NCBI RefSeq assembly: GCF_013394305.1
Contig: NZ_AP019810.1
Location: forward strand, 372,001 to 436,000
Direction: 5' to 3'
From: Enterococcus mundtii
Lineage (GTDB): Bacteria > Bacillota > Bacilli > Lactobacillales > Enterococcaceae
DNA: 64,000 nucleotides
Under the pieces are notes generated by a model that searched no databases, was not told the origin of the DNA, and saw only the letters and a list, made by a program, of their open reading frames with translations. The number at the start of each line of letters is the position of its first letter. Position 1 is the stretch's first letter. A program made the position numbers and the translations under genes. Positions 1-64,000 of the stretch are shown here, in pieces.

Positions 1-1062
1 TATAACTATCTCTTCACCATATTTCCTTATTGATTCGCTTGCAATTTGAGCATATTTCTTTATCGGAATATTTTCTGAGAAGAAATCACTTAGCGAGCCT
101 ATTAAATCTATATTATCGGTGAACAGTATTCCATTTTCTCCTTGAGTGATCAAATCCATATTTCCCCTTATATTAGATGCCATTACAGGAACTCCATTAG
201 CCATTGCTTCCATAACTGAAACAGGAAGCCCTTCTCTTTTTGAAGGAAATACAAATAAATCGCTAATTTTCATTATTTCAATAACGTCATTCCTATATCC
301 TAGTAACTCAATTTTTTTTGATAGACCAGCTTCGTTTATTTGACGGATCAAATCATTTTTTAGCGGGCCAATTCCGCAAATCAAATATTTGAAATTTTCA
401 TTTTTGAAATCTCTCAATGCCTCAATTACAATTTTATGATTTTTATTATCATTAAGTTCTCCTACAGATAGAATAACTTTCGCTTCTCCATCAATCCCCA
501 ATTCTTCTCTTTTTTTCACTCGATCAATAGGTTTATTACATGCTTCAAGAGGTAACCCTACACCATTTACTAAATAGACGTTCTTAGCAAAAAAATGATC
601 TGATGCACGTTGAAAATCCTCTTGATTTATAGTAATCAGCGTATCTGTATATCTAGACAAATATTTTTCAATTGGATAGTAAAAAAGCCAGTTTATTGTA
701 CTTGCACCTTTATAAAAATGAAAGCCATGAGCAGTATAAAATACTTTAGTTTTCAATTTTTTGCATGCTAATCGAGTAATCATAGATGCTATAGGTGTAT
801 GGGTGTGAACGATGTCAAAATCTTTTTCATTAACAATACTCTTAAGACTTTGGTATGCAGATAAATTATATTTTGAAAATGGACTTCTACTAAACGGGAT
901 TTGATAAACTTCAATATCATAATCTTGAAAAAAAGGCTTTAGAGGTTGCTCGATTGAACAAGCAACGCTTACTTCATGCCCTTCATTAATTAACATTTCA
1001 ATATGTGGGATAAGAAATGCATTTAAAGTATTGGATATTGTCGTTACATATAAGATTTTCAG
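1..1062 (-). CDS. Family 4 glycosyltransferase of the EPS operon (3' part outside window)
   Basis: The frame gives about 354 residues before the window edge, close to the full size of GT4 (group 1) enzymes. It begins KILYVTTISNT, has HTHTPIAS in the N-terminal Rossmann half, and carries the EX7E signature EGLPVSVME at about residues 277-285, typical of retaining GT-B transferases. It should add a sugar to the lipid-linked repeat unit on the cytoplasmic face. No ATG, GTG or TTG is available: the frame opens at CTG (1062-1060), whose bases overlap the TGA stop of the upstream gene as CTGA. A GAAGGG sequence lies about 11 bases upstream. Sugar specificity cannot be read from the sequence. Confidence 0.85.
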   Translation of the reverse strand, partial: MKILYVTTISNTLNAFLIPHIEMLINEGHEVSVACSIEQPLKPFFQDYDIEVYQIPFSRSPFSKYNLSAYQSLKSIVNEKDFDIVHTHTPIASMITRLACKKLKTKVFYTAHGFHFYKGASTINWLFYYPIEKYLSRYTDTLITINQEDFQRASDHFFAKNVYLVNGVGLPLEACNKPIDRVKKREELGIDGEAKVILSVGELNDNKNHKIVIEALRDFKNENFKYLICGIGPLKNDLIRQINEAGLSKKIELLGYRNDVIEIMKISDLFVFPSKREGLPVSVMEAMANGVPVMASNIRGNMDLITQGENGILFTDNIDLIGSLSDFFSENIPIKKYAQIASESIRKYGEEIVI

Positions 1063-1685
1063 TTTGTATCATTCCCTTCAAACTTCTCTATCGTTACGCT
1101 AGAATTTGAGCTAATACCTTCGTGTCTAATAACTTTATTGATTGTTAAAAAAAAGATTATAATATCATGCATAAATGTACAGTTTTCTACATAGTAGCAA
1201 TCATACTCAAACTTCTCTGCCCAACTAATCGCATTCCTACCCTTGACTTGCGCTAATCCCGTTAATCCTGGGCGGACGCTATGACGTTTCCGTTGTTCCT
1301 CATTATATAATGGTAAATATTCAACTAATAATGGTCTTGGCCCCACAAACGACATATCTCCTTTTAAGATATTCCAAAGTTCAGGGAGTTCATCCAAACT
1401 AGTTGCTCGTAGTAATTGTCCAAATTTCGTTAACCGAACATTATCAGGTAAGTCATTTCCATTTGCATCTTTTGCATCCGTCATTGTACGAAATTTATAC
1501 ATGGAAAAAATGACTTCATCTTTTCCAGGTCGATTTTGCTTAAATATGATTGGAGAGCCCAATTTAATTTTTACTAAAAGAGCTACGATTAAAAGAACAG
1601 GCGATAAGACAACAAGAGCAAGAGCTGAGAAACATATATCTAATGCTCTTTTTCCCCATTTCTGATATACGCTTTTATTATTCAT
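1059..1685 (-). CDS. PglC-like initiating sugar-1-phosphate transferase
   Basis: 208 residues, matching the small bacterial sugar-transferase family (Bac_transf), which moves a sugar-1-phosphate onto undecaprenyl phosphate. One hydrophobic re-entrant segment lies at about residues 14-38, followed by KFRTM (64-68), the catalytic dyad D98-E99 in SLDELPELWN, VGPRP (114-118) and RPGLTGLAQVKGR. The small monotopic form and the three bacillosamine-type genes directly upstream suggest UDP-diNAcBac as donor (inference). Its start overlaps the end of the aminotransferase gene by 8 bases, so the two are probably translationally coupled. Confidence 0.9.
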   Translation of the reverse strand: MNNKSVYQKWGKRALDICFSALALVVLSPVLLIVALLVKIKLGSPIIFKQNRPGKDEVIFSMYKFRTMTDAKDANGNDLPDNVRLTKFGQLLRATSLDELPELWNILKGDMSFVGPRPLLVEYLPLYNEEQRKRHSVRPGLTGLAQVKGRNAISWAEKFEYDCYYVENCTFMHDIIIFFLTINKVIRHEGISSNSSVTIEKFEGNDTN

Positions 1686-2796
1686 GTTGCAACACTCGCT
1701 TGATTGTTTTCACGACTCGAGACAAATCTTCATCTGTCATCTTCGTATCTGATGGCAAACACACACCAGTATTAAATAATGTTTCAGCAACATTATTTCC
1801 AACATAATCATATTCTGCAAAAATTGGTTGTAGATGCATTGGTTTCCAGACAGGACGTGCTTCGATATTTGCTTTATCCAATTCATCCATAAGCATATTC
1901 GTATCCACATCTGAAAGCAAAATCACACTTAGCCAATAATTAGGTTGATTCCATTCATTTTCAGGCATGAAGGAAATGGAAGGAATGTCAGATAGTTCAC
2001 GTTTATAATAATCATAAATATATCGTTTCTTGTTGATTCGGTCTGACAATACTTTTAGCTGTCCTCTGCCGATCCCTGCTACAATATTGCTCATACGATA
2101 GTTATAGCCTATTTCATTATGTTGATAATGACGTGCTTGTTCCCGGGATTGTGTTGACCAAAATCGAATTTTTTCAATTCTTTCTGGATTATTTGAAACA
2201 GCCATTCCTCCACCAGATGTGGTGATTATTTTATTCCCATTAAAAGAATAGATACCATATTCCCCAAATGTGCCAGTATATTGACCTTTATATGTTGTAC
2301 CTAGTGACTCTGCCGCATCTTCGATCAAGGTCACTTGATATTCTTTACATATCTTGATGATTTCATCTAAATCTGCAGATAAACCGTATAAATGAACGAC
2401 AACTACTGCTTTTGCTTCAGGATATTTCTCTAAAGCGATTCTAAGTTGTTTAGGGTCCATATTCCAAGTTTCATTATCACTATCTACAAACACTGGTTTT
2501 GCACCTTGATAGACGATAGGGTTTACAGTAGCTGAAAATGTTAATGATTGACAAATCACAATATCATCTTCTCCAACCCCAGCTGCTTTTAATGCTAAAT
2601 GGATGGCTGCTGTACCTGAAGTCAATGCAGCCGCATGGTCAATCCCTACATACTCAGCCAATTCTTTTTCAAAGTTATTGACATTTGCACCAAGCGGAGC
2701 AACCCAGTTGGTGTCAAATGCCTCCTTGACGTATTCTTGTTCGTATCCTTCATCACTCATGTGTGGTGATGCTAGGAGTATTCGTTCATTTTCCAT
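1678..2796 (-). CDS. DegT/DnrJ/EryC1/StrS sugar aminotransferase (PglE-like)
   Basis: 372 residues of the PLP-dependent sugar aminotransferase family. The PLP lysine is K189 in SFNGNKIITTSGGG, and D160 in LIEDAAESLG is the acidic residue that binds the PLP ring nitrogen. In the bacillosamine pathway this enzyme aminates C4 of the 4-keto-6-deoxy sugar made by the dehydratase encoded two genes upstream. It lies between the acetyltransferase and the initiating transferase, which supports that role. Other 4-amino-6-deoxy sugar products are possible. Confidence 0.88.
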   Translation of the reverse strand: MENERILLASPHMSDEGYEQEYVKEAFDTNWVAPLGANVNNFEKELAEYVGIDHAAALTSGTAAIHLALKAAGVGEDDIVICQSLTFSATVNPIVYQGAKPVFVDSDNETWNMDPKQLRIALEKYPEAKAVVVVHLYGLSADLDEIIKICKEYQVTLIEDAAESLGTTYKGQYTGTFGEYGIYSFNGNKIITTSGGGMAVSNNPERIEKIRFWSTQSREQARHYQHNEIGYNYRMSNIVAGIGRGQLKVLSDRINKKRYIYDYYKRELSDIPSISFMPENEWNQPNYWLSVILLSDVDTNMLMDELDKANIEARPVWKPMHLQPIFAEYDYVGNNVAETLFNTGVCLPSDTKMTDEDLSRVVKTIKRVLQHE

Positions 2797-2797
2797 C

Positions 2798-3427
2798 TTA
2801 ATCCCAACTTTCTATTATTTTTGCAGGCACTCCCACACTTTTTGTATTGTTATGAATATCCTTAACAACTACACTTCCTGCGCCTATAATATTTCCTTGG
2901 CCAATCGAGACTTCTGGTATCACTTTAGTTCCGACTCCGATTTCATTTCGATTGCCTAATAGTGCATAACCAGACAGATTTACATTTGGATAGATTGAAT
3001 TATAGTTTCCTATCTTTGAATCATGCCCAATTGTTGAATAGATATTGAACATATTGAAATTACCTATTGTTATATCGGCTGTATAAGTTGTGTAAGGCAT
3101 CAAAATGTTCCCTATACCTAGTTGTACATTCAATCCTACTAAAGCAGTAGCATCAATCAAATTTGGAAATGTCAGATGATTATTACCTTTCAATTCCAAA
3201 AAAATTTTTTCCTTAATACGCGGATTAGCAATTCCTATAAATACAGCAATCTTTAGTTCCATTTTTTTTAATAATTCTATTTTTCCTAGCACTGGTATTC
3301 CAACAATCTTTTCATCTACCGTCTTGACATCATCAACAAATCCAATTAACTCATATTCGGACTGTCTACTTAATAAAAAGGCGAGTTCTTTACCGAATCC
3401 TCCAGCACCAACAATTATTGCTTTCAT
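2798..3427 (-). CDS. PglD/NeuD-type sugar O/N-acetyltransferase
   Basis: The start is placed at the ATG preceded by GGGGGAG (209 residues); a longer frame begins inside the upstream gene and lacks a ribosome site. The N-terminal third is a small Rossmann-like UDP-sugar binding domain starting KAIIVGAGGFGKE. The rest is a left-handed beta-helix of hexapeptide repeats with the conserved His in STIGHDSKIG and IGAGSVVVKDI near the end. This is the NeuD/PglD architecture, which N-acetylates the 4-amino group with acetyl-CoA. It sits between the dehydratase and aminotransferase genes. Confidence 0.87.
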   Translation of the reverse strand: MKAIIVGAGGFGKELAFLLSRQSEYELIGFVDDVKTVDEKIVGIPVLGKIELLKKMELKIAVFIGIANPRIKEKIFLELKGNNHLTFPNLIDATALVGLNVQLGIGNILMPYTTYTADITIGNFNMFNIYSTIGHDSKIGNYNSIYPNVNLSGYALLGNRNEIGVGTKVIPEVSIGQGNIIGAGSVVVKDIHNNTKSVGVPAKIIESWD

Positions 3428-3437
3428 GACACTCCCC

Positions 3438-5255
3438 CTATTTACTCGAAGCCCTTGCAAATGCTACGACTTCTTTTGCTAGTTGTTTGTCATCGTCGGA
3501 TAAACCTGTTACAAATTCCATGACTTCTTGGATCGGGTAACCTTTGATATTCCCTACAAAAATCTTTTCATACACCTGTTCATCATTTCGTTCTTTGTCC
3601 AACAACAGTTCTTCATACAATTTTTCGCCAGGTCGGATGCCTGTTTCGACGATTTCGATTTCTTCTTCAGTGTAACCACTCAAGCGGATCATATTTCGTG
3701 CAAGATCTAAAATTTTGACTGGTTCACTCATATCTAAGACAAAGATTTCGCCACCTTTTGCTAATGCACCCGATTGGATGACTAAACGGCTTGCTTCTGG
3801 GATTGTCATAAAGTAACGGGTCATCCGAAAATCGGTGATCGTGATGGGTCCGCCTTTTGCGATCTGTTCTCGAAAAACAGGGATTACGCTTCCGCGAGAG
3901 CCCAAGACATTCCCAAATCTTACGGCCGAAAACTTGGTACTGTTTTCTTCATTTAAGCCTGTGACGATCATTTCTGCGATTCGCTTCGTGGCTCCCATCA
4001 CATTTGGTGGGTTATTGGCTTTATCGGTGGACACCATGACAAAGTTTTTGACATTCGCTTCTTTGGCAGCTTCTGCTACATTTTTTGTTCCTTTGATATT
4101 GTTTTTTACTGCTTCTCTTGGGTTATATTCCATCAAGGGCACATGTTTATGTGCTGCTGCATGATAGACGATATCCGGCTGATGTTCTTTCATGATATGG
4201 AAGATCTTTTCACGGTCTTGGATATCTGCAATAATTGGAATGATTTCTGTTTTATTATAAGAGGGGTCTCCTGATAGTTCGCGATGAATCAAATAGATCG
4301 AGTTTTCACCATGTCCTAATAAGAGTAATTTTTTTGGCGAAAAAGCAAGTACTTGACGACAAATCTCTGAACCAATAGAGCCTCCAGCTCCGGTAACAAG
4401 TATGACTTTTTCTGAGATGTGTGATTTTAGTTTATCTAAATCTAATTTGACTTCTTCTCGTCCTAACAAGTCGACCACGTCGATTTCTTTCAGGCGAGAA
4501 ACATTGATTTTCCCTGATGCGATTTCTTCAATCGAAGGCATGGTATTCATCTTGACTTCTTTTGATTCGATAAGATGGAAAATTTCACGAATTCTTTTTC
4601 GTGGCAAGGAAGGTATCGCGATCGTCACCATATCGATCGACAATTCGTCGATCAATCTTGGTAAGTCCTTAGTATTCCCTACGACTTTTATCCCAGACAA
4701 ATATGTTTTATATTTGTTCGGATCATCATCCACAAAGCCAATCACTTCCAAATCGTTGATTGCTTTTGAACTAAGAATACTATTGTATAGAATACGTCCG
4801 CCTTCGCCAGCTCCAATAATTAGTGTTCTGTGTTTGTTTAGTGGCGATTCTTGACGCTGTGTTTTATGTTCGATATATATACGCCAGAATAAACGACTGC
4901 TGATGATGAGAAACATAGATAAGATGTAAGTTAATAATTGTAATCTAAGGCTGATTTTTTGCATAAACAAATATTGGATGATAAATGATGAAATAACGGT
5001 ACAAGTAATGGCTGAAAAAATAGCTGCCATCTCATTTAAATTCGTATATCGATTGATTCGCGTGAATGTTTTAAACAGCATGCCATATCCAATGTAAAAA
5101 ATTAGTGATACGCCTAAATTCACGGCTAAGTAATCTTGATCGATACCAACAAATGGTGTCATAAAATAATAGCTTGATAATATAGAGATGCCTAATAAAA
5201 AACTATCAACCAAAACTAAAATGATTACTTTTCTTCTTCTAGTAAGTTCAAACAA
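3438..5255 (-). CDS. Membrane nucleoside-diphosphate sugar 4,6-dehydratase (PglF/CapD family)
   Basis: 605 residues. About four N-terminal membrane segments (10-125) are followed by a Rossmann domain with IIGAGEGGR near 147 and a second NAD-binding site VTGAGGSIGSE at 287-297. The catalytic stretch VSTDKANNPPNVMGATKR has T410-D411-K412 and M420, replacing the usual Tyr as in PglF/FlaA1/CapD. It is expected to convert UDP-GlcNAc to the 4-keto-6-deoxy sugar at the membrane. The gene starts with TTG after AGGGGG. It follows cpsB by 21 bases and precedes the acetyltransferase by about 10. Confidence 0.9.
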   Translation of the reverse strand: MFELTRRRKVIILVLVDSFLLGISILSSYYFMTPFVGIDQDYLAVNLGVSLIFYIGYGMLFKTFTRINRYTNLNEMAAIFSAITCTVISSFIIQYLFMQKISLRLQLLTYILSMFLIISSRLFWRIYIEHKTQRQESPLNKHRTLIIGAGEGGRILYNSILSSKAINDLEVIGFVDDDPNKYKTYLSGIKVVGNTKDLPRLIDELSIDMVTIAIPSLPRKRIREIFHLIESKEVKMNTMPSIEEIASGKINVSRLKEIDVVDLLGREEVKLDLDKLKSHISEKVILVTGAGGSIGSEICRQVLAFSPKKLLLLGHGENSIYLIHRELSGDPSYNKTEIIPIIADIQDREKIFHIMKEHQPDIVYHAAAHKHVPLMEYNPREAVKNNIKGTKNVAEAAKEANVKNFVMVSTDKANNPPNVMGATKRIAEMIVTGLNEENSTKFSAVRFGNVLGSRGSVIPVFREQIAKGGPITITDFRMTRYFMTIPEASRLVIQSGALAKGGEIFVLDMSEPVKILDLARNMIRLSGYTEEEIEIVETGIRPGEKLYEELLLDKERNDEQVYEKIFVGNIKGYPIQEVMEFVTGLSDDDKQLAKEVVAFARASSK

Positions 5256-5276
5256 CCCCTGCGCCCCCTAAAACTT

Positions 5277-6017
5277 TTATACAATAGGTCGAAAATCTTT
5301 TGCATGCACTTGCTCCCCATTGATGATGTCTCTTGTTACTTGATCCATTTCTTCGATGACTGTAGATCCAAATTTTTTCTCTACGATACTATATGCTTTT
5401 TCCATATAAAAATCCCGATCTTTTCGACTATGGGCATCTGAGGCAATCATCTGGACAAGCCGATGTTGAACCAGTTCCTCACTTAACTTCTTGATCTGTT
5501 TGCCATAAACACCTGCAATACTCGGTGCAGTCAACTGCGCCAAACACCCCATATTCAAGTAGGGTAATAATAGATTAGGACTTTCTTGGAAACCGCGGTT
5601 CCGCTCAGGATGGACAATGATTGGTACGATCCCCATCTGACGTAATTCATAAAACAAACTTTCTGTATATTCGGGAATGCTGTTTGTTGGTAGCTCAGCT
5701 AGCAAATAGCGATCGGCGACATCTGCAAAAAGAATCTTGTCACTTTTAATTTCATCTATTAAATTACTTTTTATTCGAACTTCTTGTCCTTCAAATAAAG
5801 TTAGGGGGATGGACTGTCGATCGAGTTCTTTTTGCAAGTCTTCGACAGCTAGTAATACATCTGCTTTTTCATTGGTGAAACGTTGATTGTGATGAGGGGT
5901 GCATAAAATGTGGGTGATTCCTTGTCGAACAGCTTCTTCTGCCATGGCGATCGATTCTTTGACCGTTTTTGGTCCGTCATCTATACCAGGTAAAATATGA
6001 CAATGTAAATCAATCAT
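5277..6017 (-). CDS. cpsB: CpsB/CapC-type tyrosine-protein phosphatase (PHP fold)
   Basis: 246 residues of the PHP-domain phosphatases that dephosphorylate the capsule tyrosine kinase. Metal-binding motifs are visible: MIDLHCHILPGIDDGP at the N-terminus, CTPHHNQRF near residue 40, VHPERNRG, and SDAHSRKDRD near 195. It belongs to the CpsB-C-D control unit of Gram-positive Wzy-dependent polysaccharide synthesis, and its partner kinase is the gene 17 bases upstream. Acts in the cytoplasm with Mn2+ or similar metal (family knowledge). Confidence 0.92.
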   Translation of the reverse strand: MIDLHCHILPGIDDGPKTVKESIAMAEEAVRQGITHILCTPHHNQRFTNEKADVLLAVEDLQKELDRQSIPLTLFEGQEVRIKSNLIDEIKSDKILFADVADRYLLAELPTNSIPEYTESLFYELRQMGIVPIIVHPERNRGFQESPNLLLPYLNMGCLAQLTAPSIAGVYGKQIKKLSEELVQHRLVQMIASDAHSRKDRDFYMEKAYSIVEKKFGSTVIEEMDQVTRDIINGEQVHAKDFRPIV

Positions 6018-6034
6018 TTTTGCTCACTTCCTCA

Positions 6035-6712
6035 TCAATAGTAATAATAATTAAAATCTGCATTCTTCTTCGCACCGTTGTAAACAACACCTAAAATCGT
6101 TGCTTGTGCAATGGCTAGCAGTTCTTTCGCTTTGATTAATTCTTGTTTCATTGTTTTGCGTTCTCGGACGACTAAAAGTGTCCCATCTGTTTTTGCGGCT
6201 AAGATCTGAGCATCAGTGACTGTTGCAATGGGTGGTAAATCAAAAATGATCAAATCAAATAATGCTTTTAGTTGTTCGATCACTTCTTCCATTCGTTTCG
6301 AATCAAGTAGTTCGGATGGATTCGGTGGTTTCGGTCCACTTGTCATGACCCAAAGATTTTCGACGGAACTGGTATGATAATATGATTCCGGTCTTCCTTC
6401 ACGATCGCCTAAGAAATTACTTAATCCATTGACATTTGGCAATTGAAAAGTCAATGCTACACTTGGTTTTCTCAAATCAGCATCAACCAGCAAAACTCTT
6501 TTGCCACTATTTGCGAATACGACAGCTAAGTTAGCAGCTGTTGTTGATTTTCCTTCACCTGGACCAGATGAAGTCACGACCATCGTCTTCAATTCACGAT
6601 CGACAGAAGCAAATTGGATATTTGAACGGATCGTCCGATATTGTTCGGAAACCATGGCATTTTTATCGGTAATGCTGAGGAGTGAAACAGGTAAAATAGT
6701 GTTTTTCTTCAT
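6035..6712 (-). CDS. cpsD: CpsD/CapB-type bacterial tyrosine kinase
   Basis: 225 residues. Walker A is SSGPGEGKSTTAANLA, Walker A' is VLLVDADLRKPS and Walker B is LIIFDLPP, the BY-kinase set. The C-terminus is a tyrosine cluster (NYYYY, last five residues) that serves as autophosphorylation site in this family. It lacks its own membrane anchor and needs the CpsC protein encoded just upstream (13 bases away) for activation. Controls chain length and export of the polysaccharide together with cpsB. Confidence 0.93.
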   Translation of the reverse strand: MKKNTILPVSLLSITDKNAMVSEQYRTIRSNIQFASVDRELKTMVVTSSGPGEGKSTTAANLAVVFANSGKRVLLVDADLRKPSVALTFQLPNVNGLSNFLGDREGRPESYYHTSSVENLWVMTSGPKPPNPSELLDSKRMEEVIEQLKALFDLIIFDLPPIATVTDAQILAAKTDGTLLVVRERKTMKQELIKAKELLAIAQATILGVVYNGAKKNADFNYYYY

Positions 6713-6724
6713 AAATACTTCTCC

Positions 6725-7501
6725 TTATACACGTTTTCGTGAACGACGGCTTTCTCTTTGTTCAGTTGTTTCAATCGTTTCGACTTCTGCTGGTTGAAAC
6801 ATACGGCCGTTTTCAAGTTCTTTCTTCGTCATTTCATTGACATCTCCAAGTATCGGCAATCCTAATTCTTCTGTGACAAAACGTTCATCTTTAACTGTTT
6901 TATCTAACAACTCTAGAAGAAAGGCTAATCCGACTCCAATCATCAAGCCAAGTAACCCACCAATAACTACGTTCAACATGTTATTTGGTGAAACAGGTGT
7001 AGGATTGCTTTGTGCTGCAGAAGTGATCGTCACTTTATTGACATTCAATACGTCCGTTGCTTTTGATTGGAAAACTTGTGCTGTGACGTTGGCGATATCC
7101 GTCGCATGATCTGGATTATCAACAGTTGCAACGATTTGGAACATTTGTGAGTTTTGTGATTGATTGACACTGATCACCGATTTCAACTCACCCTTTGTAA
7201 GACTTTGTCCATAATTTTGTTCAAGTTCTCTTTGAACATCATTGATGACAACATCGCCTAAAATCATATCTTTGTAAGTATTGATCAACAATACGTTAGC
7301 GTTGACATCTTGTAGATTCGTATTCGTATTTTCTGCTTTTGACTGAACGATCATCTCAGCTGATGAACTGTATTTAGGTGTAATCAAAAAGAACGTGACT
7401 CCAGCAGCTAATGCAAATCCGGCAAGCGTGGTCGCAAGAATCAGCAACCAACGCTTTCTTAAAATCTCAAATAATTCTCCTAGACTAATCGTTTCTTCCA
7501 T
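6725..7501 (-). CDS. cpsC: CpsC/CapA-type Wzz chain-length determinant, kinase activator
   Basis: 258 residues with the Wzz topology: membrane segment at about 19-38, an extracytoplasmic region of about 135 residues, the proline-rich PTPVSPNN motif, and a second membrane segment at about 175-198. A charged cytoplasmic tail of about 60 residues ends in RESRRSRKRV. In this family the tail activates the CpsD kinase, encoded by the next gene. Part of the EPS operon. Confidence 0.92.
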   Translation of the reverse strand: MEETISLGELFEILRKRWLLILATTLAGFALAAGVTFFLITPKYSSSAEMIVQSKAENTNTNLQDVNANVLLINTYKDMILGDVVINDVQRELEQNYGQSLTKGELKSVISVNQSQNSQMFQIVATVDNPDHATDIANVTAQVFQSKATDVLNVNKVTITSAAQSNPTPVSPNNMLNVVIGGLLGLMIGVGLAFLLELLDKTVKDERFVTEELGLPILGDVNEMTKKELENGRMFQPAEVETIETTEQRESRRSRKRV

Positions 7502-7521
7502 GTTTTCTCCACTTTCTATCG

Positions 7522-8376
7522 TTAATATCTTTTCTTAACTTTTCGTCTTCTTAATAGTTCGCTCAACATCCAGATGATGAAACTACAAATAATGAGCACG
7601 ATTCCCCATTGGATAAATGTTACAATAAAGTTGCTTAGATACGTAGTTAAAAAATGATAGAGCGACTTTGAATTGATGCCGATACGCTCGACCATTTTTG
7701 AAAGGTACACAAAAAGAGGTAACGCTAAAAGCATTAGACCAGCGCCACCCACTGCATAACTTAAATAGCGTAACGCACGATGGAAAAAACGTGTGTCGAT
7801 TGCAATGATCGCAATCACTAATAATGCAGAAACTGTCATTGTAAAGAAGATCAATAAGGTCAGCGTTCTTTTATACCCCATCACTTGCTTCCCATAGGTC
7901 AAAAGATAAGGGATCTCAATATATTCACTATAGGTTTCGATGGCAGATTTTTTTAGATTATCAATCGATTGTTGCGTTTCTGCATTGATTTCATAATTGT
8001 TTTCTTTCGCATAGTCTTCGACTTTTTTCTGGATGATTTTGTCTACATCCTCTGTCCGTTCAATCAAAAAAGGAATGTCTGTATAAATGGTGCGAATATA
8101 GTGTTCAACATTCGATTGTACATAAGCTTGAGGAACAGTGTCTGCCAATACATCTGCAGGAATATTGCTTCCTCGACCTAGATCGCTGATTCTTTGATTG
8201 ATCTCAGAGGTGATCGTTTCTGAATAATTGGCTTCTTCCATAGCTTTTTCCATAAACTGTTGGTTGAACAACGTTAGTCTCAATACAACTAACGTCATGC
8301 CGGCAAACAAACTCAAAGAACAAATAAAAGTAAGTAGCCAACGAGACCCTTTTTGCATGAATTTTTGCGTACTCAT
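7522..8376 (-). CDS. Four-pass membrane protein of the EPS operon, function unknown
   Basis: 284 residues. One membrane segment lies near 14-34. A polar outer region of about 130 residues follows (contains SEINQRISDLGRG and ends near YLLTYGKQ), then three segments near 172-193, 203-225 and 248-270, and a basic C-terminus RRRKVKKRY. I do not recognise a named family. Its place between the sortase gene and cpsC, with gaps of 9 and 20 bases, suggests a role in assembly or surface attachment of the polysaccharide, but nothing in the sequence proves that. Confidence 0.8.
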   Translation of the reverse strand: MSTQKFMQKGSRWLLTFICSLSLFAGMTLVVLRLTLFNQQFMEKAMEEANYSETITSEINQRISDLGRGSNIPADVLADTVPQAYVQSNVEHYIRTIYTDIPFLIERTEDVDKIIQKKVEDYAKENNYEINAETQQSIDNLKKSAIETYSEYIEIPYLLTYGKQVMGYKRTLTLLIFFTMTVSALLVIAIIAIDTRFFHRALRYLSYAVGGAGLMLLALPLFVYLSKMVERIGINSKSLYHFLTTYLSNFIVTFIQWGIVLIICSFIIWMLSELLRRRKVKKRY

Positions 8377-8385
8377 GATTTCCTC

Positions 8386-9072
8386 CTATTTATTAGGATT
8401 GATCAACGGACCTTCAACTAACTCACAGATAACAAAAAGTCGTTCATCCGTCATGCCTAAACTATCAACAGGATAGCATGTATAAAGAAGCAGTATTGGT
8501 TTATCTTTTTGACTGATCAATTCATTGATTTCCGGATCATCTTTATGACGAATCACCATTTCTTTTACTTGATAGCGGTAATTCGCATAGGTCGTCTTAG
8601 CTGTCACGATATCATTTGTTTGAATACCGCTTAGCTTACCAAACCCATCAACATTGTGCCCACCGACTAGTGACGTTCCAGTCTCACCTATGTAGACAGA
8701 ACCCATATATTGTCCGGCACCTTTTCTTAATATCTCATCGGTATCTCCAAAATACAAAGGCACATTCAGATCTAAAGAATCTACCATGATGTCACCATAG
8801 CGTTCGCCACCTCTAGGGTAAGCGATACTGCTAGATGCCAGTTCATTGTTCTCATCTTTAGCGACATCTTCTTCTTTTACAGCTTCAAAGCTTTGTTCTT
8901 GCGTTTCGAATGTTGGAACATCTGAAAGTAAAAACAAATTTAAAGAAGAAGTGGCAAAATGAATGACAGGTCTTCCTATGACGTACATTAGAGAATAACC
9001 AGCTGCCAAAAAAAAGACAGGGACAAAAAGCATTGCCCCTAGTCTCTTAAGCAGCTTGCGCTTTTTACGCAA
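8386..9072 (-). CDS. Sortase (class D-like) paired with the surface protein upstream
   Basis: 228 residues: basic N-terminus, one membrane anchor (about 13-33), then the sortase domain. The catalytic triad is visible: H139 in VGGHNVDGFG, C199 in LLLYTCYPVD and R211 in TDERLFV. The TCYP context resembles class D sortases more than housekeeping SrtA, which has TLITC. The start is TTG at 9072, inside the last codons of the upstream gene (8-base overlap), so translation is probably coupled to it. The tight pairing argues that the upstream protein is its substrate (inference). Class assignment is tentative. Confidence 0.87.
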   Translation of the reverse strand: MRKKRKLLKRLGAMLFVPVFFLAAGYSLMYVIGRPVIHFATSSLNLFLLSDVPTFETQEQSFEAVKEEDVAKDENNELASSSIAYPRGGERYGDIMVDSLDLNVPLYFGDTDEILRKGAGQYMGSVYIGETGTSLVGGHNVDGFGKLSGIQTNDIVTAKTTYANYRYQVKEMVIRHKDDPEINELISQKDKPILLLYTCYPVDSLGMTDERLFVICELVEGPLINPNK

Positions 9073-9646
9073 TCTTTGTCTTTCTTCCTACTACAACCGC
9101 ACCTGCTGCGACTAATAGTAATGAAGCAATTGCCATTGCACTAGCGGTATAATTACCACCTGTTTGTTTAATTGGAGAACTAGTGCTAAAAGCTGGTGAA
9201 GTTGTTCCATCAGCATTTTTTGCACCGATTTGGATATCGCTACCATTCCAACTTAGTACAACTAATCCCAACGCGTCAGCAACTCTCGTTACCTCTTGTT
9301 GGATTTGCATGATGATATCCCGCGGTAAAGCACGAATCAAATCATCAAGCGTGTTGATTCCTGTCATATCGATTGTTACTGAACCTAACAGATTACGCAC
9401 ATTTTGAATACCTGTAACGGCAGTTTCTACTTGTGCATCCGTTAAATCATTTTGTTTCAAATGGTTTTCGGCTTGTGTAATGTAAGTATCAGGGACAGTG
9501 AATTCTTTTCCTTGAATACTTACTGGTGCTTTTAACAAGTCTAGGATCTGTTGCTCATTCGCAGAAATCGCGCCAGCGGCATCTACAGGAACAGTGAACA
9601 ATAATGCAGTGAAAAATACAACTAAATATCCGACAAACTTTTTCAT
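9065..9646 (-). CDS. Secreted surface protein with atypical sorting signal (IKQTG)
   Basis: 193 residues. A signal peptide (1-23, cleavage after VDA) leads to a mature region of mostly helical, acidic sequence with repeated hydrophobic spacing. The C-terminus has the cell-wall sorting layout: IKQTGG at 159-164, a hydrophobic stretch at about 169-187 and a basic tail RKTKIA. The motif resembles LPxTG only in its last two residues. First gene of the EPS operon, with a strong AGGAGG ribosome site. Family not recognised; probably substrate of the sortase encoded next. Confidence 0.85.
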   Translation of the reverse strand: MKKFVGYLVVFFTALLFTVPVDAAGAISANEQQILDLLKAPVSIQGKEFTVPDTYITQAENHLKQNDLTDAQVETAVTGIQNVRNLLGSVTIDMTGINTLDDLIRALPRDIIMQIQQEVTRVADALGLVVLSWNGSDIQIGAKNADGTTSPAFSTSSPIKQTGGNYTASAMAIASLLLVAAGAVVVGRKTKIA

Positions 9647-9673
9647 CCATTCGACCTCCTTTGCATTTTATTG

Positions 9674-9692
9674 TGAAGGCTTTCAGCCTTCA
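9674..9692 (-). other. Stem-loop in the EPS operon leader
   Basis: A perfect 8-bp inverted repeat (TGAAGGCT / AGCCTTCA, 3-base loop) lies between the predicted EPS promoter and the ribosome site of the first gene. It has no following T tract, so it is not a plain terminator. It could affect message stability or bind a regulator. Confidence 0.55.
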
Positions 9693-9743
9693 GATAAAAC
9701 ATTATAGAAAATAACATTATTCATTTTATTTTCTACATTTCTT

Positions 9744-9772
9744 ATACTATCACATAGAGTTAGCTGACACAA
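9744..9772 (-). promoter_or_regulatory. EPS operon promoter
   Basis: Reading the minus strand: TTGTGT (-35), 17 bases, TAGTAT (-10) with an extended TGA just before it. About 95 bases separate the expected start site from the first gene of the operon. This is the only good promoter seen ahead of the eleven-gene run. Confidence 0.65.
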
Positions 9773-9926
9773 TTTATATAACCTAAGTAAATTTATGTTT
9801 TTTTGGGCCTATCAGCCATGTTGATATTAAGTGTATAAAAAAGGATAAGATTCCCATTCCCTAGCAATTTTTACCACAGCATAGATTATATTCATATAAT
9901 CTTTTTGTTTGCGAATATCTAGGTTA

Positions 9927-9951
9927 AATGTCAGGTGATTTACCTGACATT
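9927..9951 (-). terminator. Stem-loop at the tsaD 3' end
   Basis: A perfect 10-bp inverted repeat AATGTCAGGT / ACCTGACATT with a 5-base loop begins inside the last codons of tsaD and includes its TAA. A T tract after it is short, so termination may be weak or the hairpin may protect the 3' end. A second AT-rich palindrome (AGATTATAT / ATATAATCT, 9883-9902) lies beyond it. Confidence 0.45.
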
Positions 9952-10983
9952 TTCCAAGGACTCACCTAACACTAAACCTGGTTCTGCATTCAGTCGATAA
10001 TCAGCAAGATGCCCTTTTCGCCATTCGACAGATGCAGCGGCTCCGATCATTGCCGCATTGTCCCCACAAAGACGTAATGGTGGTACGATCAGTTCCAATT
10101 CAGGTAATTCTGTGGCTAAATTTTTTCTCAAACTTTCTCTTAGTCCTTGATTAGCAGCAACACCGCCTGCAAGGATTAATTGCTTCACCGGATAAATTTT
10201 GCAAGCACGTATCGTTTTTGTTACCAAGACTTCGACAACACTGGCTTGAAAACTCGCAGCAAGGTCTGCTCGATCTAATTCTTCCCCTCGTTGCTCCGCG
10301 TTGTGGACTAAATTGATAAATGCACTTTTTAAGCCACTGAAACTAAAATCATAGTTATCTTCGCGAAGCATTGCCCGAGGAAAGTGGTAGGCATCTTTCC
10401 CTTGATGGGCTAATTCATCGATTTCTTTTCCACTTGGATAGCTCAATCCTAAAACACGTCCTACTTTGTCGTAGGCTTCTCCAGCGGCATCGTCTCTTGT
10501 TTCACCGATGATCTCATAAGCGCCATCTTCTTCCATATAAACTAACTCCGTGTGCCCTCCACTGACCAACAACGCCATCAATGGAAATTCATACGCTTTT
10601 TCGAAGCGGGCGGAGTAAATATGTCCTGCCATATGATTGACAGGGATCAATGGCAGATGATTTGCCCAAGCAAAAGCCTTTGCTGCTGAAATACCGATGA
10701 GTAATGCCCCCACAAGGCCTGGTCCTTCTGTGACAGCAACCGCGGTAAGTTGTTCGGCGGTCACGCCTGCTTCCACCAACGCTTCTTCAAGACATAAAGT
10801 AATTTGCTCTACATGATGGCGACTGGCCACTTCAGGTACGATCCCGCCAAAGCGTTTATGGCTGTTGATTTGAGAGGCAACGATATTTGATAAGATTTCT
10901 TGCCCATCTTTCACGACCGCTACGCTTGTTTCATCACAGCTTGACTCAATTGCTAAAATCAATTCTGTTTGTTTTTCATTCAT
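9940..10983 (-). CDS. tsaD: tRNA N6-adenosine threonylcarbamoyltransferase
   Basis: 347 residues (Kae1/Qri7/TsaD family). Transfers the threonylcarbamoyl group to A37 of ANN-decoding tRNAs, with TsaB and TsaE. Visible: [12 protein letters not shown] at the start, metal-binding H117 and H121 in [12 protein letters not shown], and [10 protein letters not shown] and CGDNAAMIG near the C-terminus. The start is the ATG overlapping the rimI stop as ATGA; an ATG 33 bases further upstream is in frame but would lie deep inside rimI. Confidence 0.96.
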
Positions 10984-11450
10984 GGTTTCATCACCTCTGT
11001 TTTTAGCTTTGTACACATGATGACCGCATCCTCGACCGGATCATGATAGTAGGCTTTTCGTTTACCTACTTGGCGGAATTTTTCTGATTCGTAAAGGTGT
11101 TGGGCAGCAATATTTGACTGTCGTACTTCTAAAAAAACACTATGCGCTTGGTTAGCTTTTTCTCGTTGCAGCATCTCTTGTAATAATTGTCTTGCTACAC
11201 CTTTGTGTTGTTCAGCAGTCAGAACTGCAAGATTCGTCACTTCTACTTCATCAAGTACTTTGGCATATCCAATAAAGCCAATGATTTCCTCTGCTTGATG
11301 AACGACTAAATAATTGGTTTGTGGTTGTTGGATATCAGACAAAAATTGATCTTTTGTCCAAGGTGACCCATTTAAAAAAGCATCGTCACTGACTTGCCAA
11401 AGCGCTTGGGCTAATTTTGTATCATTGAAAGCTGTTTTTTCTTCAATCAC
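10980..11450 (-). CDS. rimI: RimI-type ribosomal-protein alanine N-acetyltransferase
   Basis: 156 residues of the GNAT fold. The acetyl-CoA site reads [14 protein letters not shown], followed by [21 protein letters not shown], the RimI pattern. Starts with GTG after GAGTG. Overlaps tsaD by 4 bases. RimI acetylates the N-terminus of ribosomal protein S18 in E. coli; the gene's place between tsaB and tsaD is common in Firmicutes. It may instead act on other N-termini. Confidence 0.88.
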
Positions 11451-11456
11451 TTTATT

Positions 11457-11999
11457 TCACTCTTCTTTTAATAGTTTTACCATATCTAAGGCATCTTCAT
11501 TCGTTTCTGTATAATACCCTTTTTTTACTTTTCTCGATTGGAAGCCTAGTTTTCTGTATAAGCGTTGGGCATTCTGATTACTGATCCGTACTTCTAATGA
11601 CATGGTCTCGCATTGATTCATCCGTGCGAATGTCTCGATCTCGTTGATTAAATAGGTACCGACACGCTGCCGTTGGTAACTCGGACTGACCGCAATGTTT
11701 GTGAGATGGCAATCGAGTCCTAATACTCTGGATCCAACAAAGCCGAATAATTCTTCTCGATCGAATATCCCTAAATATAAAGTCATGAATGGGGAAGTCA
11801 GCTCTGAGATGAACGCACTTTTTGTCCAAGGTAATTCCCCCAAATAAACTTCCCGTTCGATACTTAACAACGCCTTGACATCATCAACTGTCAGTTCCCG
11901 TATTTGAAATTGCTTTTCGCCTACAGTGACCGTTTTCTCTGGATAATCTGCTTTTTCTTGAAGCATGGTCCGTAGATAGGCTTTAAATTTTTTCAACAT
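11457..11999 (-). CDS. Second RimI-like GNAT acetyltransferase
   Basis: 180 residues. A 30-residue basic N-terminal extension (MLKKFKAYLRTML) precedes a GNAT domain with YQRQRVGTYLINEIE (acetyl-CoA loop) and SLEVRISNQNAQRLYRKLGFQ. A paralogue of the next gene downstream, separated by only 6 bases, and overlapping tsaB upstream by 17. Both copies keep the CoA-binding loop and the LEVR motif, so both look active. Which one modifies S18 cannot be told. Confidence 0.88.
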   Translation of the reverse strand: MLKKFKAYLRTMLQEKADYPEKTVTVGEKQFQIRELTVDDVKALLSIEREVYLGELPWTKSAFISELTSPFMTLYLGIFDREELFGFVGSRVLGLDCHLTNIAVSPSYQRQRVGTYLINEIETFARMNQCETMSLEVRISNQNAQRLYRKLGFQSRKVKKGYYTETNEDALDMVKLLKEE

Positions 12000-12705
12000 A
12001 GCTTTCTTCTCCTGGCGTATGTGTCTCCAACCATTTTTCTTCTGCTTCCACTCGTTTTAAGTAACGTGGTAAAAAGGCTTGGATATCGTTGACCGGATTA
12101 CTTGAAGCCCCTAATTGCGCGACGACAACTCCACTAGGAATATCCCAAAGTGGCAAGGAGTTACGCTTAGCATCAGGTATTGATTCAGCGATTTCTGAGT
12201 TGAATTTGTGGCAATCGCTACCGACAAAAGTGATCGATCCATCCATTTGTTTTAATTTTTCGGTTAATTCTACGAAAGCAATATGTCTGTCCTCTAGAAC
12301 GTTTTCTAATGTTCCATGATGCCAGCGATAGGCACCAGCATAAACATTTTTTCTTCTCGCATCAAACATCGGTACAATGATTCCTTCGATTCCTACGCAA
12401 TTTGCTGCAAGTACAGCAAGACTGGAAACACCAACCAATTCTTTATTTAAAGTATATGCTAATGTCTTGGCAGTTGTGACACCGATTCTCAATCCTGTAT
12501 AAGAGCCTGGACCACTTGACACAGCAATTCGATCGATTTGTTCTGGTGTGAGTTGGCAATCTGAGATCAATTGATCCAACGCTGGCATCAACGTCAGACT
12601 ATGATTTTTCTTTCTATTGATTTGGATTTGACCTAACACTGTTTCGTCTTCCAATACGCCAACAGCTAAGGTTTGATTTGCTGTATCGATCCCTAATGTA
12701 ATCAT
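11983..12705 (-). CDS. tsaB: t6A tRNA modification partner protein
   Basis: 240 residues from the ATG after GAAGGGAA; the in-frame ATG 39 bases upstream has no ribosome site. Begins MITLGIDTANQTLAVGV and has SSGPGSYTGLRIGVTTAKTLAY, the TsaB (YeaZ) signature of the ASKHA fold. It lacks the metal-binding histidines of TsaD and acts as its scaffold in threonylcarbamoyl transfer. First gene of the tsaB-GNAT-rimI-tsaD operon; tsaE and tsaC are not in this window. Confidence 0.95.
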   Translation of the reverse strand: MITLGIDTANQTLAVGVLEDETVLGQIQINRKKNHSLTLMPALDQLISDCQLTPEQIDRIAVSSGPGSYTGLRIGVTTAKTLAYTLNKELVGVSSLAVLAANCVGIEGIIVPMFDARRKNVYAGAYRWHHGTLENVLEDRHIAFVELTEKLKQMDGSITFVGSDCHKFNSEIAESIPDAKRNSLPLWDIPSGVVVAQLGASSNPVNDIQAFLPRYLKRVEAEEKWLETHTPGEESYVEKI

Positions 12706-12761
12706 TTGACCGTTCCCTTCTACTACTCTAATGTCGTTTATCATTGTAGCATACTTCGAGG

Positions 12762-12819
12762 TAAAAAAGGGGAGGAAAAATCAAGTTTGGCTCTCGCCGC
12801 TGTCGAAATTTCCACCCCT
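12762..12819 (-). terminator. Terminator after galR
   Basis: On the minus strand AGGGGTGGAAA pairs with TTTCCTCCCC across a loop of about 30 bases, followed by a run of T (TTTTTTAC). Lies just past the galR stop and ends the gal operon before tsaB. Confidence 0.65.
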
Positions 12820-12839
12820 ATACTTAGGTTGATAATCGT

Positions 12840-15349
<2,510 letters not shown>

Positions 15350-15359
15350 TTTCTTCCAC

Positions 15360-16349
15360 CTACTTTTCATACCCGTTAGGATGGCTTTCATGCCATGCCC
15401 AAGCAGTTTTGATGATTTCTTTCACATCTGTATATTCAGGTGCCCAGCCAAGGATTGCTCTCGCTTTTTCACTTGACGCTACTAAACGACTTGGATCACC
15501 TGCTCTTCGTGGTGCGATTTTCGCAGGAATATCACGGCCTGTGACTTCTCGTGCTGCTTCTAGCATCTCTGTGACTGAATAACCTTTGTTACTTCCCAAG
15601 TTGAAGAAGTTGCTTTCATTTCCAGCTTTTAAATATTCTAAAGCTAAAATATGCGCAGCAATCAGATCTTCTACTTGTACGTAATCTCTGATACATGTTC
15701 CGTCTGGCGTATCATAATTATCCCCATAGATTGCTAATGACTCTCGTTGGCCTAAAGCTACTTGTAAAATGATCGGCACTAAATGAGTTTCGGGCGTATG
15801 ATCTTCGCCGATCGACGCATCATTCTTAGCTCCTGCTACATTAAAATAGCGTAAAGCCACATAACGCATGCCATATGCTTCGTCACACCATTTCATCATT
15901 TTTTCCATCATCAACTTACTTTCGCCATAAGGATTTTTCGGATTCGTTGGTGACCCCTCTGTAATTGGCGATTCTTTTGGCTCACCGTAAGTCGCAGCTG
16001 TTGAAGAAAAGACAATCCTTTTCACATCAAACTCGTGCATTACTTCTAATAATACTTGCATGCCATAAACATTATTATTGAAGTAGACTAAGGGTTTTTC
16101 AACTGATTCACCGACTAACGAGCTCGCTGCAAAGTGCAAGACGCCTTCAATCGTTTCTTTTTGGAAAACTCCGCGTAAAAATTCTTTGTCACGAATATCG
16201 CCTTCATAAAAACGTGCATCAGTATGAACTGCTTGACGATGTCCTGTCAAAAGATTATCCACGACTGCTACATCATAGCCCTTTTCAATTAATTGATCGA
16301 CGGCATGGGAACCAATATAGCCTGCTCCGCCTAATACTAAAATTGTCAT
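15360..16349 (-). CDS. galE: UDP-glucose 4-epimerase
   Basis: 329 residues of the extended SDR family. NAD-binding GGAGYIGSH at 7-15, catalytic Ser/Thr in FSSTAATYG and YxxxK in [12 protein letters not shown]. Interconverts UDP-glucose and UDP-galactose, supplying both galactose use and cell-surface polysaccharides. First gene of galE-galT-galR, preceded by GGAG, with a leader of roughly 110 bases. Confidence 0.96.
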
Positions 16350-16451
16350 GTTAAGACTCCTTTATCCATATAATTATATTCGTTATTTATTTTAACAAAA
16401 GTGATGACCAGAAAACAGGGACTTTTTTTTGACAAAACCTTCTTTCATTTT

Positions 16452-16464
16452 ATTTAGTAAATTT
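16452..16464. promoter_or_regulatory. Probable GalR operator, site 1 (start-site proximal)
   Basis: ATTTAGTAAATTT; its first 11 bases form a perfect palindrome (ATTTA-G-TAAAT). Located directly downstream of the galE -10 box. Identical to site 2, 23 bases away, about two helix turns. Binding by GalR is inferred from position and symmetry. Confidence 0.65.
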
Positions 16465-16493
16465 ATAATAAAACATTTAGTAAATTTTTTCAA
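16465..16493 (-). promoter_or_regulatory. galE-galT-galR promoter
   Basis: Minus strand: TTGAAA (-35), 17-base spacer, TATTAT (-10). One operator copy fills most of the spacer and the other follows the -10, so repressor bound at either site would block RNA polymerase. Confidence 0.75.
16475..16487. promoter_or_regulatory. Probable GalR operator, site 2 (inside promoter spacer)
   Basis: Second exact copy of ATTTAGTAAATTT, lying between the -35 and -10 of the galE promoter. See site 1 for symmetry and spacing. Confidence 0.65.
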
Positions 16494-16596
16494 CATTTTC
16501 TTGTAAAGGGTTTCAAATAAAAAAACGAAAGACTAGCGTTTTTCCTTGTTTTGCTTCATAATAGAAGTGTCAAATAGATAAATGAGGTGAATCATT

Positions 16597-16764
16597 ATGA
16601 AAAAATTTGTATCAGGTATCTTAGTAGGTAGCTTGGCTACTGTAGCAGCTGTGGCTGGTTTAGTAACTTCTGTGAAGAAAACAGTCATCGACCCAATCGA
16701 CGAAAAAGAAGCAATGATTGAAGAAAATCGTAAAAAAGCAATGAGAAAACGTGTATCACGATAA
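16597..16764 (+). CDS. Small DUF3042 family protein
   Basis: 55 residues, preceded by GAGGTGA. N-terminal hydrophobic segment (FVSGILVGSLATVAAVAGLV) then a charged helix, VIDPIDEKEAMIEENRKK, ending MRKRVSR. This pattern fits the DUF3042 proteins of lactobacilli and enterococci, small single-pass proteins of unknown role. Monocistronic, divergent from galE, and followed by its own terminator. Confidence 0.82.
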   Translation: MKKFVSGILVGSLATVAAVAGLVTSVKKTVIDPIDEKEAMIEENRKKAMRKRVSR

Positions 16765-16796
16765 GAGCTAGTGATTGAAGCATTCAGCTTCAAAAA

Positions 16797-16838
16797 CAAA
16801 AAACCCAAAGTTGTTCTTCAATTTTTTGGGTTTTTTTG
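16797..16838 (+). terminator. Terminator of the DUF3042 gene
   Basis: AAAAAACCCAAA pairs with TTTTTTGGGTTTTTTT around a loop containing TTGTTCTTCAA (16811-16821), followed by a T run. The same loop sequence occurs in the repeat hairpin 200 bases downstream. Confidence 0.85.
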
Positions 16839-16940
16839 TTTCTACCGAGTTTTTTCTAAAACTCGCATTTTTAAGTTACGATAGAAATGGAAGCTGACAA
16901 ATAGCACAGTTGTGTTTCCACTATCTCCCTCATGCTATCC

Positions 16941-17137
16941 AAAAAGAACGTTCTTACAAGTGTCAGGACAGAAGTGTTTAGCCTCGAGAAATAAGGCGCC
17001 ATCCACGAAAATTGTTCTTCAAATTTTTGTGGATGGCGCCTTATTTCCCAAGAGGTTACTTCTGTTCCCGCCGTTTATTCGGTTTTAGTTGGTGGGAGAG
17101 AACTAATGTCCCTCTCTCCTAAAGGAACGTTCTTTTT
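16941..17137. repeat. Dispersed hairpin repeat, copy A, with terminal inverted repeats
   Basis: The core 16962-17098 is about 140 bases and matches, in inverse orientation, the copy at 42942-43083. Its centre is a very long hairpin: AATAAGGCGCCATCCAC pairs with its complement across a loop holding TTGTTCTTCAA. Unlike copy B it is framed by 13-base inverted repeats, AAAAAGAACGTTC at 16941-16953 and GAACGTTCTTTTT at 17125-17137; the right one overlaps the stop codon of the adjacent gene. No protein is encoded. This fills the gap between the DUF3042 gene and the FAD oxidoreductase. Confidence 0.8.
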
Positions 17138-18938
17138 ATGATTTTTCTGCTAAAATCAGTTGTGCGATACGATCAATTTGTCTAAGATTCCAAAAATCGA
17201 CATGGGGTCTCGGAACGGAGGCTGTTAACCATTCTACCCCTTCAGTTGGGATGCCGATACAATACAAATTGTTTTGTACTTCTCCATGGGCATCGATCAC
17301 ACGTGAATTTTCTCGTTCGATTGCTACCGCACCAGAAACGAAATCGCCACTTGGATCATCCAACTGGAATGGCTGAAGGATCTGGGCATCACGTAGACTG
17401 ATCAAGGCTGGATTTCTTGTTGTTCGTAAGTCATTTTTTGGTAATCGTGCCTCAATTAGATAGCTACTTGTAAACCCTTCTGGTTCCAGGTGAAATCTCT
17501 TGTCCTTTCCTACAACAGTAAAAGGAGGTTCCACCAAATGGAAAATTCCTGCATCGATCAATGCTGCTAATTCCTGCGTTCTTCGTAAAGGCGGACCAAT
17601 AGTAAAAAACGCATCAAACGTATTGAACCATTGCCACAATATTTCTTTATATTCTTTTGCAGAAAAAACTTCCCATAGCATCACTTGATGCACGATATTT
17701 CGCCAATCTTTCAATGCATCCAACGTCGCAATCAATGGACCACTCACATTGCCTTTTAACGCTTCATTGATTTGATCTTCGATATACCTCCGACTCATTT
17801 GTTGATACGGCAACGTGTGGTCGAGCAAGTGATCCAGTAAGTCCCATGACCACAAGTGGCTTGATAATTCAGGATATTTTCGCAGCCATTCCTTTTCTGT
17901 AGCCCCAAGAAAGACTTCTTGAAATTCGCTGAGAGCAATCGACAACCCATGTTCCTCGATCACTTTTTTATAATAAAACAATTCGAGATCTTTTTTTAAG
18001 TCAGTAAAAAAATCCTCCCCAGTCAGTTTTTTAGTACGATAATACATATTTAATCGTTCTTGCGTCAGAATGACTGGTTGTGCCACCTCGCCAACTTTTT
18101 TCTGGTTGCGTCCGTGGGGATAGTAAGGTAAGCCTCGCCGAGAGCCGCAATAGACGACTGGCTCTTCTCCCGACGGACGATAAACCAATCGACCTTCCAA
18201 TTCTTCAAAGCGACCGCCTCGTTGTTGTGTCAACAAACCAATATAATCAAAAAAACAGAGTCCTAACCCCCGAATAAACACCGGTTCTTGGGCAGGAATC
18301 ATCGATAAATCAACATCGGCTGGATTAGCTGGTCCTTGGTAAAATAAGTGATGCTCAGCCGCATACTCACTTAATTGGCTTTCTTCTGACGTTTGTTCAT
18401 GTTCCCAATGACCCGTTGCTAGGATCAGTTGATCCACCACATAGGCTTCTTCTTTAGTTCGCAGAATGAATTGTTTCTCTTTCTTGGTGGCTTCGATAAC
18501 TAATTCTTGTATATAATCGAAACGATCAGAAAATCGTTCTTGTAGGCGCGCGTAAAACCATTGGAGATAGACGCCAAAGAAGCGACGACTTGTTGGTTGA
18601 TTTTCTAATAAATTAGCTGCTTCACACAAAAACGCTTCTTTTTCTTTGATAGTTGTCTGACTAAGATAAGAAGGGGCAAATTCTTTCGCCCATTGATAAA
18701 GATTCACTCCGTTAGCGACCACGCCTCCACTACTTAATGTCTCATCCGTAAACATCGTCACTTGTGACGCCAATGAATTCATCAGTACTTCTTTTGGCTG
18801 ATCGACTCGCCAAACCTTGCCACCGATTCCACTTGGATCAAAAAGGAGGATCTCAATATTTTCTTGTTGTTGATTATAGAGTAAACGCTCTAACATGCTA
18901 AGTCCACGAGGTCCTGCCCCGATGATCCCAATTCTCAT
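17136..18938 (-). CDS. FAD/NAD(P)-binding protein, function unknown
   Basis: 600 residues. N-terminal dinucleotide site GIIGAGPRGLSMLERL (3-18), then DPSGIGGKVWRVDQPKEVLMNS, and LILATGHWEHE near 180, the pattern of the FAD-NAD(P)-binding family PF13454. The rest is long and without other motifs I know. Strong ribosome site AGGTGG. It stands alone, ends in the terminal repeat of copy A, and its substrate is unknown. Confidence 0.82.
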   Translation of the reverse strand: MRIGIIGAGPRGLSMLERLLYNQQQENIEILLFDPSGIGGKVWRVDQPKEVLMNSLASQVTMFTDETLSSGGVVANGVNLYQWAKEFAPSYLSQTTIKEKEAFLCEAANLLENQPTSRRFFGVYLQWFYARLQERFSDRFDYIQELVIEATKKEKQFILRTKEEAYVVDQLILATGHWEHEQTSEESQLSEYAAEHHLFYQGPANPADVDLSMIPAQEPVFIRGLGLCFFDYIGLLTQQRGGRFEELEGRLVYRPSGEEPVVYCGSRRGLPYYPHGRNQKKVGEVAQPVILTQERLNMYYRTKKLTGEDFFTDLKKDLELFYYKKVIEEHGLSIALSEFQEVFLGATEKEWLRKYPELSSHLWSWDLLDHLLDHTLPYQQMSRRYIEDQINEALKGNVSGPLIATLDALKDWRNIVHQVMLWEVFSAKEYKEILWQWFNTFDAFFTIGPPLRRTQELAALIDAGIFHLVEPPFTVVGKDKRFHLEPEGFTSSYLIEARLPKNDLRTTRNPALISLRDAQILQPFQLDDPSGDFVSGAVAIERENSRVIDAHGEVQNNLYCIGIPTEGVEWLTASVPRPHVDFWNLRQIDRIAQLILAEKS

Positions 18939-19194
18939 CTATCCACCTACCTATATGTATTTGCTTGATTGTCACGCATCTTTTCTCTTGATTTCACTCA
19001 ATACGCGCTACAATGATTTACTTGGCTAACTCACTGAGGAGCAACAGTTCTTCATGTTTTTTATTTTGTGACCAACTGATTTCCAAATAACATCCGTAAA
19101 TTAAAAAACCGAATTTAGGAAAACATTTTGTGATGACTACCTTTATCATATCCTCTCATTCCATCATAGCATAATTTTTCTGCAATAAGAAAAA
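18939..19194. other. Non-coding stretch upstream of the FAD protein gene
   Basis: AT-rich sequence between two minus-strand genes. It should hold the promoter of the FAD protein gene, but I see no box pair clear enough to call, no hairpin and no convincing reading frame. The only open frame reaching in from the rhodanese gene has no ribosome site. Confidence 0.4.
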
Positions 19195-19237
19195 ACAACA
19201 AGAAAAAGGAGCGAATAACCGCTCTTATTCTTGTTGC
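19195..19237 (-). terminator. Terminator of the yqgN-glcK operon
   Basis: Minus strand: a stem of CAACAAGAATAAGAGCG with its near-complement around the loop GTTATT, followed by TTTTTTC. It lies 35 bases past the rhodanese-like gene. Confidence 0.85.
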
Positions 19238-19271
19238 TACTAAGGTAACATAAGAAGTACAAGACTCCTCG

Positions 19272-19667
19272 TTAGATTTTTTTACTTTTGATTTTACCTG
19301 ACCAACCATCATAGCCGCCTTTTAAGATATAGATATCTTGGTAACCTGCTTTATGCAGTTGGTTAGCTGTACGAATACTCAAACTTTTCTTTTGATCATA
19401 AATATAAACCGGTTGGTCTTTACGAATCGAACCAAGTGAATTTTTTAGTACTGTATATGGAATATTTCTAGCGCCTAAAATATGACCCGCATCAAAGACA
19501 TCTTTTTCACGAACATCGATGACTTGTGCACGACGCATTCCTTCACGAAATTCTTCTTCTTCAAGCATTGTTGCAGAACGTTTAGCCATTACTCGTAAGT
19601 AAACTTCCCAAAATACGATAGCTAAGATGATCAGTAATAAAATGATGTTAATAATCCATAAAACCAT
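19272..19667 (-). CDS. Membrane-anchored rhodanese-like protein lacking the catalytic Cys
   Basis: 131 residues. One N-terminal membrane segment (1-24) is followed by a rhodanese domain: QVIDVREKDVFDAGHILGARNIPY and ILKGGYDGW. The active-site loop, normally CxxGxR, reads YDQKKSLSIRTA, so the catalytic cysteine is replaced by Asp or Gln. It is therefore unlikely to transfer sulfur and may be a binding or regulatory domain. Last gene of the glcK operon, 14 bases after glcK. Confidence 0.88.
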   Translation of the reverse strand: MVLWIINIILLLIILAIVFWEVYLRVMAKRSATMLEEEEFREGMRRAQVIDVREKDVFDAGHILGARNIPYTVLKNSLGSIRKDQPVYIYDQKKSLSIRTANQLHKAGYQDIYILKGGYDGWSGKIKSKKI

Positions 19668-19681
19668 GTCGTGCCTCCACT

Positions 19682-20647
19682 TTATTCAGCATATTTCAAG
19701 GCTAATGAGGCAGCACCGATAACGCCTGCTTCATTTCCTAATTCAGCTAATTTAATTTTTGTTGATTCTCTCACTTGTGGGAAGGTAAATTCTTTGAAGT
19801 ATTTCTCCACACGACTGCGTAAAAATTCTCCCGCAGCTGATACGCCTCCACCGATGACAATACTTGATGGATTCAACGTGTTTCCTAAATTCCCGCAAGC
19901 TAGTCCTAGATATAGACAGACACGATCGACCACCATCAAACCAAATGGATCTTCTGCTTCTGCTAATTCAAAAACATCTTTACTTGTTACTTCTTCACCA
20001 TTATCAAGCATCGCTTTCAAGCGTGAATCACCGGCATATTCTTCTGCCAAATGACGGGCCACTCGAACGACACCTGTCGCACTTGAGACAGTTTCTAAAC
20101 AGCCACGTTTGCCACAAGTACATTCGAATCCATTTGGATCGATCGTAATGTGTCCTACTTCTCCAGCGGCTCCAGTCACCCCATGAAGTAAATGACCATC
20201 CGCCACAATACCGCCACCAACACCTGTACCTAGAGTGATGAATACGACATCAGGATCATTTTCGCCTGCACCTTTCCAACGTTCGCCTAATGCTGCGACA
20301 TTGGCGTCATTATCGATGGCAAATTTGATGCCCGTTCCTTCTTCAATCATTTTTTTGACAAATTGAAGCTCGCGCCAATTTAAATTGTAAGCACCAATCA
20401 CTGTACCCGCTTCGCTGTCGACTGTTCCTGGTGTCCCCATACCGATACCGATGAAATCTTCCGCTTTCATACCGTATAAGTTCAGACGATGATTGATAGA
20501 TTCAATGATTTCAGGAATAATGTGTTTGCCATCATCCAAAATATTGGTATCGATACTCCATTTCTGTTGAATTTCTCCGTCAGGTGTCAAGATCGCAAAT
20601 TTTGCTGTTGTTCCACCTAAATCAATCCCAATAATTTTTTTGTCCAT
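19682..20647 (-). CDS. glcK: ROK-family glucokinase
   Basis: 321 residues from the ATG after AAAGGAA, 2 bases past the yqgQ stop. Phosphorylates glucose with ATP. Visible: IGIDLGGTTAKFAIL, GTPGTVD, TLGTGVGGGIVADG, and the ROK zinc motif CTCGKRGCLETVSS. The context (rhomboid, YqgQ-type protein, glucokinase) matches B. subtilis yqgP-yqgQ-glcK. The in-frame ATG further upstream lies inside yqgQ. Confidence 0.95.
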   Translation of the reverse strand: MDKKIIGIDLGGTTAKFAILTPDGEIQQKWSIDTNILDDGKHIIPEIIESINHRLNLYGMKAEDFIGIGMGTPGTVDSEAGTVIGAYNLNWRELQFVKKMIEEGTGIKFAIDNDANVAALGERWKGAGENDPDVVFITLGTGVGGGIVADGHLLHGVTGAAGEVGHITIDPNGFECTCGKRGCLETVSSATGVVRVARHLAEEYAGDSRLKAMLDNGEEVTSKDVFELAEAEDPFGLMVVDRVCLYLGLACGNLGNTLNPSSIVIGGGVSAAGEFLRSRVEKYFKEFTFPQVRESTKIKLAELGNEAGVIGAASLALKYAE

Positions 20648-20649
20648 GA

Positions 20650-20859
20650 TCAAATTCCTTTCTTTCTGCTCTCTTCGATTCGGTGTTCTCTTTTTAAGAT
20701 GTGCCACGCAGTCATATATGTTTCGTGATCGATCAAATGATTATCATAAAGCTTACGTAATTCGATCGTCATCAATTCAATATCATAAATCCGTGCTCCC
20801 ACATAAATAAAGATACCAAATCTCTTGAATAGCTGTTGTACGTCGTATAAGCTTTCCAT
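20650..20859 (-). CDS. YqgQ-like small protein (DUF910)
   Basis: 69 residues, all helical in character: MESLYDVQQLFKRFG, YDIELMTIELRKLYDNHLI, TAWHILKREHRIEE. This matches the DUF910/YqgQ family, which binds single-stranded nucleic acid in structural work on B. subtilis YqgQ. Conserved neighbour of glucokinase in Firmicutes. Function in the cell is not known. Confidence 0.85.
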   Translation of the reverse strand: MESLYDVQQLFKRFGIFIYVGARIYDIELMTIELRKLYDNHLIDHETYMTAWHILKREHRIEESRKKGI

Positions 20860-20878
20860 TTAAAGCACTTCCTTCACA

Positions 20879-21583
20879 TTATACAAGTATTCCATAATTT
20901 TTTAAACCCACTAAAACACATATTATAAAAAGAAAGAGAAAAACGATCGACGATATAATACGATGATGGATTGAGTAATCATTGGATCGATTTGGTAATC
21001 CTAATAGATTCCCTATCAGGAAACCTCCGATCAAGCCACCAACATGTCCCCAGATATCTACTGAGGTATCTGATATACCGAATATAAAAGAAAAAACAAT
21101 GAATATCATGTAACGGCGTACAAGCTGTTTCACCAGATAATCATTTTTGTAATGAATACCTAGAACAAATAACGCACCAAATAAACCAAAAAGTGATGTA
21201 CTTGCCCCACCAGATAATACGTTCATTTCATTGAAGGCAAAACTGGTCACATTTCCCATGATACCACTAAGTAAATAAATCAAGAAAAAGCGCCAATGAC
21301 CGTATACCGTTTCGATTTGTGAACCCATAAAATACAAAACGACAGAGTTCAGTACAAAATGCATCATCCCAAAATGGATAAATATTGGTGTGATCAAACG
21401 CCACCATTCATGTAGGTAGGCAATATGCTGGCCAGACATGCCTAGTCCAAAAGCCACGCTATTACCAGGTAATACCTCCATTGCGAAAAAGATGATTGTT
21501 TGGATCACTAAAAATATCTGTGTTAAAAATGGCCCATCGAGCCAAGATTTTAATTTGAATTGTTGCTGCCGATTTACTTTCAT
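20879..21583 (-). CDS. Rhomboid-family intramembrane serine protease
   Basis: 234 residues, six or seven membrane segments. Catalytic Ser128 in GGASTSLFGLFG and His180 in DIWGHVGGLIGG; HFVLNS near 75 is the family HxxxN region. Cuts membrane proteins within the bilayer. Corresponds by position to B. subtilis YqgP/GluP but is shorter, lacking the large soluble N-terminal domain. Substrates unknown. Confidence 0.92.
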   Translation of the reverse strand: MKVNRQQQFKLKSWLDGPFLTQIFLVIQTIIFFAMEVLPGNSVAFGLGMSGQHIAYLHEWWRLITPIFIHFGMMHFVLNSVVLYFMGSQIETVYGHWRFFLIYLLSGIMGNVTSFAFNEMNVLSGGASTSLFGLFGALFVLGIHYKNDYLVKQLVRRYMIFIVFSFIFGISDTSVDIWGHVGGLIGGFLIGNLLGLPNRSNDYSIHHRIISSIVFLFLFIICVLVGLKNYGILV

Positions 21584-21601
21584 ATATACCCCCTTATTTT
21601 T

Positions 21602-22153
21602 TTAGTCGTTCAATAAATGTTGGATTTTCTTATCAAAGTCTTCTGGTTCCCAATCATTATGAATCATCTCTTTGAAAGTCAAGCTGCACGTTTGATGCGG
21701 ATACTCTTTCAGATAGCGATCATAATACCCTCCACCAAAGCCGATTCTGTACCCATCTGGATGAAAGATGATTCCTGGGACGATCAATAAATCGATCATC
21801 GTTGCCTCATAAAAATGCGTTGAAACAGGTTCTAACACACCAAAACTTGAACGTTCTAAAACTGTGTTCTCAGAGAACTCATAAAATGCCATTTGACGTT
21901 TTGGCAATGTTTTGGGGATCACAACGATTTTCCCTGAGGCTCTCGCTTGTTCGATCAACGGTCGTGTATCTATTTCAAATTCATTTGAAAGAGTTAAACC
22001 GATGACTTGCGCCTGCTTCCAATACTCGGTTGCAAACAATTGCTTATAGATTTTTTGTTCTTTTTCTTTTTTGTAGCCACTTGCAGCAATTTTTTTAAGT
22101 TCATTAATGCCAAATTGACGGAGCTGGTCTTTTTTCTGCTTTTCGTGTCCCAA
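21602..22153 (-). CDS. 5-formyltetrahydrofolate cyclo-ligase
   Basis: 183 residues. Converts 5-formyl-THF to 5,10-methenyl-THF with ATP. Family features: EFEIDTRPLIEQARASGK, and the C-terminal signature IVPGIIFHPDGYRIGFGGGYYDRYL. Equivalent of B. subtilis yqgN, first gene of the operon with the rhomboid gene 18 bases downstream. Confidence 0.94.
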   Translation of the reverse strand: MGHEKQKKDQLRQFGINELKKIAASGYKKEKEQKIYKQLFATEYWKQAQVIGLTLSNEFEIDTRPLIEQARASGKIVVIPKTLPKRQMAFYEFSENTVLERSSFGVLEPVSTHFYEATMIDLLIVPGIIFHPDGYRIGFGGGYYDRYLKEYPHQTCSLTFKEMIHNDWEPEDFDKKIQHLLND

Positions 22154-22385
22154 ATAATCACCTGCCTACCTTCTGTTAAAATGGTAGCGGAAAACGGAGA
22201 AAATAGCAATTTAACTTTTTAGATTTTTGGATTTGTTCTGTCTAATTTTAGTTAGGACATCGATTTATCCCCATTTGATGTTAACAATCGTCAATCATTC
22301 ATTCGTTAGATAACACTGAAAAGCATTATAGTTTATGTGGAATCGATGAATAAAGGTTACTCTTTCTTGATGTATACGACAGAAG

Positions 22386-22435
22386 AAAAATCATTCACAG
22401 ACTAGATGAAAACTAGTGATGCGAATGATTTTTTT
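22386..22435. terminator. Terminator of the LXG unit (bidirectional form)
   Basis: AAAAATCATTC pairs with GAATGATTTTTTT; an inner ACTAG/CTAGT helix extends it. T runs follow on both strands. It lies between the LXG immunity gene and the yqgN operon. The rest of 22154-22513 (about 360 bases) is AT-rich and shows no gene; it must contain the yqgN promoter. Confidence 0.8.
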
Positions 22436-22513
22436 GTTTATATTTGTTTTTCAATTTTCAACTTAACAATTCATGAATAGAGACTTTTTACCATCTATAA
22501 TTTCTATCTTTTA

Positions 22514-22870
22514 TTATTCGTAGTTGATATAGATTTTACTTAAGTAATTGTGTTCTAAAAATAAAACAATTGCTTGAACTACTTCTTCCAAGCTATCTTT
22601 CATTGAGGTTTGATTTATTTTGTTGATATTAAAACATTTTAATTGTTCAATAATAAGGGATTTATCTTTGATTAACCACGGTGAATCATCATACCATCCC
22701 TCATGATGAAAGTATTCTTTCAAAATCCCCTTTTTTTCTAAATTACAATCTAATAAGTTATCTAAAATTGTATCAAAATACCCGTTCCAAATTATAAGTT
22801 TATTGCCATCAGCTATAAAAGAAAGCTCTGCTTCTCCTTCGAAACCTTCATAAAACTTATTGTCAATCAT
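22514..22870 (-). CDS. Probable immunity protein for the LXG toxin
   Basis: 118 residues from the ATG 8 bases after GGAG; acidic, soluble, no signal peptide (contains GFEGEAELSFIADGNKL and WYDDSPWLI). I do not recognise the family. It starts 5 bases after the toxin gene stop on the same strand, the usual place for the cognate immunity gene of polymorphic toxins, and its AT content is higher than that of neighbouring core genes. Role inferred from position only. Confidence 0.65.
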   Translation of the reverse strand: MIDNKFYEGFEGEAELSFIADGNKLIIWNGYFDTILDNLLDCNLEKKGILKEYFHHEGWYDDSPWLIKDKSLIIEQLKCFNINKINQTSMKDSLEEVVQAIVLFLEHNYLSKIYINYE

Positions 22871-22875
22871 ACCAT

Positions 22876-24405
22876 TCACTCCTTCCAATGACCTTTTTCC
22901 AAAATTATAATTTGTTCTGTAGTAGCATTTCCTTTTTTTCTTGCATTTATAGCATCATACCATTTATACGCTTCTACCCATTCATTATCACCAATTTTGA
23001 AAAAATTTTGGGGCTTGTTCCCTCCATTTCCAGGTAGTATTCTTTGGATGACCCATGTATTGCCCTGTTCAACAGGTGCTCCTGGAGTTCTTGTATGCCA
23101 CCTCACTTCATACTTAAATTCACCATCATTCCACTTATAAGTAATCTGTTCATAACCAGCATTCATTGTCTTGGCATTAATTTTTACGTTATCAGGAATA
23201 TCTATAGGTGCTGTTTTCTTATATTGATTTGCAATTTTAAGTTTCTCTGCTTCAGTTAGCGTGGATAGCTTTGGTATATTTCCACCACCCACCTCCTCAA
23301 TCTTAGCATTTTCCACCTGTTTCACACCAGTGGTCGTCAAGACTTTGTAAGACGCATACGTAAAGCCTAAGATCATCAGGGCTTGACCGAGTTCAGATTC
23401 ATTGATCCATGTGTAGCCGTCTTTGACGTATTGTGAGGTAGAGACGAGACTGCCTAAGAGTGGGTCTAGTTTTTCACCAGTTTCATAATTAACACCTTGG
23501 CGCCAAGCCACATTGACTTTTTCTTGGTAAGTATCGTACGTCATGAATTGGATCAGTTCAGGTTCTAAATATTGCCCTACTTTCGTGACATATTGATAGA
23601 GCTCGGGGTTCACGATACCGTAGCCTGATTGCTTGTCTTCGATTTTCCAAAAGACACGTGGATTCCCATCGCTATCGTGAATAATGAGAGCATAGACGTT
23701 GTACTTTTCTAGTTCTTTGTTTTTAGTTGGATCGATGCCTTTTTTCTCGTTTTCTGCTTGTTGCCATTTGTCTTGGATCGTGGTTGTCCACGACAAATCT
23801 TTCGGGATAGAGAATGTCTTCGTTTGGCTATTCCAAGCAGTTTTCGTTTGAGCAAGGCCTTGATTGACTGCTTGTTCGAGACTTTTGATTTCTGTAAAAA
23901 ATTGGGCGGAGCTTTGATTGTAATCTAGGAGTCTTTGAAGTTTCTCTTCCAGCTTGTGTTTCAAGTCATGATACATCGTGAGTAATAACGTATTTTGATT
24001 GAGTTGAAAGCCTTGGTGTTCTTCTGGCATATGAGGTGAAAGAAGCAGTTGCCGTATTCCCTCGGCTTGGGTGATATATTGATTCATTTGACGAATTTGC
24101 GCTTCTAATTCGGATTGTTTCAAGCTAATGGAGTCGACTTGTTCTATGTACTGTTGTGGAAATCGTTTCGCTGCTTTTTCGACCGCTTCGGAGAGTAAGA
24201 TTCCTCCTTGGACGAGTGGGTAAAGTATTTGGGAAAAATAGGCTTTCGCAGCGTCGTAGGTTTTCCCTTGGAGATTGGGCGTTTGTAAAGTGAATTGAGT
24301 GATGGCTTGTTGGAGATTTTGGTAATCAGTGACTTGTTTTTGACAGAAATTACTGGCGCTCGTAGCTTGTGTTAAGGAGTCGTTTAGGTACATGTCGATA
24401 CTCAT
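22876..24405 (-). CDS. LXG-domain polymorphic toxin (type VIIb secretion effector)
   Basis: 509 residues. Residues 1 to about 200 are helical (SIDMYLNDSLTQATSASNF) with the LXG-domain pattern, YDAAKAYFSQILYPLVQGG. A middle segment follows to about 370. The last 135 residues form a compact, differently composed domain with RWHTRTPGAPVEQGNTW and ILEKGHWKE, probably the toxic part. No name for this C-terminal domain can be given from sequence. LXG proteins leave the cell through the Esx/YukE-type machine, whose genes are not here. Ribosome site GGAGG; the upstream partner gene overlaps by 4 bases. Confidence 0.85.
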   Translation of the reverse strand: MSIDMYLNDSLTQATSASNFCQKQVTDYQNLQQAITQFTLQTPNLQGKTYDAAKAYFSQILYPLVQGGILLSEAVEKAAKRFPQQYIEQVDSISLKQSELEAQIRQMNQYITQAEGIRQLLLSPHMPEEHQGFQLNQNTLLLTMYHDLKHKLEEKLQRLLDYNQSSAQFFTEIKSLEQAVNQGLAQTKTAWNSQTKTFSIPKDLSWTTTIQDKWQQAENEKKGIDPTKNKELEKYNVYALIIHDSDGNPRVFWKIEDKQSGYGIVNPELYQYVTKVGQYLEPELIQFMTYDTYQEKVNVAWRQGVNYETGEKLDPLLGSLVSTSQYVKDGYTWINESELGQALMILGFTYASYKVLTTTGVKQVENAKIEEVGGGNIPKLSTLTEAEKLKIANQYKKTAPIDIPDNVKINAKTMNAGYEQITYKWNDGEFKYEVRWHTRTPGAPVEQGNTWVIQRILPGNGGNKPQNFFKIGDNEWVEAYKWYDAINARKKGNATTEQIIILEKGHWKE

Positions 24406-24749
24406 AGGTTTTGTTCCTCCGACATGATTTTTCTTTTCTCAAAAGCAATTTCTTCGAGTTTATTCGTGATTCTTTGTTGTTGGATCATTTCGTGATGTTG
24501 GCATTCATCAAAGCCATTCATCAATCGCCTCCTTTGATGTGAAAACTCCGAGGTGAATGTTTCGATGGACGTAAAGGTATTCGATTTCTGGTAGGACATC
24601 TGTAATCGAAATAAGAAGTTTCCGATTTCTTTAAAGTGATTCTGGTAATCTGAACGGCAGGCATCAAGTTGTTTCATTTTCTTTTCCTGTTCTTCTCTTT
24701 TTGCTTGCAGCAACGTTTCCTCGGTATCAAGATTTGTCCATTGATTCAT
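24402..24749 (-). CDS. LXG-associated targeting protein (DUF3958-like)
   Basis: 115 residues, almost wholly helical and charged, with coiled-coil character (EETLLQAKREEQEKKMKQL; HEMIQQQRITNKLEEIAFEK). Size, position between a small WXG100-like gene and the LXG gene, and composition fit the Lap2/DUF3958 helpers that bind the LXG stalk for type VIIb export. Assignment rests on context and pattern, not on a signature motif. Confidence 0.68.
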   Translation of the reverse strand: MNQWTNLDTEETLLQAKREEQEKKMKQLDACRSDYQNHFKEIGNFLFRLQMSYQKSNTFTSIETFTSEFSHQRRRLMNGFDECQHHEMIQQQRITNKLEEIAFEKRKIMSEEQNL

Positions 24750-25030
24750 TAGCGTCTCTCCTTAAAAAGATCTCGACTTAACTGAGTGTCTAGTGTAGAA
24801 AATCCTTGAGCAGCAGTTTGCAATTGATTAGCAGCGCCTGAGATAGCTGAGGCAATTTGATTGGCTGAGTTTTTGGCGGACGTTATGCTACTTTGAATGT
24901 CTTGATTGCCAATTAGCGTGGTGCGTGTGTCATTTTGAAGCGATGATGCTTGGTTTAAAGGGGTGGTTGCACTGGTGATTCTTGAAGTGGACTGTTGGGC
25001 TTGTTGAGAATTACTGCTGAATGTGACCAT
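24749..25030 (-). CDS. LXG-associated WXG100-like small protein (DUF3130/TIGR04197-like)
   Basis: 93 residues, rich in Ser, Thr, Gln and Ala: TSRITSATTPLNQASSLQ and SAKNSANQIASAISGAANQL. Two amphipathic helices, no signal peptide. This is the character of the Lap1/DUF3130 partner of LXG toxins. First gene of the unit, with GAGGAGG as ribosome site; its stop abuts the start of the next gene. Confidence 0.72.
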   Translation of the reverse strand: MVTFSSNSQQAQQSTSRITSATTPLNQASSLQNDTRTTLIGNQDIQSSITSAKNSANQIASAISGAANQLQTAAQGFSTLDTQLSRDLFKERR

Positions 25031-25177
25031 TGATCTCCTCCTCAGTTTATATATATCGAATAGAACGCTTACATATTATATTATAACAATATATAATCAA
25101 CTAGTGGGTTAAAATCCCATTAGATAGGCATCGTTACTTTATTTCCTATCTAATTGTTGAATGTATTTCTCAATCTA

Positions 25178-25214
25178 CAAAAAAACACTAAAGGCAAAAT
25201 CGCCTTCAGTGTTT
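25178..25214 (-). terminator. Terminator of the iron-transport operon
   Basis: Minus strand AAACACTGAAGGC pairs with GCCTTTAGTGTTT around a 6-base loop, followed by TTTTTTTG. It sits 36 bases after the last permease gene. Confidence 0.9.
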
Positions 25215-25250
25215 CCCTATTTTAACCAATCCCAACATTCTGGTCTTATC

Positions 25251-26255
25251 CTAGACAGATAGTTGTTTCTTTTGAATATAAAATAATAAATAAAGAAAAT
25301 ACGGTGCGCCCAAGACGGCAATCAAGATCCCTGTAGGAACTTCTCCATCTGGTAAAATGATGCGCGCAAGAATATCAGCAATATTGACAAATAATCCTCC
25401 GAACAAACCACTGAATAGGAGTGTCCACTGATTTTCTTTACGTACAATGATTTTGGCAGCATGCGGTGCGAGTAAACCCACAAAGGACAAGCTGCCTGCC
25501 ACAGCAACACTGCCACAGGCTAAACCAACTGCAAGCAGTAATAAAACTGACTGACTTCGTGACACGTTCAACCCTAAGCTTTGCGCACGTTCTGGGCCAA
25601 AGGATAAAAGACCAATCCTGCGACTATAGAAAAACGCTAAAGGGATCAGAATAAGTACCCATGGCAAAAAGGCAGTGACATAAGGCCAACTAGCCCCCCA
25701 GATTGAACCTGCTAACCAAGCGTTCACAAAGCCATAATTTTCTTTTGAGATTTTTATCGTACTTAAAAGCATTGCCGCAGAAAAGCCCGCATTCACAGCG
25801 ATACCTGAAAGGAGCAAGCGATTCATCGCTACTTGTCCAGAACGCTGATAGGCAACAAAATAGACTAGACATGCAGCAAGCGTGCCGCCTAAAAAGGCAA
25901 CGAAAAGCAACAAGAAAGGTGACGCATGGCTAGTAAAAAAACCTAAGTATAGCATCACAAAAAATCCTGCGCCGGAGTTGATACCTAAAATACTTGAATC
26001 AGCTAATGGGTTTCTAGTTACTCCTTGCAAAAGATAGCCTGCGATTCCTAGACAGGTACCTGCGAATAAACTGATCAATAGGCGTGGCAAGCGAAATTCT
26101 GTCAGAACCAATTGTTGGACCTGTGTTCCTCTACCAAGTGCGACATCGATCAATTGATCAATATAAAGAAACGGTGTACCGATCATTAAACTGATTCCCG
26201 CAGTCACAAGCCATAAAAATAGTAACAGGCCAATCCCCCAATATATTTTTTTCAC
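25251..26255 (-). CDS. FecCD-family permease of an iron-siderophore ABC transporter (second permease)
   Basis: 334 residues, about nine or ten membrane segments. Family stretches: FRLPRLLISLFAGTCLGIAGYLLQGVTRNPLADSSILGI near the N-terminus and SFVGLLAPHAAK near 265. Forms the membrane channel together with the other FecCD protein. Overlaps its partner gene by 4 bases. Under the same Fur-type control as the ATPase gene. Confidence 0.92.
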   Translation of the reverse strand: MKKIYWGIGLLLFLWLVTAGISLMIGTPFLYIDQLIDVALGRGTQVQQLVLTEFRLPRLLISLFAGTCLGIAGYLLQGVTRNPLADSSILGINSGAGFFVMLYLGFFTSHASPFLLLFVAFLGGTLAACLVYFVAYQRSGQVAMNRLLLSGIAVNAGFSAAMLLSTIKISKENYGFVNAWLAGSIWGASWPYVTAFLPWVLILIPLAFFYSRRIGLLSFGPERAQSLGLNVSRSQSVLLLLAVGLACGSVAVAGSLSFVGLLAPHAAKIIVRKENQWTLLFSGLFGGLFVNIADILARIILPDGEVPTGILIAVLGAPYFLYLLFYIQKKQLSV

Positions 26256-27244
26256 ACGCGTTCCCTCCTAACTTGTACCAATAAAAAAGGGACACCAATC
26301 AAGGAAATGACTAAGCCAAAAGGTGTTTCAAATGGTGGATTGACCATGCGTGCCACAAAATCTGCTAACATAACTAAGATCCCCCCAGCGATAAATGAAG
26401 CTGGCAAGACATACCGATAATCCGTACCGACAAAGCCACGAACAACAGGTGGAACCATCAAACCAATAAAAGAGACGGGCCCAACTAAAGAAACAGCTAA
26501 CGCTGCTAAGATCGAAACAAAGATGAAAACCAGTACCCGTGTGCGCTGTGGATGTCCTCCTAAGGCGATCGCATGTGATTCACTCAAATGGATCAGGGAG
26601 ATCGACTTCCCTAATAGAAAAGAGCCAATAACCGCCACTAGATAGATAGGTGAAAGAACGAGTAACTGTTGCCAAGTAATATTCGCCGCACCGCCAACAA
26701 ACCAAAAAGTCAAATCTTGTTGTAGATTAAATAACTGGGTCAGTGCTTGGCTGATTGCGGTAAAAAAAGAACTGATTGCCACACCGGCTAAAATCATCTG
26801 CATAGTACTGAGTCCTATTTTTGAAAAACTGAAAAAACCTAGAACGATCATCGTCACGATCAACGAACCAAGTAATGAAAGCAGAAAAATTGAAAACGGC
26901 GAAGCTTTAGGTAAAAAAGCAAAGCTAAATGCCATGGCTAACGAGGCACCAGCATTGATCCCTAACAATCCTGAATCTGCCAAGTTGTTTCGCGTTACCC
27001 CTTGCATCAAAGCGCCACTGAGGGCGAAACAGCTACCCACAATAAATGCTCCGATGACCCGAGGCAGACGGATATTACGTATGATCTGCTGGGCTTGATC
27101 AGTTGGATCGAAATGGAACAACGCCTGCCAGACTTCATTTCCTTTAACTTCAGAAGCACCATTATACAAAGCAAAAAAGAAGACAAGGATTGCCAATAAC
27201 AGAAGCAGCCATAGGATATTTATTTTTTTCCCTTTCCTCATCAT
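26252..27244 (-). CDS. FecCD-family permease of an iron-siderophore ABC transporter (first permease)
   Basis: 330 residues with the same fold as the next gene: NIRLPRVIGAFIVGSCFALSGALMQGVTRNNLADSG and SFIGLMVPPVVRGFVG. Its start overlaps the ATPase stop (ATGATGA). The two permeases are paralogues and should form a heterodimer, as in FhuBG- or FepDG-like systems. Confidence 0.92.
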   Translation of the reverse strand: MMRKGKKINILWLLLLLAILVFFFALYNGASEVKGNEVWQALFHFDPTDQAQQIIRNIRLPRVIGAFIVGSCFALSGALMQGVTRNNLADSGLLGINAGASLAMAFSFAFLPKASPFSIFLLSLLGSLIVTMIVLGFFSFSKIGLSTMQMILAGVAISSFFTAISQALTQLFNLQQDLTFWFVGGAANITWQQLLVLSPIYLVAVIGSFLLGKSISLIHLSESHAIALGGHPQRTRVLVFIFVSILAALAVSLVGPVSFIGLMVPPVVRGFVGTDYRYVLPASFIAGGILVMLADFVARMVNPPFETPFGLVISLIGVPFLLVQVRRERV

Positions 27245-28041
27245 TTTCCCTCCGGTTTCTTGATGAGATCATATGTTAAAAAGACAGGTTTATTTGTTTC
27301 AGGTAATTGAACGATTTGTGCTTCGATCTCAAAAATCTCTCTCATCCATTCTTTCGTGATGACTTGTTCTGGAGTCCCGTTGACAATTAATCGCCCTTCT
27401 TTCATTGCGACTAAATAATCGGAAAAACGGGAGGCATGATTGATGTCATGGATCGACATCAAAATCGTTGTTTTTTTCATTCGGTTGATTTCTTTCAGCA
27501 GATCTAAGATTTCCAGTTGATGCGCCGGATCTAAAAAAGTTGTCGGTTCATCAAGGATCAAGATATCTGCTTCTTGAGCTAACGCCATCGCAATCCAGAC
27601 TCGTTGGGCTTGACCTCCGGATAAACTCGCTAAGTCTCGATCTTTTAGCGAGATCAGATCCGTCGCTGTCAATGCCCACTCAATGGCTTGCAGATCTTGA
27701 TCATCCATGCCACTGAATAGTTTTTGATAAGGATATCTACCGTAGGAAACGACTTCTTCGACTGTCATTCCTAATGGGTATTCACTCGTTTGGGCTAGTA
27801 AGGCAAGTTTCCGAGCTAGTTCTTTCGAATGATAGGTCGTCAAGTCACGATCGTTGACTAATATTTTACCGTTTTTTACAGGAAGTATGCGGGTAAAGCT
27901 TTTTAATAATGTAGACTTACCACTGCCGTTCGGGCCAATCAAACTGGTGATTTTCCCTTCTGGTATAGCGACAGACAAATTTTCAATTATCGTTTTGTTG
28001 GGGTAACCGGTAGTAATTTCAACTGCATTTAATCTAGACAT
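27241..28041 (-). CDS. ATPase of an iron-siderophore ABC transporter
   Basis: 266 residues from the ATG after GAGGGGG. Walker A LIGPNGSGKST, ABC signature SLSGGQAQRVWIAMALAQ, Walker B DILILDEPTTFLD and switch His in MSIHDINHASRF: the FepC/FhuC type. First gene of the three-gene minus-strand operon. The binding protein gene lies divergently upstream, and a Fur-like box covers the start-site region. Confidence 0.93.
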   Translation of the reverse strand: MSRLNAVEITTGYPNKTIIENLSVAIPEGKITSLIGPNGSGKSTLLKSFTRILPVKNGKILVNDRDLTTYHSKELARKLALLAQTSEYPLGMTVEEVVSYGRYPYQKLFSGMDDQDLQAIEWALTATDLISLKDRDLASLSGGQAQRVWIAMALAQEADILILDEPTTFLDPAHQLEILDLLKEINRMKKTTILMSIHDINHASRFSDYLVAMKEGRLIVNGTPEQVITKEWMREIFEIEAQIVQLPETNKPVFLTYDLIKKPEGK

Positions 28042-28056
28042 ATACTTCCCCCTCTC

Positions 28057-28075
28057 ATTGAAAATCATTCTCAAT
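28057..28075. promoter_or_regulatory. Fur-like box controlling the transporter operon
   Basis: A 19-base near-palindrome, arms ATTGAAAAT and ATTCTCAAT around a central C, of the Fur/PerR type. It lies directly downstream of the -10 box of the minus-strand promoter. Confidence 0.75.
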
Positions 28076-28102
28076 TATGACGGTACTTCACAAATTCGTC
28101 AA
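28074..28102 (-). promoter_or_regulatory. Promoter of the ATPase-permease operon
   Basis: Minus strand TTGACG, 17 bases, CATAAT. The Fur-like box overlaps the expected start site, so iron-loaded repressor would block it. Confidence 0.7.
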
Positions 28103-28136
28103 GCACAAATTTCGTCATTTACGTTAGTAAAAAGAG

Positions 28137-28165
28137 TTGACAGCGCCCTTTTCTTGGGGAATAAT
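28137..28165 (+). promoter_or_regulatory. Promoter of the binding-protein gene
   Basis: TTGACA, 17 bases, AATAAT, followed at once by the second Fur-like box. Start site expected near 28172. Confidence 0.75.
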
Positions 28166-28168
28166 AGC

Positions 28169-28189
28169 AATTGAGAAACATTCTCAATT
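28169..28189. promoter_or_regulatory. Fur-like box controlling the binding-protein gene
   Basis: Perfect inverted repeat with 9-base arms AATTGAGAA and TTCTCAATT, 3 bases apart. It covers the start-site region of the plus-strand promoter. Confidence 0.78.
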
Positions 28190-28206
28190 ACGTTTGGAGG
28201 AAAGAC

Positions 28207-29163
28207 ATGAGACTTAAAAATAAACTATTCACAATCTCTAGTGCATTACTTTTGGTGGGATTACTGAGTGCTTGCTCGCCAGGCTCATCTACAACCGAAG
28301 AGACAACCGCATCATCGACTACTGCTGATAATGGTACGCATACCTTGACAGATACATTAGGACATTCAGTTGAAATACCTAACCAACCAAAGCGGATCAT
28401 CGGCAGTTATTTAGAGGATTATCTTGTTGCGTTAGGTGAAACCCCGGTTGCTCAATGGACAGTCGGCAGTGGTTCGATCCAAGATTATTTACAAGATGAT
28501 CTGAAAGATGTCCCAACTATCTCCTATGATCTACCCTATGAAAATGTGTTAAGTTTTGAACCTGATTTATTATTGATTTCTTCTTCAGCCACTGTTGAAG
28601 GTGGTAAATACGAGCAATATAGTAAAATTGCTCCAACCTATGTTGTTAAAAATGGTACCGATGTCACATGGGAAGAACAGTTGCAAGACATTGGCAAAGT
28701 ATTGAATAAAGAGGACAAAGCAGAGGAAATCATTCAAGATTATCAAGATTACGCGAAAGAAACACGAGAAGAATTGAGTGATCAGATCGATGGGAAAACA
28801 GCGGCTGTCTTATGGGTCACGAACAACTCTGCCTTTATGGTCAGTCAGAATCGTTCAAGCGGTCGCATCGTTTATGAAGATCTACAATTTGGTGTGCCAT
28901 CTTTAGTAGAAGAAGTATCAAAAGAGGCAACCTCTGATTGGTCAGCTGTTTCATCAGAAAAATTAGCTGAATTAGACGCAGACTACATCATCTTAGTCAA
29001 TAGTGATGAACAAGCAGCGATGTTCAACGAACCCACTTGGCAAAATCTGAAAGCAGTCAAAGCGGGTCAAGTGTTCGAATTTGGTCCAACTTCTAGCTGG
29101 TTATATAATGGACCAATCGCTAGTCGTCAAATGATCGATGATATCAAAGGCGAGCTAAAGTAA
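28207..29163 (+). CDS. Iron-siderophore-binding lipoprotein
   Basis: 318 residues from the ATG after GGAGG; an in-frame ATG 36 bases upstream lies in the operator and is rejected. Lipobox LLSAC gives lipidated Cys at about residue 23, then a Ser/Thr-rich linker (SSTTEETTASSTT) and a helical-backbone binding domain (HTLTDTLGHSVEIPNQPKRII; FEPDLLLISSSATVEGG). Delivers ferric siderophore or ferric citrate to the divergent permease/ATPase. The ligand cannot be read from sequence. Confidence 0.92.
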   Translation: MRLKNKLFTISSALLLVGLLSACSPGSSTTEETTASSTTADNGTHTLTDTLGHSVEIPNQPKRIIGSYLEDYLVALGETPVAQWTVGSGSIQDYLQDDLKDVPTISYDLPYENVLSFEPDLLLISSSATVEGGKYEQYSKIAPTYVVKNGTDVTWEEQLQDIGKVLNKEDKAEEIIQDYQDYAKETREELSDQIDGKTAAVLWVTNNSAFMVSQNRSSGRIVYEDLQFGVPSLVEEVSKEATSDWSAVSSEKLAELDADYIILVNSDEQAAMFNEPTWQNLKAVKAGQVFEFGPTSSWLYNGPIASRQMIDDIKGELK

Positions 29164-29238
29164 AAACGTGAAAACCACAATTTGGCTTGCGCTGTAAATA
29201 AAAGAAGTGTTCCATGTGCTAGCTGGTAAACAGCACAT

Positions 29239-29293
29239 CGAAAAACGACAATCACCAAGAGGTAAAATTCTTCGGTGATTGTCGTTTTTTTCG
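29239..29293. terminator. Bidirectional terminator between the binding protein and kdpE
   Basis: CGAAAAACGACAATCACC pairs with its complement (16 bp or more) around a 17-base loop; T runs follow on both strands. It ends the lipoprotein gene on plus and kdpE on minus. Confidence 0.88.
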
Positions 29294-29316
29294 ATATTCA
29301 ATTTGTTTGTCGCTTA

Positions 29317-30000
29317 CTAAGAATTTCGGTAATCACGTAACCGATAGCCAACTCCGATCTCAGTGATCAAATATTCTGGACGAATGGTATTTTTCTCGAT
29401 TTTTTTCCGAATGTTTGACATATTCACTCGCAACACTTGGGAATCTGTTCCATAAGGCCCCCAAACTTCTGATGTTAATACGCGATAAGTGACGACCTTC
29501 CCAAGGTGTTGGAATAATACGAGCAAAATGCGATATTCATTCTTAGTGAGATGGATCGGTTCTCCTGCTTTGGTTAACAGTTGGCTTTCTGTGTCCAAAG
29601 TCAATTCACCATTGGTGATGACTGAAGGTAATTCCTCTTGTTTACGATGACGAAAAGCGGTTCTGATCCTAGCAAGTAATTCATTCATCCCAAAAGGTTT
29701 AGTGACGTAATCATCAGCACCGAGATCAAGGGCTTTGACTTTTTCATGCTCGTTGTTTCGCGCTGAGATCACGATCAACGGTGTAGCCAGTCGTTTACGA
29801 ATGATTTTCAATAATTCGATGCCATCAATGTCTGGCAAACCTAAATCGAGCAAAATCAAGTCAAAGGAATCTTCTTGGAACACATGCAAAGCTTCCATGC
29901 CTGTTGTGGCAATCGTAACGTGATAATGTTCTTTTGCCAACACGACTTCCATAAAATCAGTGATCGTTGGGTCATCTTCAATCAATAGTACTTTCCTCAT
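29317..30000 (-). CDS. kdpE: Response regulator of the Kdp potassium system
   Basis: 227 residues, OmpR/PhoB class. Receiver domain with IEDDP at the acidic pocket, phospho-acceptor Asp in LILLDLGLPDIDG and Lys in YVTKPFGMNE. The C-terminal winged helix starts near 130. Overlaps kdpD by 23 bases, with GAGGAGGTGA as ribosome site inside kdpD. Last gene of kdpF-A-B-C-D-E. Confidence 0.94.
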   Translation of the reverse strand: MRKVLLIEDDPTITDFMEVVLAKEHYHVTIATTGMEALHVFQEDSFDLILLDLGLPDIDGIELLKIIRKRLATPLIVISARNNEHEKVKALDLGADDYVTKPFGMNELLARIRTAFRHRKQEELPSVITNGELTLDTESQLLTKAGEPIHLTKNEYRILLVLFQHLGKVVTYRVLTSEVWGPYGTDSQVLRVNMSNIRKKIEKNTIRPEYLITEIGVGYRLRDYRNS

Positions 30001-32602
30001 GTAACGTCACCTCCTCACTCTTGTTCAAATAGATGCGAACCACTGTTTTCCCTTCTGATACAGCCATCTCTAATTTCCCATTATGGGCATGGATGATGGT
30101 TTTGACAATACTTAATCCGATGCCAAGACCATTTTTTGAATCGATTGGTACTTCTTCTTCATTAGATAGATTCATCTGGATTTTTTCATATTGCTTCAAT
30201 GAGATTTCACCATCATTCTTCACTTCGCAAATGACCTGTTGTCCCTCTTGAAACACGCTAACTTCTACTTGCCCTTGTGTCGATCCATGACGAAACGCAT
30301 TTTCCACCAGATTGAACATCGCTTGCTCAATCAAGATAGGGTCAACTTCGACAAATAAAACCGCTGTCGGTAAATGAACCAATAGTTCCTTGTCAGGATA
30401 AACTTTTGTGACATGTTCATAGACTGCTTCGATGATTTCCTCAATCGGTTCTGTTGTTTTTTTCACTTGCATCGTGTCCATATTGATCCGTGTGATCGAC
30501 AACAGATTCTCCACCATTCGAATCAACCATTGAGATTCTGTCTGGATATCGGTCAGCAATTTTTGGCGCGTTGCTTGTTTCAGCTCTTCATCTGTTTGCA
30601 AGAGTGTTTCTGCAATCCCAGAAATCGCAGTCAATGGTGTACGCAAATCATGGGAGATCGCACGTAATAAATTACTGCGAACTTTTTCACGTTCATTTTC
30701 TAACTCAATTTGTTCTTTTTCATTCTTAAGCTCTGTTTGCTCTAAGATAACAGCAAGCTGGGTCAACACTAACCGTAAATAATTCAATTGACTATCCTCG
30801 ATCGGCAGCCCGCGACTGCGACGAATCCCTAAAACAGCTAACGTCTTACCATTTGCGACAATCGGTAAATAAAAACCTTTTGCGCCACTTAATGTATCCG
30901 TTCCATAACCTGAGTCTTTTTGATTTTTAGCCGTCCAATAAGCTACTGCTGCCTCTTCTGGATGATCGAGTAAAAATGGGGCATCTTTTGGTGTATATTG
31001 GCTTAGCTTGATGGCATGTTTATCAAAGAAAATCACTTCCCGATCCAATAGTCTACCTAAATAAGTGGCAGATAATTCAACGATTTGTTGCTGATCTTCT
31101 GCTAAAACAAACTGCTTGTTCAGTTCATACAGAATTTCCATCTGTTGTTCTTTTTCTCTGGCATGGACAGCCTGTTTTTTCAGACGAACCATCAAATTAC
31201 TGATCATCAGTGCAACGATCAGCATGATGACTAAAGTAATCGGATAACCTTGTTTATATACGGTCAAGGAATACAGCGGCTCGACAAAAAACCAGTTGAA
31301 AGCTAAGACACTTAAAATAGAAGATAATGCGCTCCAAAAATAGCCAGAGGTCAAACGGGCAACAAGTAAGATAAAGAAAATGTACACCAACATCAAGTTT
31401 TGTTCTCCAAAGTGAAGATATTGCATCACTTCAGTCAAGAGCGTTGCTACGAACACACAGATCAATGAAATCGCAAAATCTTTTCCTCCCCCTTCCACTA
31501 GTTTCTTGGAATGGGAAAGGATGGTTGAACGTTTTTCTTTATAAGGAATCAAGTGAAGTTCAGTTTCTGGCAATCGTTTGAGCAGTCGTACATCCAGCTC
31601 TTCTGAAAACAATCGCTCCGTCCACGGTTTCGCCAAATTTTTACCGATGATCAAATCGGTTGCGCCGACCAGTTTAGCATATTCGACGATCGTTTCAAAT
31701 GAATGGTCCTCCTCGATCACCACGACTTCTGCGCCAAGTTTCTCCGCTAAGTCATTCGTCCCTTGTAAACGATCATCGGAACGAATGTATAGCACGATCC
31801 ATTCTGCCCCCAAGCCTTGAGCTAACCGAGCAGTCCACCGAATACTTTTCTCAGCCATTTTAGGGAAAGCATCTTGAACGATCGTGATCAATTTACTTTG
31901 GACACCATTTGTTTTACCGATCACACGATTGATATGATCCGAAGCCCGTTGAATCGCTAGACCTCGTAACTGTTCCAATTTTTTAGGAATAAAGAAGTGC
32001 TGCAAGGCGCGTTTTGCATTTTCATCAGCATAGATTTTCCCTTGCGCTAAACGATCGATCAATTCATCTGGTTCCACATCGATCACCTTCAATGTCGCCT
32101 GTTGGAAAAACGTATCCGGAACCGTTTCTTTTACTTCGATCCCAGTCACTTCTTCAACGATATCATTCAAGCTTTCAATATGTTGGACGTTGATCGTCGT
32201 ATGGACATTGATTCCTGCATTCAATAATTCTTCGATATCTTGATATCGCTTGCGATTTCTTGATCCTGGCGCATTACTATGGGCTAATTCATCGATCAAA
32301 ACGATCTCTGGCTGACGTTTGATAATGGCATCGATATTAGGTTCACTCAAAGTCAGCCCCTTATACGTCACTTCTTTTAAAGGAATCTGTGGTAATCCTT
32401 CTAATAATTGGTTCGTATCCGGGCGATCATGAGGTTCGATATAGCCTACCACAATGTCTTTACCTAGTACGCTCAGCTCTTGTGCTTCCGCCAGCATTGC
32501 ATACGTCTTGCCGACTCCCGCCGCGAAACCAAAATACACCCGTAGACGTCCTCGGCTTTTTTCACGCTGGTGTAACATTTCTGAAACATCCTGTCTTTCC
32601 AT
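29978..32602 (-). CDS. kdpD: Potassium sensor histidine kinase
   Basis: 874 residues from the ATG after AGGAG (the in-frame ATG 27 bases upstream lacks one). Order: KdpD N-terminal domain with Walker-type GFAAGVGKTYAM, a USP-like domain, four clustered membrane segments (about 390-490), a GAF-like region, HisKA with the phospho-His in AISHDLRTPLTAI, and HATPase with NLVENAFRHGS and GLGIGLSIVK. Phosphorylates KdpE when potassium is short. Follows kdpC by 27 bases. Confidence 0.95.
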   Translation of the reverse strand: MERQDVSEMLHQREKSRGRLRVYFGFAAGVGKTYAMLAEAQELSVLGKDIVVGYIEPHDRPDTNQLLEGLPQIPLKEVTYKGLTLSEPNIDAIIKRQPEIVLIDELAHSNAPGSRNRKRYQDIEELLNAGINVHTTINVQHIESLNDIVEEVTGIEVKETVPDTFFQQATLKVIDVEPDELIDRLAQGKIYADENAKRALQHFFIPKKLEQLRGLAIQRASDHINRVIGKTNGVQSKLITIVQDAFPKMAEKSIRWTARLAQGLGAEWIVLYIRSDDRLQGTNDLAEKLGAEVVVIEEDHSFETIVEYAKLVGATDLIIGKNLAKPWTERLFSEELDVRLLKRLPETELHLIPYKEKRSTILSHSKKLVEGGGKDFAISLICVFVATLLTEVMQYLHFGEQNLMLVYIFFILLVARLTSGYFWSALSSILSVLAFNWFFVEPLYSLTVYKQGYPITLVIMLIVALMISNLMVRLKKQAVHAREKEQQMEILYELNKQFVLAEDQQQIVELSATYLGRLLDREVIFFDKHAIKLSQYTPKDAPFLLDHPEEAAVAYWTAKNQKDSGYGTDTLSGAKGFYLPIVANGKTLAVLGIRRSRGLPIEDSQLNYLRLVLTQLAVILEQTELKNEKEQIELENEREKVRSNLLRAISHDLRTPLTAISGIAETLLQTDEELKQATRQKLLTDIQTESQWLIRMVENLLSITRINMDTMQVKKTTEPIEEIIEAVYEHVTKVYPDKELLVHLPTAVLFVEVDPILIEQAMFNLVENAFRHGSTQGQVEVSVFQEGQQVICEVKNDGEISLKQYEKIQMNLSNEEEVPIDSKNGLGIGLSIVKTIIHAHNGKLEMAVSEGKTVVRIYLNKSEEVTLHEESTID

Positions 32603-32629
32603 CTTTGTTTCTCCTAACCCCTCTGCCAC

Positions 32630-33151
32630 CTACATGTTATCAAGTGACAGATTCAATTCAAGCACGTTGACAAACATTCGATCTGAAAACCAATCTTTTT
32701 GTGCTTTTTCCTGTATTATAGCACGAATCTTAGTAACGTCTTCTCCCCGCTCTTTAGCGATACGAGAGACTTGACTTTCTGCGGCTACCACACTGATATG
32801 CGGATCAACACCGCTTGCAGAGTTTGTGACTAAATCGATTGGGATCTCCGTAGTTTGATTGCTTTGTTGTGCCAATTTCGTTTTATCTTCTACTAATTTC
32901 TTTTGCTCCGATGAGGTTGGTGAAAGTTGGGTCACGTCTTGCCCTCTTCCACTAAAATAAGCTGCCTGTTGAAAGGATTGTCCAATCAACGAAGAGCCAA
33001 CCACCTTCCCTGAAACGACTTCCTGACTACCATTGGCTTGATGAGCAAAGAAAAGTTGACCGATACCAGTAACAGCGACGGTGTATAGCCCACCGAGGAG
33101 TAGGATGCTGAGGAATAAAAAACTAAGCTGTGCTCTAAGGATCTTTTTCAT
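32630..33151 (-). CDS. kdpC: KdpC subunit of the potassium P-type ATPase
   Basis: 173 residues, slightly shorter than the usual 190 or so. One N-terminal membrane segment (QLSFLFLSILLLGGLYTVAV), then the extracytoplasmic domain with GSSLIGQSF, YFSGRGQD and SGVDPHISVVAAESQVSRIA, the KdpC hallmarks. Stabilises the KdpA-KdpB complex. Located 36 bases after kdpB. Confidence 0.95.
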   Translation of the reverse strand: MKKILRAQLSFLFLSILLLGGLYTVAVTGIGQLFFAHQANGSQEVVSGKVVGSSLIGQSFQQAAYFSGRGQDVTQLSPTSSEQKKLVEDKTKLAQQSNQTTEIPIDLVTNSASGVDPHISVVAAESQVSRIAKERGEDVTKIRAIIQEKAQKDWFSDRMFVNVLELNLSLDNM

Positions 33152-33187
33152 AGGTGAATTCCTTCTTTCTGCAAAATGTCTTTCTTT

Positions 33188-35218
33188 TTATATTAAGAAA
33201 AAGCTCAAAACGAGATCGATCAGTTTGATGAATATGAATGGGGCAATTAAACCACCTAATCCATAGACCAATAGATTATGCCGCAAAATCTGACTGGCAG
33301 GTTTTTCTGTATACTTGACTCCTTTTAACGCTAAAGGAATCAATGCGACAATAATCACTGCATTATAGATAACAGCCGATAAAATCGCTGTAAGAGGACT
33401 ACCTAATGCCATGATATTCAATTGGGCCAATTCGGGATAGATCCCATAAAACAAGACTGGGATCACAGCAAAATATTTTGCGACGTCATTTGCAATACTA
33501 AACGTGGTCAAAGCACCTCTAGTCATCAATAATTGTTTACCGATACGTACGACCTTCAATAGCTTCGTTGGACTAGAATCTAAATCGATCATATTGCCCG
33601 CTTCTTTTGCTGCTTGTGTCCCTGTATTCATCGCCACTGCCACATCCGCTTGTGCTAATGCTGGCGCATCATTCGTTCCATCACCTGTCATTGCTACAAG
33701 ATGACCTTTTTCTTGATAGTCACGAATAAGATCCATTTTATTTTCAGGTGTTGCTTCTGCGAGAAAGTCGTCGACCCCCGCCTCAGCCGCAATCGCCGCT
33801 GCTGTCAAAGGATTATCTCCTGTGATCATGATAGTTTTAATCCCCATTTTACGCATATCTGCGAAGTTTTCCTGTACGCCATTTTTTACAATATCTTTGA
33901 GATAAATGACCCCCATCACTTGATCATTTTTTACAACCACCAAAGGAGTTCCGCCAGCTTGGGCAACTTTTGCAACGATGTGAGCACATTCTTCTGGATA
34001 TTGTCCACCACGTGCCTGCACATATTTCTTGATCGTATCTGCGGCACCTTTACGGATCTGATCGCCACGATAATCCATGCCGCTCATGCGGGTTTGCGCA
34101 CTAAAATCAATGAATTTCACTTCAGATTTTTCAAAAATACGTTCCCGCAAAGCAAATTTTTCTTTAGCTAAAATGACAATACTGCGGCCTTCTGCCGTCT
34201 CATCTGCTAAAGATGAAAGTTGTGCTGCATCAGCTAATTGTTGTTCTGTGACGCCATTGACCGGTAAAAACTCACTTGCCCGACGATTTCCTAAAGTAAT
34301 CGTTCCTGTTTTATCTAACAGTAATACATCAACATCTCCCGCTGCTTCGATGGCACGACCACTCATTGCAATCACGTTTTCTTTCGTTAATCGACTCATT
34401 CCAGCAATTCCGATCGATGAAATCAATGCACCGATCGTCGTTGGCGCTAAACATACGAATAAAGCAATGACAACGATCGTCGCAATCGGCGCCCCTTTAC
34501 CTGACAGCTGACTACTGAATTCGGTAAAAGGAACTAAACTAACAGAGACCGCTAAAAAGATGATCGTTAACGTGATCAAAAAGATTTGTAACCCGATCTC
34601 ATTCGGGGTTTTCTTTCGTTGTGTCCCTTCCACCATTGAAATCATTTGATCTAAAAAGGAGTGTCCATTTTCGGATGTCACACGGATCACCAAGTAATCA
34701 GAAACCACCGTCGTCCCACCAGTAACGGCACTTCGATCGCCCCCTGATTCACGGATTACTGGCGCTGATTCCCCTGTAATGGCACTTTCGTCCACTGAAG
34801 CAGCTCCTTCGATTACATCACCATCCGCCGGAATTTGTTGACCCGATACTACGTAAATCAGATCCCCCTTTTTGAGATCAGAAGATTTGATCTCAATAAA
34901 TTCTTGGTTTTCAATGTCTTCTAAGCGATTGATCTTATAAGTGACTACTTCTTTTTTTGCTTGCTTCAAGCTATTTGCTTGCGCTTTTCCGCGACCTTCT
35001 GCCACTGCTTCGGCAAAATTTGCAAACAATAAAGTGATCCATAACAAACAGGTGATCGTTATAGTAAACCATAAAGGCACGGTTGTTTGTTCAAAACAAA
35101 GGATCGTCGCTAAGATCGCTCCGATGTAGACCATGAACATCACTGGGTTTTTGATTTGTTGTCTTGGGTCTAATTTGACAAAGGCTTCTTTGATTGCCCA
35201 TACATAAATAGTTTTCAT
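33188..35218 (-). CDS. kdpB: Catalytic ATPase subunit of the Kdp potassium pump
   Basis: 676 residues, class IA P-type ATPase. Actuator motif ITGESAPVI, phosphorylation motif [14 protein letters not shown] (Asp), [18 protein letters not shown] and [12 protein letters not shown] hinge. Seven membrane segments. Hydrolyses ATP to drive potassium uptake through KdpA. Starts 15 bases after kdpA. Confidence 0.97.
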
Positions 35219-35233
35219 TTGATTTTACTCCTT

Positions 35234-36910
35234 CTAACTTAAGGTAAAATGATCAGCGATCGGACCTAATGCCAACGCTGGTAAAAAGCTCAATGCTCCG
35301 ACAACAAGGATAACAATCATCAACATGGAGATGAATGTGCCATTCGTTGTTGAAAGTGTTCCATCATTGATCGCGATGGTTTTCTTCCTTCCCATGTTTT
35401 CAGCCAAGAACAAAATAGCAACGATCGGAATGTAGCGAGAGCACAACATCAAGACACTTCCTAAAAGATTTAGAAACGGTTTATCTGCCGTCAACCCACC
35501 AAATGCACTCCCGTTATTATTTGCTAGAGAAGTCACATTATAAAGCAACTCACTAAATCCATGAGGCCCTTTATTGGTCAACCAAGTTAAAACATCAGGA
35601 TGCAGTGAAACTGCCATCGTACCAAACAACGTCAATAATACTGGCGTCAAAATCACTAAACTAGCCATCTTGATATCGAAAGCCTCGATTTTCTTGCCTA
35701 AATATTCTGGCGTACGCCCGACAAGTAGCCCAGCGATAAAAACCGTCAGTAGTAGAAATGCCAACATGCCATATAATCCACTACCCACACCACCAAAGAT
35801 GATCTCCCCTAATTGCATCAAGAAAAGCGGAATACCACCACCGAGAGGCGTAAAACTGTCCAACATCGCATTGACTGATCCATTCGATGCCGCTGTTGTG
35901 CTAACAGCCCATAAGCTTGACCAACCCACACCAAAACGTACTTCTTTTCCTTCCATATTCAGTGAACCCAGAACATCCGTAAAAGCGGGCCCATGATATT
36001 CACTAATTGCTACACCTACAAAAGCTGCAAAAAGAAAAACAAACGAAACGATCAAAATCGTTCGACCTTGTTTCCATTCTTTGACCCAATAGCCAAAAGC
36101 AAAAATCAATGCAGTAGGTATCAACAAGATGGCGAGATTCTCGATGAAATTAGAAAAAATCGTCGGATTCTCAAATGGATGAGCGGAATTTGCACCAAAA
36201 AATCCACCACCATTGGTTCCTAATTGCTTGATGGCTACTTGACTGGCCACAGGTCCTAGATACAACCATAAAGATTCTCCAGATAGACCAGTGTATGACA
36301 TCCCATGACTAAACGTTTGAACCACGCCTTGGGAAATCAGAAGTACAGCAGTAATTAATGAAAGTGGTAAAAAAATGTAAAGCAAACTGCGTACTAGATC
36401 TTGCCAAAAATTGCCCAGTTGGCTTGATTTCCTTTGGATGATGCCGCGGATCAATGCACAAAGAACCGCTAAACCTACAGCTGCTGACAAGAAATTTTGA
36501 ACAGTCAAACCAAGCATTTGCGTCGTATTCGACAGTGTCACTTCTCCTGCGTAAGCTTGCCAGTTGGTATTTGTCACAAAACTAACAGCTGTATTCACGG
36601 CTAAATCAAATGACAGATTTTCCACGCCATTATTGCCAGGAAGCCAACCTTGGACCATCAATAATCCGGTTAAAAATAGCAAAGAACAGATTCCAATACC
36701 CAACACATGCGCTAAATAGCGCTTCGCCGTCATTTTCTTTTGACTCTCAGGACCAATCAATTGATAAAAAAAGCGTTCGATTGGTTGGATGAAACGTACA
36801 TATTTTGGTGTTTCCCCTGTCATGATCAACTTGATGTACCACCCAAGAGGTGCGGCTAAAACGAGTAGAATAAAAAAGAAAAACAACCCTTGAAATACTG
36901 CACTCATCAT
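35234..36910 (-). CDS. kdpA: Potassium-translocating subunit of the Kdp pump
   Basis: 558 residues, about ten membrane segments with four pore-like loops; selectivity-filter regions include VSFVTNTNWQAY, LGTNGGGFFGANSAHPFENP, TAASNGSVNAM and LANNNGSAFGG. Ribosome site GGGGAAG lies inside the kdpF-like frame. Either of two adjacent ATG codons may start it. Confidence 0.96.
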   Translation of the reverse strand: MMSAVFQGLFFFFILLVLAAPLGWYIKLIMTGETPKYVRFIQPIERFFYQLIGPESQKKMTAKRYLAHVLGIGICSLLFLTGLLMVQGWLPGNNGVENLSFDLAVNTAVSFVTNTNWQAYAGEVTLSNTTQMLGLTVQNFLSAAVGLAVLCALIRGIIQRKSSQLGNFWQDLVRSLLYIFLPLSLITAVLLISQGVVQTFSHGMSYTGLSGESLWLYLGPVASQVAIKQLGTNGGGFFGANSAHPFENPTIFSNFIENLAILLIPTALIFAFGYWVKEWKQGRTILIVSFVFLFAAFVGVAISEYHGPAFTDVLGSLNMEGKEVRFGVGWSSLWAVSTTAASNGSVNAMLDSFTPLGGGIPLFLMQLGEIIFGGVGSGLYGMLAFLLLTVFIAGLLVGRTPEYLGKKIEAFDIKMASLVILTPVLLTLFGTMAVSLHPDVLTWLTNKGPHGFSELLYNVTSLANNNGSAFGGLTADKPFLNLLGSVLMLCSRYIPIVAILFLAENMGRKKTIAINDGTLSTTNGTFISMLMIVILVVGALSFLPALALGPIADHFTLS

Positions 36911-36986
36911 TGCTCTTCCCCTTAAATAAAAACCAGAATAGATAAGCTAACAAAATAATACTGATACAACCTAAAAATAAGATCAT
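36747..36986 (-). CDS. kdpF: KdpF-like small membrane peptide, reading on into kdpA
   Basis: Starts at an ATG after GGAGAGG and begins MILFLGCISIILLAYLFWFLF, one membrane helix as in KdpF (about 29 residues in E. coli). Unlike the usual kdpF it has no stop before kdpA; the frame runs 79 residues and overlaps the first 164 bases of kdpA in another frame. The tail has no recognisable structure. The helix is credible as KdpF; the long tail may be real or an accident. Confidence 0.6.
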   Translation of the reverse strand: MILFLGCISIILLAYLFWFLFKGKSNDECSISRVVFLFYSTRFSRTSWVVHQVDHDRGNTKICTFHPTNRTLFLSIDWS

Positions 36987-37053
36987 TTTCTTCCTCTCCT
37001 TTGTTTTCATCATAGACAAAGGACTATAAAGATAGTGTTAATATTCAAGAAAT

Positions 37054-37073
37054 TTCTTTATATGTTCTTTATA
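37054..37073. promoter_or_regulatory. Candidate KdpE-binding site
   Basis: TTCTTTATA occurs twice with an 11-base period (37054-37062 and 37065-37073), one helix turn, as expected for an OmpR-class regulator dimer. It lies about 70 bases upstream of the kdpF-like start. I could not fix the promoter boxes themselves. Confidence 0.5.
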
Positions 37074-37076
37074 CAA

Positions 37077-37129
37077 CACAAAAAAACAGCTAAACCTTAA
37101 GGAGCAACGCTCGCTTGACTTAGCTGTTT
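37077..37129 (-). terminator. Terminator of folA
   Basis: Minus strand AAACAGCTAA pairs with TTAGCTGTTT, with an inner GAGCG/CGCTC-like helix, then TTTTTTTGTG. It separates folA from the kdp promoter region. Confidence 0.8.
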
Positions 37130-37225
37130 CTCTATAAATAAGACAAAAAAAAAGATGCTCCCATGATCTTGAACATCTCCCTTTATTTCTTTCAATCCTC
37201 CATTTTATGCATCAATGATCAGAGC

Positions 37226-37717
37226 TTACTTTCTTACCCATTTTTGGAAGCGATGGGCATAATGGTTTTCTTGATCCGTGATACCGATATGTTCTTCTGC
37301 TAGTTCAAAATCACTAAAGTCGATCTCTCCAATATACGTATCTCCTTCAAACTCACCATCGATCAGTGTTCGCCAAATAATCCCAGTCTGGGGCAATAGT
37401 TCTTGAAAGATCCGACTTCCACCAGAAACATAAATATCTTCTGAAACAGTCTCCGCAAAAGCCAATAATTCATCGATCGAATGCATGACTTCTGCATTTT
37501 CTTTGACCTCAAAATCTTCTTGGGTAGTCAACACGATGATGTGGCGATAAGGAAGAGATAGGTCGCCCATGCCTTCATATGTTTTACGCCCCATCACTAA
37601 TAAACGATCCACCGTATGTTCTCTGAAAAAACGCATATCATTTGGCAAACGCCAAGGCAATAACCCATCTTTACCGATCAACCCATTCTTGTCTTGGGCC
37701 CACATGGAAATAAACAT
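37226..37717 (-). CDS. folA: Dihydrofolate reductase
   Basis: 163 residues. Reduces dihydrofolate to tetrahydrofolate with NADPH. Visible: GLIGKDGLLPWRLPNDM with the catalytic Asp, VMGRKTYEGM, and YVSGGSRIFQELLP. Alone in its unit, without thyA next to it. No insertion or unusual active-site residue that would suggest a plasmid-type trimethoprim-resistant enzyme. Confidence 0.95.
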   Translation of the reverse strand: MFISMWAQDKNGLIGKDGLLPWRLPNDMRFFREHTVDRLLVMGRKTYEGMGDLSLPYRHIIVLTTQEDFEVKENAEVMHSIDELLAFAETVSEDIYVSGGSRIFQELLPQTGIIWRTLIDGEFEGDTYIGEIDFSDFELAEEHIGITDQENHYAHRFQKWVRK

Positions 37718-37758
37718 TTTGACTCGCTCCTTTCATCTACTACTTGATTATACTAAAA

Positions 37759-37792
37759 ATAAAAAAGCTTGGGTACAGACCCAAACTTTTTT
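37759..37792 (-). terminator. Terminator of rpmG
   Basis: AAAAAAGCTTGGGT and ACCCAAACTTTTTT pair around a 4-base loop with T runs on both strands; lies directly after the rpmG stop. Confidence 0.85.
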
Positions 37793-37799
37793 AGACATA

Positions 37800-37949
37800 T
37801 TATTTTGTTTCGCGGTGCAAAGTAACTTTACGTTCGCGTGGGCAATATTTTTGCTTTTCCAAACGATCAGGATTGTTACGTTTGTTTTTGTTAGTTAGGT
37901 AGTTACGTTCTTTACAAGAAGTACACTCTAAAGTAATGTTTACGCGCAT
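37800..37949 (-). CDS. rpmG: 50S ribosomal protein L33
   Basis: 49 residues starting [17 protein letters not shown] and ending KVTLHRETK, the L33 pattern. It keeps CTSC but the second pair is reduced to one Cys (YCPRERK), giving three of the four zinc ligands, as in some RpmG paralogues of Bacilli. Ribosome site GGGAGGG. Enterococci usually carry several rpmG copies; this is one. Confidence 0.93.
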
Positions 37950-38181
37950 GATTTTCCCTCCCATTTATACTAGAATCCTCTAAGATGACTCTCAGACTTG
38001 ATTATCTTACCATGATTTTTATCAGATTGCTAGCCTTTTTCACGATTTTGTTAAGTAGTTCTACTTGACGAGCAAAAAATAAGCATAGCAAAAATTGAAA
38101 CAGATGATTTTTCTTTTTACCAAGTTGAGATTACACTTGTTATAGTAGTAAAATCAATTATTCTTTTAGGAGGAGTTAACT

Positions 38182-38628
38182 ATGCCTTGGAATATGAAAG
38201 ATTTTCCACCAGCCATGAAGAACTTGGAAGAATTGACCAAAAAGAAAGCAATCGATATCGGCAATGCGCTTTTAGATGAAGGCTATCCTGATGATCGTGC
38301 AATCCCGATTGCGATCAGTCAAGCGAAAGAATGGGTTGAAAGTGCAGATGAGAAAGAGAAGAAAGCTTTCTCAAAAGAGAAAAATCCACAAAAAAATGAC
38401 AAGCATGATAGCAATCCGCGAGCAGCCAAATTATTAGACGCCACAGTCGAAGTCAAATTCGAAGAAGATCATTGGATCGTTCGCTCTAAAGGCGCTGAAA
38501 AAGCAAGCAATCACTTCGATCATAAAGAAGACGCCATTGAAAAAGGAAAAGAAGTAGCTCGTAATAAAGAAACATCCTTGATGATCTATAAAAAAGATGG
38601 CACATTTGAGCGAGAAGTCCATTACTGA
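38182..38628 (+). CDS. YdaT-like protein with DUF2188 domain
   Basis: 148 residues. The N-terminal 55 (MPWNMKDFPPAMKNLEEL; AIPIAISQAKEWVESA) match the YdaT-type region and the C-terminal part (EDHWIVRSKGAEKASNHFDHKEDAI) is DUF2188. A lysine-rich, acidic linker joins them. Strong site AGGAGG. Homologues in Bacilli are often stress-linked; function unknown. Confidence 0.85.
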   Translation: MPWNMKDFPPAMKNLEELTKKKAIDIGNALLDEGYPDDRAIPIAISQAKEWVESADEKEKKAFSKEKNPQKNDKHDSNPRAAKLLDATVEVKFEEDHWIVRSKGAEKASNHFDHKEDAIEKGKEVARNKETSLMIYKKDGTFEREVHY

Positions 38629-38679
38629 TTGTATACTATCGTACCTTTGAATAAAAAATCAACCTAGTCCGATTTACGG

Positions 38680-38727
38680 CAAAAAACGAAGAGTCTGCCC
38701 ATTATGGATCGGCACTCTTCGTTTTTG
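38680..38727. terminator. Bidirectional terminator between the YdaT-like gene and asnB
   Basis: CAAAAAACGAAGAGT pairs with ACTCTTCGTTTTTG, with an inner GCC/GGC helix; T runs on both strands. Confidence 0.88.
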
Positions 38728-38754
38728 CGTTCAATAGAAACATAGTTGGATCGT

Positions 38755-40650
38755 CTAAACTGTTACATATTGGATCGGTTCAGCTTGAGGAATCGTTTCA
38801 TCCACAAAATAAACTTTGTACCACGTCAAGAAACTGAAAATCGTCCAAATCTTACGCTGTTCTTCACTTCTACCTTCATGATGGTCATCAAGTAATTTGA
38901 TGATCTTCGCTTGATCAAAGAACTCTTTCGCAAAATCAGCTTCAAATAATTCTTTTACTTGGTGATAGCCATGTTCTTCTTTCAGCCAAGCTTTGATCGG
39001 TACAGGGAAACCAAGTTTTACACGATTTGACCATTCTTCAGGCAGATGCTTGTTCGCAGCTTGTCTAAAGACATCTTTTGTATTGTTTTGATTCAATAAA
39101 TACTTACTTGGGATTTGTTGCGCTAATTTCATTACTTCGATATCAAGAAGTGGTACCCGCACTTCCAGTGAACTTGCCATTGAAAGTTTATCGGCTTTTA
39201 ACAAAATATCTTTTGGCATCCATTGGTGTAAATCAACATATTGCATCTTGTTGATCTCGTCTTGGATTCCTTCCGTTTTCGCATAATGTTCTGCCATGAT
39301 TTCTTTGACTGTTGGGGCTTGTTGAAATTCTGGCGTCAACAAGTTGGCCGCTTCGTTTTCTTCAAAGATCCGTGCATGTCCGATAAAATATTCTTTGGCA
39401 GGCGCTAAAGATTCATATAGATGAATCCTACCATGGAAATTACGCATCTTACCGATTTTTCTACCTAAGTTATAGCGAGTGCCTTTCGGTAATTTTTTCA
39501 ATCCTTGAGCAATCACTCGGATAAATTTTGAATTTGTGTGGAAGCCATATGATTGATAGCCAGCAAATAATTCATCTGCCCCTTCACCAGATTGGACCAC
39601 TCGTACACTTTGTGCCGCAAGATTCGCTAAGAAATATAACGGTACACAAGATGGATTAGAATCTGGTTCATCTAAATGGTATTGGATCAAAGGGAAAGCC
39701 TTAAACGACATGTCTCCATCAATGACAGCTGCGGTGTTATCCAAGTCAAGCATTTCTGTTAATTTACGTGCCTCGATTGCTTCATTATAGGTTTTATCAT
39801 CAAAGCCTATTGAGAATGAATGGTCTGGTTTCAAAACAGAAGTCACATAACTTGAATCGACCCCACTTGATAAGAACGAGCCAACTTCCACATCACTGAT
39901 CGTGTGTGCTTCGATCGATGCTTTCACAGTTTCATCAATTTGATCGATCCATTCTTGACGGCTTTGTGTGCCTTTTTCTTCAAAGTTCGCATCCCAATAC
40001 TGTTGGATATCCATGTGGCCATCTTTGTAAGTGAAATAATGACCTTCTGGTAAACGATAGACGCCTTTAAAGAATGTTTCCCCATTTAAAGGAGAATATT
40101 GGAACGTCATATATGGTTTCAATGCTTCCCGATTCAATTCTTTATTGAAGTCTGGATGTGGTAAAAAACTCTTGATTTCAGAACCAAACATCAAAGTTCC
40201 GTTCATTTCAGCATAGTAATACGGTTTGATCCCAAAATGATCTCTTGCACCGAATAATTCTTTTTTCTCATTATCCCAAATCGCAAAAGCAAACATCCCA
40301 CGTACTTTTTGCAATAACTCAGTTCCCCATTCTTCATAGCCATGTAATAAAACTTCTGTATCAGCATGGGTTTTAAAAATATGACCTGCATCGATCAATT
40401 CTTTTCTAAGTGGTTGATAGTTGTAGATTTCTCCATTAAAAATAATGATTTTTGTTTGGTCTTCATTGTAAATGGGCTGTGTGCCCCCTTCTAAGTCAAT
40501 AATACTTAGACGTCTAAAACCCAAAGCCACATCACGATCAATGTATTCACCTGAACTATTCGGTCCGCGGTGAATGATGCGATCCATCATGTCATTTATG
40601 ATTGCTTTTTTATTATCTTTGTCATTAACAAATCCTACGATTCCGCACAT
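38755..40650 (-). CDS. asnB: Asparagine synthetase, glutamine-hydrolysing
   Basis: 631 residues. Class II glutaminase domain with the nucleophile Cys2 (MCGIVGF), then the ATP-pyrophosphatase domain with SFLSSGVDSSYV near 260. Makes asparagine from aspartate and glutamine. Length and the ELFAGYQSYGF region fit the B. subtilis AsnB/AsnH type; some members amidate cell-wall precursors instead, which cannot be excluded. Monocistronic. Confidence 0.92.
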   Translation of the reverse strand: MCGIVGFVNDKDNKKAIINDMMDRIIHRGPNSSGEYIDRDVALGFRRLSIIDLEGGTQPIYNEDQTKIIIFNGEIYNYQPLRKELIDAGHIFKTHADTEVLLHGYEEWGTELLQKVRGMFAFAIWDNEKKELFGARDHFGIKPYYYAEMNGTLMFGSEIKSFLPHPDFNKELNREALKPYMTFQYSPLNGETFFKGVYRLPEGHYFTYKDGHMDIQQYWDANFEEKGTQSRQEWIDQIDETVKASIEAHTISDVEVGSFLSSGVDSSYVTSVLKPDHSFSIGFDDKTYNEAIEARKLTEMLDLDNTAAVIDGDMSFKAFPLIQYHLDEPDSNPSCVPLYFLANLAAQSVRVVQSGEGADELFAGYQSYGFHTNSKFIRVIAQGLKKLPKGTRYNLGRKIGKMRNFHGRIHLYESLAPAKEYFIGHARIFEENEAANLLTPEFQQAPTVKEIMAEHYAKTEGIQDEINKMQYVDLHQWMPKDILLKADKLSMASSLEVRVPLLDIEVMKLAQQIPSKYLLNQNNTKDVFRQAANKHLPEEWSNRVKLGFPVPIKAWLKEEHGYHQVKELFEADFAKEFFDQAKIIKLLDDHHEGRSEEQRKIWTIFSFLTWYKVYFVDETIPQAEPIQYVTV

Positions 40651-41301
40651 TTATTTCACATCCTACTAAAATTACTATTCCATTATTATGTCCACATGAA
40701 TCTTATCACAGGAAGGCATCCAGAATGAATGATTTTCACTCTTACAATTTCGTCACATGAAAACAAATAAAATGAAAAATCTCTATCTTTAAAAAAAGTA
40801 GACTCAACAATTAATTTAACATGTTTTATCCTAGGAAGCTACTGGATTCTCCTATAGTTTACAAATATTTCATGTTATTCATAAATAGGGAGATTTTTGT
40901 AGACGTATATCTTCAAAATAACAAGCGATTTCATTTTTTATTTCAATCTAAAATCTTCTTTACTTGCGCTTTGATAGGATACCTTTTATCCATCACTGTC
41001 TTTTACGTCGGCATGTAAGAAAATCATCATGCGAGAAAAAAAGTCAGTTATTCTGTTTGGTAGAAACGAGAACTACTCGGCACAATATTAAAAAAACTTT
41101 TTATTTGCCTCTTATTACATTTGAAAATAACTAAGTATCTCTTTGTACTACCTGCTTCACTATACAGAGTAGGTAAATTTCAATAAATAAAATTCAATAT
41201 ACAATAACTGTAACCTGCTATCAAATCACTTGACGAAAAAACGAATTTCGGAGATGCTCAATTTAAGAACATATTTTATTTTAAAGTTAGGAAGGATGAA
41301 C
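40651..41301. other. Intergenic stretch upstream of asnB and of a secreted-protein gene
   Basis: About 650 AT-rich bases between divergent genes. On the minus strand a possible extended -10, TGATAAGAT, lies about 60 bases ahead of asnB, but no good -35 is seen. No T-box or other riboswitch fold was recognised. A 65-codon open frame (40821-41018) has no ribosome site and no coding character. Confidence 0.4.
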
Positions 41302-41862
41302 ATGAAAATCGGAAAAGTACTATTAGGGATATTGTTAGGGGTAACAACTATTATTGGGGCATTTATATTAGGTATCATGCTATTCCCGTTATTTGCACCA
41401 GAAATCCAAAACACGACAATTCAAGAAGCCACAAATACTTCACAGGCAAAAAGTACCGAACGGTCATTAACCACAACAGAAACAACAAGCCCAAATGATC
41501 AACAGCTGGTAAATCAAACACCTACACAAGGACAAACCCCAGATCCAATTTTGGAAAAGGCATTAAATACACCTGCTACACCATCGAGCGCCTTTAGCTC
41601 AGATCCTTATGATTGGGATTTAAATCAAGCGAATATCACGAACGGCACCGCTCAGTCTATCGGCTGGATTCAAGCAGAAGACGCAACTGGAAGAATAGAG
41701 GTAGAATACCACTGCTTCGCTTGCGACACGAATTGGAGCGGTAGAAATTACGCCTATGAATGGAATGGCCAAACGACGACAACTAAAATAACTCCTTTTA
41801 CAATCGTTGGAACACCTTGCGAACATCAAAAATCCTTAAAAAATCATGGCTATATTAGTTGA
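41302..41862 (+). CDS. Secreted or membrane-anchored protein with a C-terminal Cys pair, unknown
   Basis: 186 residues from the ATG after GGAAGG. An N-terminal membrane segment or uncleaved signal (KIGKVLLGILLGVTTIIGAF) is followed by about 80 residues of low-complexity Ser/Thr/Pro/Gln sequence, then a compact domain with HCFACDTNW and TPCEHQKS, which could hold a disulfide or metal site. No family recognised. Alone in its unit. Confidence 0.78.
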   Translation: MKIGKVLLGILLGVTTIIGAFILGIMLFPLFAPEIQNTTIQEATNTSQAKSTERSLTTTETTSPNDQQLVNQTPTQGQTPDPILEKALNTPATPSSAFSSDPYDWDLNQANITNGTAQSIGWIQAEDATGRIEVEYHCFACDTNWSGRNYAYEWNGQTTTTKITPFTIVGTPCEHQKSLKNHGYIS

Positions 41863-41911
41863 TTTCAGATAAATAGAAAATCTATCTAAAAAAGAGAACA
41901 GATTACTTGAA

Positions 41912-41982
41912 TACAAGAAAACAAGCGCACAAACCAAAAAAGACTACACCGTCGTTTAGATTTTTGCGCTTATCTTCTTGTA
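41912..41982 (+). terminator. Long stem-loop after the secreted-protein gene
   Basis: TACAAGAA then AAGCGCA pair with TGCGCTT and TTCTTGTA (two 7-8-bp helices split by three mismatches) around a 30-base loop; an A/T-rich run follows. A probable terminator. The remaining bases to 42255 show no gene. Confidence 0.55.
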
Positions 41983-42255
41983 AATAAAATTTTTTATTGC
42001 TCAGGATAGGAAGCTAATGATTGCCCCATTACGAGGAACAAAGAGCAAGAACTTGAGATTCAATCATAAAAAAATCAAAATTAGCAATCACTACTTTTAT
42101 AAGAATTTTTTTTTACATCCTTTTTATTGCAAGAGTATTTTAAAACAACCTCTTCCATCATAGCGAAAAAATAATCCTCATGTTCACTCAACCTTCCCGT
42201 ATAATTTAAGTATCAACGAGCAAGACGTTGAAATAAATCAGGATGGTAGATATAG

Positions 42256-42462
42256 ATGGCAATTTATTATTTTAACAAAAAAACAGATGCGCGAGGAAAT
42301 CACGAAGTCCACGTGATCTCATGTACGCATTGTCCAGAGGATGTACTTTTTATTGGCGTATTTTCTACATGTGAAGAAGCCCTACATAAAGCAAGCACAA
42401 CCCACACATCCAAAAGTTTCGATGGATGTCGCTACTGTTGCAAAGACTGCCATAACGGTTGA
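42256..42462 (+). CDS. Small Cys/His-rich protein
   Basis: 68 residues starting MAIYYFNKKTDARGNHEVHV. Six cysteines, among them CTHC and a C-terminal GCRYCCKDCHNG, plus conserved-looking NHEVH and EEALHKA stretches. This resembles a widespread family of about 60-residue proteins seen in many bacteria, without assigned role; a zinc or metal site is likely. Ribosome site AGGATGG. Confidence 0.78.
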   Translation: MAIYYFNKKTDARGNHEVHVISCTHCPEDVLFIGVFSTCEEALHKASTTHTSKSFDGCRYCCKDCHNG

Positions 42463-42635
42463 CTTTCAAGGGATAGCTAGGCTGTCCCTTGTTGTTTCTT
42501 TCTTTTTACAGAGATCTTTCTTTATACATAAAATAGACCGTGTTTGTAAATTTACAAATCACATGAGATGAGTATGTAAAATTATAAAAGGAGTACCAAA
42601 AGGGGAGTCAAAGAATAATTTAAGATAAAAATACA

Positions 42636-42664
42636 ACAAAAAAGACACGACCTAAATCGTGTCT
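42636..42664 (-). terminator. Terminator of tRNA-Ser
   Basis: Minus strand AGACACGA pairs with TCGTGTCT around 6 bases, followed by TTTTTTG. Confidence 0.88.
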
Positions 42665-42680
42665 AACCGTTGGTATATAA

Positions 42681-42767
42681 GGAAGGTACGGGATTTGAAC
42701 CCGTGCACCACATTTCTGCGGCTCGCCGGATTTCGAGTCCGGTGCATTACCACTCTGCCAACCTTCC
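42681..42767 (-). tRNA. tRNA-Ser, anticodon CGA
   Basis: All arms fold: acceptor GGAAGGT/ACCTTCC, a 3-bp D stem, anticodon stem CCGGA/TCCGG with loop CTCGAAA, a long variable arm typical of class II tRNAs, and T arm ACGGG-TTCAAAT-CCCGT. Reads UCG. The 3' CCA is not encoded, and the next base would make the discriminator U where tRNA-Ser normally has G. Confidence 0.96.
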
Positions 42768-42776
42768 ATGCCTACT

Positions 42777-42805
42777 ATTTTTAATCTTTTTTCTACAAAT
42801 GTCAA
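42777..42805 (-). promoter_or_regulatory. Promoter of tRNA-Ser
   Basis: Minus strand consensus TTGACA at 42800-42805; the -10 is poor (AAAAAT with a 17-base spacer, or TAAAAA with 16). Confidence 0.5.
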
Positions 42806-42941
42806 GAGGTATTATGCACTCCAGTTCATCTTATTTGTTTTGTAAACTGGTCATTTAAATACCATAACTGTTATGTTTAAATCCGAAAACACTTTTCAAA
42901 TTACAGGATTGGAATAAAATAGCTTACGGACATTCGTCTTC

Positions 42942-43083
42942 TCGCACCACCAAAAAACGAATAAACGGCGTTAACAGTAGAAGTAACCTCTTCGAAAAAA
43001 TAAGGCGCCATCCACAAAAATTTGAAGAACATTTTTCGTAGATGGCGTCTTATTTCTAGAGGCTAAACACTTCTGTCTCGACC
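42942..43083 (+). repeat. Dispersed hairpin repeat, copy B
   Basis: Matches the reverse complement of copy A (16962-17098) over about 140 bases with few changes. The central hairpin, AATAAGGCGCCATCCAC against its complement with two mismatches, has the loop TTTGAAGAACAT. It lies between tRNA-Ser and tetR and ends 15 bases after the tetR stop on the minus strand, so it may also act as terminator. The rest of 42806-42941 shows nothing. Confidence 0.8.
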
Positions 43084-43097
43084 TCATGCTGTTGTAA

Positions 43098-43664
43098 TTA
43101 GCGTATTTTTTCTGGATTTTCAATTGCAAGTACAGAATCGACCGTCGTTTTGATGATCGAAATGATTTGCTCTTCAGTCGGATGCATAATACTAGAAGAC
43201 ATCAATGAAGCAATACCAGTGATGGTTACCCAAGTACCAGTATGAAGCGCATCAATATACTCTTCCGATAAATCTTTATAGCGGGCGTCCTCTTTTAATA
43301 ACTTGCGGAAATAATTATAAGAAAAATCATGCATCTTTTGACCATTTCCATGCTCATCGATATATAAAGCCATATAAAGGCTATGGTTTTTCTTAGCGAA
43401 ATAAATATAATTCAATCCTAAATCAATGATTTTATCGCCTGTACGCTCTACAGGAAACACTTCTTCTTCTAACTGTTGGAAGATGACATCTAATAGCGTA
43501 TTTTTTAAATCTTCCATATTTTTGAACTCTAAGTAAATCGGTTGGGTAGATATCCCCATCTTCTTCGCGATATTTCGTGCAGTGAAACCTTTAAATCCTT
43601 CTTTAGCAACAACTTCATATGCAGCTTTCAGAATTTGATCCTTCGTATAGACTTTTCTTCTCAT
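43098..43664 (-). CDS. TetR-family transcriptional regulator
   Basis: 188 residues from the ATG after GGGGGAG. N-terminal helix-turn-helix: YTKDQILKAAYEVVAKEGFKGFTARNIAKKMGIS. The C-terminal half is a helical ligand domain with a TetR_C_33-like character. Divergent from the DUF1576 gene across 254 bases, so that gene is its most likely target; the operator could not be found with confidence. Confidence 0.88.
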   Translation of the reverse strand: MRRKVYTKDQILKAAYEVVAKEGFKGFTARNIAKKMGISTQPIYLEFKNMEDLKNTLLDVIFQQLEEEVFPVERTGDKIIDLGLNYIYFAKKNHSLYMALYIDEHGNGQKMHDFSYNYFRKLLKEDARYKDLSEEYIDALHTGTWVTITGIASLMSSSIMHPTEEQIISIIKTTVDSVLAIENPEKIR

Positions 43665-43861
43665 AATAAACTCCCCCACTTTATGCTACAGTCTCTGTTC
43701 TTTTATTTTAACCGATATTGATCAATTTTTGCAAATAATATACCTAAATCGTTATATTTTAAAGCATATATGTGTTTTTTTATTGATTTTCTCAATTTTC
43801 TAAATATTTTTTTGTGTAATTTGTTTCCCCTTACAATTTTTGATTTTGTGTTGAATTTAAG

Positions 43862-43891
43862 TTGACCTAAAGTTTTCTTTCAAGTTATAGT
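43862..43891 (+). promoter_or_regulatory. Promoter of the DUF1576 gene
   Basis: TTGACC, 18 bases, TATAGT; about 25 bases before the start codon. Confidence 0.6.
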
Positions 43892-43918
43892 TAAATAAAA
43901 AGGAAAAGAAGGTGTGTA

Positions 43919-45253
43919 ATGAAGAATAAAAGTGACGTTATTTATATTCATCCTAAAAAAAGAATCATTTCTCAAAGGAAAAACTATTTTTACCTTATTT
44001 TTACAGGCGTGTTTTTTTTGATTATTGGATTGCTTAGCGATTCTTTATCAAATAACCTCGTGGGATTAATGGTCATCATGACCTCCCCCAGTAATCTTTT
44101 GACCGACTATATTGCTTTAGGTGGATTTGGAAGCGTATTTATGAATGTAGGCTTACTTACACTCTCTTCTGTGTTACTCGCCTATCGCCATAAAGTCACG
44201 TTGAATGGTGCAATGTTTGCTTCCATATTGACTGTCTCGGGTTTTTCATTCTTTGGGAAAAATCTATACAATTCCATCTCCATTATCCTCGGTGTTTATT
44301 TATATGCCTATTTTATGCACAAACCATTTTCTCAATATGTAATGATTGGCTTATTTGGTAGTGCACTCTCCCCTGTTGTCAGCTATATTACATTCGGGAT
44401 GGGTTTACCAATCCTTCAAGGTGCTTTCCTGGGTAATTTAGCCGGTTTGATCGTTGGCTTTTTATTGCCGATCCTAGCTGTTCAGACTCTGACCTTTCAT
44501 CGTGGTTTTACACTTTATAATATTGGTTTTACTTCAGGGTTGATTGCTATGTTGGTGACAGGTATCCTTCGACAATTTAGTTATTCGATCGAAGTACATT
44601 CGATTCTTTCGCCTGATTACCACCATGAATTGACTTGGATCATTTTTTTATTCTTTTTATCAACCGCTGTTTGTGGCTTCTTCTTTAATGCCTTCAAATT
44701 GAAAGGATTACGTGAAATCTTTGAGTCTTCTGGAAAACTTACAACAGATTTCATCGGCACATCAGGTATCGGCGCCACCTTGATCAATATGGGCTTTGTT
44801 GGCTTGTTATTGATGTCTTACGTCTTGCTGATCGGTGGTGTGCTAAATGGACCTGTGGTGGGAGGAATCATCTCAGTGGCTGGTTTCAGCTCATTTGGAA
44901 GTCATGTTAAAAATTGTTTTCCGATTTTGATTGGTATCTACATTGCCTCAATATTAGGGACGATGCATGATATGACCGAAACAACCATGCTCGTAGCTGC
45001 GATTTTCGGTACAGGGCTTGCCCCGATCAGTGGATTTTATGGCGGCGTTTATGGAGTGATTGCAGGCTTTTTACATATTACTCTTGTCCATAATCTCAGC
45101 ACATTACACGGAGGATTGAATCTATATAATAGTGGGTTTTCAACGGGATTTATTGCTGGTATACTAGTGCCTATCCTAGAAAATTTTACGTTTACCGGGA
45201 AGGGAAAGAACGCACATGGAAATGGAAAAAGAACTATCAAAGAGGATCATTGA
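43919..45253 (+). CDS. DUF1576 family membrane protein
   Basis: 444 residues with about a dozen membrane segments. An internal duplication is visible: residues 60-200 and 280-430 both carry a DxIxxxGxGxxxxNxGLL-like stretch, then ASILTVSGFSFFGKN or GIISVAGFSSFGSH, and later TFHRGFTLYNIGFTSGLIA or TLHGGLNLYNSGFSTGFIA. Likely a transporter or channel built from two inverted or tandem halves; substrate unknown. Overlaps the next gene by 38 bases. Confidence 0.82.
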   Translation: MKNKSDVIYIHPKKRIISQRKNYFYLIFTGVFFLIIGLLSDSLSNNLVGLMVIMTSPSNLLTDYIALGGFGSVFMNVGLLTLSSVLLAYRHKVTLNGAMFASILTVSGFSFFGKNLYNSISIILGVYLYAYFMHKPFSQYVMIGLFGSALSPVVSYITFGMGLPILQGAFLGNLAGLIVGFLLPILAVQTLTFHRGFTLYNIGFTSGLIAMLVTGILRQFSYSIEVHSILSPDYHHELTWIIFLFFLSTAVCGFFFNAFKLKGLREIFESSGKLTTDFIGTSGIGATLINMGFVGLLLMSYVLLIGGVLNGPVVGGIISVAGFSSFGSHVKNCFPILIGIYIASILGTMHDMTETTMLVAAIFGTGLAPISGFYGGVYGVIAGFLHITLVHNLSTLHGGLNLYNSGFSTGFIAGILVPILENFTFTGKGKNAHGNGKRTIKEDH

Positions 45254-45557
45254 TGAATTTCTCACGTATTTTTACGAACACGAGATCAATGAGATTCGTA
45301 TTGGCTTAGAATATACAGATGAAGGACTGTATATCGAATTTCAAGGAACAACGAAAAATCCGCCAAAAGATTTGAATACATTGGCCTCACTGTTGAATAC
45401 ACCTAGAGATCCTAGTATGGAGATCTATTACCACGAGTTGCTAGGTACCCCTTCTCATGGCCAAGAATCCTATCGATTACTTGGGAATCTGATCGATGAT
45501 GTGGAAATCATGTATGATTCGCCAATTTTGAACATCAAGATTTTTCGCCGGATTTAA
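45216..45557 (+). CDS. Small soluble partner of the DUF1576 protein, unknown
   Basis: 113 residues, no signal peptide, acidic (ELSKRIIDEFLTYFYEHEINEI; NTPRDPSMEIYYHELLG). It starts within the last codons of the DUF1576 gene, so translation is coupled and the two products probably work together. No family recognised. Confidence 0.72.
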   Translation: MEMEKELSKRIIDEFLTYFYEHEINEIRIGLEYTDEGLYIEFQGTTKNPPKDLNTLASLLNTPRDPSMEIYYHELLGTPSHGQESYRLLGNLIDDVEIMYDSPILNIKIFRRI

Positions 45558-45761
45558 ATGTGAAATAGCCATGATCCTTTTATAGATCATAAAATTAAGT
45601 AAATAAGACTCTAGATGGATGTTTTATTTTGTTCCATCCTCTATACTTGGTTTGAACTTACAAAATTGTTTGTTGTTTCTCACTTGAAATAGTGGCGCGC
45701 AGTTGCGCTTTTCAGGTAAAATACAATTATCAGATGAAAACCTCGAAGGAGTTGACTAGGG

Positions 45762-46358
45762 ATGAACGTTGCAGTATCACGTAAATTAATGAATATTATA
45801 TCGATCATCGGTATTGGTTTTTCAATTGCACTCACGATTTATTTTATTAATCTAGGCGTCTTTAAAGATTTGAACGCATTAAGAGGTCTTGTAGGTGATT
45901 CAATTATTTTAGGACCGATAATCTTTATCTTGATCCAAATACTGCAAGTCGTTATACCGATCATTCCTGGAGGGATCAGCACCGCAGCAGGTGTCCTGAT
46001 TTTTGGTCCTTACGCTGGCTTTATCTATAATTATGTTGGTATTTGTATCGGTTCGATCATTATTTTCCTATTAGGTAGAAAATATGGAAAACCATTTATC
46101 CTGTCGATGATTAGTGATAAAACATATGACAAATATATTGGTTGGTTAGAAAACCAAAGTCGTTTTGAAAAGCTTTTCGCGCTAGCGATCTTCTTACCAG
46201 TAGCACCAGACGATGCCTTGTGTTTAATGGCTGGCTTGACAAATATCTCAGTCAAAAAATACACGTTGATTATTTTGATTGCTAAACCCTTATCGATCTT
46301 TTTGTACAGCATGGCATTGATTTATGGTGGTAACTTCCTGACTGGCTTGTTAGGATGA
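45762..46358 (+). CDS. VTT-domain (TVP38/TMEM64, DedA-like) membrane protein
   Basis: 198 residues, about five membrane segments plus re-entrant parts. SNARE-associated/VTT signatures: QVVIPIIPGGISTAAGVLIFGPYAGFIYN, FLLGRKYGKPF, and FLPVAPDDALCLMAGLTNISVKKY. The family includes lipid scramblases and flippases for undecaprenyl phosphate. Ribosome site GAAGGAG. Confidence 0.88.
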   Translation: MNVAVSRKLMNIISIIGIGFSIALTIYFINLGVFKDLNALRGLVGDSIILGPIIFILIQILQVVIPIIPGGISTAAGVLIFGPYAGFIYNYVGICIGSIIIFLLGRKYGKPFILSMISDKTYDKYIGWLENQSRFEKLFALAIFLPVAPDDALCLMAGLTNISVKKYTLIILIAKPLSIFLYSMALIYGGNFLTGLLG

Positions 46359-46378
46359 TTTCTTAATAGATACACTGT

Positions 46379-46418
46379 GAGTACTGCAATGAAAGATTCC
46401 TGCAGTACTCCTTTTTTA
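46379..46418 (+). terminator. Terminator of the VTT gene
   Basis: GAGTACTGCA and TGCAGTACTC pair perfectly around 12 bases, followed by CTTTTTTATC. A TATAAT at 46431 directly after may be the -10 of the next gene. Confidence 0.88.
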
Positions 46419-46456
46419 TCTTTTTTGCGCTATAATGTTAGGAGTAGGTGATAATA

Positions 46457-48259
46457 ATGATCGTTTATTTAAAACGAAGTTTAGGAAATGCTTGGGACTT
46501 CCTGAAAGGAACACAAGCTTATTTTCGTGATGTAGTTCTGATGCATGGGTTTATTTTGTTTATTTGTTTGCCTTTGCTTGGTAGTATGACACGCTTGATT
46601 TTACAACGTGGGTCGATCGATTATCTTTCAACGGATAATATCCCCACACTGATTTCGCAACATCCAGGAGTTTTCTTCTCCTTGATCGCTGTCTTATTGT
46701 TGATTTTGCTCTTAGTCTATTTTGAGTTTACTTTTTTGCTAATGAGTGTTTATTTCATCAAAAAACAAGAACCAATTTCATTAAAGCAATTATTGCAGTT
46801 GACCATCCGACAAATAAAAAAAGTTCGTCCGATGATTTTTTTATTTTTCTTAGCTTACTTTTTTTTGATTTTACCGATCAGTGGATTAAGTTTTAATTCG
46901 GACTTACTTTCTAAAATAAAAATTCCTGCATTTATTATGGATTTTATTTTCACTAACCGCTGGATCATCGTAAGTTCTTTTCTACTTGTCTATGTCTTCC
47001 TCGGTTATATCGGGATTCGTTTAATCTTTGCATTACCTGAAATGATTTTAAGAGATCGCCCTTTTCGTGAAGCGATCCGTGAGAGTTGGCGTTTAACCAA
47101 AGCACGTTTTTTTGCGATTTCAGGTCAATTTTTAGTGATCAGTGGTACGATTTTATTGATTTCAACAATCAGTTACTTGGCGATCTTGTCAGGTCAGATC
47201 TTTGTTGAGGAATATTTCTCCGATTACTCATTGATTAGTGCTGTTTTTGCCATGACACTCTTACAAGGCGTTCTTTTGTTCAATATTGTGATGTCTACCG
47301 TCGGAATTTTTTACGTCATTGTAGACTTTATGGATGATGAAGGTTTCTTACCAGATATTCCCAGCTGGTTCTCTTCACAAGAAGTGCCCAAAAAACACAC
47401 AGCTTTAAAAAATACTGCGTTTACTTTGTTTGCTGTTTTCTTCGGTGTCGGTGTTTGTATTTACAATATGAATTACCTGACATCTGCTTCTGAAACAAAA
47501 CCTCTAACGATTTCCCATCGTGGCGTTAGCTTAGGAAACAGCGCACAAAATACGATTGCTGCACTAGAAAAGACGAGCAAAGATTATCATCCAGATTATG
47601 TAGAAATGGACATCCAAGAAACCAAAGATGGTCAATTCGTGGTCATGCATGATTTCAATTTAAGAAATTTGACTGGGGTCAATAAAGCACCGCAAGACCT
47701 AACTTTAGCAGAACTGGAAAAATTGACTGTGACTGAAAATGGTGCCAAAGAGCCATTGGTTTCATTCGATACGTATTTAAACCGAGCAAATGAACTGAAC
47801 CAAAAATTATTGATCGAAATCAAAACGACTCGAAAAGACTCGGATGATTTAGTTAAAAATTTTGTTAAAAAATACGAAGAAACTATTTTAACACATGGAC
47901 ATATTTTACAAAGTTTGACTTACCAAACAGTGTCAGATTTAAAAGCGGAAAACCCTAATTTTTACGTTGGCTACATTTTGCCTTTTAATCTAGTTGGCCC
48001 TCCAGTAACACCTGCCGACTTCTTGACCATGGAGTACAGTACGATCAATCGTAATTTCATTGATTCTGCTCATCAGGATGGCAAAAAAGTCTATGTATGG
48101 ACACCCAATGAGTCAGACGATATGAGCCGGATGATGTTTTATGGTGTAGATGGTATCATCACAGATGATATGCAAGCGTTGAATGATACGATCAAAGATT
48201 CTGAAGGAGAAATTACTTACTCTGACAAGCTATTAAACTTTGTTCTTGGTGTTGGTTAA
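46457..48259 (+). CDS. Membrane glycerophosphodiester phosphodiesterase
   Basis: 600 residues from the ATG 6 bases after AGGTG. About eight membrane segments (GDPD_2-type membrane domain) occupy residues 1-340; then the GDPD catalytic domain: ISHRGVSLGNSAQNTIAAL with H354, YVEMDIQETKDGQFVVMHD with the acidic pair and second His. The catalytic part faces outside and could hydrolyse glycerophosphodiesters or lipoteichoic acid. Alone in its unit with a clear terminator. Confidence 0.9.
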   Translation: MIVYLKRSLGNAWDFLKGTQAYFRDVVLMHGFILFICLPLLGSMTRLILQRGSIDYLSTDNIPTLISQHPGVFFSLIAVLLLILLLVYFEFTFLLMSVYFIKKQEPISLKQLLQLTIRQIKKVRPMIFLFFLAYFFLILPISGLSFNSDLLSKIKIPAFIMDFIFTNRWIIVSSFLLVYVFLGYIGIRLIFALPEMILRDRPFREAIRESWRLTKARFFAISGQFLVISGTILLISTISYLAILSGQIFVEEYFSDYSLISAVFAMTLLQGVLLFNIVMSTVGIFYVIVDFMDDEGFLPDIPSWFSSQEVPKKHTALKNTAFTLFAVFFGVGVCIYNMNYLTSASETKPLTISHRGVSLGNSAQNTIAALEKTSKDYHPDYVEMDIQETKDGQFVVMHDFNLRNLTGVNKAPQDLTLAELEKLTVTENGAKEPLVSFDTYLNRANELNQKLLIEIKTTRKDSDDLVKNFVKKYEETILTHGHILQSLTYQTVSDLKAENPNFYVGYILPFNLVGPPVTPADFLTMEYSTINRNFIDSAHQDGKKVYVWTPNESDDMSRMMFYGVDGIITDDMQALNDTIKDSEGEITYSDKLLNFVLGVG

Positions 48260-48263
48260 TATA

Positions 48264-48314
48264 AAAACGTGTTGCTCACTATCCCACCGGATAAGTAAGC
48301 AACACGTTTTTTTT
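48264..48314. terminator. Terminator of the GDPD gene
   Basis: AAAAACGTGTTGCT pairs with AGCAACACGTTTTT around 22 bases, followed by T runs; it may also serve the small gene on the other strand. Confidence 0.88.
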
Positions 48315-48317
48315 AGT

Positions 48318-48428
48318 TTATTTTTGCTTTGATTCCTTAATAGCTCGAACGACTGCTAAAACAGCAGGGATAGCAGATATAACTGCTAGAAAAATGCTTA
48401 GTTTACCAGAATTTTTTCTTTTTTGCAT
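48318..48428 (-). CDS. Small membrane protein, unknown
   Basis: 36 residues from the ATG after GGGGGCG. A basic N-terminus (MQKRKNSGK), one membrane helix (LSIFLAVISAIPAVLAVV) and a basic end RAIKESKQK. A longer in-frame start lacks a ribosome site. Could be a regulatory micro-protein or a type I toxin-like peptide; no family recognised. Confidence 0.55.
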   Translation of the reverse strand: MQKRKNSGKLSIFLAVISAIPAVLAVVRAIKESKQK

Positions 48429-48647
48429 AGCGATTCGCCCCCTTTCTTTTATTATAATGAAGTTTGCGAAATATCTCAAAGCAAGTGTTTGCTCGACGCT
48501 TTCAACTTTCACTATTTTGATGCCTGTTTTGCTATTATTTCAGTCATTTCAACCCAAAATATGACAATTTTGTTTGAACATTATCCCCCACTGTTCGTGA
48601 GTCCAAACCAAAAAAGAGATACATTAATCTTAAAGAGGTGAATAAAG

Positions 48648-48719
48648 ATGGTCTACATTCAAACTGGTATATTTATTTTATTAATGATTGGATTATTGAT
48701 GGGAATCTCAGAGAATTAA
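48648..48719 (+). CDS. Micro-ORF for a 23-residue hydrophobic peptide
   Basis: Good site GAGGTG, 7 bases before ATG; the peptide begins MVYIQTGIFILLMIGLLMG. One membrane helix fills almost the whole peptide. Coding is uncertain at this length, but ribosome site and helix together make it plausible. Confidence 0.4.
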   Translation: MVYIQTGIFILLMIGLLMGISEN

Positions 48720-48857
48720 TTTCAAGTAAACTAGCAACAGCTATCTTATAGCACATTGATTGCCCAAATATTAGAATGGTGCTAAACTTAAGGTGTATTC
48801 GGAAGTTTTATGAAAAATTTCATGAATACACAAATACCGATGAAAGGAGAAATATCT

Positions 48858-49007
48858 ATGACATTCACAAAAACAAGCATCAGCTATCGTGTAGCATTTG
48901 ATAGCTCAACGAATCGCTTCATGGCAATCGATGCAATGAACGAACAACACATCGCTTATGGGATCACCATTGAGCAAGCAGTAAAAGCGCTACACGAATC
49001 TAACTAA
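48858..49007 (+). CDS. Small soluble protein, unknown
   Basis: 49 residues from the ATG after AAAGGAG. MTFTKTSISYRVAFDSS, RFMAIDAMNEQHIAYG, and a C-terminal helix IEQAVKALHESN. No family recognised. Followed by a terminator, which supports a real unit. Confidence 0.65.
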   Translation: MTFTKTSISYRVAFDSSTNRFMAIDAMNEQHIAYGITIEQAVKALHESN

Positions 49008-49051
49008 GGAGTGTTCCCTTTTCATGTCAGCTGATAATTCTATAGAGAATT

Positions 49052-49095
49052 AAAAGACGTTTTTGGCTAAACGAGCCATAGAAACGTCTTTTTTG
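49052..49095. terminator. Terminator between the small gene and the holin gene
   Basis: AAAAGACGTTT pairs with AAACGTCTTTTTT; inner helix TGGCT/AGCCA. The T run is best on plus, usable on minus. Confidence 0.85.
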
Positions 49096-49149
49096 TTTGC
49101 TCCAAATAAGAAGAATATCCTAGCAGCACTTTTAAGAAAATCCTATCGA

Positions 49150-49539
49150 TCATTTTTTGTACTTCCCCTGCTCCTCTGAGAAATCACGCCATTTTTTCAA
49201 ACGTACTTTAACAAAATCAGGTACAGGTATTCCTAGTTTCCTTAGATTTTCAATAACGGACAAACCATAGATCGCACAATACGAAAAAACCAAAGCAATA
49301 CCAATTGCTTCAAAACCTGTAATTTTGAGATAGGGATAAGCAATCAAAACAATAAGTAAAATCAACAAATATTTGATTACATCTTTTACCACAGAACGTT
49401 TGAATCGTTTCTTTTTTCCTGTTTGCAGACAGATACCACTAATAAAATCAAGACACAGAATCAATACAAAAATTTGAATGTACACATTACTTACAAGATT
49501 TCTAAACTCATTCAATACCACATCATTCTCTACAATCAT
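49150..49539 (-). CDS. Orphan phage-type holin
   Basis: 129 residues from the ATG 9 bases after GGAGG (a GTG three codons earlier touches the ribosome site). Three or four membrane segments: YIQIFVLILCLDFISGICLQTG (family-type LDFxSG), then YLLILLIVLIAYPYL, and FEAIGIALVFSYCAIYGLSVIENL. This fits the Phage_holin_4 (TcdE/Cph1-type) family. No endolysin or other phage structural gene is near. Divergent from the XRE repressor gene across three related operators. Confidence 0.75.
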   Translation of the reverse strand: MIVENDVVLNEFRNLVSNVYIQIFVLILCLDFISGICLQTGKKKRFKRSVVKDVIKYLLILLIVLIAYPYLKITGFEAIGIALVFSYCAIYGLSVIENLRKLGIPVPDFVKVRLKKWRDFSEEQGKYKK

Positions 49540-49649
49540 TTTGCTCACCCTCCACTTTCTGGAATACCTAACCTTTGTTTGATCTTACCTATTCCGACAG
49601 ACTACTTCAATTTGATTACAATTCAATGTTCATCATCTTTGACACAAAA

Positions 49650-49691
49650 TAACTTTTAAGCTATTATAAAGTCAATAGAAATCATAAGAAT
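49650..49691 (-). promoter_or_regulatory. Holin promoter with operator O1
   Basis: Minus strand TTCTTA, 16 bases, TATAAT (49663-49668). Operator O1, TAACTTTTAAGCTA, at 49650-49663 overlaps the downstream edge of the -10. The 16-base block CTTTTAAGCTATTATA (49653-49668) is repeated exactly, inverted, at 49782-49797. Confidence 0.6.
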
Positions 49692-49721
49692 ACGCTTTAT
49701 CTTAAGCATGCTCTATTGAAA

Positions 49722-49735
49722 GAACTTTTAAGTAA
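49722..49735. promoter_or_regulatory. Middle operator O2
   Basis: GAACTTTTAAGTAA, sharing ACTTTTAAG with O1 and with the complement of O3 at the core CTTTTAAG. It lies about 70 bases from O1 and 65 from O3. Confidence 0.5.
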
Positions 49736-49759
49736 CTGTATTCTTAACTTTTCGAACAA

Positions 49760-49800
49760 TTGAATCAGTGTATAAGCAAACTATAATAGCTTAAAAGCTA
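49760..49800 (+). promoter_or_regulatory. XRE-ImmA promoter with operator O3
   Basis: TTGAAT (49760-49765), 16 bases, TATAAT (49782-49787), then O3 TAGCTTAAAAGCTA (49787-49800), a 6-base-arm palindrome touching the -10. The arrangement mirrors the holin promoter. Confidence 0.7.
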
Positions 49801-49855
49801 ATTGTCAACCTTAATGACTTTTATGCTATTTAAATATCAAGAAAGGTGGTTCCTT

Positions 49856-50218
49856 ATGACACTAGTTGCGCGAATCAAACAATTAGCAGAAGAAAAAAAA
49901 GTAACCTTTGCTGAAGTCGAACGTGCCGTAGGAATCTCTAATGGCCAGATCCGAAGATGGGATCGTGTTTCACCCAAGTCGGAAAATTTAAAAAAAGTAG
50001 CGGATTATTTTGGGGTAACAACTGATTTCTTATTGGGCAGCAACCAAGCGCCAAAATGGGCAAATAAAGATGATTTATTTGAGTTAGACAAAATGCTCAA
50101 TTCAAATGTCAATATGGCGTATGGTGGAGAAACATTGACAGAACAAGAAAAGCAACGTGTGAAAGATGTATTGACGGGGCTTTTCTGGGAATTTCGAAAA
50201 CGTGGCAAAGAGAAGTGA
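49856..50218 (+). CDS. XRE-family repressor (ImmR/cI-like)
   Basis: 120 residues from the ATG after GGTGG. N-terminal helix-turn-helix: LVARIKQLAEEKKVTFAEVERAVGISNGQIRRWDRV, and YFGVTTDFLLGS at its end, as in phage-type XRE repressors. The C-terminal half is acidic and helical. The metallopeptidase gene follows 6 bases after its stop, the ImmR-ImmA order. Expected to bind O1-O3 and to be removed by ImmA-type cleavage. Confidence 0.9.
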   Translation: MTLVARIKQLAEEKKVTFAEVERAVGISNGQIRRWDRVSPKSENLKKVADYFGVTTDFLLGSNQAPKWANKDDLFELDKMLNSNVNMAYGGETLTEQEKQRVKDVLTGLFWEFRKRGKEK

Positions 50219-50224
50219 GCATAT

Positions 50225-50653
50225 ATGGAGATGGATATTATCAAACTAGTAAGCGAACTGAAGCGTACCTATGATACCGCCAATCCTTTTGTGATTGCTG
50301 AAAAATTAGGAATAGAAATCAGATATGTCTCTTTTCTCGATAATCCAAAAGGACAGTTTCAAGAACTATTAGGCTCCCCTATTATTTTATTGAACAACTC
50401 ACTGAAAGAATCAGAAGAACGTTTTTACATTTGTGCCCATGAACTTGGACACGCTTTGTTCCATCGAGAAATATCTAGTTACTATGTATCCTCTAGAAAT
50501 TCAAGAAGCAAGTCTGAAAGCGAAGCTAACTGCTTTGCTTCGAACTTGATCGTTTCCTTGTACAAAGAAGATACGGAAACCTACCCAAGAGAAGTGGAAG
50601 AACTGACAAGACTTTATGGTCTTCCAGAGAGTTGTTATCGGTTTTTGATTTAA
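50225..50653 (+). CDS. ImmA/IrrE-family metallopeptidase
   Basis: 142 residues. Zinc motif HELGH at residues 72-76 (ICAHELGHALFH) and third ligand E100 in ESEANCFASNLI, the COG2856 pattern. Cleaves the partner XRE repressor in ICEBs1 and prophage systems. Ribosome site is weak; expression is probably coupled to the repressor gene. Confidence 0.92.
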   Translation: MEMDIIKLVSELKRTYDTANPFVIAEKLGIEIRYVSFLDNPKGQFQELLGSPIILLNNSLKESEERFYICAHELGHALFHREISSYYVSSRNSRSKSESEANCFASNLIVSLYKEDTETYPREVEELTRLYGLPESCYRFLI

Positions 50654-50676
50654 TGAGTGTACTATTATGTTTATTT

Positions 50677-50698
50677 AGGACTTAGTGGGGTAAGTCCT
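50677..50698 (+). other. Stem-loop between ImmA and the nuclease gene
   Basis: AGGACTTA and TAAGTCCT pair perfectly around 6 bases. No T run follows, so read-through into the nuclease gene is possible. It could be a processing site or attenuator. Confidence 0.45.
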
Positions 50699-50769
50699 CG
50701 ATAATATAGATTTGGCGACTACTACTACCTGCCGTTAAATGGGAGTAAGAAACTATCAGGAGGGCTATT

Positions 50770-51834
50770 ATGGAATTGGAAAAGTTTCAAGATAATTTAA
50801 AACAGTTAGGTAAAAGAGTTATTGAGCTAAAAGATAGTATTGGTACAGAGGAGGCAACCAAAACATCTTTGATCATGCCGTTCTTTGCAACTTTGGGCTA
50901 TGACTTATTTAACCCCACAGAGTTTGTACCAGAATTTACAGCAGATGTTGGCATAAAAAAGGGAGAAAAAGTTGACTATGCTATTGTCTTAGATGGAAAA
51001 CCCACTATATTAATCGAAGCAAAGTCAATCAATCAACAGCTAACGAAACATGATTCTCAATTGTTCAGATATTTTGGAACAACAACATCTAAGTTTGGAA
51101 TATTAACAAATGGCGAAGAATATAAATTTTTTACTGATTTAGACGAGCCTAATAAGATGGATTTGACACCTTTTTTAACTATAAATATCACAAAAATTAA
51201 AGATAACCAGATTCCTGAATTAGCAAAATTTCATAAAGATAATTTTGACGTTGATAAAATCACAAGCTCTGCGGCAGAATTAAAGTATCTCAGTTCATTA
51301 AAATCTTATCTTACTTCTGAATTAAATGAGCCTTCCGATAACTTCGTTAAGTATCTATTAGGCGAAATTTATGAGGGGATGAAAACAAAACAGACAATAG
51401 AAAAATTTAAACCTATCATAAAAAAAGGAATGAATCAATTTATTGCTGAAAAAGTAAATGACAAATTAAGTGCAGCATTGAAAACATCAGTTATTACAGA
51501 TGAAAATGAAGCTAAATCTCAATCAGACACAACAGATGAAAGTGACAGTGAAGTTATTACTACTCCAGAAGAGCTAGAAGCTTATACCATTTGCAAAGTT
51601 GTCTTAAAAGATACCATTCCATTAAACCGACTATTTTATAGAGATAATAGAAGCTATTTTAATATCCTATTAGACGACAATATTAGAAAATGGATTTTAC
51701 GTGTTCGTTTTAATTCATCTGGTATGAAAATCGAATTGAACGATGATAATAAGACGATTTATGAGCTATCCGAACCAATGGATATCTATAACCTATCCAA
51801 AGAAATGATTAACGTGGTAAATAAATTTTTATAA
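50770..51834 (+). CDS. Solitary HsdR N-terminal-type nuclease domain protein
   Basis: 354 residues. Residues about 30-130 carry the type I restriction HsdR_N pattern: SLIMPFFATLGYDLFNPTEFVPEF, then PD-(D/E)XK residues D69 in KVDYAIV, E83 and K85 in LIEAKS, and YFGTTTSKFGILTNG. Motor and methylase parts are absent. The C-terminal 90 residues (TICKVVLKDTIPLNRLFYRDNRSYFN) form a second domain often seen with such proteins. Likely a defence or DNA-processing nuclease. Ribosome site GGAGGG. Confidence 0.85.
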   Translation: MELEKFQDNLKQLGKRVIELKDSIGTEEATKTSLIMPFFATLGYDLFNPTEFVPEFTADVGIKKGEKVDYAIVLDGKPTILIEAKSINQQLTKHDSQLFRYFGTTTSKFGILTNGEEYKFFTDLDEPNKMDLTPFLTINITKIKDNQIPELAKFHKDNFDVDKITSSAAELKYLSSLKSYLTSELNEPSDNFVKYLLGEIYEGMKTKQTIEKFKPIIKKGMNQFIAEKVNDKLSAALKTSVITDENEAKSQSDTTDESDSEVITTPEELEAYTICKVVLKDTIPLNRLFYRDNRSYFNILLDDNIRKWILRVRFNSSGMKIELNDDNKTIYELSEPMDIYNLSKEMINVVNKFL

Positions 51835-51906
51835 CCGCTAAAAAGAAAGCGCTATTATTTATAACACCTTCTCATTATGAGTTTGTTGTCTATTCAAATA
51901 AAAAAG

Positions 51907-51957
51907 AAAAAAGTTATCTGTAAAAATATTATTTGTATTTTTTACAGATAACTTTTT
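51907..51957. terminator. Terminator of the nuclease gene
   Basis: AAAAAGTTATCTGTAAAAA pairs with its complement (19 bp) around 12 bases; T runs on both strands. The rest of 51958-52346 (about 390 bases) is AT-rich and shows no gene or hairpin I can support. Confidence 0.9.
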
Positions 51958-52347
51958 ATTTTCAAATAATCTTTTCTACTTACACTGTTCACTCGGTTTT
52001 AGGAGAAGAAAGAATATTTAGAGTTAGCTTTGTCTCCAGCTTACCTTATATATATTTTATTGACTAGCGTTATCTAACATACGCATCAATAGTACAGATC
52101 ACTTGCTGACATTATTTTACCAACACATTGATGCGGCGTAACTGCCGTTGTTTTGGTGTATCTTCATTCCGTTGATGCTTTCTGTTCTAGTTTTAAAAAT
52201 CTTACAATACATTTTCCTTTTTATGTACATACTGTTTTAAATTTTAAATCTCAATAAGCCTAAGTATACCCTTTTACATGATTTAGTATATATCATAAAT
52301 TAGCTTTATTTAACTCTCTTTCCAAATCTTATTATTTGATAAAAAGA

Positions 52348-52376
52348 CAAAAAAACCATCTCACAAGGAGATGGTT
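52348..52376 (-). terminator. Terminator of cspA copy 1
   Basis: AACCATCTC pairs with GAGATGGTT around 5 bases, followed on the minus strand by TTTTTT. Confidence 0.88.
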
Positions 52377-52393
52377 CAAAGTCGTCTATTGAA

Positions 52394-52591
52394 TTATTTA
52401 TTGATATTTACTGCTTGTGGTCCACGTTGACCATCTTCAATATCATAAGTAACTGCTTGACCTTCATCTAAAGTCTTAAAGCCTTCACCTTGGATGGCTG
52501 AAAAATGTGCAAACACATCTTGTCCATCTTCACCAGTGATAAATCCAAAACCTTTGTCTGAGTTAAACCATTTTACTGTACCGTTATTCAT
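52394..52591 (-). CDS. cspA: Cold-shock protein, copy 1
   Basis: 65 residues of the CspA family: [16 protein letters not shown] (RNP1 GFGFIT) and DVFAHFSAI (RNP2). Single-stranded RNA/DNA chaperone. Protein identical to that of copy 2 at 54035. Preceded by AGGAGG and a leader of about 75 bases. Confidence 0.95.
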
Positions 52592-52669
52592 ATATATTTC
52601 CTCCTATTACGTAAATCATACGTGTTTTGTTGCAATTAACATTACTTGGTAAAAGGAGTTTTTATAGTG

Positions 52670-52697
52670 TGAATATATCGCTCAGATTACGTTTCAA
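52670..52697 (-). promoter_or_regulatory. cspA copy 1 promoter
   Basis: Minus strand TTGAAA, 16 bases, TATTCA; identical in copy 2 (54311-54338). The leader contains AAACTCCTTTTACC, which could pair with the AGGAGG ribosome site; whether that matters for cold control is speculation. Confidence 0.5.
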
Positions 52698-52804
52698 ATT
52701 AGATTACTTATTTAATATACCATGTATTACCTAAGAATACAAATATTTACGCTTATTCTTTTGATTTATCATTCTAGTAGTATAAGTTTGTACCATTAAT
52801 ATTT

Positions 52805-53197
52805 TTATTTTGTCAATTTGTACTCAATACCATGGATCGTAATATTTTTGATAGTATCAGGCCATCCCTTGGTCTGCCATTTCTCTTCATTTGCTTGTTT
52901 TTCGATTTGATCAGCACCTTGGTTATAAAACTTCACTTGGTTTTTATTATACCAAGGATCTTTATGTGGATTTGGACTTAATTGGTAGCGATATTTCCCT
53001 GGGTTGATTTCATACCCTCTGTTCGTACCACCAAATGACGCTTCTCTCCATTTATACTGTTTTCCTTCTATTCTCATGGTACAGCCTAGAAGATAAGTGC
53101 CACCTTGCTCCTTTGCTGCCGCATCTCTACTATTCCAAAACATACTCCCACTTAATAAAACTGTTATACCTAAAATAATCACTAAAATTCTCTTCAT
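52805..53197 (-). CDS. Secreted protein, unknown
   Basis: 130 residues. Signal peptide 1 to about 28 (RILVIILGITVLLSGSMFW...AAAKEQ), then a mature domain with conserved-looking aromatic residues: YLLGCTMRIEGKQYKWREA, INPGKYRYQLSPNPHKDPWY, EEKWQTKGWPDTIKNI. Single Cys in the mature part. No family recognised. Lies between the two cspA copies. Ribosome site GGAG. Confidence 0.78.
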   Translation of the reverse strand: MKRILVIILGITVLLSGSMFWNSRDAAAKEQGGTYLLGCTMRIEGKQYKWREASFGGTNRGYEINPGKYRYQLSPNPHKDPWYNKNQVKFYNQGADQIEKQANEEKWQTKGWPDTIKNITIHGIEYKLTK

Positions 53198-53402
53198 GAA
53201 AAAATTCTCCTATCAGTATTTTTGAATTCGCTTAATCTTACAAATAATCTGTGAAAAACATATTGAATTTCCCTTGACTTTTACTAAGAATGAGCTTATG
53301 AAAACATCAAACCAATGTTCAATAAATACGAACAAATATGTCTGCATACTTGTTTTACTTATTCAAATAACTGATTAATCGCTTAGTATGAGCCGCTCCT
53401 AT

Positions 53403-53861
53403 TCATTCGGATTTTTCATTCATCAAATTTTTTTTTAATACCCGCATCAATCGTCCAAACCGATCATTTTCCTTAGTTATTTCCCGATATCCCCATTTTT
53501 CATATAACCCTTCATGTTGAGTTGTTATATATACACTGCCGAAACCAATTTCCTTTAGTTTATTTTCACCTGTTGTAACTACTTTTTGGCTGATATGCTT
53601 CCCTCGATATTCTGGCGCGACAAAAACAGTGGCAATGTTAGGCGTGTAGTCCTTCGTATCAATAATGTCTTTTTTTACAAGAGTACAAAATCCTACAACA
53701 TGATTTCCATCTTTTGCAATAATCACGGATTCCCAATCTGTAAATTCTTGTTTTTCCATTTTTTCTGCTATATACTTTGCTGCTTTCCATTCAAATTGAC
53801 GGATAGAATTAGCTACTGAAAGCCAATCAGAATGTTCTTGGGTTGTAATGACATATTCCAT
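53403..53861 (-). CDS. GNAT-family acetyltransferase
   Basis: 152 residues. GNAT motif A region: IATVFVAPEYRGKHISQKVVTTGENKLKEIG with the CoA loop PEYRGKHISQ; ITTQHEGLYEKWGYREI follows. Substrate unknown; could act on an antibiotic, a small metabolite or a protein N-terminus. Alone between the cspA copies. Confidence 0.88.
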   Translation of the reverse strand: MEYVITTQEHSDWLSVANSIRQFEWKAAKYIAEKMEKQEFTDWESVIIAKDGNHVVGFCTLVKKDIIDTKDYTPNIATVFVAPEYRGKHISQKVVTTGENKLKEIGFGSVYITTQHEGLYEKWGYREITKENDRFGRLMRVLKKNLMNEKSE

Positions 53862-53987
53862 ATACTTTTCCTCTTTTCTAATTACTTTAAAAGCATTTGA
53901 TTCTTGCGATCTCTACCTACTGATTATTAAATAATAGTTTACTTGATTTTTCAAATGTTTCCAAAATTTTCATATCTATTCCAAATA

Positions 53988-54386
53988 ACAAAAAAACCAT
54001 CTCACAAGGAGATGGTTCAAAGTCGTCTATTGAATTATTTATTGATATTTACTGCTTGTGGTCCACGTTGACCATCTTCAATATCATAAGTAACTGCTTG
54101 ACCTTCATCTAAAGTCTTAAAGCCTTCACCTTGGATGGCTGAAAAATGTGCAAATACATCTTGTCCATCTTCACCAGTGATAAATCCAAAACCTTTGTCT
54201 GAGTTAAACCATTTTACTGTACCGTTATTCATATATATTTCCTCCTATTACGTAAATCATACGTGTTTTATTGCAATTAACATTACTTGGTAAAAGGAGT
54301 TTTTATAGTGTGAATATATCGCTCAGATTACGTTTCAAATTAGATTACTTGTTTAATATAGCACGTATCAGCTAAGAACACAAATA
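53988..54386 (-). repeat. cspA duplication unit, copy 2
   Basis: See copy 1 at 52347-52745. Includes its own terminator (53989-54017) and promoter (54311-54338). Confidence 0.92.
54035..54232 (-). CDS. cspA: Cold-shock protein, copy 2
   Basis: 65 residues, identical to copy 1; the genes differ by at least one silent base (AAC versus AAT region near 54154). All nucleic-acid-binding motifs are kept. Same ribosome site and leader. Confidence 0.95.
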
Positions 54387-54536
54387 ATAACTCTCGCAAA
54401 ACATCATTAGAGTTTATGATACCTATCTCTAGTCAAAACAAGTTTAATGTAAGTAATTATTATTATCACGCTAATTTGGATGCGTTATCTTTTTACAATA
54501 TATATATATAAAGTGTACGATAAATAAATAATATAT

Positions 54537-55045
54537 ATGGGAGAAATTATAATAAAAAAAATTGTTTTTATTGGTATGGTAACTAGTCTTCTTTTACTCG
54601 CTGCTTGTGAGACAACTACCTCAAAAAATACAGAGTCAGATAACCAATCTATAAGTTCAACGAGTAATATCGAACTAAATTCAATAAATGAAAAGAGTTC
54701 GTTTCAAGAAAATTCATCAATATTTCAACCTTCACAAATTCAAGAAGCTATAAATTCTACTCAATCATCTGAGGTAACAACGGAATCAACGGCTGCTTCT
54801 TCGCCCCTTGTAGGTAATGCAATAACCTCTCAGGAACGAGCAATGCAAGTACTTATCAGTGATTCTCCTGAATTACAAAATGAGGATATCGTGGTTACTT
54901 TCTATAAATAATTGAATCAGACTATCTATTCAATACACAAAGTAAATCAATACTTGAACAAGGAGGATCAGGATCGGTAGGTTTTTATCGAGTTTCTAAG
55001 GAAGGAACGATCACAATAACTGATGCATACGGAAACGCAGTTTAA
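54537..55045 (+). pseudogene. Decayed lipoprotein gene
   Basis: The first frame encodes 124 residues: a lipoprotein signal with LLLLAAC, then a Ser/Thr/Asn-rich linker, ending in VTFYK at a TAA (54909-54911). In the +2 frame right after it, coding continues as ESDYLFNTQSKSILEQGGSG and YRVSKEGTITITDAYGNAV to a TAA at 55043-55045, so one indel near 54908 has cut the C-terminal domain off. The expected start, 8 bases after GGGAG, reads ATA before AAAAAAATTG; the only ATG precedes the ribosome site. Probably a broken enterococcal surface lipoprotein. Confidence 0.72.
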
Positions 55046-55391
55046 TTTTTTAACAAAAAAATTTAGTAGGCTTTATTTGTCAATAAACCTTGATCAAACT
55101 ATACTACCTCCATAAATATATTTCTCACTCCAATTATACTTAGTTACAAAGAAGTATCTATCCCCCAGATATATGGTCACCTCTCTCTCCTTGTCAAAGA
55201 ACGTGCTGTAAGTAAATCAGATGATTTTTTAAACAATCAAGATAAAAAGCATCTGGTCAACTGGTCCAATTTACATCAAAAAAAAGACAGCCAATAATCG
55301 GCTGTCTTTTCTGCATGTAGTACCATTAAAATAAAATGGCACCTACATGTTTAGTCGTTTTCATTACTAAGAATCTTCTCTAACCCCCATC
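55046..55391. other. Intergenic stretch before pgi
   Basis: About 350 AT-rich bases. Only the pgi terminator (55277-55310) is seen. No reading frame with a ribosome site, no repeat recognised. Confidence 0.5.
55277..55310 (-). terminator. Terminator of pgi
   Basis: AAAAGACAGCC pairs with GGCTGTCTTTT around 7 bases; on the minus strand a T run of eight follows. Confidence 0.88.
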
Positions 55392-56738
55392 TTACAGGCG
55401 TTCGTTCAATTCTTTCGCAAGGTCTTCAAACCCTGGTTTGCCTAGTAAAGCAAACATGTTTTTCTTGTAAGCTTCTACTCCTGGTTGGTCGAATGGGTTG
55501 ATGCCATTCAAGTAACCTGAAATGCCGACAGCAATTTCAAAGAAGTACATTGTGTAACCTAATGTGTAAGCATCCATTGTAGGGATTTTAACTAATAGGT
55601 TTGGTACATCGCCGTCTGTATGAGCTAATAATGTACCTTCAAAAGCTTTTGTATTTACAAAGTCAATTTCTTTTCCTTGTAAATAACCAAGTCCGTCCAA
55701 GTCTTCTGCTTGTTCAGGAATTGTAATTGATTTACGTGGTTTTTCAACTTTTACGATTGTTTCGAAGATATTGCGACGTCCTTCTTGGATGTATTGTCCA
55801 AGTGAGTGCAAGTCTGTTGAGAAGTTTGCACTTGAAGGGTAGATTCCTTTTTGGTCTTTACCTTCTGATTCGCCGAATAATTGTTTCCACCACTCAGAGA
55901 AGTATTGCATTCCTGGTTCGTAGTTGATCAACAATTCAGTAACTTTGCCTTTACGGTAAAGAATATTACGCATTGCTGCATATTGGTAAGCTTCGTTTTC
56001 TTCAAGTTTGTCGCTTGAATAAGCTTTGCTTGCATCGGCAGCACCTTGCATCAAGGCATCGATATCTGCTCCGCTTGCGGCGATCGGTAGCAAACCAACT
56101 GCTGTCAATACAGAGAAACGTCCACCGACGTCATCAGGAATCACAAATGTTTCCCATCCTTCTACGTCTGCTTCTACTTTAACAGCCCCTTTTGCTTTGT
56201 CTGTTGTAGCGTAGATGCGTTTGTTTGCTTCTTCTTGACCATATTTTTTAACAAGTAATTCTTTGAATACACGGAATGCAATGGCTGGCTCAGTCGTTGT
56301 TCCTGATTTTGAAATGACATTTACTGAGAAGTCACGGTCGCCGATCACTTCGATCAAGTCAGCAAGATAAGTTGAGCTGATTGAGTTTCCAGCGAAGAAA
56401 ATTTGTGGTGTTTGGCGTTTGTCGCTTCCCAACAAGTTGTAGAAGGTATGTTGTAAGAAATCGATTGCTGCACGAGCACCTAAATAAGAACCACCGATAC
56501 CGATGACCACAAGGACTTCAGAATCAGATTGGATTTTCTTAGCAGCAGCTTTGATACGAGCAAATTCTTCTTTGTCGTAGTTCGTAGGTAGGTCGATCCA
56601 TCCTCGGAAATCGCTACCTGCGCCAGTTCCTTCTCGTAATAATTTGTCTGCAGCAGTAACTTGACTCTGCATATAGCCTAACTCATGTTCATTGACAAAT
56701 GGTGCAACTTTTGAATAGTCAAAATGAATGTGTGCCAT
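55392..56738 (-). CDS. pgi: Glucose-6-phosphate isomerase
   Basis: 448 residues, the short Gram-positive form. Interconverts glucose-6-P and fructose-6-P. Family stretches: [58 protein letters not shown], and [16 protein letters not shown]. Ribosome site AAGGAGG. Confidence 0.97.
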
Positions 56739-56774
56739 TTTTGTTCCTCCTTAAAAGTTTCAATCTACAGATAT

Positions 56775-56803
56775 ACTTTACGTTTTTTTTTATTATTTTT
56801 CAA
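56775..56803 (-). promoter_or_regulatory. pgi promoter
   Basis: Minus strand TTGAAA, 17 bases, TAAAGT. A hairpin with GCAAATAT arms (56804-56833, inner GAAGCTTC) lies just upstream, after the gdhA stop, without a clear T run. Confidence 0.55.
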
Positions 56804-56849
56804 GCAAATATGCGAGAAGCTTCTAATATTTGCAAGAAACTTCCATTTT

Positions 56850-58199
56850 TTAGACTAAACCTTGCATAGCCATTACTTTTGCGACTTTTTCAAAACCTGC
56901 CACATTGGCACCAAGCAAAAGATTTTTTTCGTTGCTAAATTCTTTGGCAGTTTGACGACATGTTTGATAGATCGTTGCCATGATCTCATCAAGTTGCGCA
57001 TCAACTTGGCTGCTTTCCCACACCAATCGTTGTGAATTTTGGCTCATTTCTAGCGCAGATACAGCTACACCACCAGCATTGGCAGCTTTTCCTGGACAAT
57101 ACCAGATGTCTGCTTTTTCATAGACTGAAACAGCATCTAATGTGGATGGCATGTTCGCACCTTCTGCGACGATCTTCACGCCATTTTCTACAAGGATCTC
57201 TGCCAATTGTCCGTCGATTTCATTTTGCGTTGCACAAGGTAAAGCAATATCAGCCGCTTGTTTCAAAGTCCAAACCGATTCATTTGCGTGGTATTCAGCT
57301 GATGAGCGTTCTTTGACGTATTCTGTTAAGCGGGCTCTTTTGACTTCTTTCAATTCTTTTAATAGATCAAGATCGATACCTTCTGGGTCATAGATATAGC
57401 CACCTGAATCAGAACAAGTAACCACTTTCCCTCCTAATTCATGGACTTTTTCGATTGCATAGATTGCCACATTCCCACTACCTGAAACCATCACTGTTTT
57501 GTCAGCAAATGAATCTTGTTCTTCGTTCAATAAGTGTTTCACATAATAAACTAAGCCATAACCTGTTGCTTCTGTTCGGATCTTACTTCCCCAGAAATCT
57601 AAAGGTTTCCCTGTCAAAACGCCTGCATCATATTGTTTCAGTCGTTTATAGGCACCATACATATAGCCGATCTCACGAGCACCTACACCGATGTCGCCTG
57701 CCGGTACATCAATTGAAGGTCCGATATGTTTTGCCAGTTCCAACATGAAACTTTGACAAAAGCGCATGATTTCATTATCCGATTTTCCTTTTGGATCAAA
57801 ATCACTTCCGCCTTTACCGCCACCGATTGGTAGGCCTGTCAGGCTGTTCTTGAAAATTTGTTCAAATGCTAAGAATTTTAAAATACTCAAATTGACACTT
57901 GGATGAAAACGTAAGCCACCTTTATATGGTCCGATGGCTGAATTGTATTGGATTCGGTACCCACGATTCACTTGCCAGTTTCCTTGATCATCTTGCCAAG
58001 GAACACGGAATTGGATCACTCGTTCTGGTTCTACTAAAATCCCTAGAATATTTTTTTCAATGTATTCTGGATTTTTTTCTAAAAATTGGATGACCGTAGG
58101 CATAAATTCATCGACCGCTTGCAGAAACTCGATTTGGTCGTCATCTTTTTGGTGAAGTTTTTCTTGTATCGCTTGTACGTATTCTTTTGCATTTGACAT
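56850..58199 (-). CDS. gdhA: NADP-type glutamate dehydrogenase
   Basis: 449 residues, the hexameric class I form. Makes glutamate from 2-oxoglutarate and ammonia. Visible: PYKGGLRFHPSVNLSILKFL, GGGKGGSDFDPKGKSDNEI with the substrate lysines, PAGDIGVGAREIGYMYGAYK, and VSGSGNVAIYAIEKVHELGG (Rossmann). NADP rather than NAD use is taken from the family. Located 111 bases upstream of pgi, own promoter. Confidence 0.95.
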   Translation of the reverse strand: MSNAKEYVQAIQEKLHQKDDDQIEFLQAVDEFMPTVIQFLEKNPEYIEKNILGILVEPERVIQFRVPWQDDQGNWQVNRGYRIQYNSAIGPYKGGLRFHPSVNLSILKFLAFEQIFKNSLTGLPIGGGKGGSDFDPKGKSDNEIMRFCQSFMLELAKHIGPSIDVPAGDIGVGAREIGYMYGAYKRLKQYDAGVLTGKPLDFWGSKIRTEATGYGLVYYVKHLLNEEQDSFADKTVMVSGSGNVAIYAIEKVHELGGKVVTCSDSGGYIYDPEGIDLDLLKELKEVKRARLTEYVKERSSAEYHANESVWTLKQAADIALPCATQNEIDGQLAEILVENGVKIVAEGANMPSTLDAVSVYEKADIWYCPGKAANAGGVAVSALEMSQNSQRLVWESSQVDAQLDEIMATIYQTCRQTAKEFSNEKNLLLGANVAGFEKVAKVMAMQGLV

Positions 58200-58229
58200 A
58201 GGTTCACGCTCCTTTATTCATCTGACTTT

Positions 58230-58257
58230 ATTTTAGCTTATTTCAATCATAGGTCAA
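58230..58257 (-). promoter_or_regulatory. gdhA promoter
   Basis: Minus strand TTGACC, 16 bases, TAAAAT, about 30 bases from the start codon. Confidence 0.65.
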
Positions 58258-58311
58258 AACATTTTCTGCGAATCGTCTTCAAATATGCTACACTCTCTGT
58301 GAGGTGAGAAA

Positions 58312-59571
58312 ATGGAAAAAACTTATGACGTGATTGTTGTTGGCGCAGGAACAAGTGGCATGATGGCTGCAATCAGTGCAGCCGAGTATGGTGCCAGTGT
58401 CTTGTTGATCGAAAAAAATAAAAAAGCAGGTAAAAAATTATTGATGACTGGTGGCGGTCGATGTAATGTCACAAATAATCGCCCTGTTGATGATTTGATT
58501 GCGCATATCCCAGGAAATGGTAAATTTTTATATAGTACGTTTTCTCAATACAACAATTTTGACATCATGGAATTCTTTGAAACACAAGGGGTTCACTTAA
58601 AAGAAGAAGATCATGGACGAATGTTTCCAGTGACTAATAAATCTAAAACGATCATTGAAGCACTGGTTCATCGTCTGAATGAATTGAACGTCACGATGTT
58701 TTTTGGTGAACGTGTAGAAAAATTGATCCATAAGGACAACCAAATCTATGGTGTGCGTACTGAATTTGATGAATTTAAAGCAAAATGCGTCATTTTGACG
58801 ACTGGTGGACGCACCTATCCTTCTACTGGTGCAACGGGTGATGGGTATAAATTGGTCAAAAAAGTAGGCCACACGATCACACCACTTTATGCAACAGAGT
58901 CTCCTTTGATTTCTGAGGAATCATTTATTGCGGATAAAGTGTTGCAAGGTCTTTCTTTACAAGATATCACGTTACGTGTCTTGAACCAAAAAGGAAAAGT
59001 GATCACGGAACACACGATGGATCTTTTATTTACCCATTTTGGGATCTCTGGACCAGCAGCTTTAAGGTGTTCCAGCTTCATCAACAATGAACTACAAAAA
59101 ACGCAGGCACCTGTAACTGTTTCTTTAGATTGCTTCCCGACGAAATCAGTCGAAGAACTGATACAGGAGTTAGTGGAACTAAGTAAGGAATCGAAAAAGA
59201 ATTTGATCAATGCGTGGCGTGGTTTTCTACCTGAACGTCTACTCCAATTTTATCTTGAACGTCTAGAAATGACCGAACTAACTGGTAGCCAAACAACCGA
59301 AAAACAAATCCAAGAATTTGCTGAATTATGTAAAAACTTTGAGCTATTGATCCATAAGACATTTCCCATCGAGAAATCTTTTGTTACTGGTGGTGGCGTT
59401 TCATTAAAAGAAGTCAATCCAAAAACCATGGAAAGTAAAGTATTGAACGGATTGTTTTTTGGCGGTGAATTACTTGATGTAAATGGGTATACAGGTGGCT
59501 TTAATATCACGGCAGCTTTTGCTACGGGGCGTGTTTCAGGGATGCACGCAGCCATGCAAAGTCAATGGTAA
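58312..59571 (+). CDS. HI0933/BaiN-family flavoprotein (YhiN-like)
   Basis: 419 residues. FAD site at the N-terminus: DVIVVGAGTSGMMAAISAAEYGASVLLIEKN, then LLMTGGGRCNVTNN, a family hallmark, and FGGELLDVNGYTGGFNITAAFATG near the end. Members include flavin-dependent reductases; the physiological substrate in enterococci is unknown. Ribosome site GAGGTGAG; divergent from gdhA. Confidence 0.9.
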   Translation: MEKTYDVIVVGAGTSGMMAAISAAEYGASVLLIEKNKKAGKKLLMTGGGRCNVTNNRPVDDLIAHIPGNGKFLYSTFSQYNNFDIMEFFETQGVHLKEEDHGRMFPVTNKSKTIIEALVHRLNELNVTMFFGERVEKLIHKDNQIYGVRTEFDEFKAKCVILTTGGRTYPSTGATGDGYKLVKKVGHTITPLYATESPLISEESFIADKVLQGLSLQDITLRVLNQKGKVITEHTMDLLFTHFGISGPAALRCSSFINNELQKTQAPVTVSLDCFPTKSVEELIQELVELSKESKKNLINAWRGFLPERLLQFYLERLEMTELTGSQTTEKQIQEFAELCKNFELLIHKTFPIEKSFVTGGGVSLKEVNPKTMESKVLNGLFFGGELLDVNGYTGGFNITAAFATGRVSGMHAAMQSQW

Positions 59572-59576
59572 GAGAC

Positions 59577-59673
59577 AAAAAAGCAAAACATTGCTTGAAT
59601 GAAACATCCATGAAAGGCAACGCGTGTCGTTCGCCTTTCATGGATCGATCTTTCAGCATTTGTTTTGCTTTTT
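59577..59673. terminator. Large nested hairpin, bidirectional terminator
   Basis: Outer arms AAAAAGCAAAACA / TGTTTTGCTTTTT, inner perfect 13-bp arms ATCCATGAAAGGC / GCCTTTCATGGAT, with partly paired bases between. T runs on both strands. It separates the convergent flavoprotein gene and ybaK. It is far longer than the other terminators here. Confidence 0.8.
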
Positions 59674-59684
59674 GTTTGTGGTTT

Positions 59685-60179
59685 TTAAATTTTGATATCG
59701 ACAAATGTTGCATTGGTCAACTCAGCGATTGCTTCTGGAGCAAGTTCCATTTGCAATCCGCGCTTTCCAGCAGAAATAATGATCTGGTCATATTCTTTTG
59801 CCTGTTCTTCAATAAATGTTGGGAATAATTTTTTCATACCAATTGGTGAACAGCCACCCCGAATATATCCGGTCGTTTTTTCCAAGTCCTTGAGATGGAG
59901 CATTTCTACTTTTTTATTGCCGGAGACTTTTGCTAGTTTTTTTAAATCAAGTTCAGTGCTTCCAGGGATAACGGCAACGATCGGACCTGTGTTATTCCCC
60001 ACTGCTACTAATGTTTTAAAAATTCGTGATTCACTTCCTGGCAACTGAGCAGCAACGGATGAGGCACTGATATGTGCTTCATCCCAAGCATATTCATGTT
60101 CTGTATAAGCAATCTTTTTTTGTTCTACCATACGTATAGCATTCGTTTTTACTGGTTTCTTCTTTGCCAAAATCTTCAC
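59685..60179 (-). CDS. ybaK: YbaK/EbsC-type Cys-tRNA(Pro) deacylase
   Basis: 164 residues: MVEQKKIAYTEHEYAWDEAHISASSVAAQLPG, FKTLVAVGNNTGPIVAVIPGSTELDLKKLAKVSGNKKVEM and GGCSPIGMKKLFPTF, the YbaK signatures including the conserved substrate lysine in FKTLV. Hydrolyses Cys mischarged on tRNA(Pro). EbsC of E. faecalis belongs to the same family. Follows aroD by 11 bases. Confidence 0.92.
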   Translation of the reverse strand: MKILAKKKPVKTNAIRMVEQKKIAYTEHEYAWDEAHISASSVAAQLPGSESRIFKTLVAVGNNTGPIVAVIPGSTELDLKKLAKVSGNKKVEMLHLKDLEKTTGYIRGGCSPIGMKKLFPTFIEEQAKEYDQIIISAGKRGLQMELAPEAIAELTNATFVDIKI

Positions 60180-60190
60180 CTTCGTCTAGC

Positions 60191-60946
60191 TTAATTTTCA
60201 TTGAGTAAACTAATGATTTGTTTTAATTCTTTAACTGGTAATTGGCCAGGTGCAGAAGCTCGTGTCGCATCTAACGCACCGAAAGTGATGGCTGAACCTG
60301 TCACGTTGCCTGCAAGTCGAGAGACCATGCCAAGCTCACCCATTGACATAGTGATTAGAGGCATTGACACAAACGCATGTGCACGACGAGTCAATTCCAT
60401 CATCCGTAAAACATCACGTTCATTATTTGGCATCACAGCAATTTTGCCGATACTTGCACCAAAATGTTCCATCATATTCAAACGATACAGCAAGACCGGA
60501 TCTGCTGGTGTTTCTTTAAAATCGTGACTACTGATGACCAGTGGGATCTGGCGGCGGTGGATATCATGGAGCAGATCCTTTTCCATACTTTCGATTTTGA
60601 ACAACTCAATATCTAGCATTTCCACTAATTCTGTGTCGATCAAAAATTTATACAGATCGTGATAGTCTTTGATTGAAATATCTTGCGTTCCACCTTCTTC
60701 TAAGGTTCGAAAAGTCAAAAGCAATGGAAGTCTTTCTAACATTTCATAGATCAGTACTAACGTTTCCTTTAGTTGTTCTTTGTTGAAGACATCCTGATAA
60801 CAATCAAGACGCCATTCAGCCAAATCAGCACCGGCTTCCCTCGCCAGGATTGCTTCTCTCAGAAGTTCTTCGCGAGTTGTACCAGTCAAGGGCGCACAGA
60901 CTTTTGGACGTCCAGTACCAAATCTTACTCCTTTTACTTGAAACAT
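60191..60946 (-). CDS. aroD: Type I 3-dehydroquinate dehydratase
   Basis: 251 residues. Shikimate pathway step 3. Catalytic His in PLVISSHDFKETP and Schiff-base Lys in GASIGKIAVMPNNERDV; SMGELGMVSRLAGNVTGSAITFG at the C-terminal loop. Sits in a small operon with the methyltransferase gene upstream and ybaK downstream, not with other aro genes. Confidence 0.95.
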   Translation of the reverse strand: MFQVKGVRFGTGRPKVCAPLTGTTREELLREAILAREAGADLAEWRLDCYQDVFNKEQLKETLVLIYEMLERLPLLLTFRTLEEGGTQDISIKDYHDLYKFLIDTELVEMLDIELFKIESMEKDLLHDIHRRQIPLVISSHDFKETPADPVLLYRLNMMEHFGASIGKIAVMPNNERDVLRMMELTRRAHAFVSMPLITMSMGELGMVSRLAGNVTGSAITFGALDATRASAPGQLPVKELKQIISLLNEN

Positions 60947-60962
60947 TTACTTCACGCCCTCT

Positions 60963-62132
60963 CTATTTTTTTATTTCATAAACAAATACCTTTAAATAAT
61001 TTCCTTCTGGGAAAGAATCAATGGTTTGAAAATCATCAGGCAAACGATAAACACCGCTGATTTGGTATTCATACTCTGCAGAGATTAGTTCATCTTCGAT
61101 CATTGCTTGAAATTGATCAATCGACACATTGGCTGCATTTGTTGAGGCAATCAAAATTCCTTCATCGGCTAAGATCGACAAGCTATCTTTCACTAATTCA
61201 CCATAATTTTTGGCTACACGAAAGACTTTTTTCTTGTTCCGAGCAAAACTTGGAGGGTCCAAAACGATTACATCATAAGAGAAACCTTTACGTTGGGCAT
61301 ATTTAAAGTATTCAAAAACATCCATGACGATGATTTTATGGGCATCCGGTGTCAACCCGTTGACCTCAAATTGTTCACGAGTTTTTTTCAAACTTCGTTT
61401 TGCTAGATCGACACTTGTCGTTTCTGTTGCCCCACCCATAGCAGCAGCTACAGAAAAAGCACCGGTATAGCTAAACATATTCAGTACTGATTTCCCTAAA
61501 GCTAAGCCATCGATCAATGCCCCTCTGACTTCTTTTTGATCAAGGAAAATTCCTGTCATCAGACCTTCATTCAAATAAGTGGCATAAGTCACTCCATTTT
61601 CTTGGACAAGTAGTGGTTCTTTGGCCTCTTCTCCAGTCACATGCTGGCTCTCCGGTAATCGTGTTGTTTCAAAGCGAATTTTTTCGTAGATTCCGACAAT
61701 TTCAGGATAAGCAGCTTGAAAAGCTTTTAATAAAACTTCACGAGCCAAATATAAGGTTTCATTGTACCAAGAAAAGACAGCAAAGCTATCGTAGTAGTCA
61801 ATGATCAAACCACCGATCCCATCCCCTTCTCCATTGAACAAACGAAAAGCTGTTGTCTGCTCATCATTAAAATAGCTTGTCCTTTTTTCTTTAGCTGTCA
61901 GAAATTTTAGTTCAAAAAATGATTGATCAAATGGTTCATCCTTTTGACTGAGTACCCAACCAATCCCTTTGTTTTGTTTTCCTAAATAGCCTTTTCCTAA
62001 AAATTTTCCTTGCTGATCAATTAACTCTACCCATTCCGTCGTTTTTTTCATTTGGACTAGATCTTCTTCTTGGATCAATGGATAGCCTTTTAAAAATTTT
62101 TTGACTGCTCTTTTTTTTATTGTTAGTTTCAT
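60963..62132 (-). CDS. RlmI-like class I SAM-dependent rRNA methyltransferase
   Basis: 389 residues. N-terminal PUA-like domain (KRAVKKFLKGYPLIQEEDL), then a Rossmann methyltransferase: VLNMFSYTGAFSVAAAMGGATETTSVDLAKRSL as SAM site and VIVLDPPSFARNKK as the catalytic DPPSF motif, with Cys positions unlike the RlmI m5C enzyme not resolved. RlmI/RlmK-type members make m5C or m7G in 23S rRNA. First gene of the methyltransferase-aroD-ybaK unit. Confidence 0.9.
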   Translation of the reverse strand: MKLTIKKRAVKKFLKGYPLIQEEDLVQMKKTTEWVELIDQQGKFLGKGYLGKQNKGIGWVLSQKDEPFDQSFFELKFLTAKEKRTSYFNDEQTTAFRLFNGEGDGIGGLIIDYYDSFAVFSWYNETLYLAREVLLKAFQAAYPEIVGIYEKIRFETTRLPESQHVTGEEAKEPLLVQENGVTYATYLNEGLMTGIFLDQKEVRGALIDGLALGKSVLNMFSYTGAFSVAAAMGGATETTSVDLAKRSLKKTREQFEVNGLTPDAHKIIVMDVFEYFKYAQRKGFSYDVIVLDPPSFARNKKKVFRVAKNYGELVKDSLSILADEGILIASTNAANVSIDQFQAMIEDELISAEYEYQISGVYRLPDDFQTIDSFPEGNYLKVFVYEIKK

Positions 62133-62252
62133 TGGCTCACCTGCTTTTTCATTCTCCCTTTTAGTATAACAAAAAACACGCTTCTTGTCTTAGAGATTCC
62201 TTGTCTTATAGGTAGTTTCCCTTAGAAAAGAGCTAAAATAAAAACTCCTTAT

Positions 62253-62383
62253 CTCCCACTAAAACGAAATGCACAGTGTTCCGAAAGTAGCTCCTTCAGA
62301 AAAAAATTTGAAAAACGACAATTTGAAGAATGATTTCCGATTTTCCATGATGATTTCTCAGTGCTGCGCACTTTTGTCCTCCC
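62253..62383 (+). repeat. Dispersed hairpin repeat, diverged copy C
   Basis: Shares the layout of copies A (inverse) and B: left shoulder CTCCCACTAAAAC, then GTAGCTCCTTC, a central hairpin with loop AATTTGAAGAAT, and right shoulder TTTCTC..GCT...CACTTTTGTCCT. The stem differs wholly from A and B (GAAAAACGACAAT against ATTTCCGATTTTC, imperfect). The gap 62133-62463 holds this copy and otherwise nothing I can support. Confidence 0.6.
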
Positions 62384-62463
62384 TATTCATGTGTAGATTT
62401 TTGTACAAAACTTAGCGATCTTAAAGAAAATCTTAATCTATCAAGCTTGATTTGTACTTTCAA

Positions 62464-62492
62464 TTGACACTATTTTGGTCTACTAGTAAAAT
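62464..62492 (+). promoter_or_regulatory. ltaS promoter
   Basis: TTGACA, 17 bases, TAAAAT. About 75 bases to the start codon. Confidence 0.8.
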
Positions 62493-62528
62493 GGTTAGGA
62501 GTATGTGAGTCGTGAGTATGTTTCATGT

Positions 62529-62551
62529 CACTCTTTTTTTATGTAAGAGTG
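62529..62551 (+). other. Stem-loop just upstream of the ltaS ribosome site
   Basis: CACTCTT and AAGAGTG pair around TTTTTATGT, ending 3 bases before GAAAGGAAG. It could affect access to the ribosome site; the rest of the leader shows no known riboswitch. Confidence 0.45.
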
Positions 62552-62568
62552 CAGAAAGGAAGATTAAT

Positions 62569-64000
62569 TTGAAAATAAAAACACCCGCTTTTTTAAATAA
62601 AAGGCTCGGATTTTTTTCTTTACTAGCAGTTTTGTTATGGGTCAAAACGATTGCTACTTATCTATTTGATTTCCATTTAGGGATCGATAGTGGCATCCAA
62701 TATTTTATCTTGTTCATCAACCCGATCGCAACGACTATCCTTCTTTTAGGGATTGCCTTATATGTTAGACGAACGAAAGCAGCGTATATCACGATGCTAG
62801 TCATCTATTTCTTGTTGACCTTGCTCTTATTTTCTAACATCATCTATTATCGTGAGTTCACTGATTTTATTACGATCAACGCGATCCTAGGCGCCGGAAA
62901 AGTCGCAAGTGGTTTAGGCGAAAGTGCCTTACGGTTATTCCGTCCTTATGATGTCCTTTATTGGATCGATATCATTTTGATCATTGCACTTTTAGCAACG
63001 AAAAAAATCAAAATGGACCCACGTCCTGTACGCGCTCGAATGGCGTTTGCTTTTACTACATTAGCAGTGATGATCTTCTCTGGAAATCTATTTTTAGCTG
63101 AAGCAGATCGCCCAGAGTTATTGACACGTACATTCTCTCGTGATTATCTAGTTAAATATCTTGGACTGAACGCGTTCATGGTATACGACGGTATCCAAAC
63201 TTACCAAACGAACCAAGTACGAGCTGAAGCAAGTCCAAATGATATGAAAGAAGTAGCAACTTACGTCAAAGAACATTATGCGCAACCAAACCAAGATCTC
63301 TATGGATTAGCTGAGGGTAAGAATGTTATCTATATCCATTTAGAAAGCTTACAACAGTTTGTGATCGATTATAAACTGAAAGACGAAAATGGCGTAGAAC
63401 ATGAAGTAACACCTTTCTTGAATAGTTTATTCCACAGTAATGAAACATTTAGTTTTGACAATTTCTTCCATCAAGTAAAAGCTGGAAAAACAAGTGATGC
63501 AGAGACATTGATGGAAAATTCATTATTCGGTTTGAACCAAGGATCGCTATTCACTCAACTTGGTGGTAAAAATACTTTCCAAGCAGCACCAAATATTTTA
63601 AAACAAACAAAAGGCTATACCAGTGCAGCATTCCATGGGAATGCTGGTACATTCTGGAACCGTAACGAAACTTATAAGAGTTTTGGATATGATTACTTCT
63701 TTGATGCTTCATACTATGACGTGAATGACGATAACTCATTCCAATACGGTTTACATGATAAACCATTCTTTGAACAATCCGTCCAATATTTAGAACGGAT
63801 GCAACAACCCTTCTACTCAAAATTCATTGCTGTATCGAATCACTTCCCTTATTCAAAATTCACGAATGAGGAAGCTGGATTCCCAGTAGCTAATACGAAC
63901 GATGAAACAATCAATGGTTACTTTGCGACAGCTAACTATTTAGACACAGCGGTAGAAGAATTCTTCAACTATTTAAAAGCAAGTGGCTTGTATGAAAACT
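62569..64000 (+). CDS. ltaS: Lipoteichoic acid synthase (3' part outside window)
   Basis: About 477 residues visible of the usual 600-720. Starts with TTG, 5 bases after GAAAGGAAG. Five membrane segments (about 15-175) precede the extracellular sulfatase-fold domain: metal ligand E259 in YIHLESLQQF and nucleophile T308 in AGKTSDAETL, both as in LtaS. Polymerises glycerol-phosphate from phosphatidylglycerol onto the glycolipid anchor. It could be one of two LtaS paralogues common in Bacilli. Confidence 0.92.
   Translation, partial: MKIKTPAFLNKRLGFFSLLAVLLWVKTIATYLFDFHLGIDSGIQYFILFINPIATTILLLGIALYVRRTKAAYITMLVIYFLLTLLLFSNIIYYREFTDFITINAILGAGKVASGLGESALRLFRPYDVLYWIDIILIIALLATKKIKMDPRPVRARMAFAFTTLAVMIFSGNLFLAEADRPELLTRTFSRDYLVKYLGLNAFMVYDGIQTYQTNQVRAEASPNDMKEVATYVKEHYAQPNQDLYGLAEGKNVIYIHLESLQQFVIDYKLKDENGVEHEVTPFLNSLFHSNETFSFDNFFHQVKAGKTSDAETLMENSLFGLNQGSLFTQLGGKNTFQAAPNILKQTKGYTSAAFHGNAGTFWNRNETYKSFGYDYFFDASYYDVNDDNSFQYGLHDKPFFEQSVQYLERMQQPFYSKFIAVSNHFPYSKFTNEEAGFPVANTNDETINGYFATANYLDTAVEEFFNYLKASGLYEN

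Follow-up and report, generated by a model that had tools for sequence, protein, structure and literature searches.

A holin gene beside an XRE-ImmA switch at pgi in Enterococcus mundtii and similar units in Enterococcaceae

Most studies of holins treat them as partners in the lysis pair of an intact phage. A holin gene that stands next to a repressor and a protease raises the question of what benefit an inducible, phage-independent pore might bring to a cell, and the locus described here makes that question testable. It lies in a 64,000-nucleotide stretch (the window) of the 3.3-Mb genome of Enterococcus mundtii. ORF calls and family matches confirm the arrangement described in an earlier sequence-only reading of this DNA, with a holin gene and an xre-immA pair transcribed divergently (Table 1).

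Genes and control region of the unit

The longest open reading frame of the holin gene (49150-49548, minus strand) encodes 132 aa, and profile scores were taken on this frame. It matches PF05105 (2.2e-14; 54 bits versus a curated cutoff of 22.2), TIGR01593 (toxin secretion/phage lysis holin; 5.3e-11, 42.6 bits versus a cutoff of 40.2) and phrog_199 (3.1e-11). The score above the curated cutoff and the several hydrophobic segments (near residues 21-33, 56-72 and 80-90) place the protein in the Phage_holin_4_1 family. The repressor matches HTH_3 (7.8e-06), phrog_8 (3.7e-19) and PADLOC capH (6.4e-09), and the peptidase matches PF06114 (1.7e-12), phrog_87 (2.4e-26), PADLOC capP (1.2e-11) and several other PADLOC peptidase models. 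The pair thus has the composition of an XRE-ImmA switch, i.e., an HTH repressor followed by an M78 (ImmA/IrrE) peptidase with an HExxH motif. In PADLOC, the holin had no match, and XRE and ImmA matched only regulator-type and candidate (PDC) models.

Table 1. Coordinates of the unit, its control region and neighboring features in the window
Feature	Position	Strand	Remarks
Holin gene	49150-49539	-	129 aa from ATG at 49539 (best start)
Rightward promoter, towards xre	49639-49667	+	TTGACA-17-TATTAT; 11 of 12 consensus bases
Operator 1	49650-49663	+	TAACTTTTAAGCTA; one mismatch to TAGCTTTTAAGCTA
Middle site	49722-49735	+	GAACTTTTAAGTAA; present in the window, G007, G008 and G012, absent from G015
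Leftward promoter, towards holin	49780-49808	-	TTGACA-17-TATAGT; 11 of 12 consensus bases
Operator 2	49787-49800	-	TAGCTTTTAAGCTA, read on the minus strand
Third operator-like site	49815-49828	+	TGACTTTTATGCTA; before xre, aligned and kept in 5 of 5 loci
XRE repressor gene	49856-50218	+	120 aa; helix SNGQIRRW
ImmA-type metallopeptidase gene	50225-50653	+	142 aa; HELGH motif
Variable cargo slot, 3' of immA	50770-51834	+	HSDR_N endonuclease-like gene (PF04313, 1.2e-16; phrog_4225, 2.9e-142); slot in other loci: L053:8078-9142, L052:14153-16330, L055:8189-8983, L044:4149-5786
Integrase C-terminus remnant	55136-55252	+	39 residues; tblastn, 38% identity, E 3e-05
pgi	55392-56738	-	PF00342; 3' end is the attachment site of related elements

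The slot downstream of immA differs in content among loci. It contains the HSDR_N gene in the window and in genome G008, an NlpC/P60 protein in G007, a membrane-protein-like frame in G015, other content again in G012 and, in an element at pgi in G005 (L044), a SIR2 protein with a match to the PADLOC candidate PDC-S25. Between immA and the slot (50712-50756), approximately 37 to 45 bases are 84 to 89% identical to the DNA following immA in the pgi elements of G005 and G006 and appear to be a phage segment common to these elements and the window. Further downstream, two identical 65-aa cold-shock-like proteins (52394-52591 and 54035-54232) lie within a 407-base repeat, the copies of which are 97% identical and 1.6 kb apart. 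An Rfam scan of 46000-56800 gave nothing above gathering scores.

The spacer between the divergent genes contains CTTTTAAGCTATTATA at 49653-49668 and, exactly inverted, at 49782-49797, as the sequence-only reading had noted, with no other copy in the window. Among 200 first-order Markov simulations of a spacer of this length, no inverted repeat exceeded 12 bases, compared with 16 in the real sequence, and an inverted-repeat search of the window extended the arms to 22 nt with 91% complementarity. The same reading had placed an operator directly after an outward-facing TATAAT in both directions; this part failed, as the two promoters instead face each other and the operator lies inside the −35/−10 spacer. 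Transcripts from the facing promoters would overlap by approximately 100 bases, as estimated from their positions. A weaker rightward promoter (TTGAAT-16-TATAAT, 49760-49787) is also present, and a promoter scan found eight promoter-like sites in 2 kb; this count is unremarkable, because 6.1 (standard deviation, 2.3) were expected, but the facing pair scored best among the eight.

The operator TAGCTTTTAAGCTA is a near-palindrome that sits across the spacer of both facing promoters. The rightward promoter hexamers are the same in all five loci of the module and in a G015 prophage, the leftward promoter is kept in all five, and operator 1 is a perfect TAGCTTTTAAGCTA in G015. Both promoters and the three sites are retained in G015 although the DNA between the promoters has drifted. 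The site at 49815-49828 is the weaker one, with three mismatches to the operator. The middle site, also proposed as an operator from the sequence alone, fared less well; the four closest loci have it, whereas G015, which is the most distant, lacks it, and it is probably not essential. It is by conservation and co-occurrence that the other sites are placed as putative operators over the promoters that they would control. No LexA-like box was found at 48000-52000.

Prophage origin at pgi and conservation in the genus

The sequence-only reading had seen no endolysin, integrase or structural gene nearby. None of these genes was found near the holin, but a 39-residue C-terminal remnant of an integrase, detected by tblastn with PF00589 integrases as queries, lies beside pgi. 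Similar stubs occur in G008 and G012, whereas none was found in G015, and the stretch from G007 stopped short of pgi. In G004, an integrase tail beside pgi is 98% identical. Searches of 46001-56000 with labelled tail, lysin and integrase proteins gave no other phage remnant; a tail-protein match at 47510-48178 was rejected, being the GDPD domain of a host gene. With an integrase reduced to its tail, no left attachment copy and no structural genes found, the unit does not constitute a complete prophage. It is not an F-type tailocin (no tail tube, tape measure or tail tip gene was found in 46001-56000) or a holin-endolysin cassette (labelled lysins gave no lysin remnant in the same interval).

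Related genomes show what integrates at this site. The last 26 codons of pgi are repeated, at 96% identity, in G005 and G006, on the element's other side 26.5 kb away in the former and on the contig carrying the GDPD gene in the latter, and these repeats mark integration at pgi. A third copy lies approximately 69 kb from pgi in G004, and an integrase is present beside pgi in both G005 and G006 (L044 and L050). The gap between the GDPD gene and pgi is approximately 1.3 kb in G001 and G013, with no labelled phage gene between, compared with 7.1 kb in the window; the interval in G001 and G013 is an empty site. Among 10 further genus loci with the closest xre-immA pairs (L042 to L051), nine have an integrase-family frame within the stretch fetched and L046 has none; eight were scanned at the main frame, in addition to L050 (PF00589). 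To the left of the window unit, neither an attachment copy, a 12-base direct repeat nor the deletion junction was found. Judged from sequence comparison, the unit is what remains of a prophage beside pgi.

The G005 pgi element (L103 and L104; G005:C2:1906000-1937000) contains a weak ArpU-like frame, a receptor-binding-like protein, a small phrog_1129 holin and amidase-like frames. No head genes were recognised by the labels used, and it is another reduced element at pgi.

Five of the 16 genus genomes (that of the window, G007, G008, G012 and G015) have the holin-xre-immA order at one and the same location, flanked by a GDPD membrane-protein gene and pgi; the other 11 lack it. A holin relative occurs in 10 of the 16 genomes, and ImmA and XRE matches occur in all of them. 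The holin is intact in 5 of 5 loci, with 93 to 95% identity to that of the window in G007, G008 and G012 and 63 to 64% in G015. Its dN/dS ranges from 0.11 to 0.25 among the six pairs of the mundtii group; against G015, where synonymous sites are near or past saturation, two pairs could be computed (0.11 and 0.12). Flanking host genes of the mundtii group range from 0 to 0.09, so that the holin, though under purifying selection, is less constrained than these neighbors. In G012, the last residues of XRE (L054:7643-8035) are out of frame and run into the start of immA, which accounts for a higher XRE ratio. With order and place kept and the holin constrained, the unit does not look like plain decay.

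In a holin tree built without the G008 prophage holin, the five window-type holins group together (support, 100/97), and only this grouping is relied on, because long branches were flagged. The nearest relatives of the holin belong to prophages and headless tail clusters. A search of a plasmid collection returned two distant holins only.

The switch in prophages and across Enterococcaceae

The same control region occurs in phage. A prophage-like region approximately 99 kb from the G015 unit shares both promoters and all three operators with it; the position of the holin is taken there by a 61-residue Cro/C1-type protein. Two operator patterns retrieved 33 viral-contig stretches in total (22 and 29, overlapping), and in 29 of these an XRE with the helix SNGQIRRW lies beside the operator. 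One of the 29 (L115) is a unit of the type found in genome group g13; in 27 of the remaining 28, the nearest divergent frame has 60 to 63 residues, and two such frames that were scanned (L042 and L112) are both Cro/C1-type HTH proteins, while L144 is arranged differently. These viral XREs are not independent, as most are 97 to 99% identical to the G015 prophage copy. Prophages with this switch thus appear usually to have it facing a cro-like gene. In L042 (5865-6170), L049 (6811-7110) and L038 (6232-6745), a common stretch that is absent from the window lies between the facing promoters, around AAATAAGA and TTTGSCGACC (seen by eye), and is possibly a structured RNA in the transcript overlap.

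Across 106 Enterococcaceae genomes, the operator pattern matched 42 places in 23 genomes, 40 of them beside an xre of the window kind, and the reversed pattern, used as a control, matched 12 times in 12 genomes. Among 41 xre genes from genome loci, the operator lay upstream of all 23 xre genes with the SNGQIRRW helix and of none of the 18 without it; many of these genes are close relatives, so that the counts are not independent. The window's own genome yielded no further copy of the switch by pattern search.

PF05105 gave 116 matches in 79 of the 106 genomes. Among the ImmA matches listed, at least 27 of the 116 lie within 6 kb of PF06114; at least 26 are divergent and within 2.1 kb of ImmA, and the 27th (G076) is on one strand. 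The compact divergent loci (at least 26) are distributed over 7 of 16 genomes of group g1, 2 of 20 of g3 and 17 of 22 of g13. At least five chromosomal settings are involved. The window group sits at pgi and the G003 locus in a ribosomal L1/L11 region; G011 has its unit next to an HU-type gene, and G022 and G027 have theirs next to glyoxalase-like and monooxygenase genes. In g13, the neighbor is a DRTGG/CBS regulator gene, with genes for isocitrate dehydrogenase and citrate synthase close by. Two of the five settings carry headless tail clusters in sister species, and an endolysin was often not recognised. The sequence-only reading depended on the three genes occurring together in other genomes and on the unit not always being part of a complete prophage, and both were found.

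In the g13 unit, XRE is combined with an ImmA that is longer than in the window (225 aa), with an ArpU-like activator (phrog_248) and with a holin from a different lineage, and the g13 loci inspected have the same operators and face-to-face promoters as the window. In the 10 loci fetched, the DRTGG/CBS regulator is always present and isocitrate dehydrogenase lies within the stretch in nine. In unsaturated pairs of these loci, the holin has a median dN/dS of 0.031, compared with 0.042 for ImmA and 0.063 for XRE. An Amidase_5 endolysin was recognised in two of the 10, adjoining the holin in G078 and 2.7 kb further on in G088; in an eleventh locus (G083), the holin is a different one and its neighbor is Amidase_5-like.

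Headless, tailocin-like tail clusters with the XRE-ImmA switch, an ArpU-like regulator and a holin were observed in g3 (L097 and L098) and in g1 (L040 and L041). At a single g3 site, G021 and G029 (L097 and L098) carry tail genes without a head or packaging cluster and are tailocin-like, with the caveats that one G021 frame matches a scaffold family and that the best family for its tail-tip-like frame is named minor head protein. The same site holds an endolysin and a holin in G027, and a holin and two short endolysin pieces in G022. In g1, a comparable headless tail locus is found in G001 and G013 (L040 and L041), and at the same place G011 has a stripped locus with a holin and an amidase. 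The series from headless tail cluster, through holin with endolysin, to holin with a broken or missing endolysin provides a record of the paring of phage elements, and similar leftovers at several places in related bacteria suggest that cells use them.

Proposed mechanism, rival explanations and known systems

The best explanation, to which we assign a probability of roughly 0.6, is that a prophage at pgi was stripped and its switch kept next to a holin, such that a damage-type signal would act through ImmA to cleave XRE and release the holin. A temperate phage would have integrated at the 3' end of pgi and then lost most of its genes, leaving the lysogeny switch (face-to-face promoters, three operators, XRE repressor and ImmA protease), with the holin now in the position usual for a cro-like gene in prophages with this switch, and the unit would have been retained since. 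By binding TAGCTTTTAAGCTA within the two promoters, XRE would silence the holin gene and hold down its own production. Activation of ImmA, most likely by DNA damage or single-stranded DNA, would lead to cleavage of XRE, opening of both promoters and production of the holin; phage DNA may be an alternative signal. A holin without an endolysin is likely to depolarise the membrane and kill the cell, or to lead to its lysis by autolysins of the host, and either outcome would be expected here. Genome comparison supports the proposed prophage origin, the conserved switch, purifying selection and recurrence in the family; XRE binding, cleavage, the trigger, the pore and a benefit are inferred. Candidate benefits would be protection of kin from phage, release of DNA or protein, and coordination with other elements.

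The sequence-only reading had left a choice between the fossil control region of a prophage and an adopted lysis or abortive-infection module. Both halves have support, because the region is prophage derived and the unit is intact, constrained and has relatives elsewhere. A plain fossil, in which a deletion juxtaposed switch and holin with no benefit to the host, and in which the unit persists solely because loss of the repressor before the holin would be lethal, is nevertheless a rather unlikely account. The clear prophage remnant with its integrase stub, the faster evolution of the holin than of flanking genes and the absence of the unit from most of the genus (11 of 16 genomes) would fit it. 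However, a stop codon could freely remove the holin, yet all five copies are intact across near-saturated synonymous change, and the low median holin dN/dS in g13 and the recurrence of similar units in at least five settings also argue against passive persistence.

Two further accounts give the pore another use. XRE might also repress phages with the same operator, so that an invader that breaks XRE would free the holin and kill its host early. Such a guard against related phages would suit the frequency of the same operator and same-helix XRE in the prophages and viral contigs searched, the presence of both the unit and a same-switch prophage in G015, and the variable slot with defence-like genes nearby, but the pattern search showed no second switch copy in the window's own genome and PADLOC matched only the regulators of the unit, not the holin; as the explanation of this locus, it is decidedly improbable. 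The broader proposal that such tripwires were built from a phage immunity switch repeatedly, in at least five settings, by stripping prophages or tail clusters until the switch and a holin were left, and would fire when a phage breaks XRE through its own ImmA, Cro or antirepressor, is doubtful. Release of proteins without killing has been proposed for TcdE-like holins, and a holin that lets cytoplasmic proteins out in this way would agree with the TIGR01593 match just above its cutoff and with there being no recognised endolysin beside the gene. TIGR01593 also covers ordinary phage holins, however, the closest kin of this holin are in prophages and headless tail clusters, and an exported substrate was not identified, all of which makes a release pore hardly credible.

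The stripped prophage with a retained, signal-responsive holin can be compared with several known systems. All parts of the unit have been described before; what is new is that a holin is the stable output and that this arrangement recurs. The significance of the unit is that a phage-type damage switch retains control of a holin beside which no endolysin was recognised, in a design that recurs in several settings of one family. No description of such a unit was found in the open-access literature searched. In ImmR-ImmA of ICEBs1-type elements, an XRE repressor is likewise followed by ImmA at a divergent promoter region, but the window keeps no integrative element genes except the integrase tail. 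Coliphages P2 and 186, which belong to a different host group, have opposed early promoters with overlapping transcripts, a layout similar to the one predicted here. Holin-endolysin cassettes of Enterococcus and Streptococcus phages contain the same holin family, and the best annotated phage holin matches (H3 to H6) are 39 to 55% identical over 97 to 98% of the protein, whereas the window holin is early, lies next to the repressor and has no recognised endolysin.

CapH-CapP and DdrO-PprI resemble the unit in pairing an HTH repressor with an M78-type peptidase, and the window pair matches capH and capP, but those systems control immune or repair genes and not a holin. Repressor cleavage by CapP and PprI is reported to be activated by single-stranded DNA (PMC13373217, PMC10904395), and the design of the window unit agrees with cleavage by a metallopeptidase. 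From cleavage by these related metallopeptidases, together with the capH and capP matches, it follows that damage or phage DNA would be expected to free the holin. The Listeria monocin, an F-type tailocin, is similar in that a repressor-protease pair stands opposite a phage-derived operon; MpaR is reported to cleave CI-like repressors, more so under SOS, and repressor loss to be lethal (PMC6872733). Headless tail clusters with the same kind of switch occur in G001, G013, G021 and G029. Unlike the monocin, the window unit lacks tail genes and a recognised endolysin, and its output is one holin.
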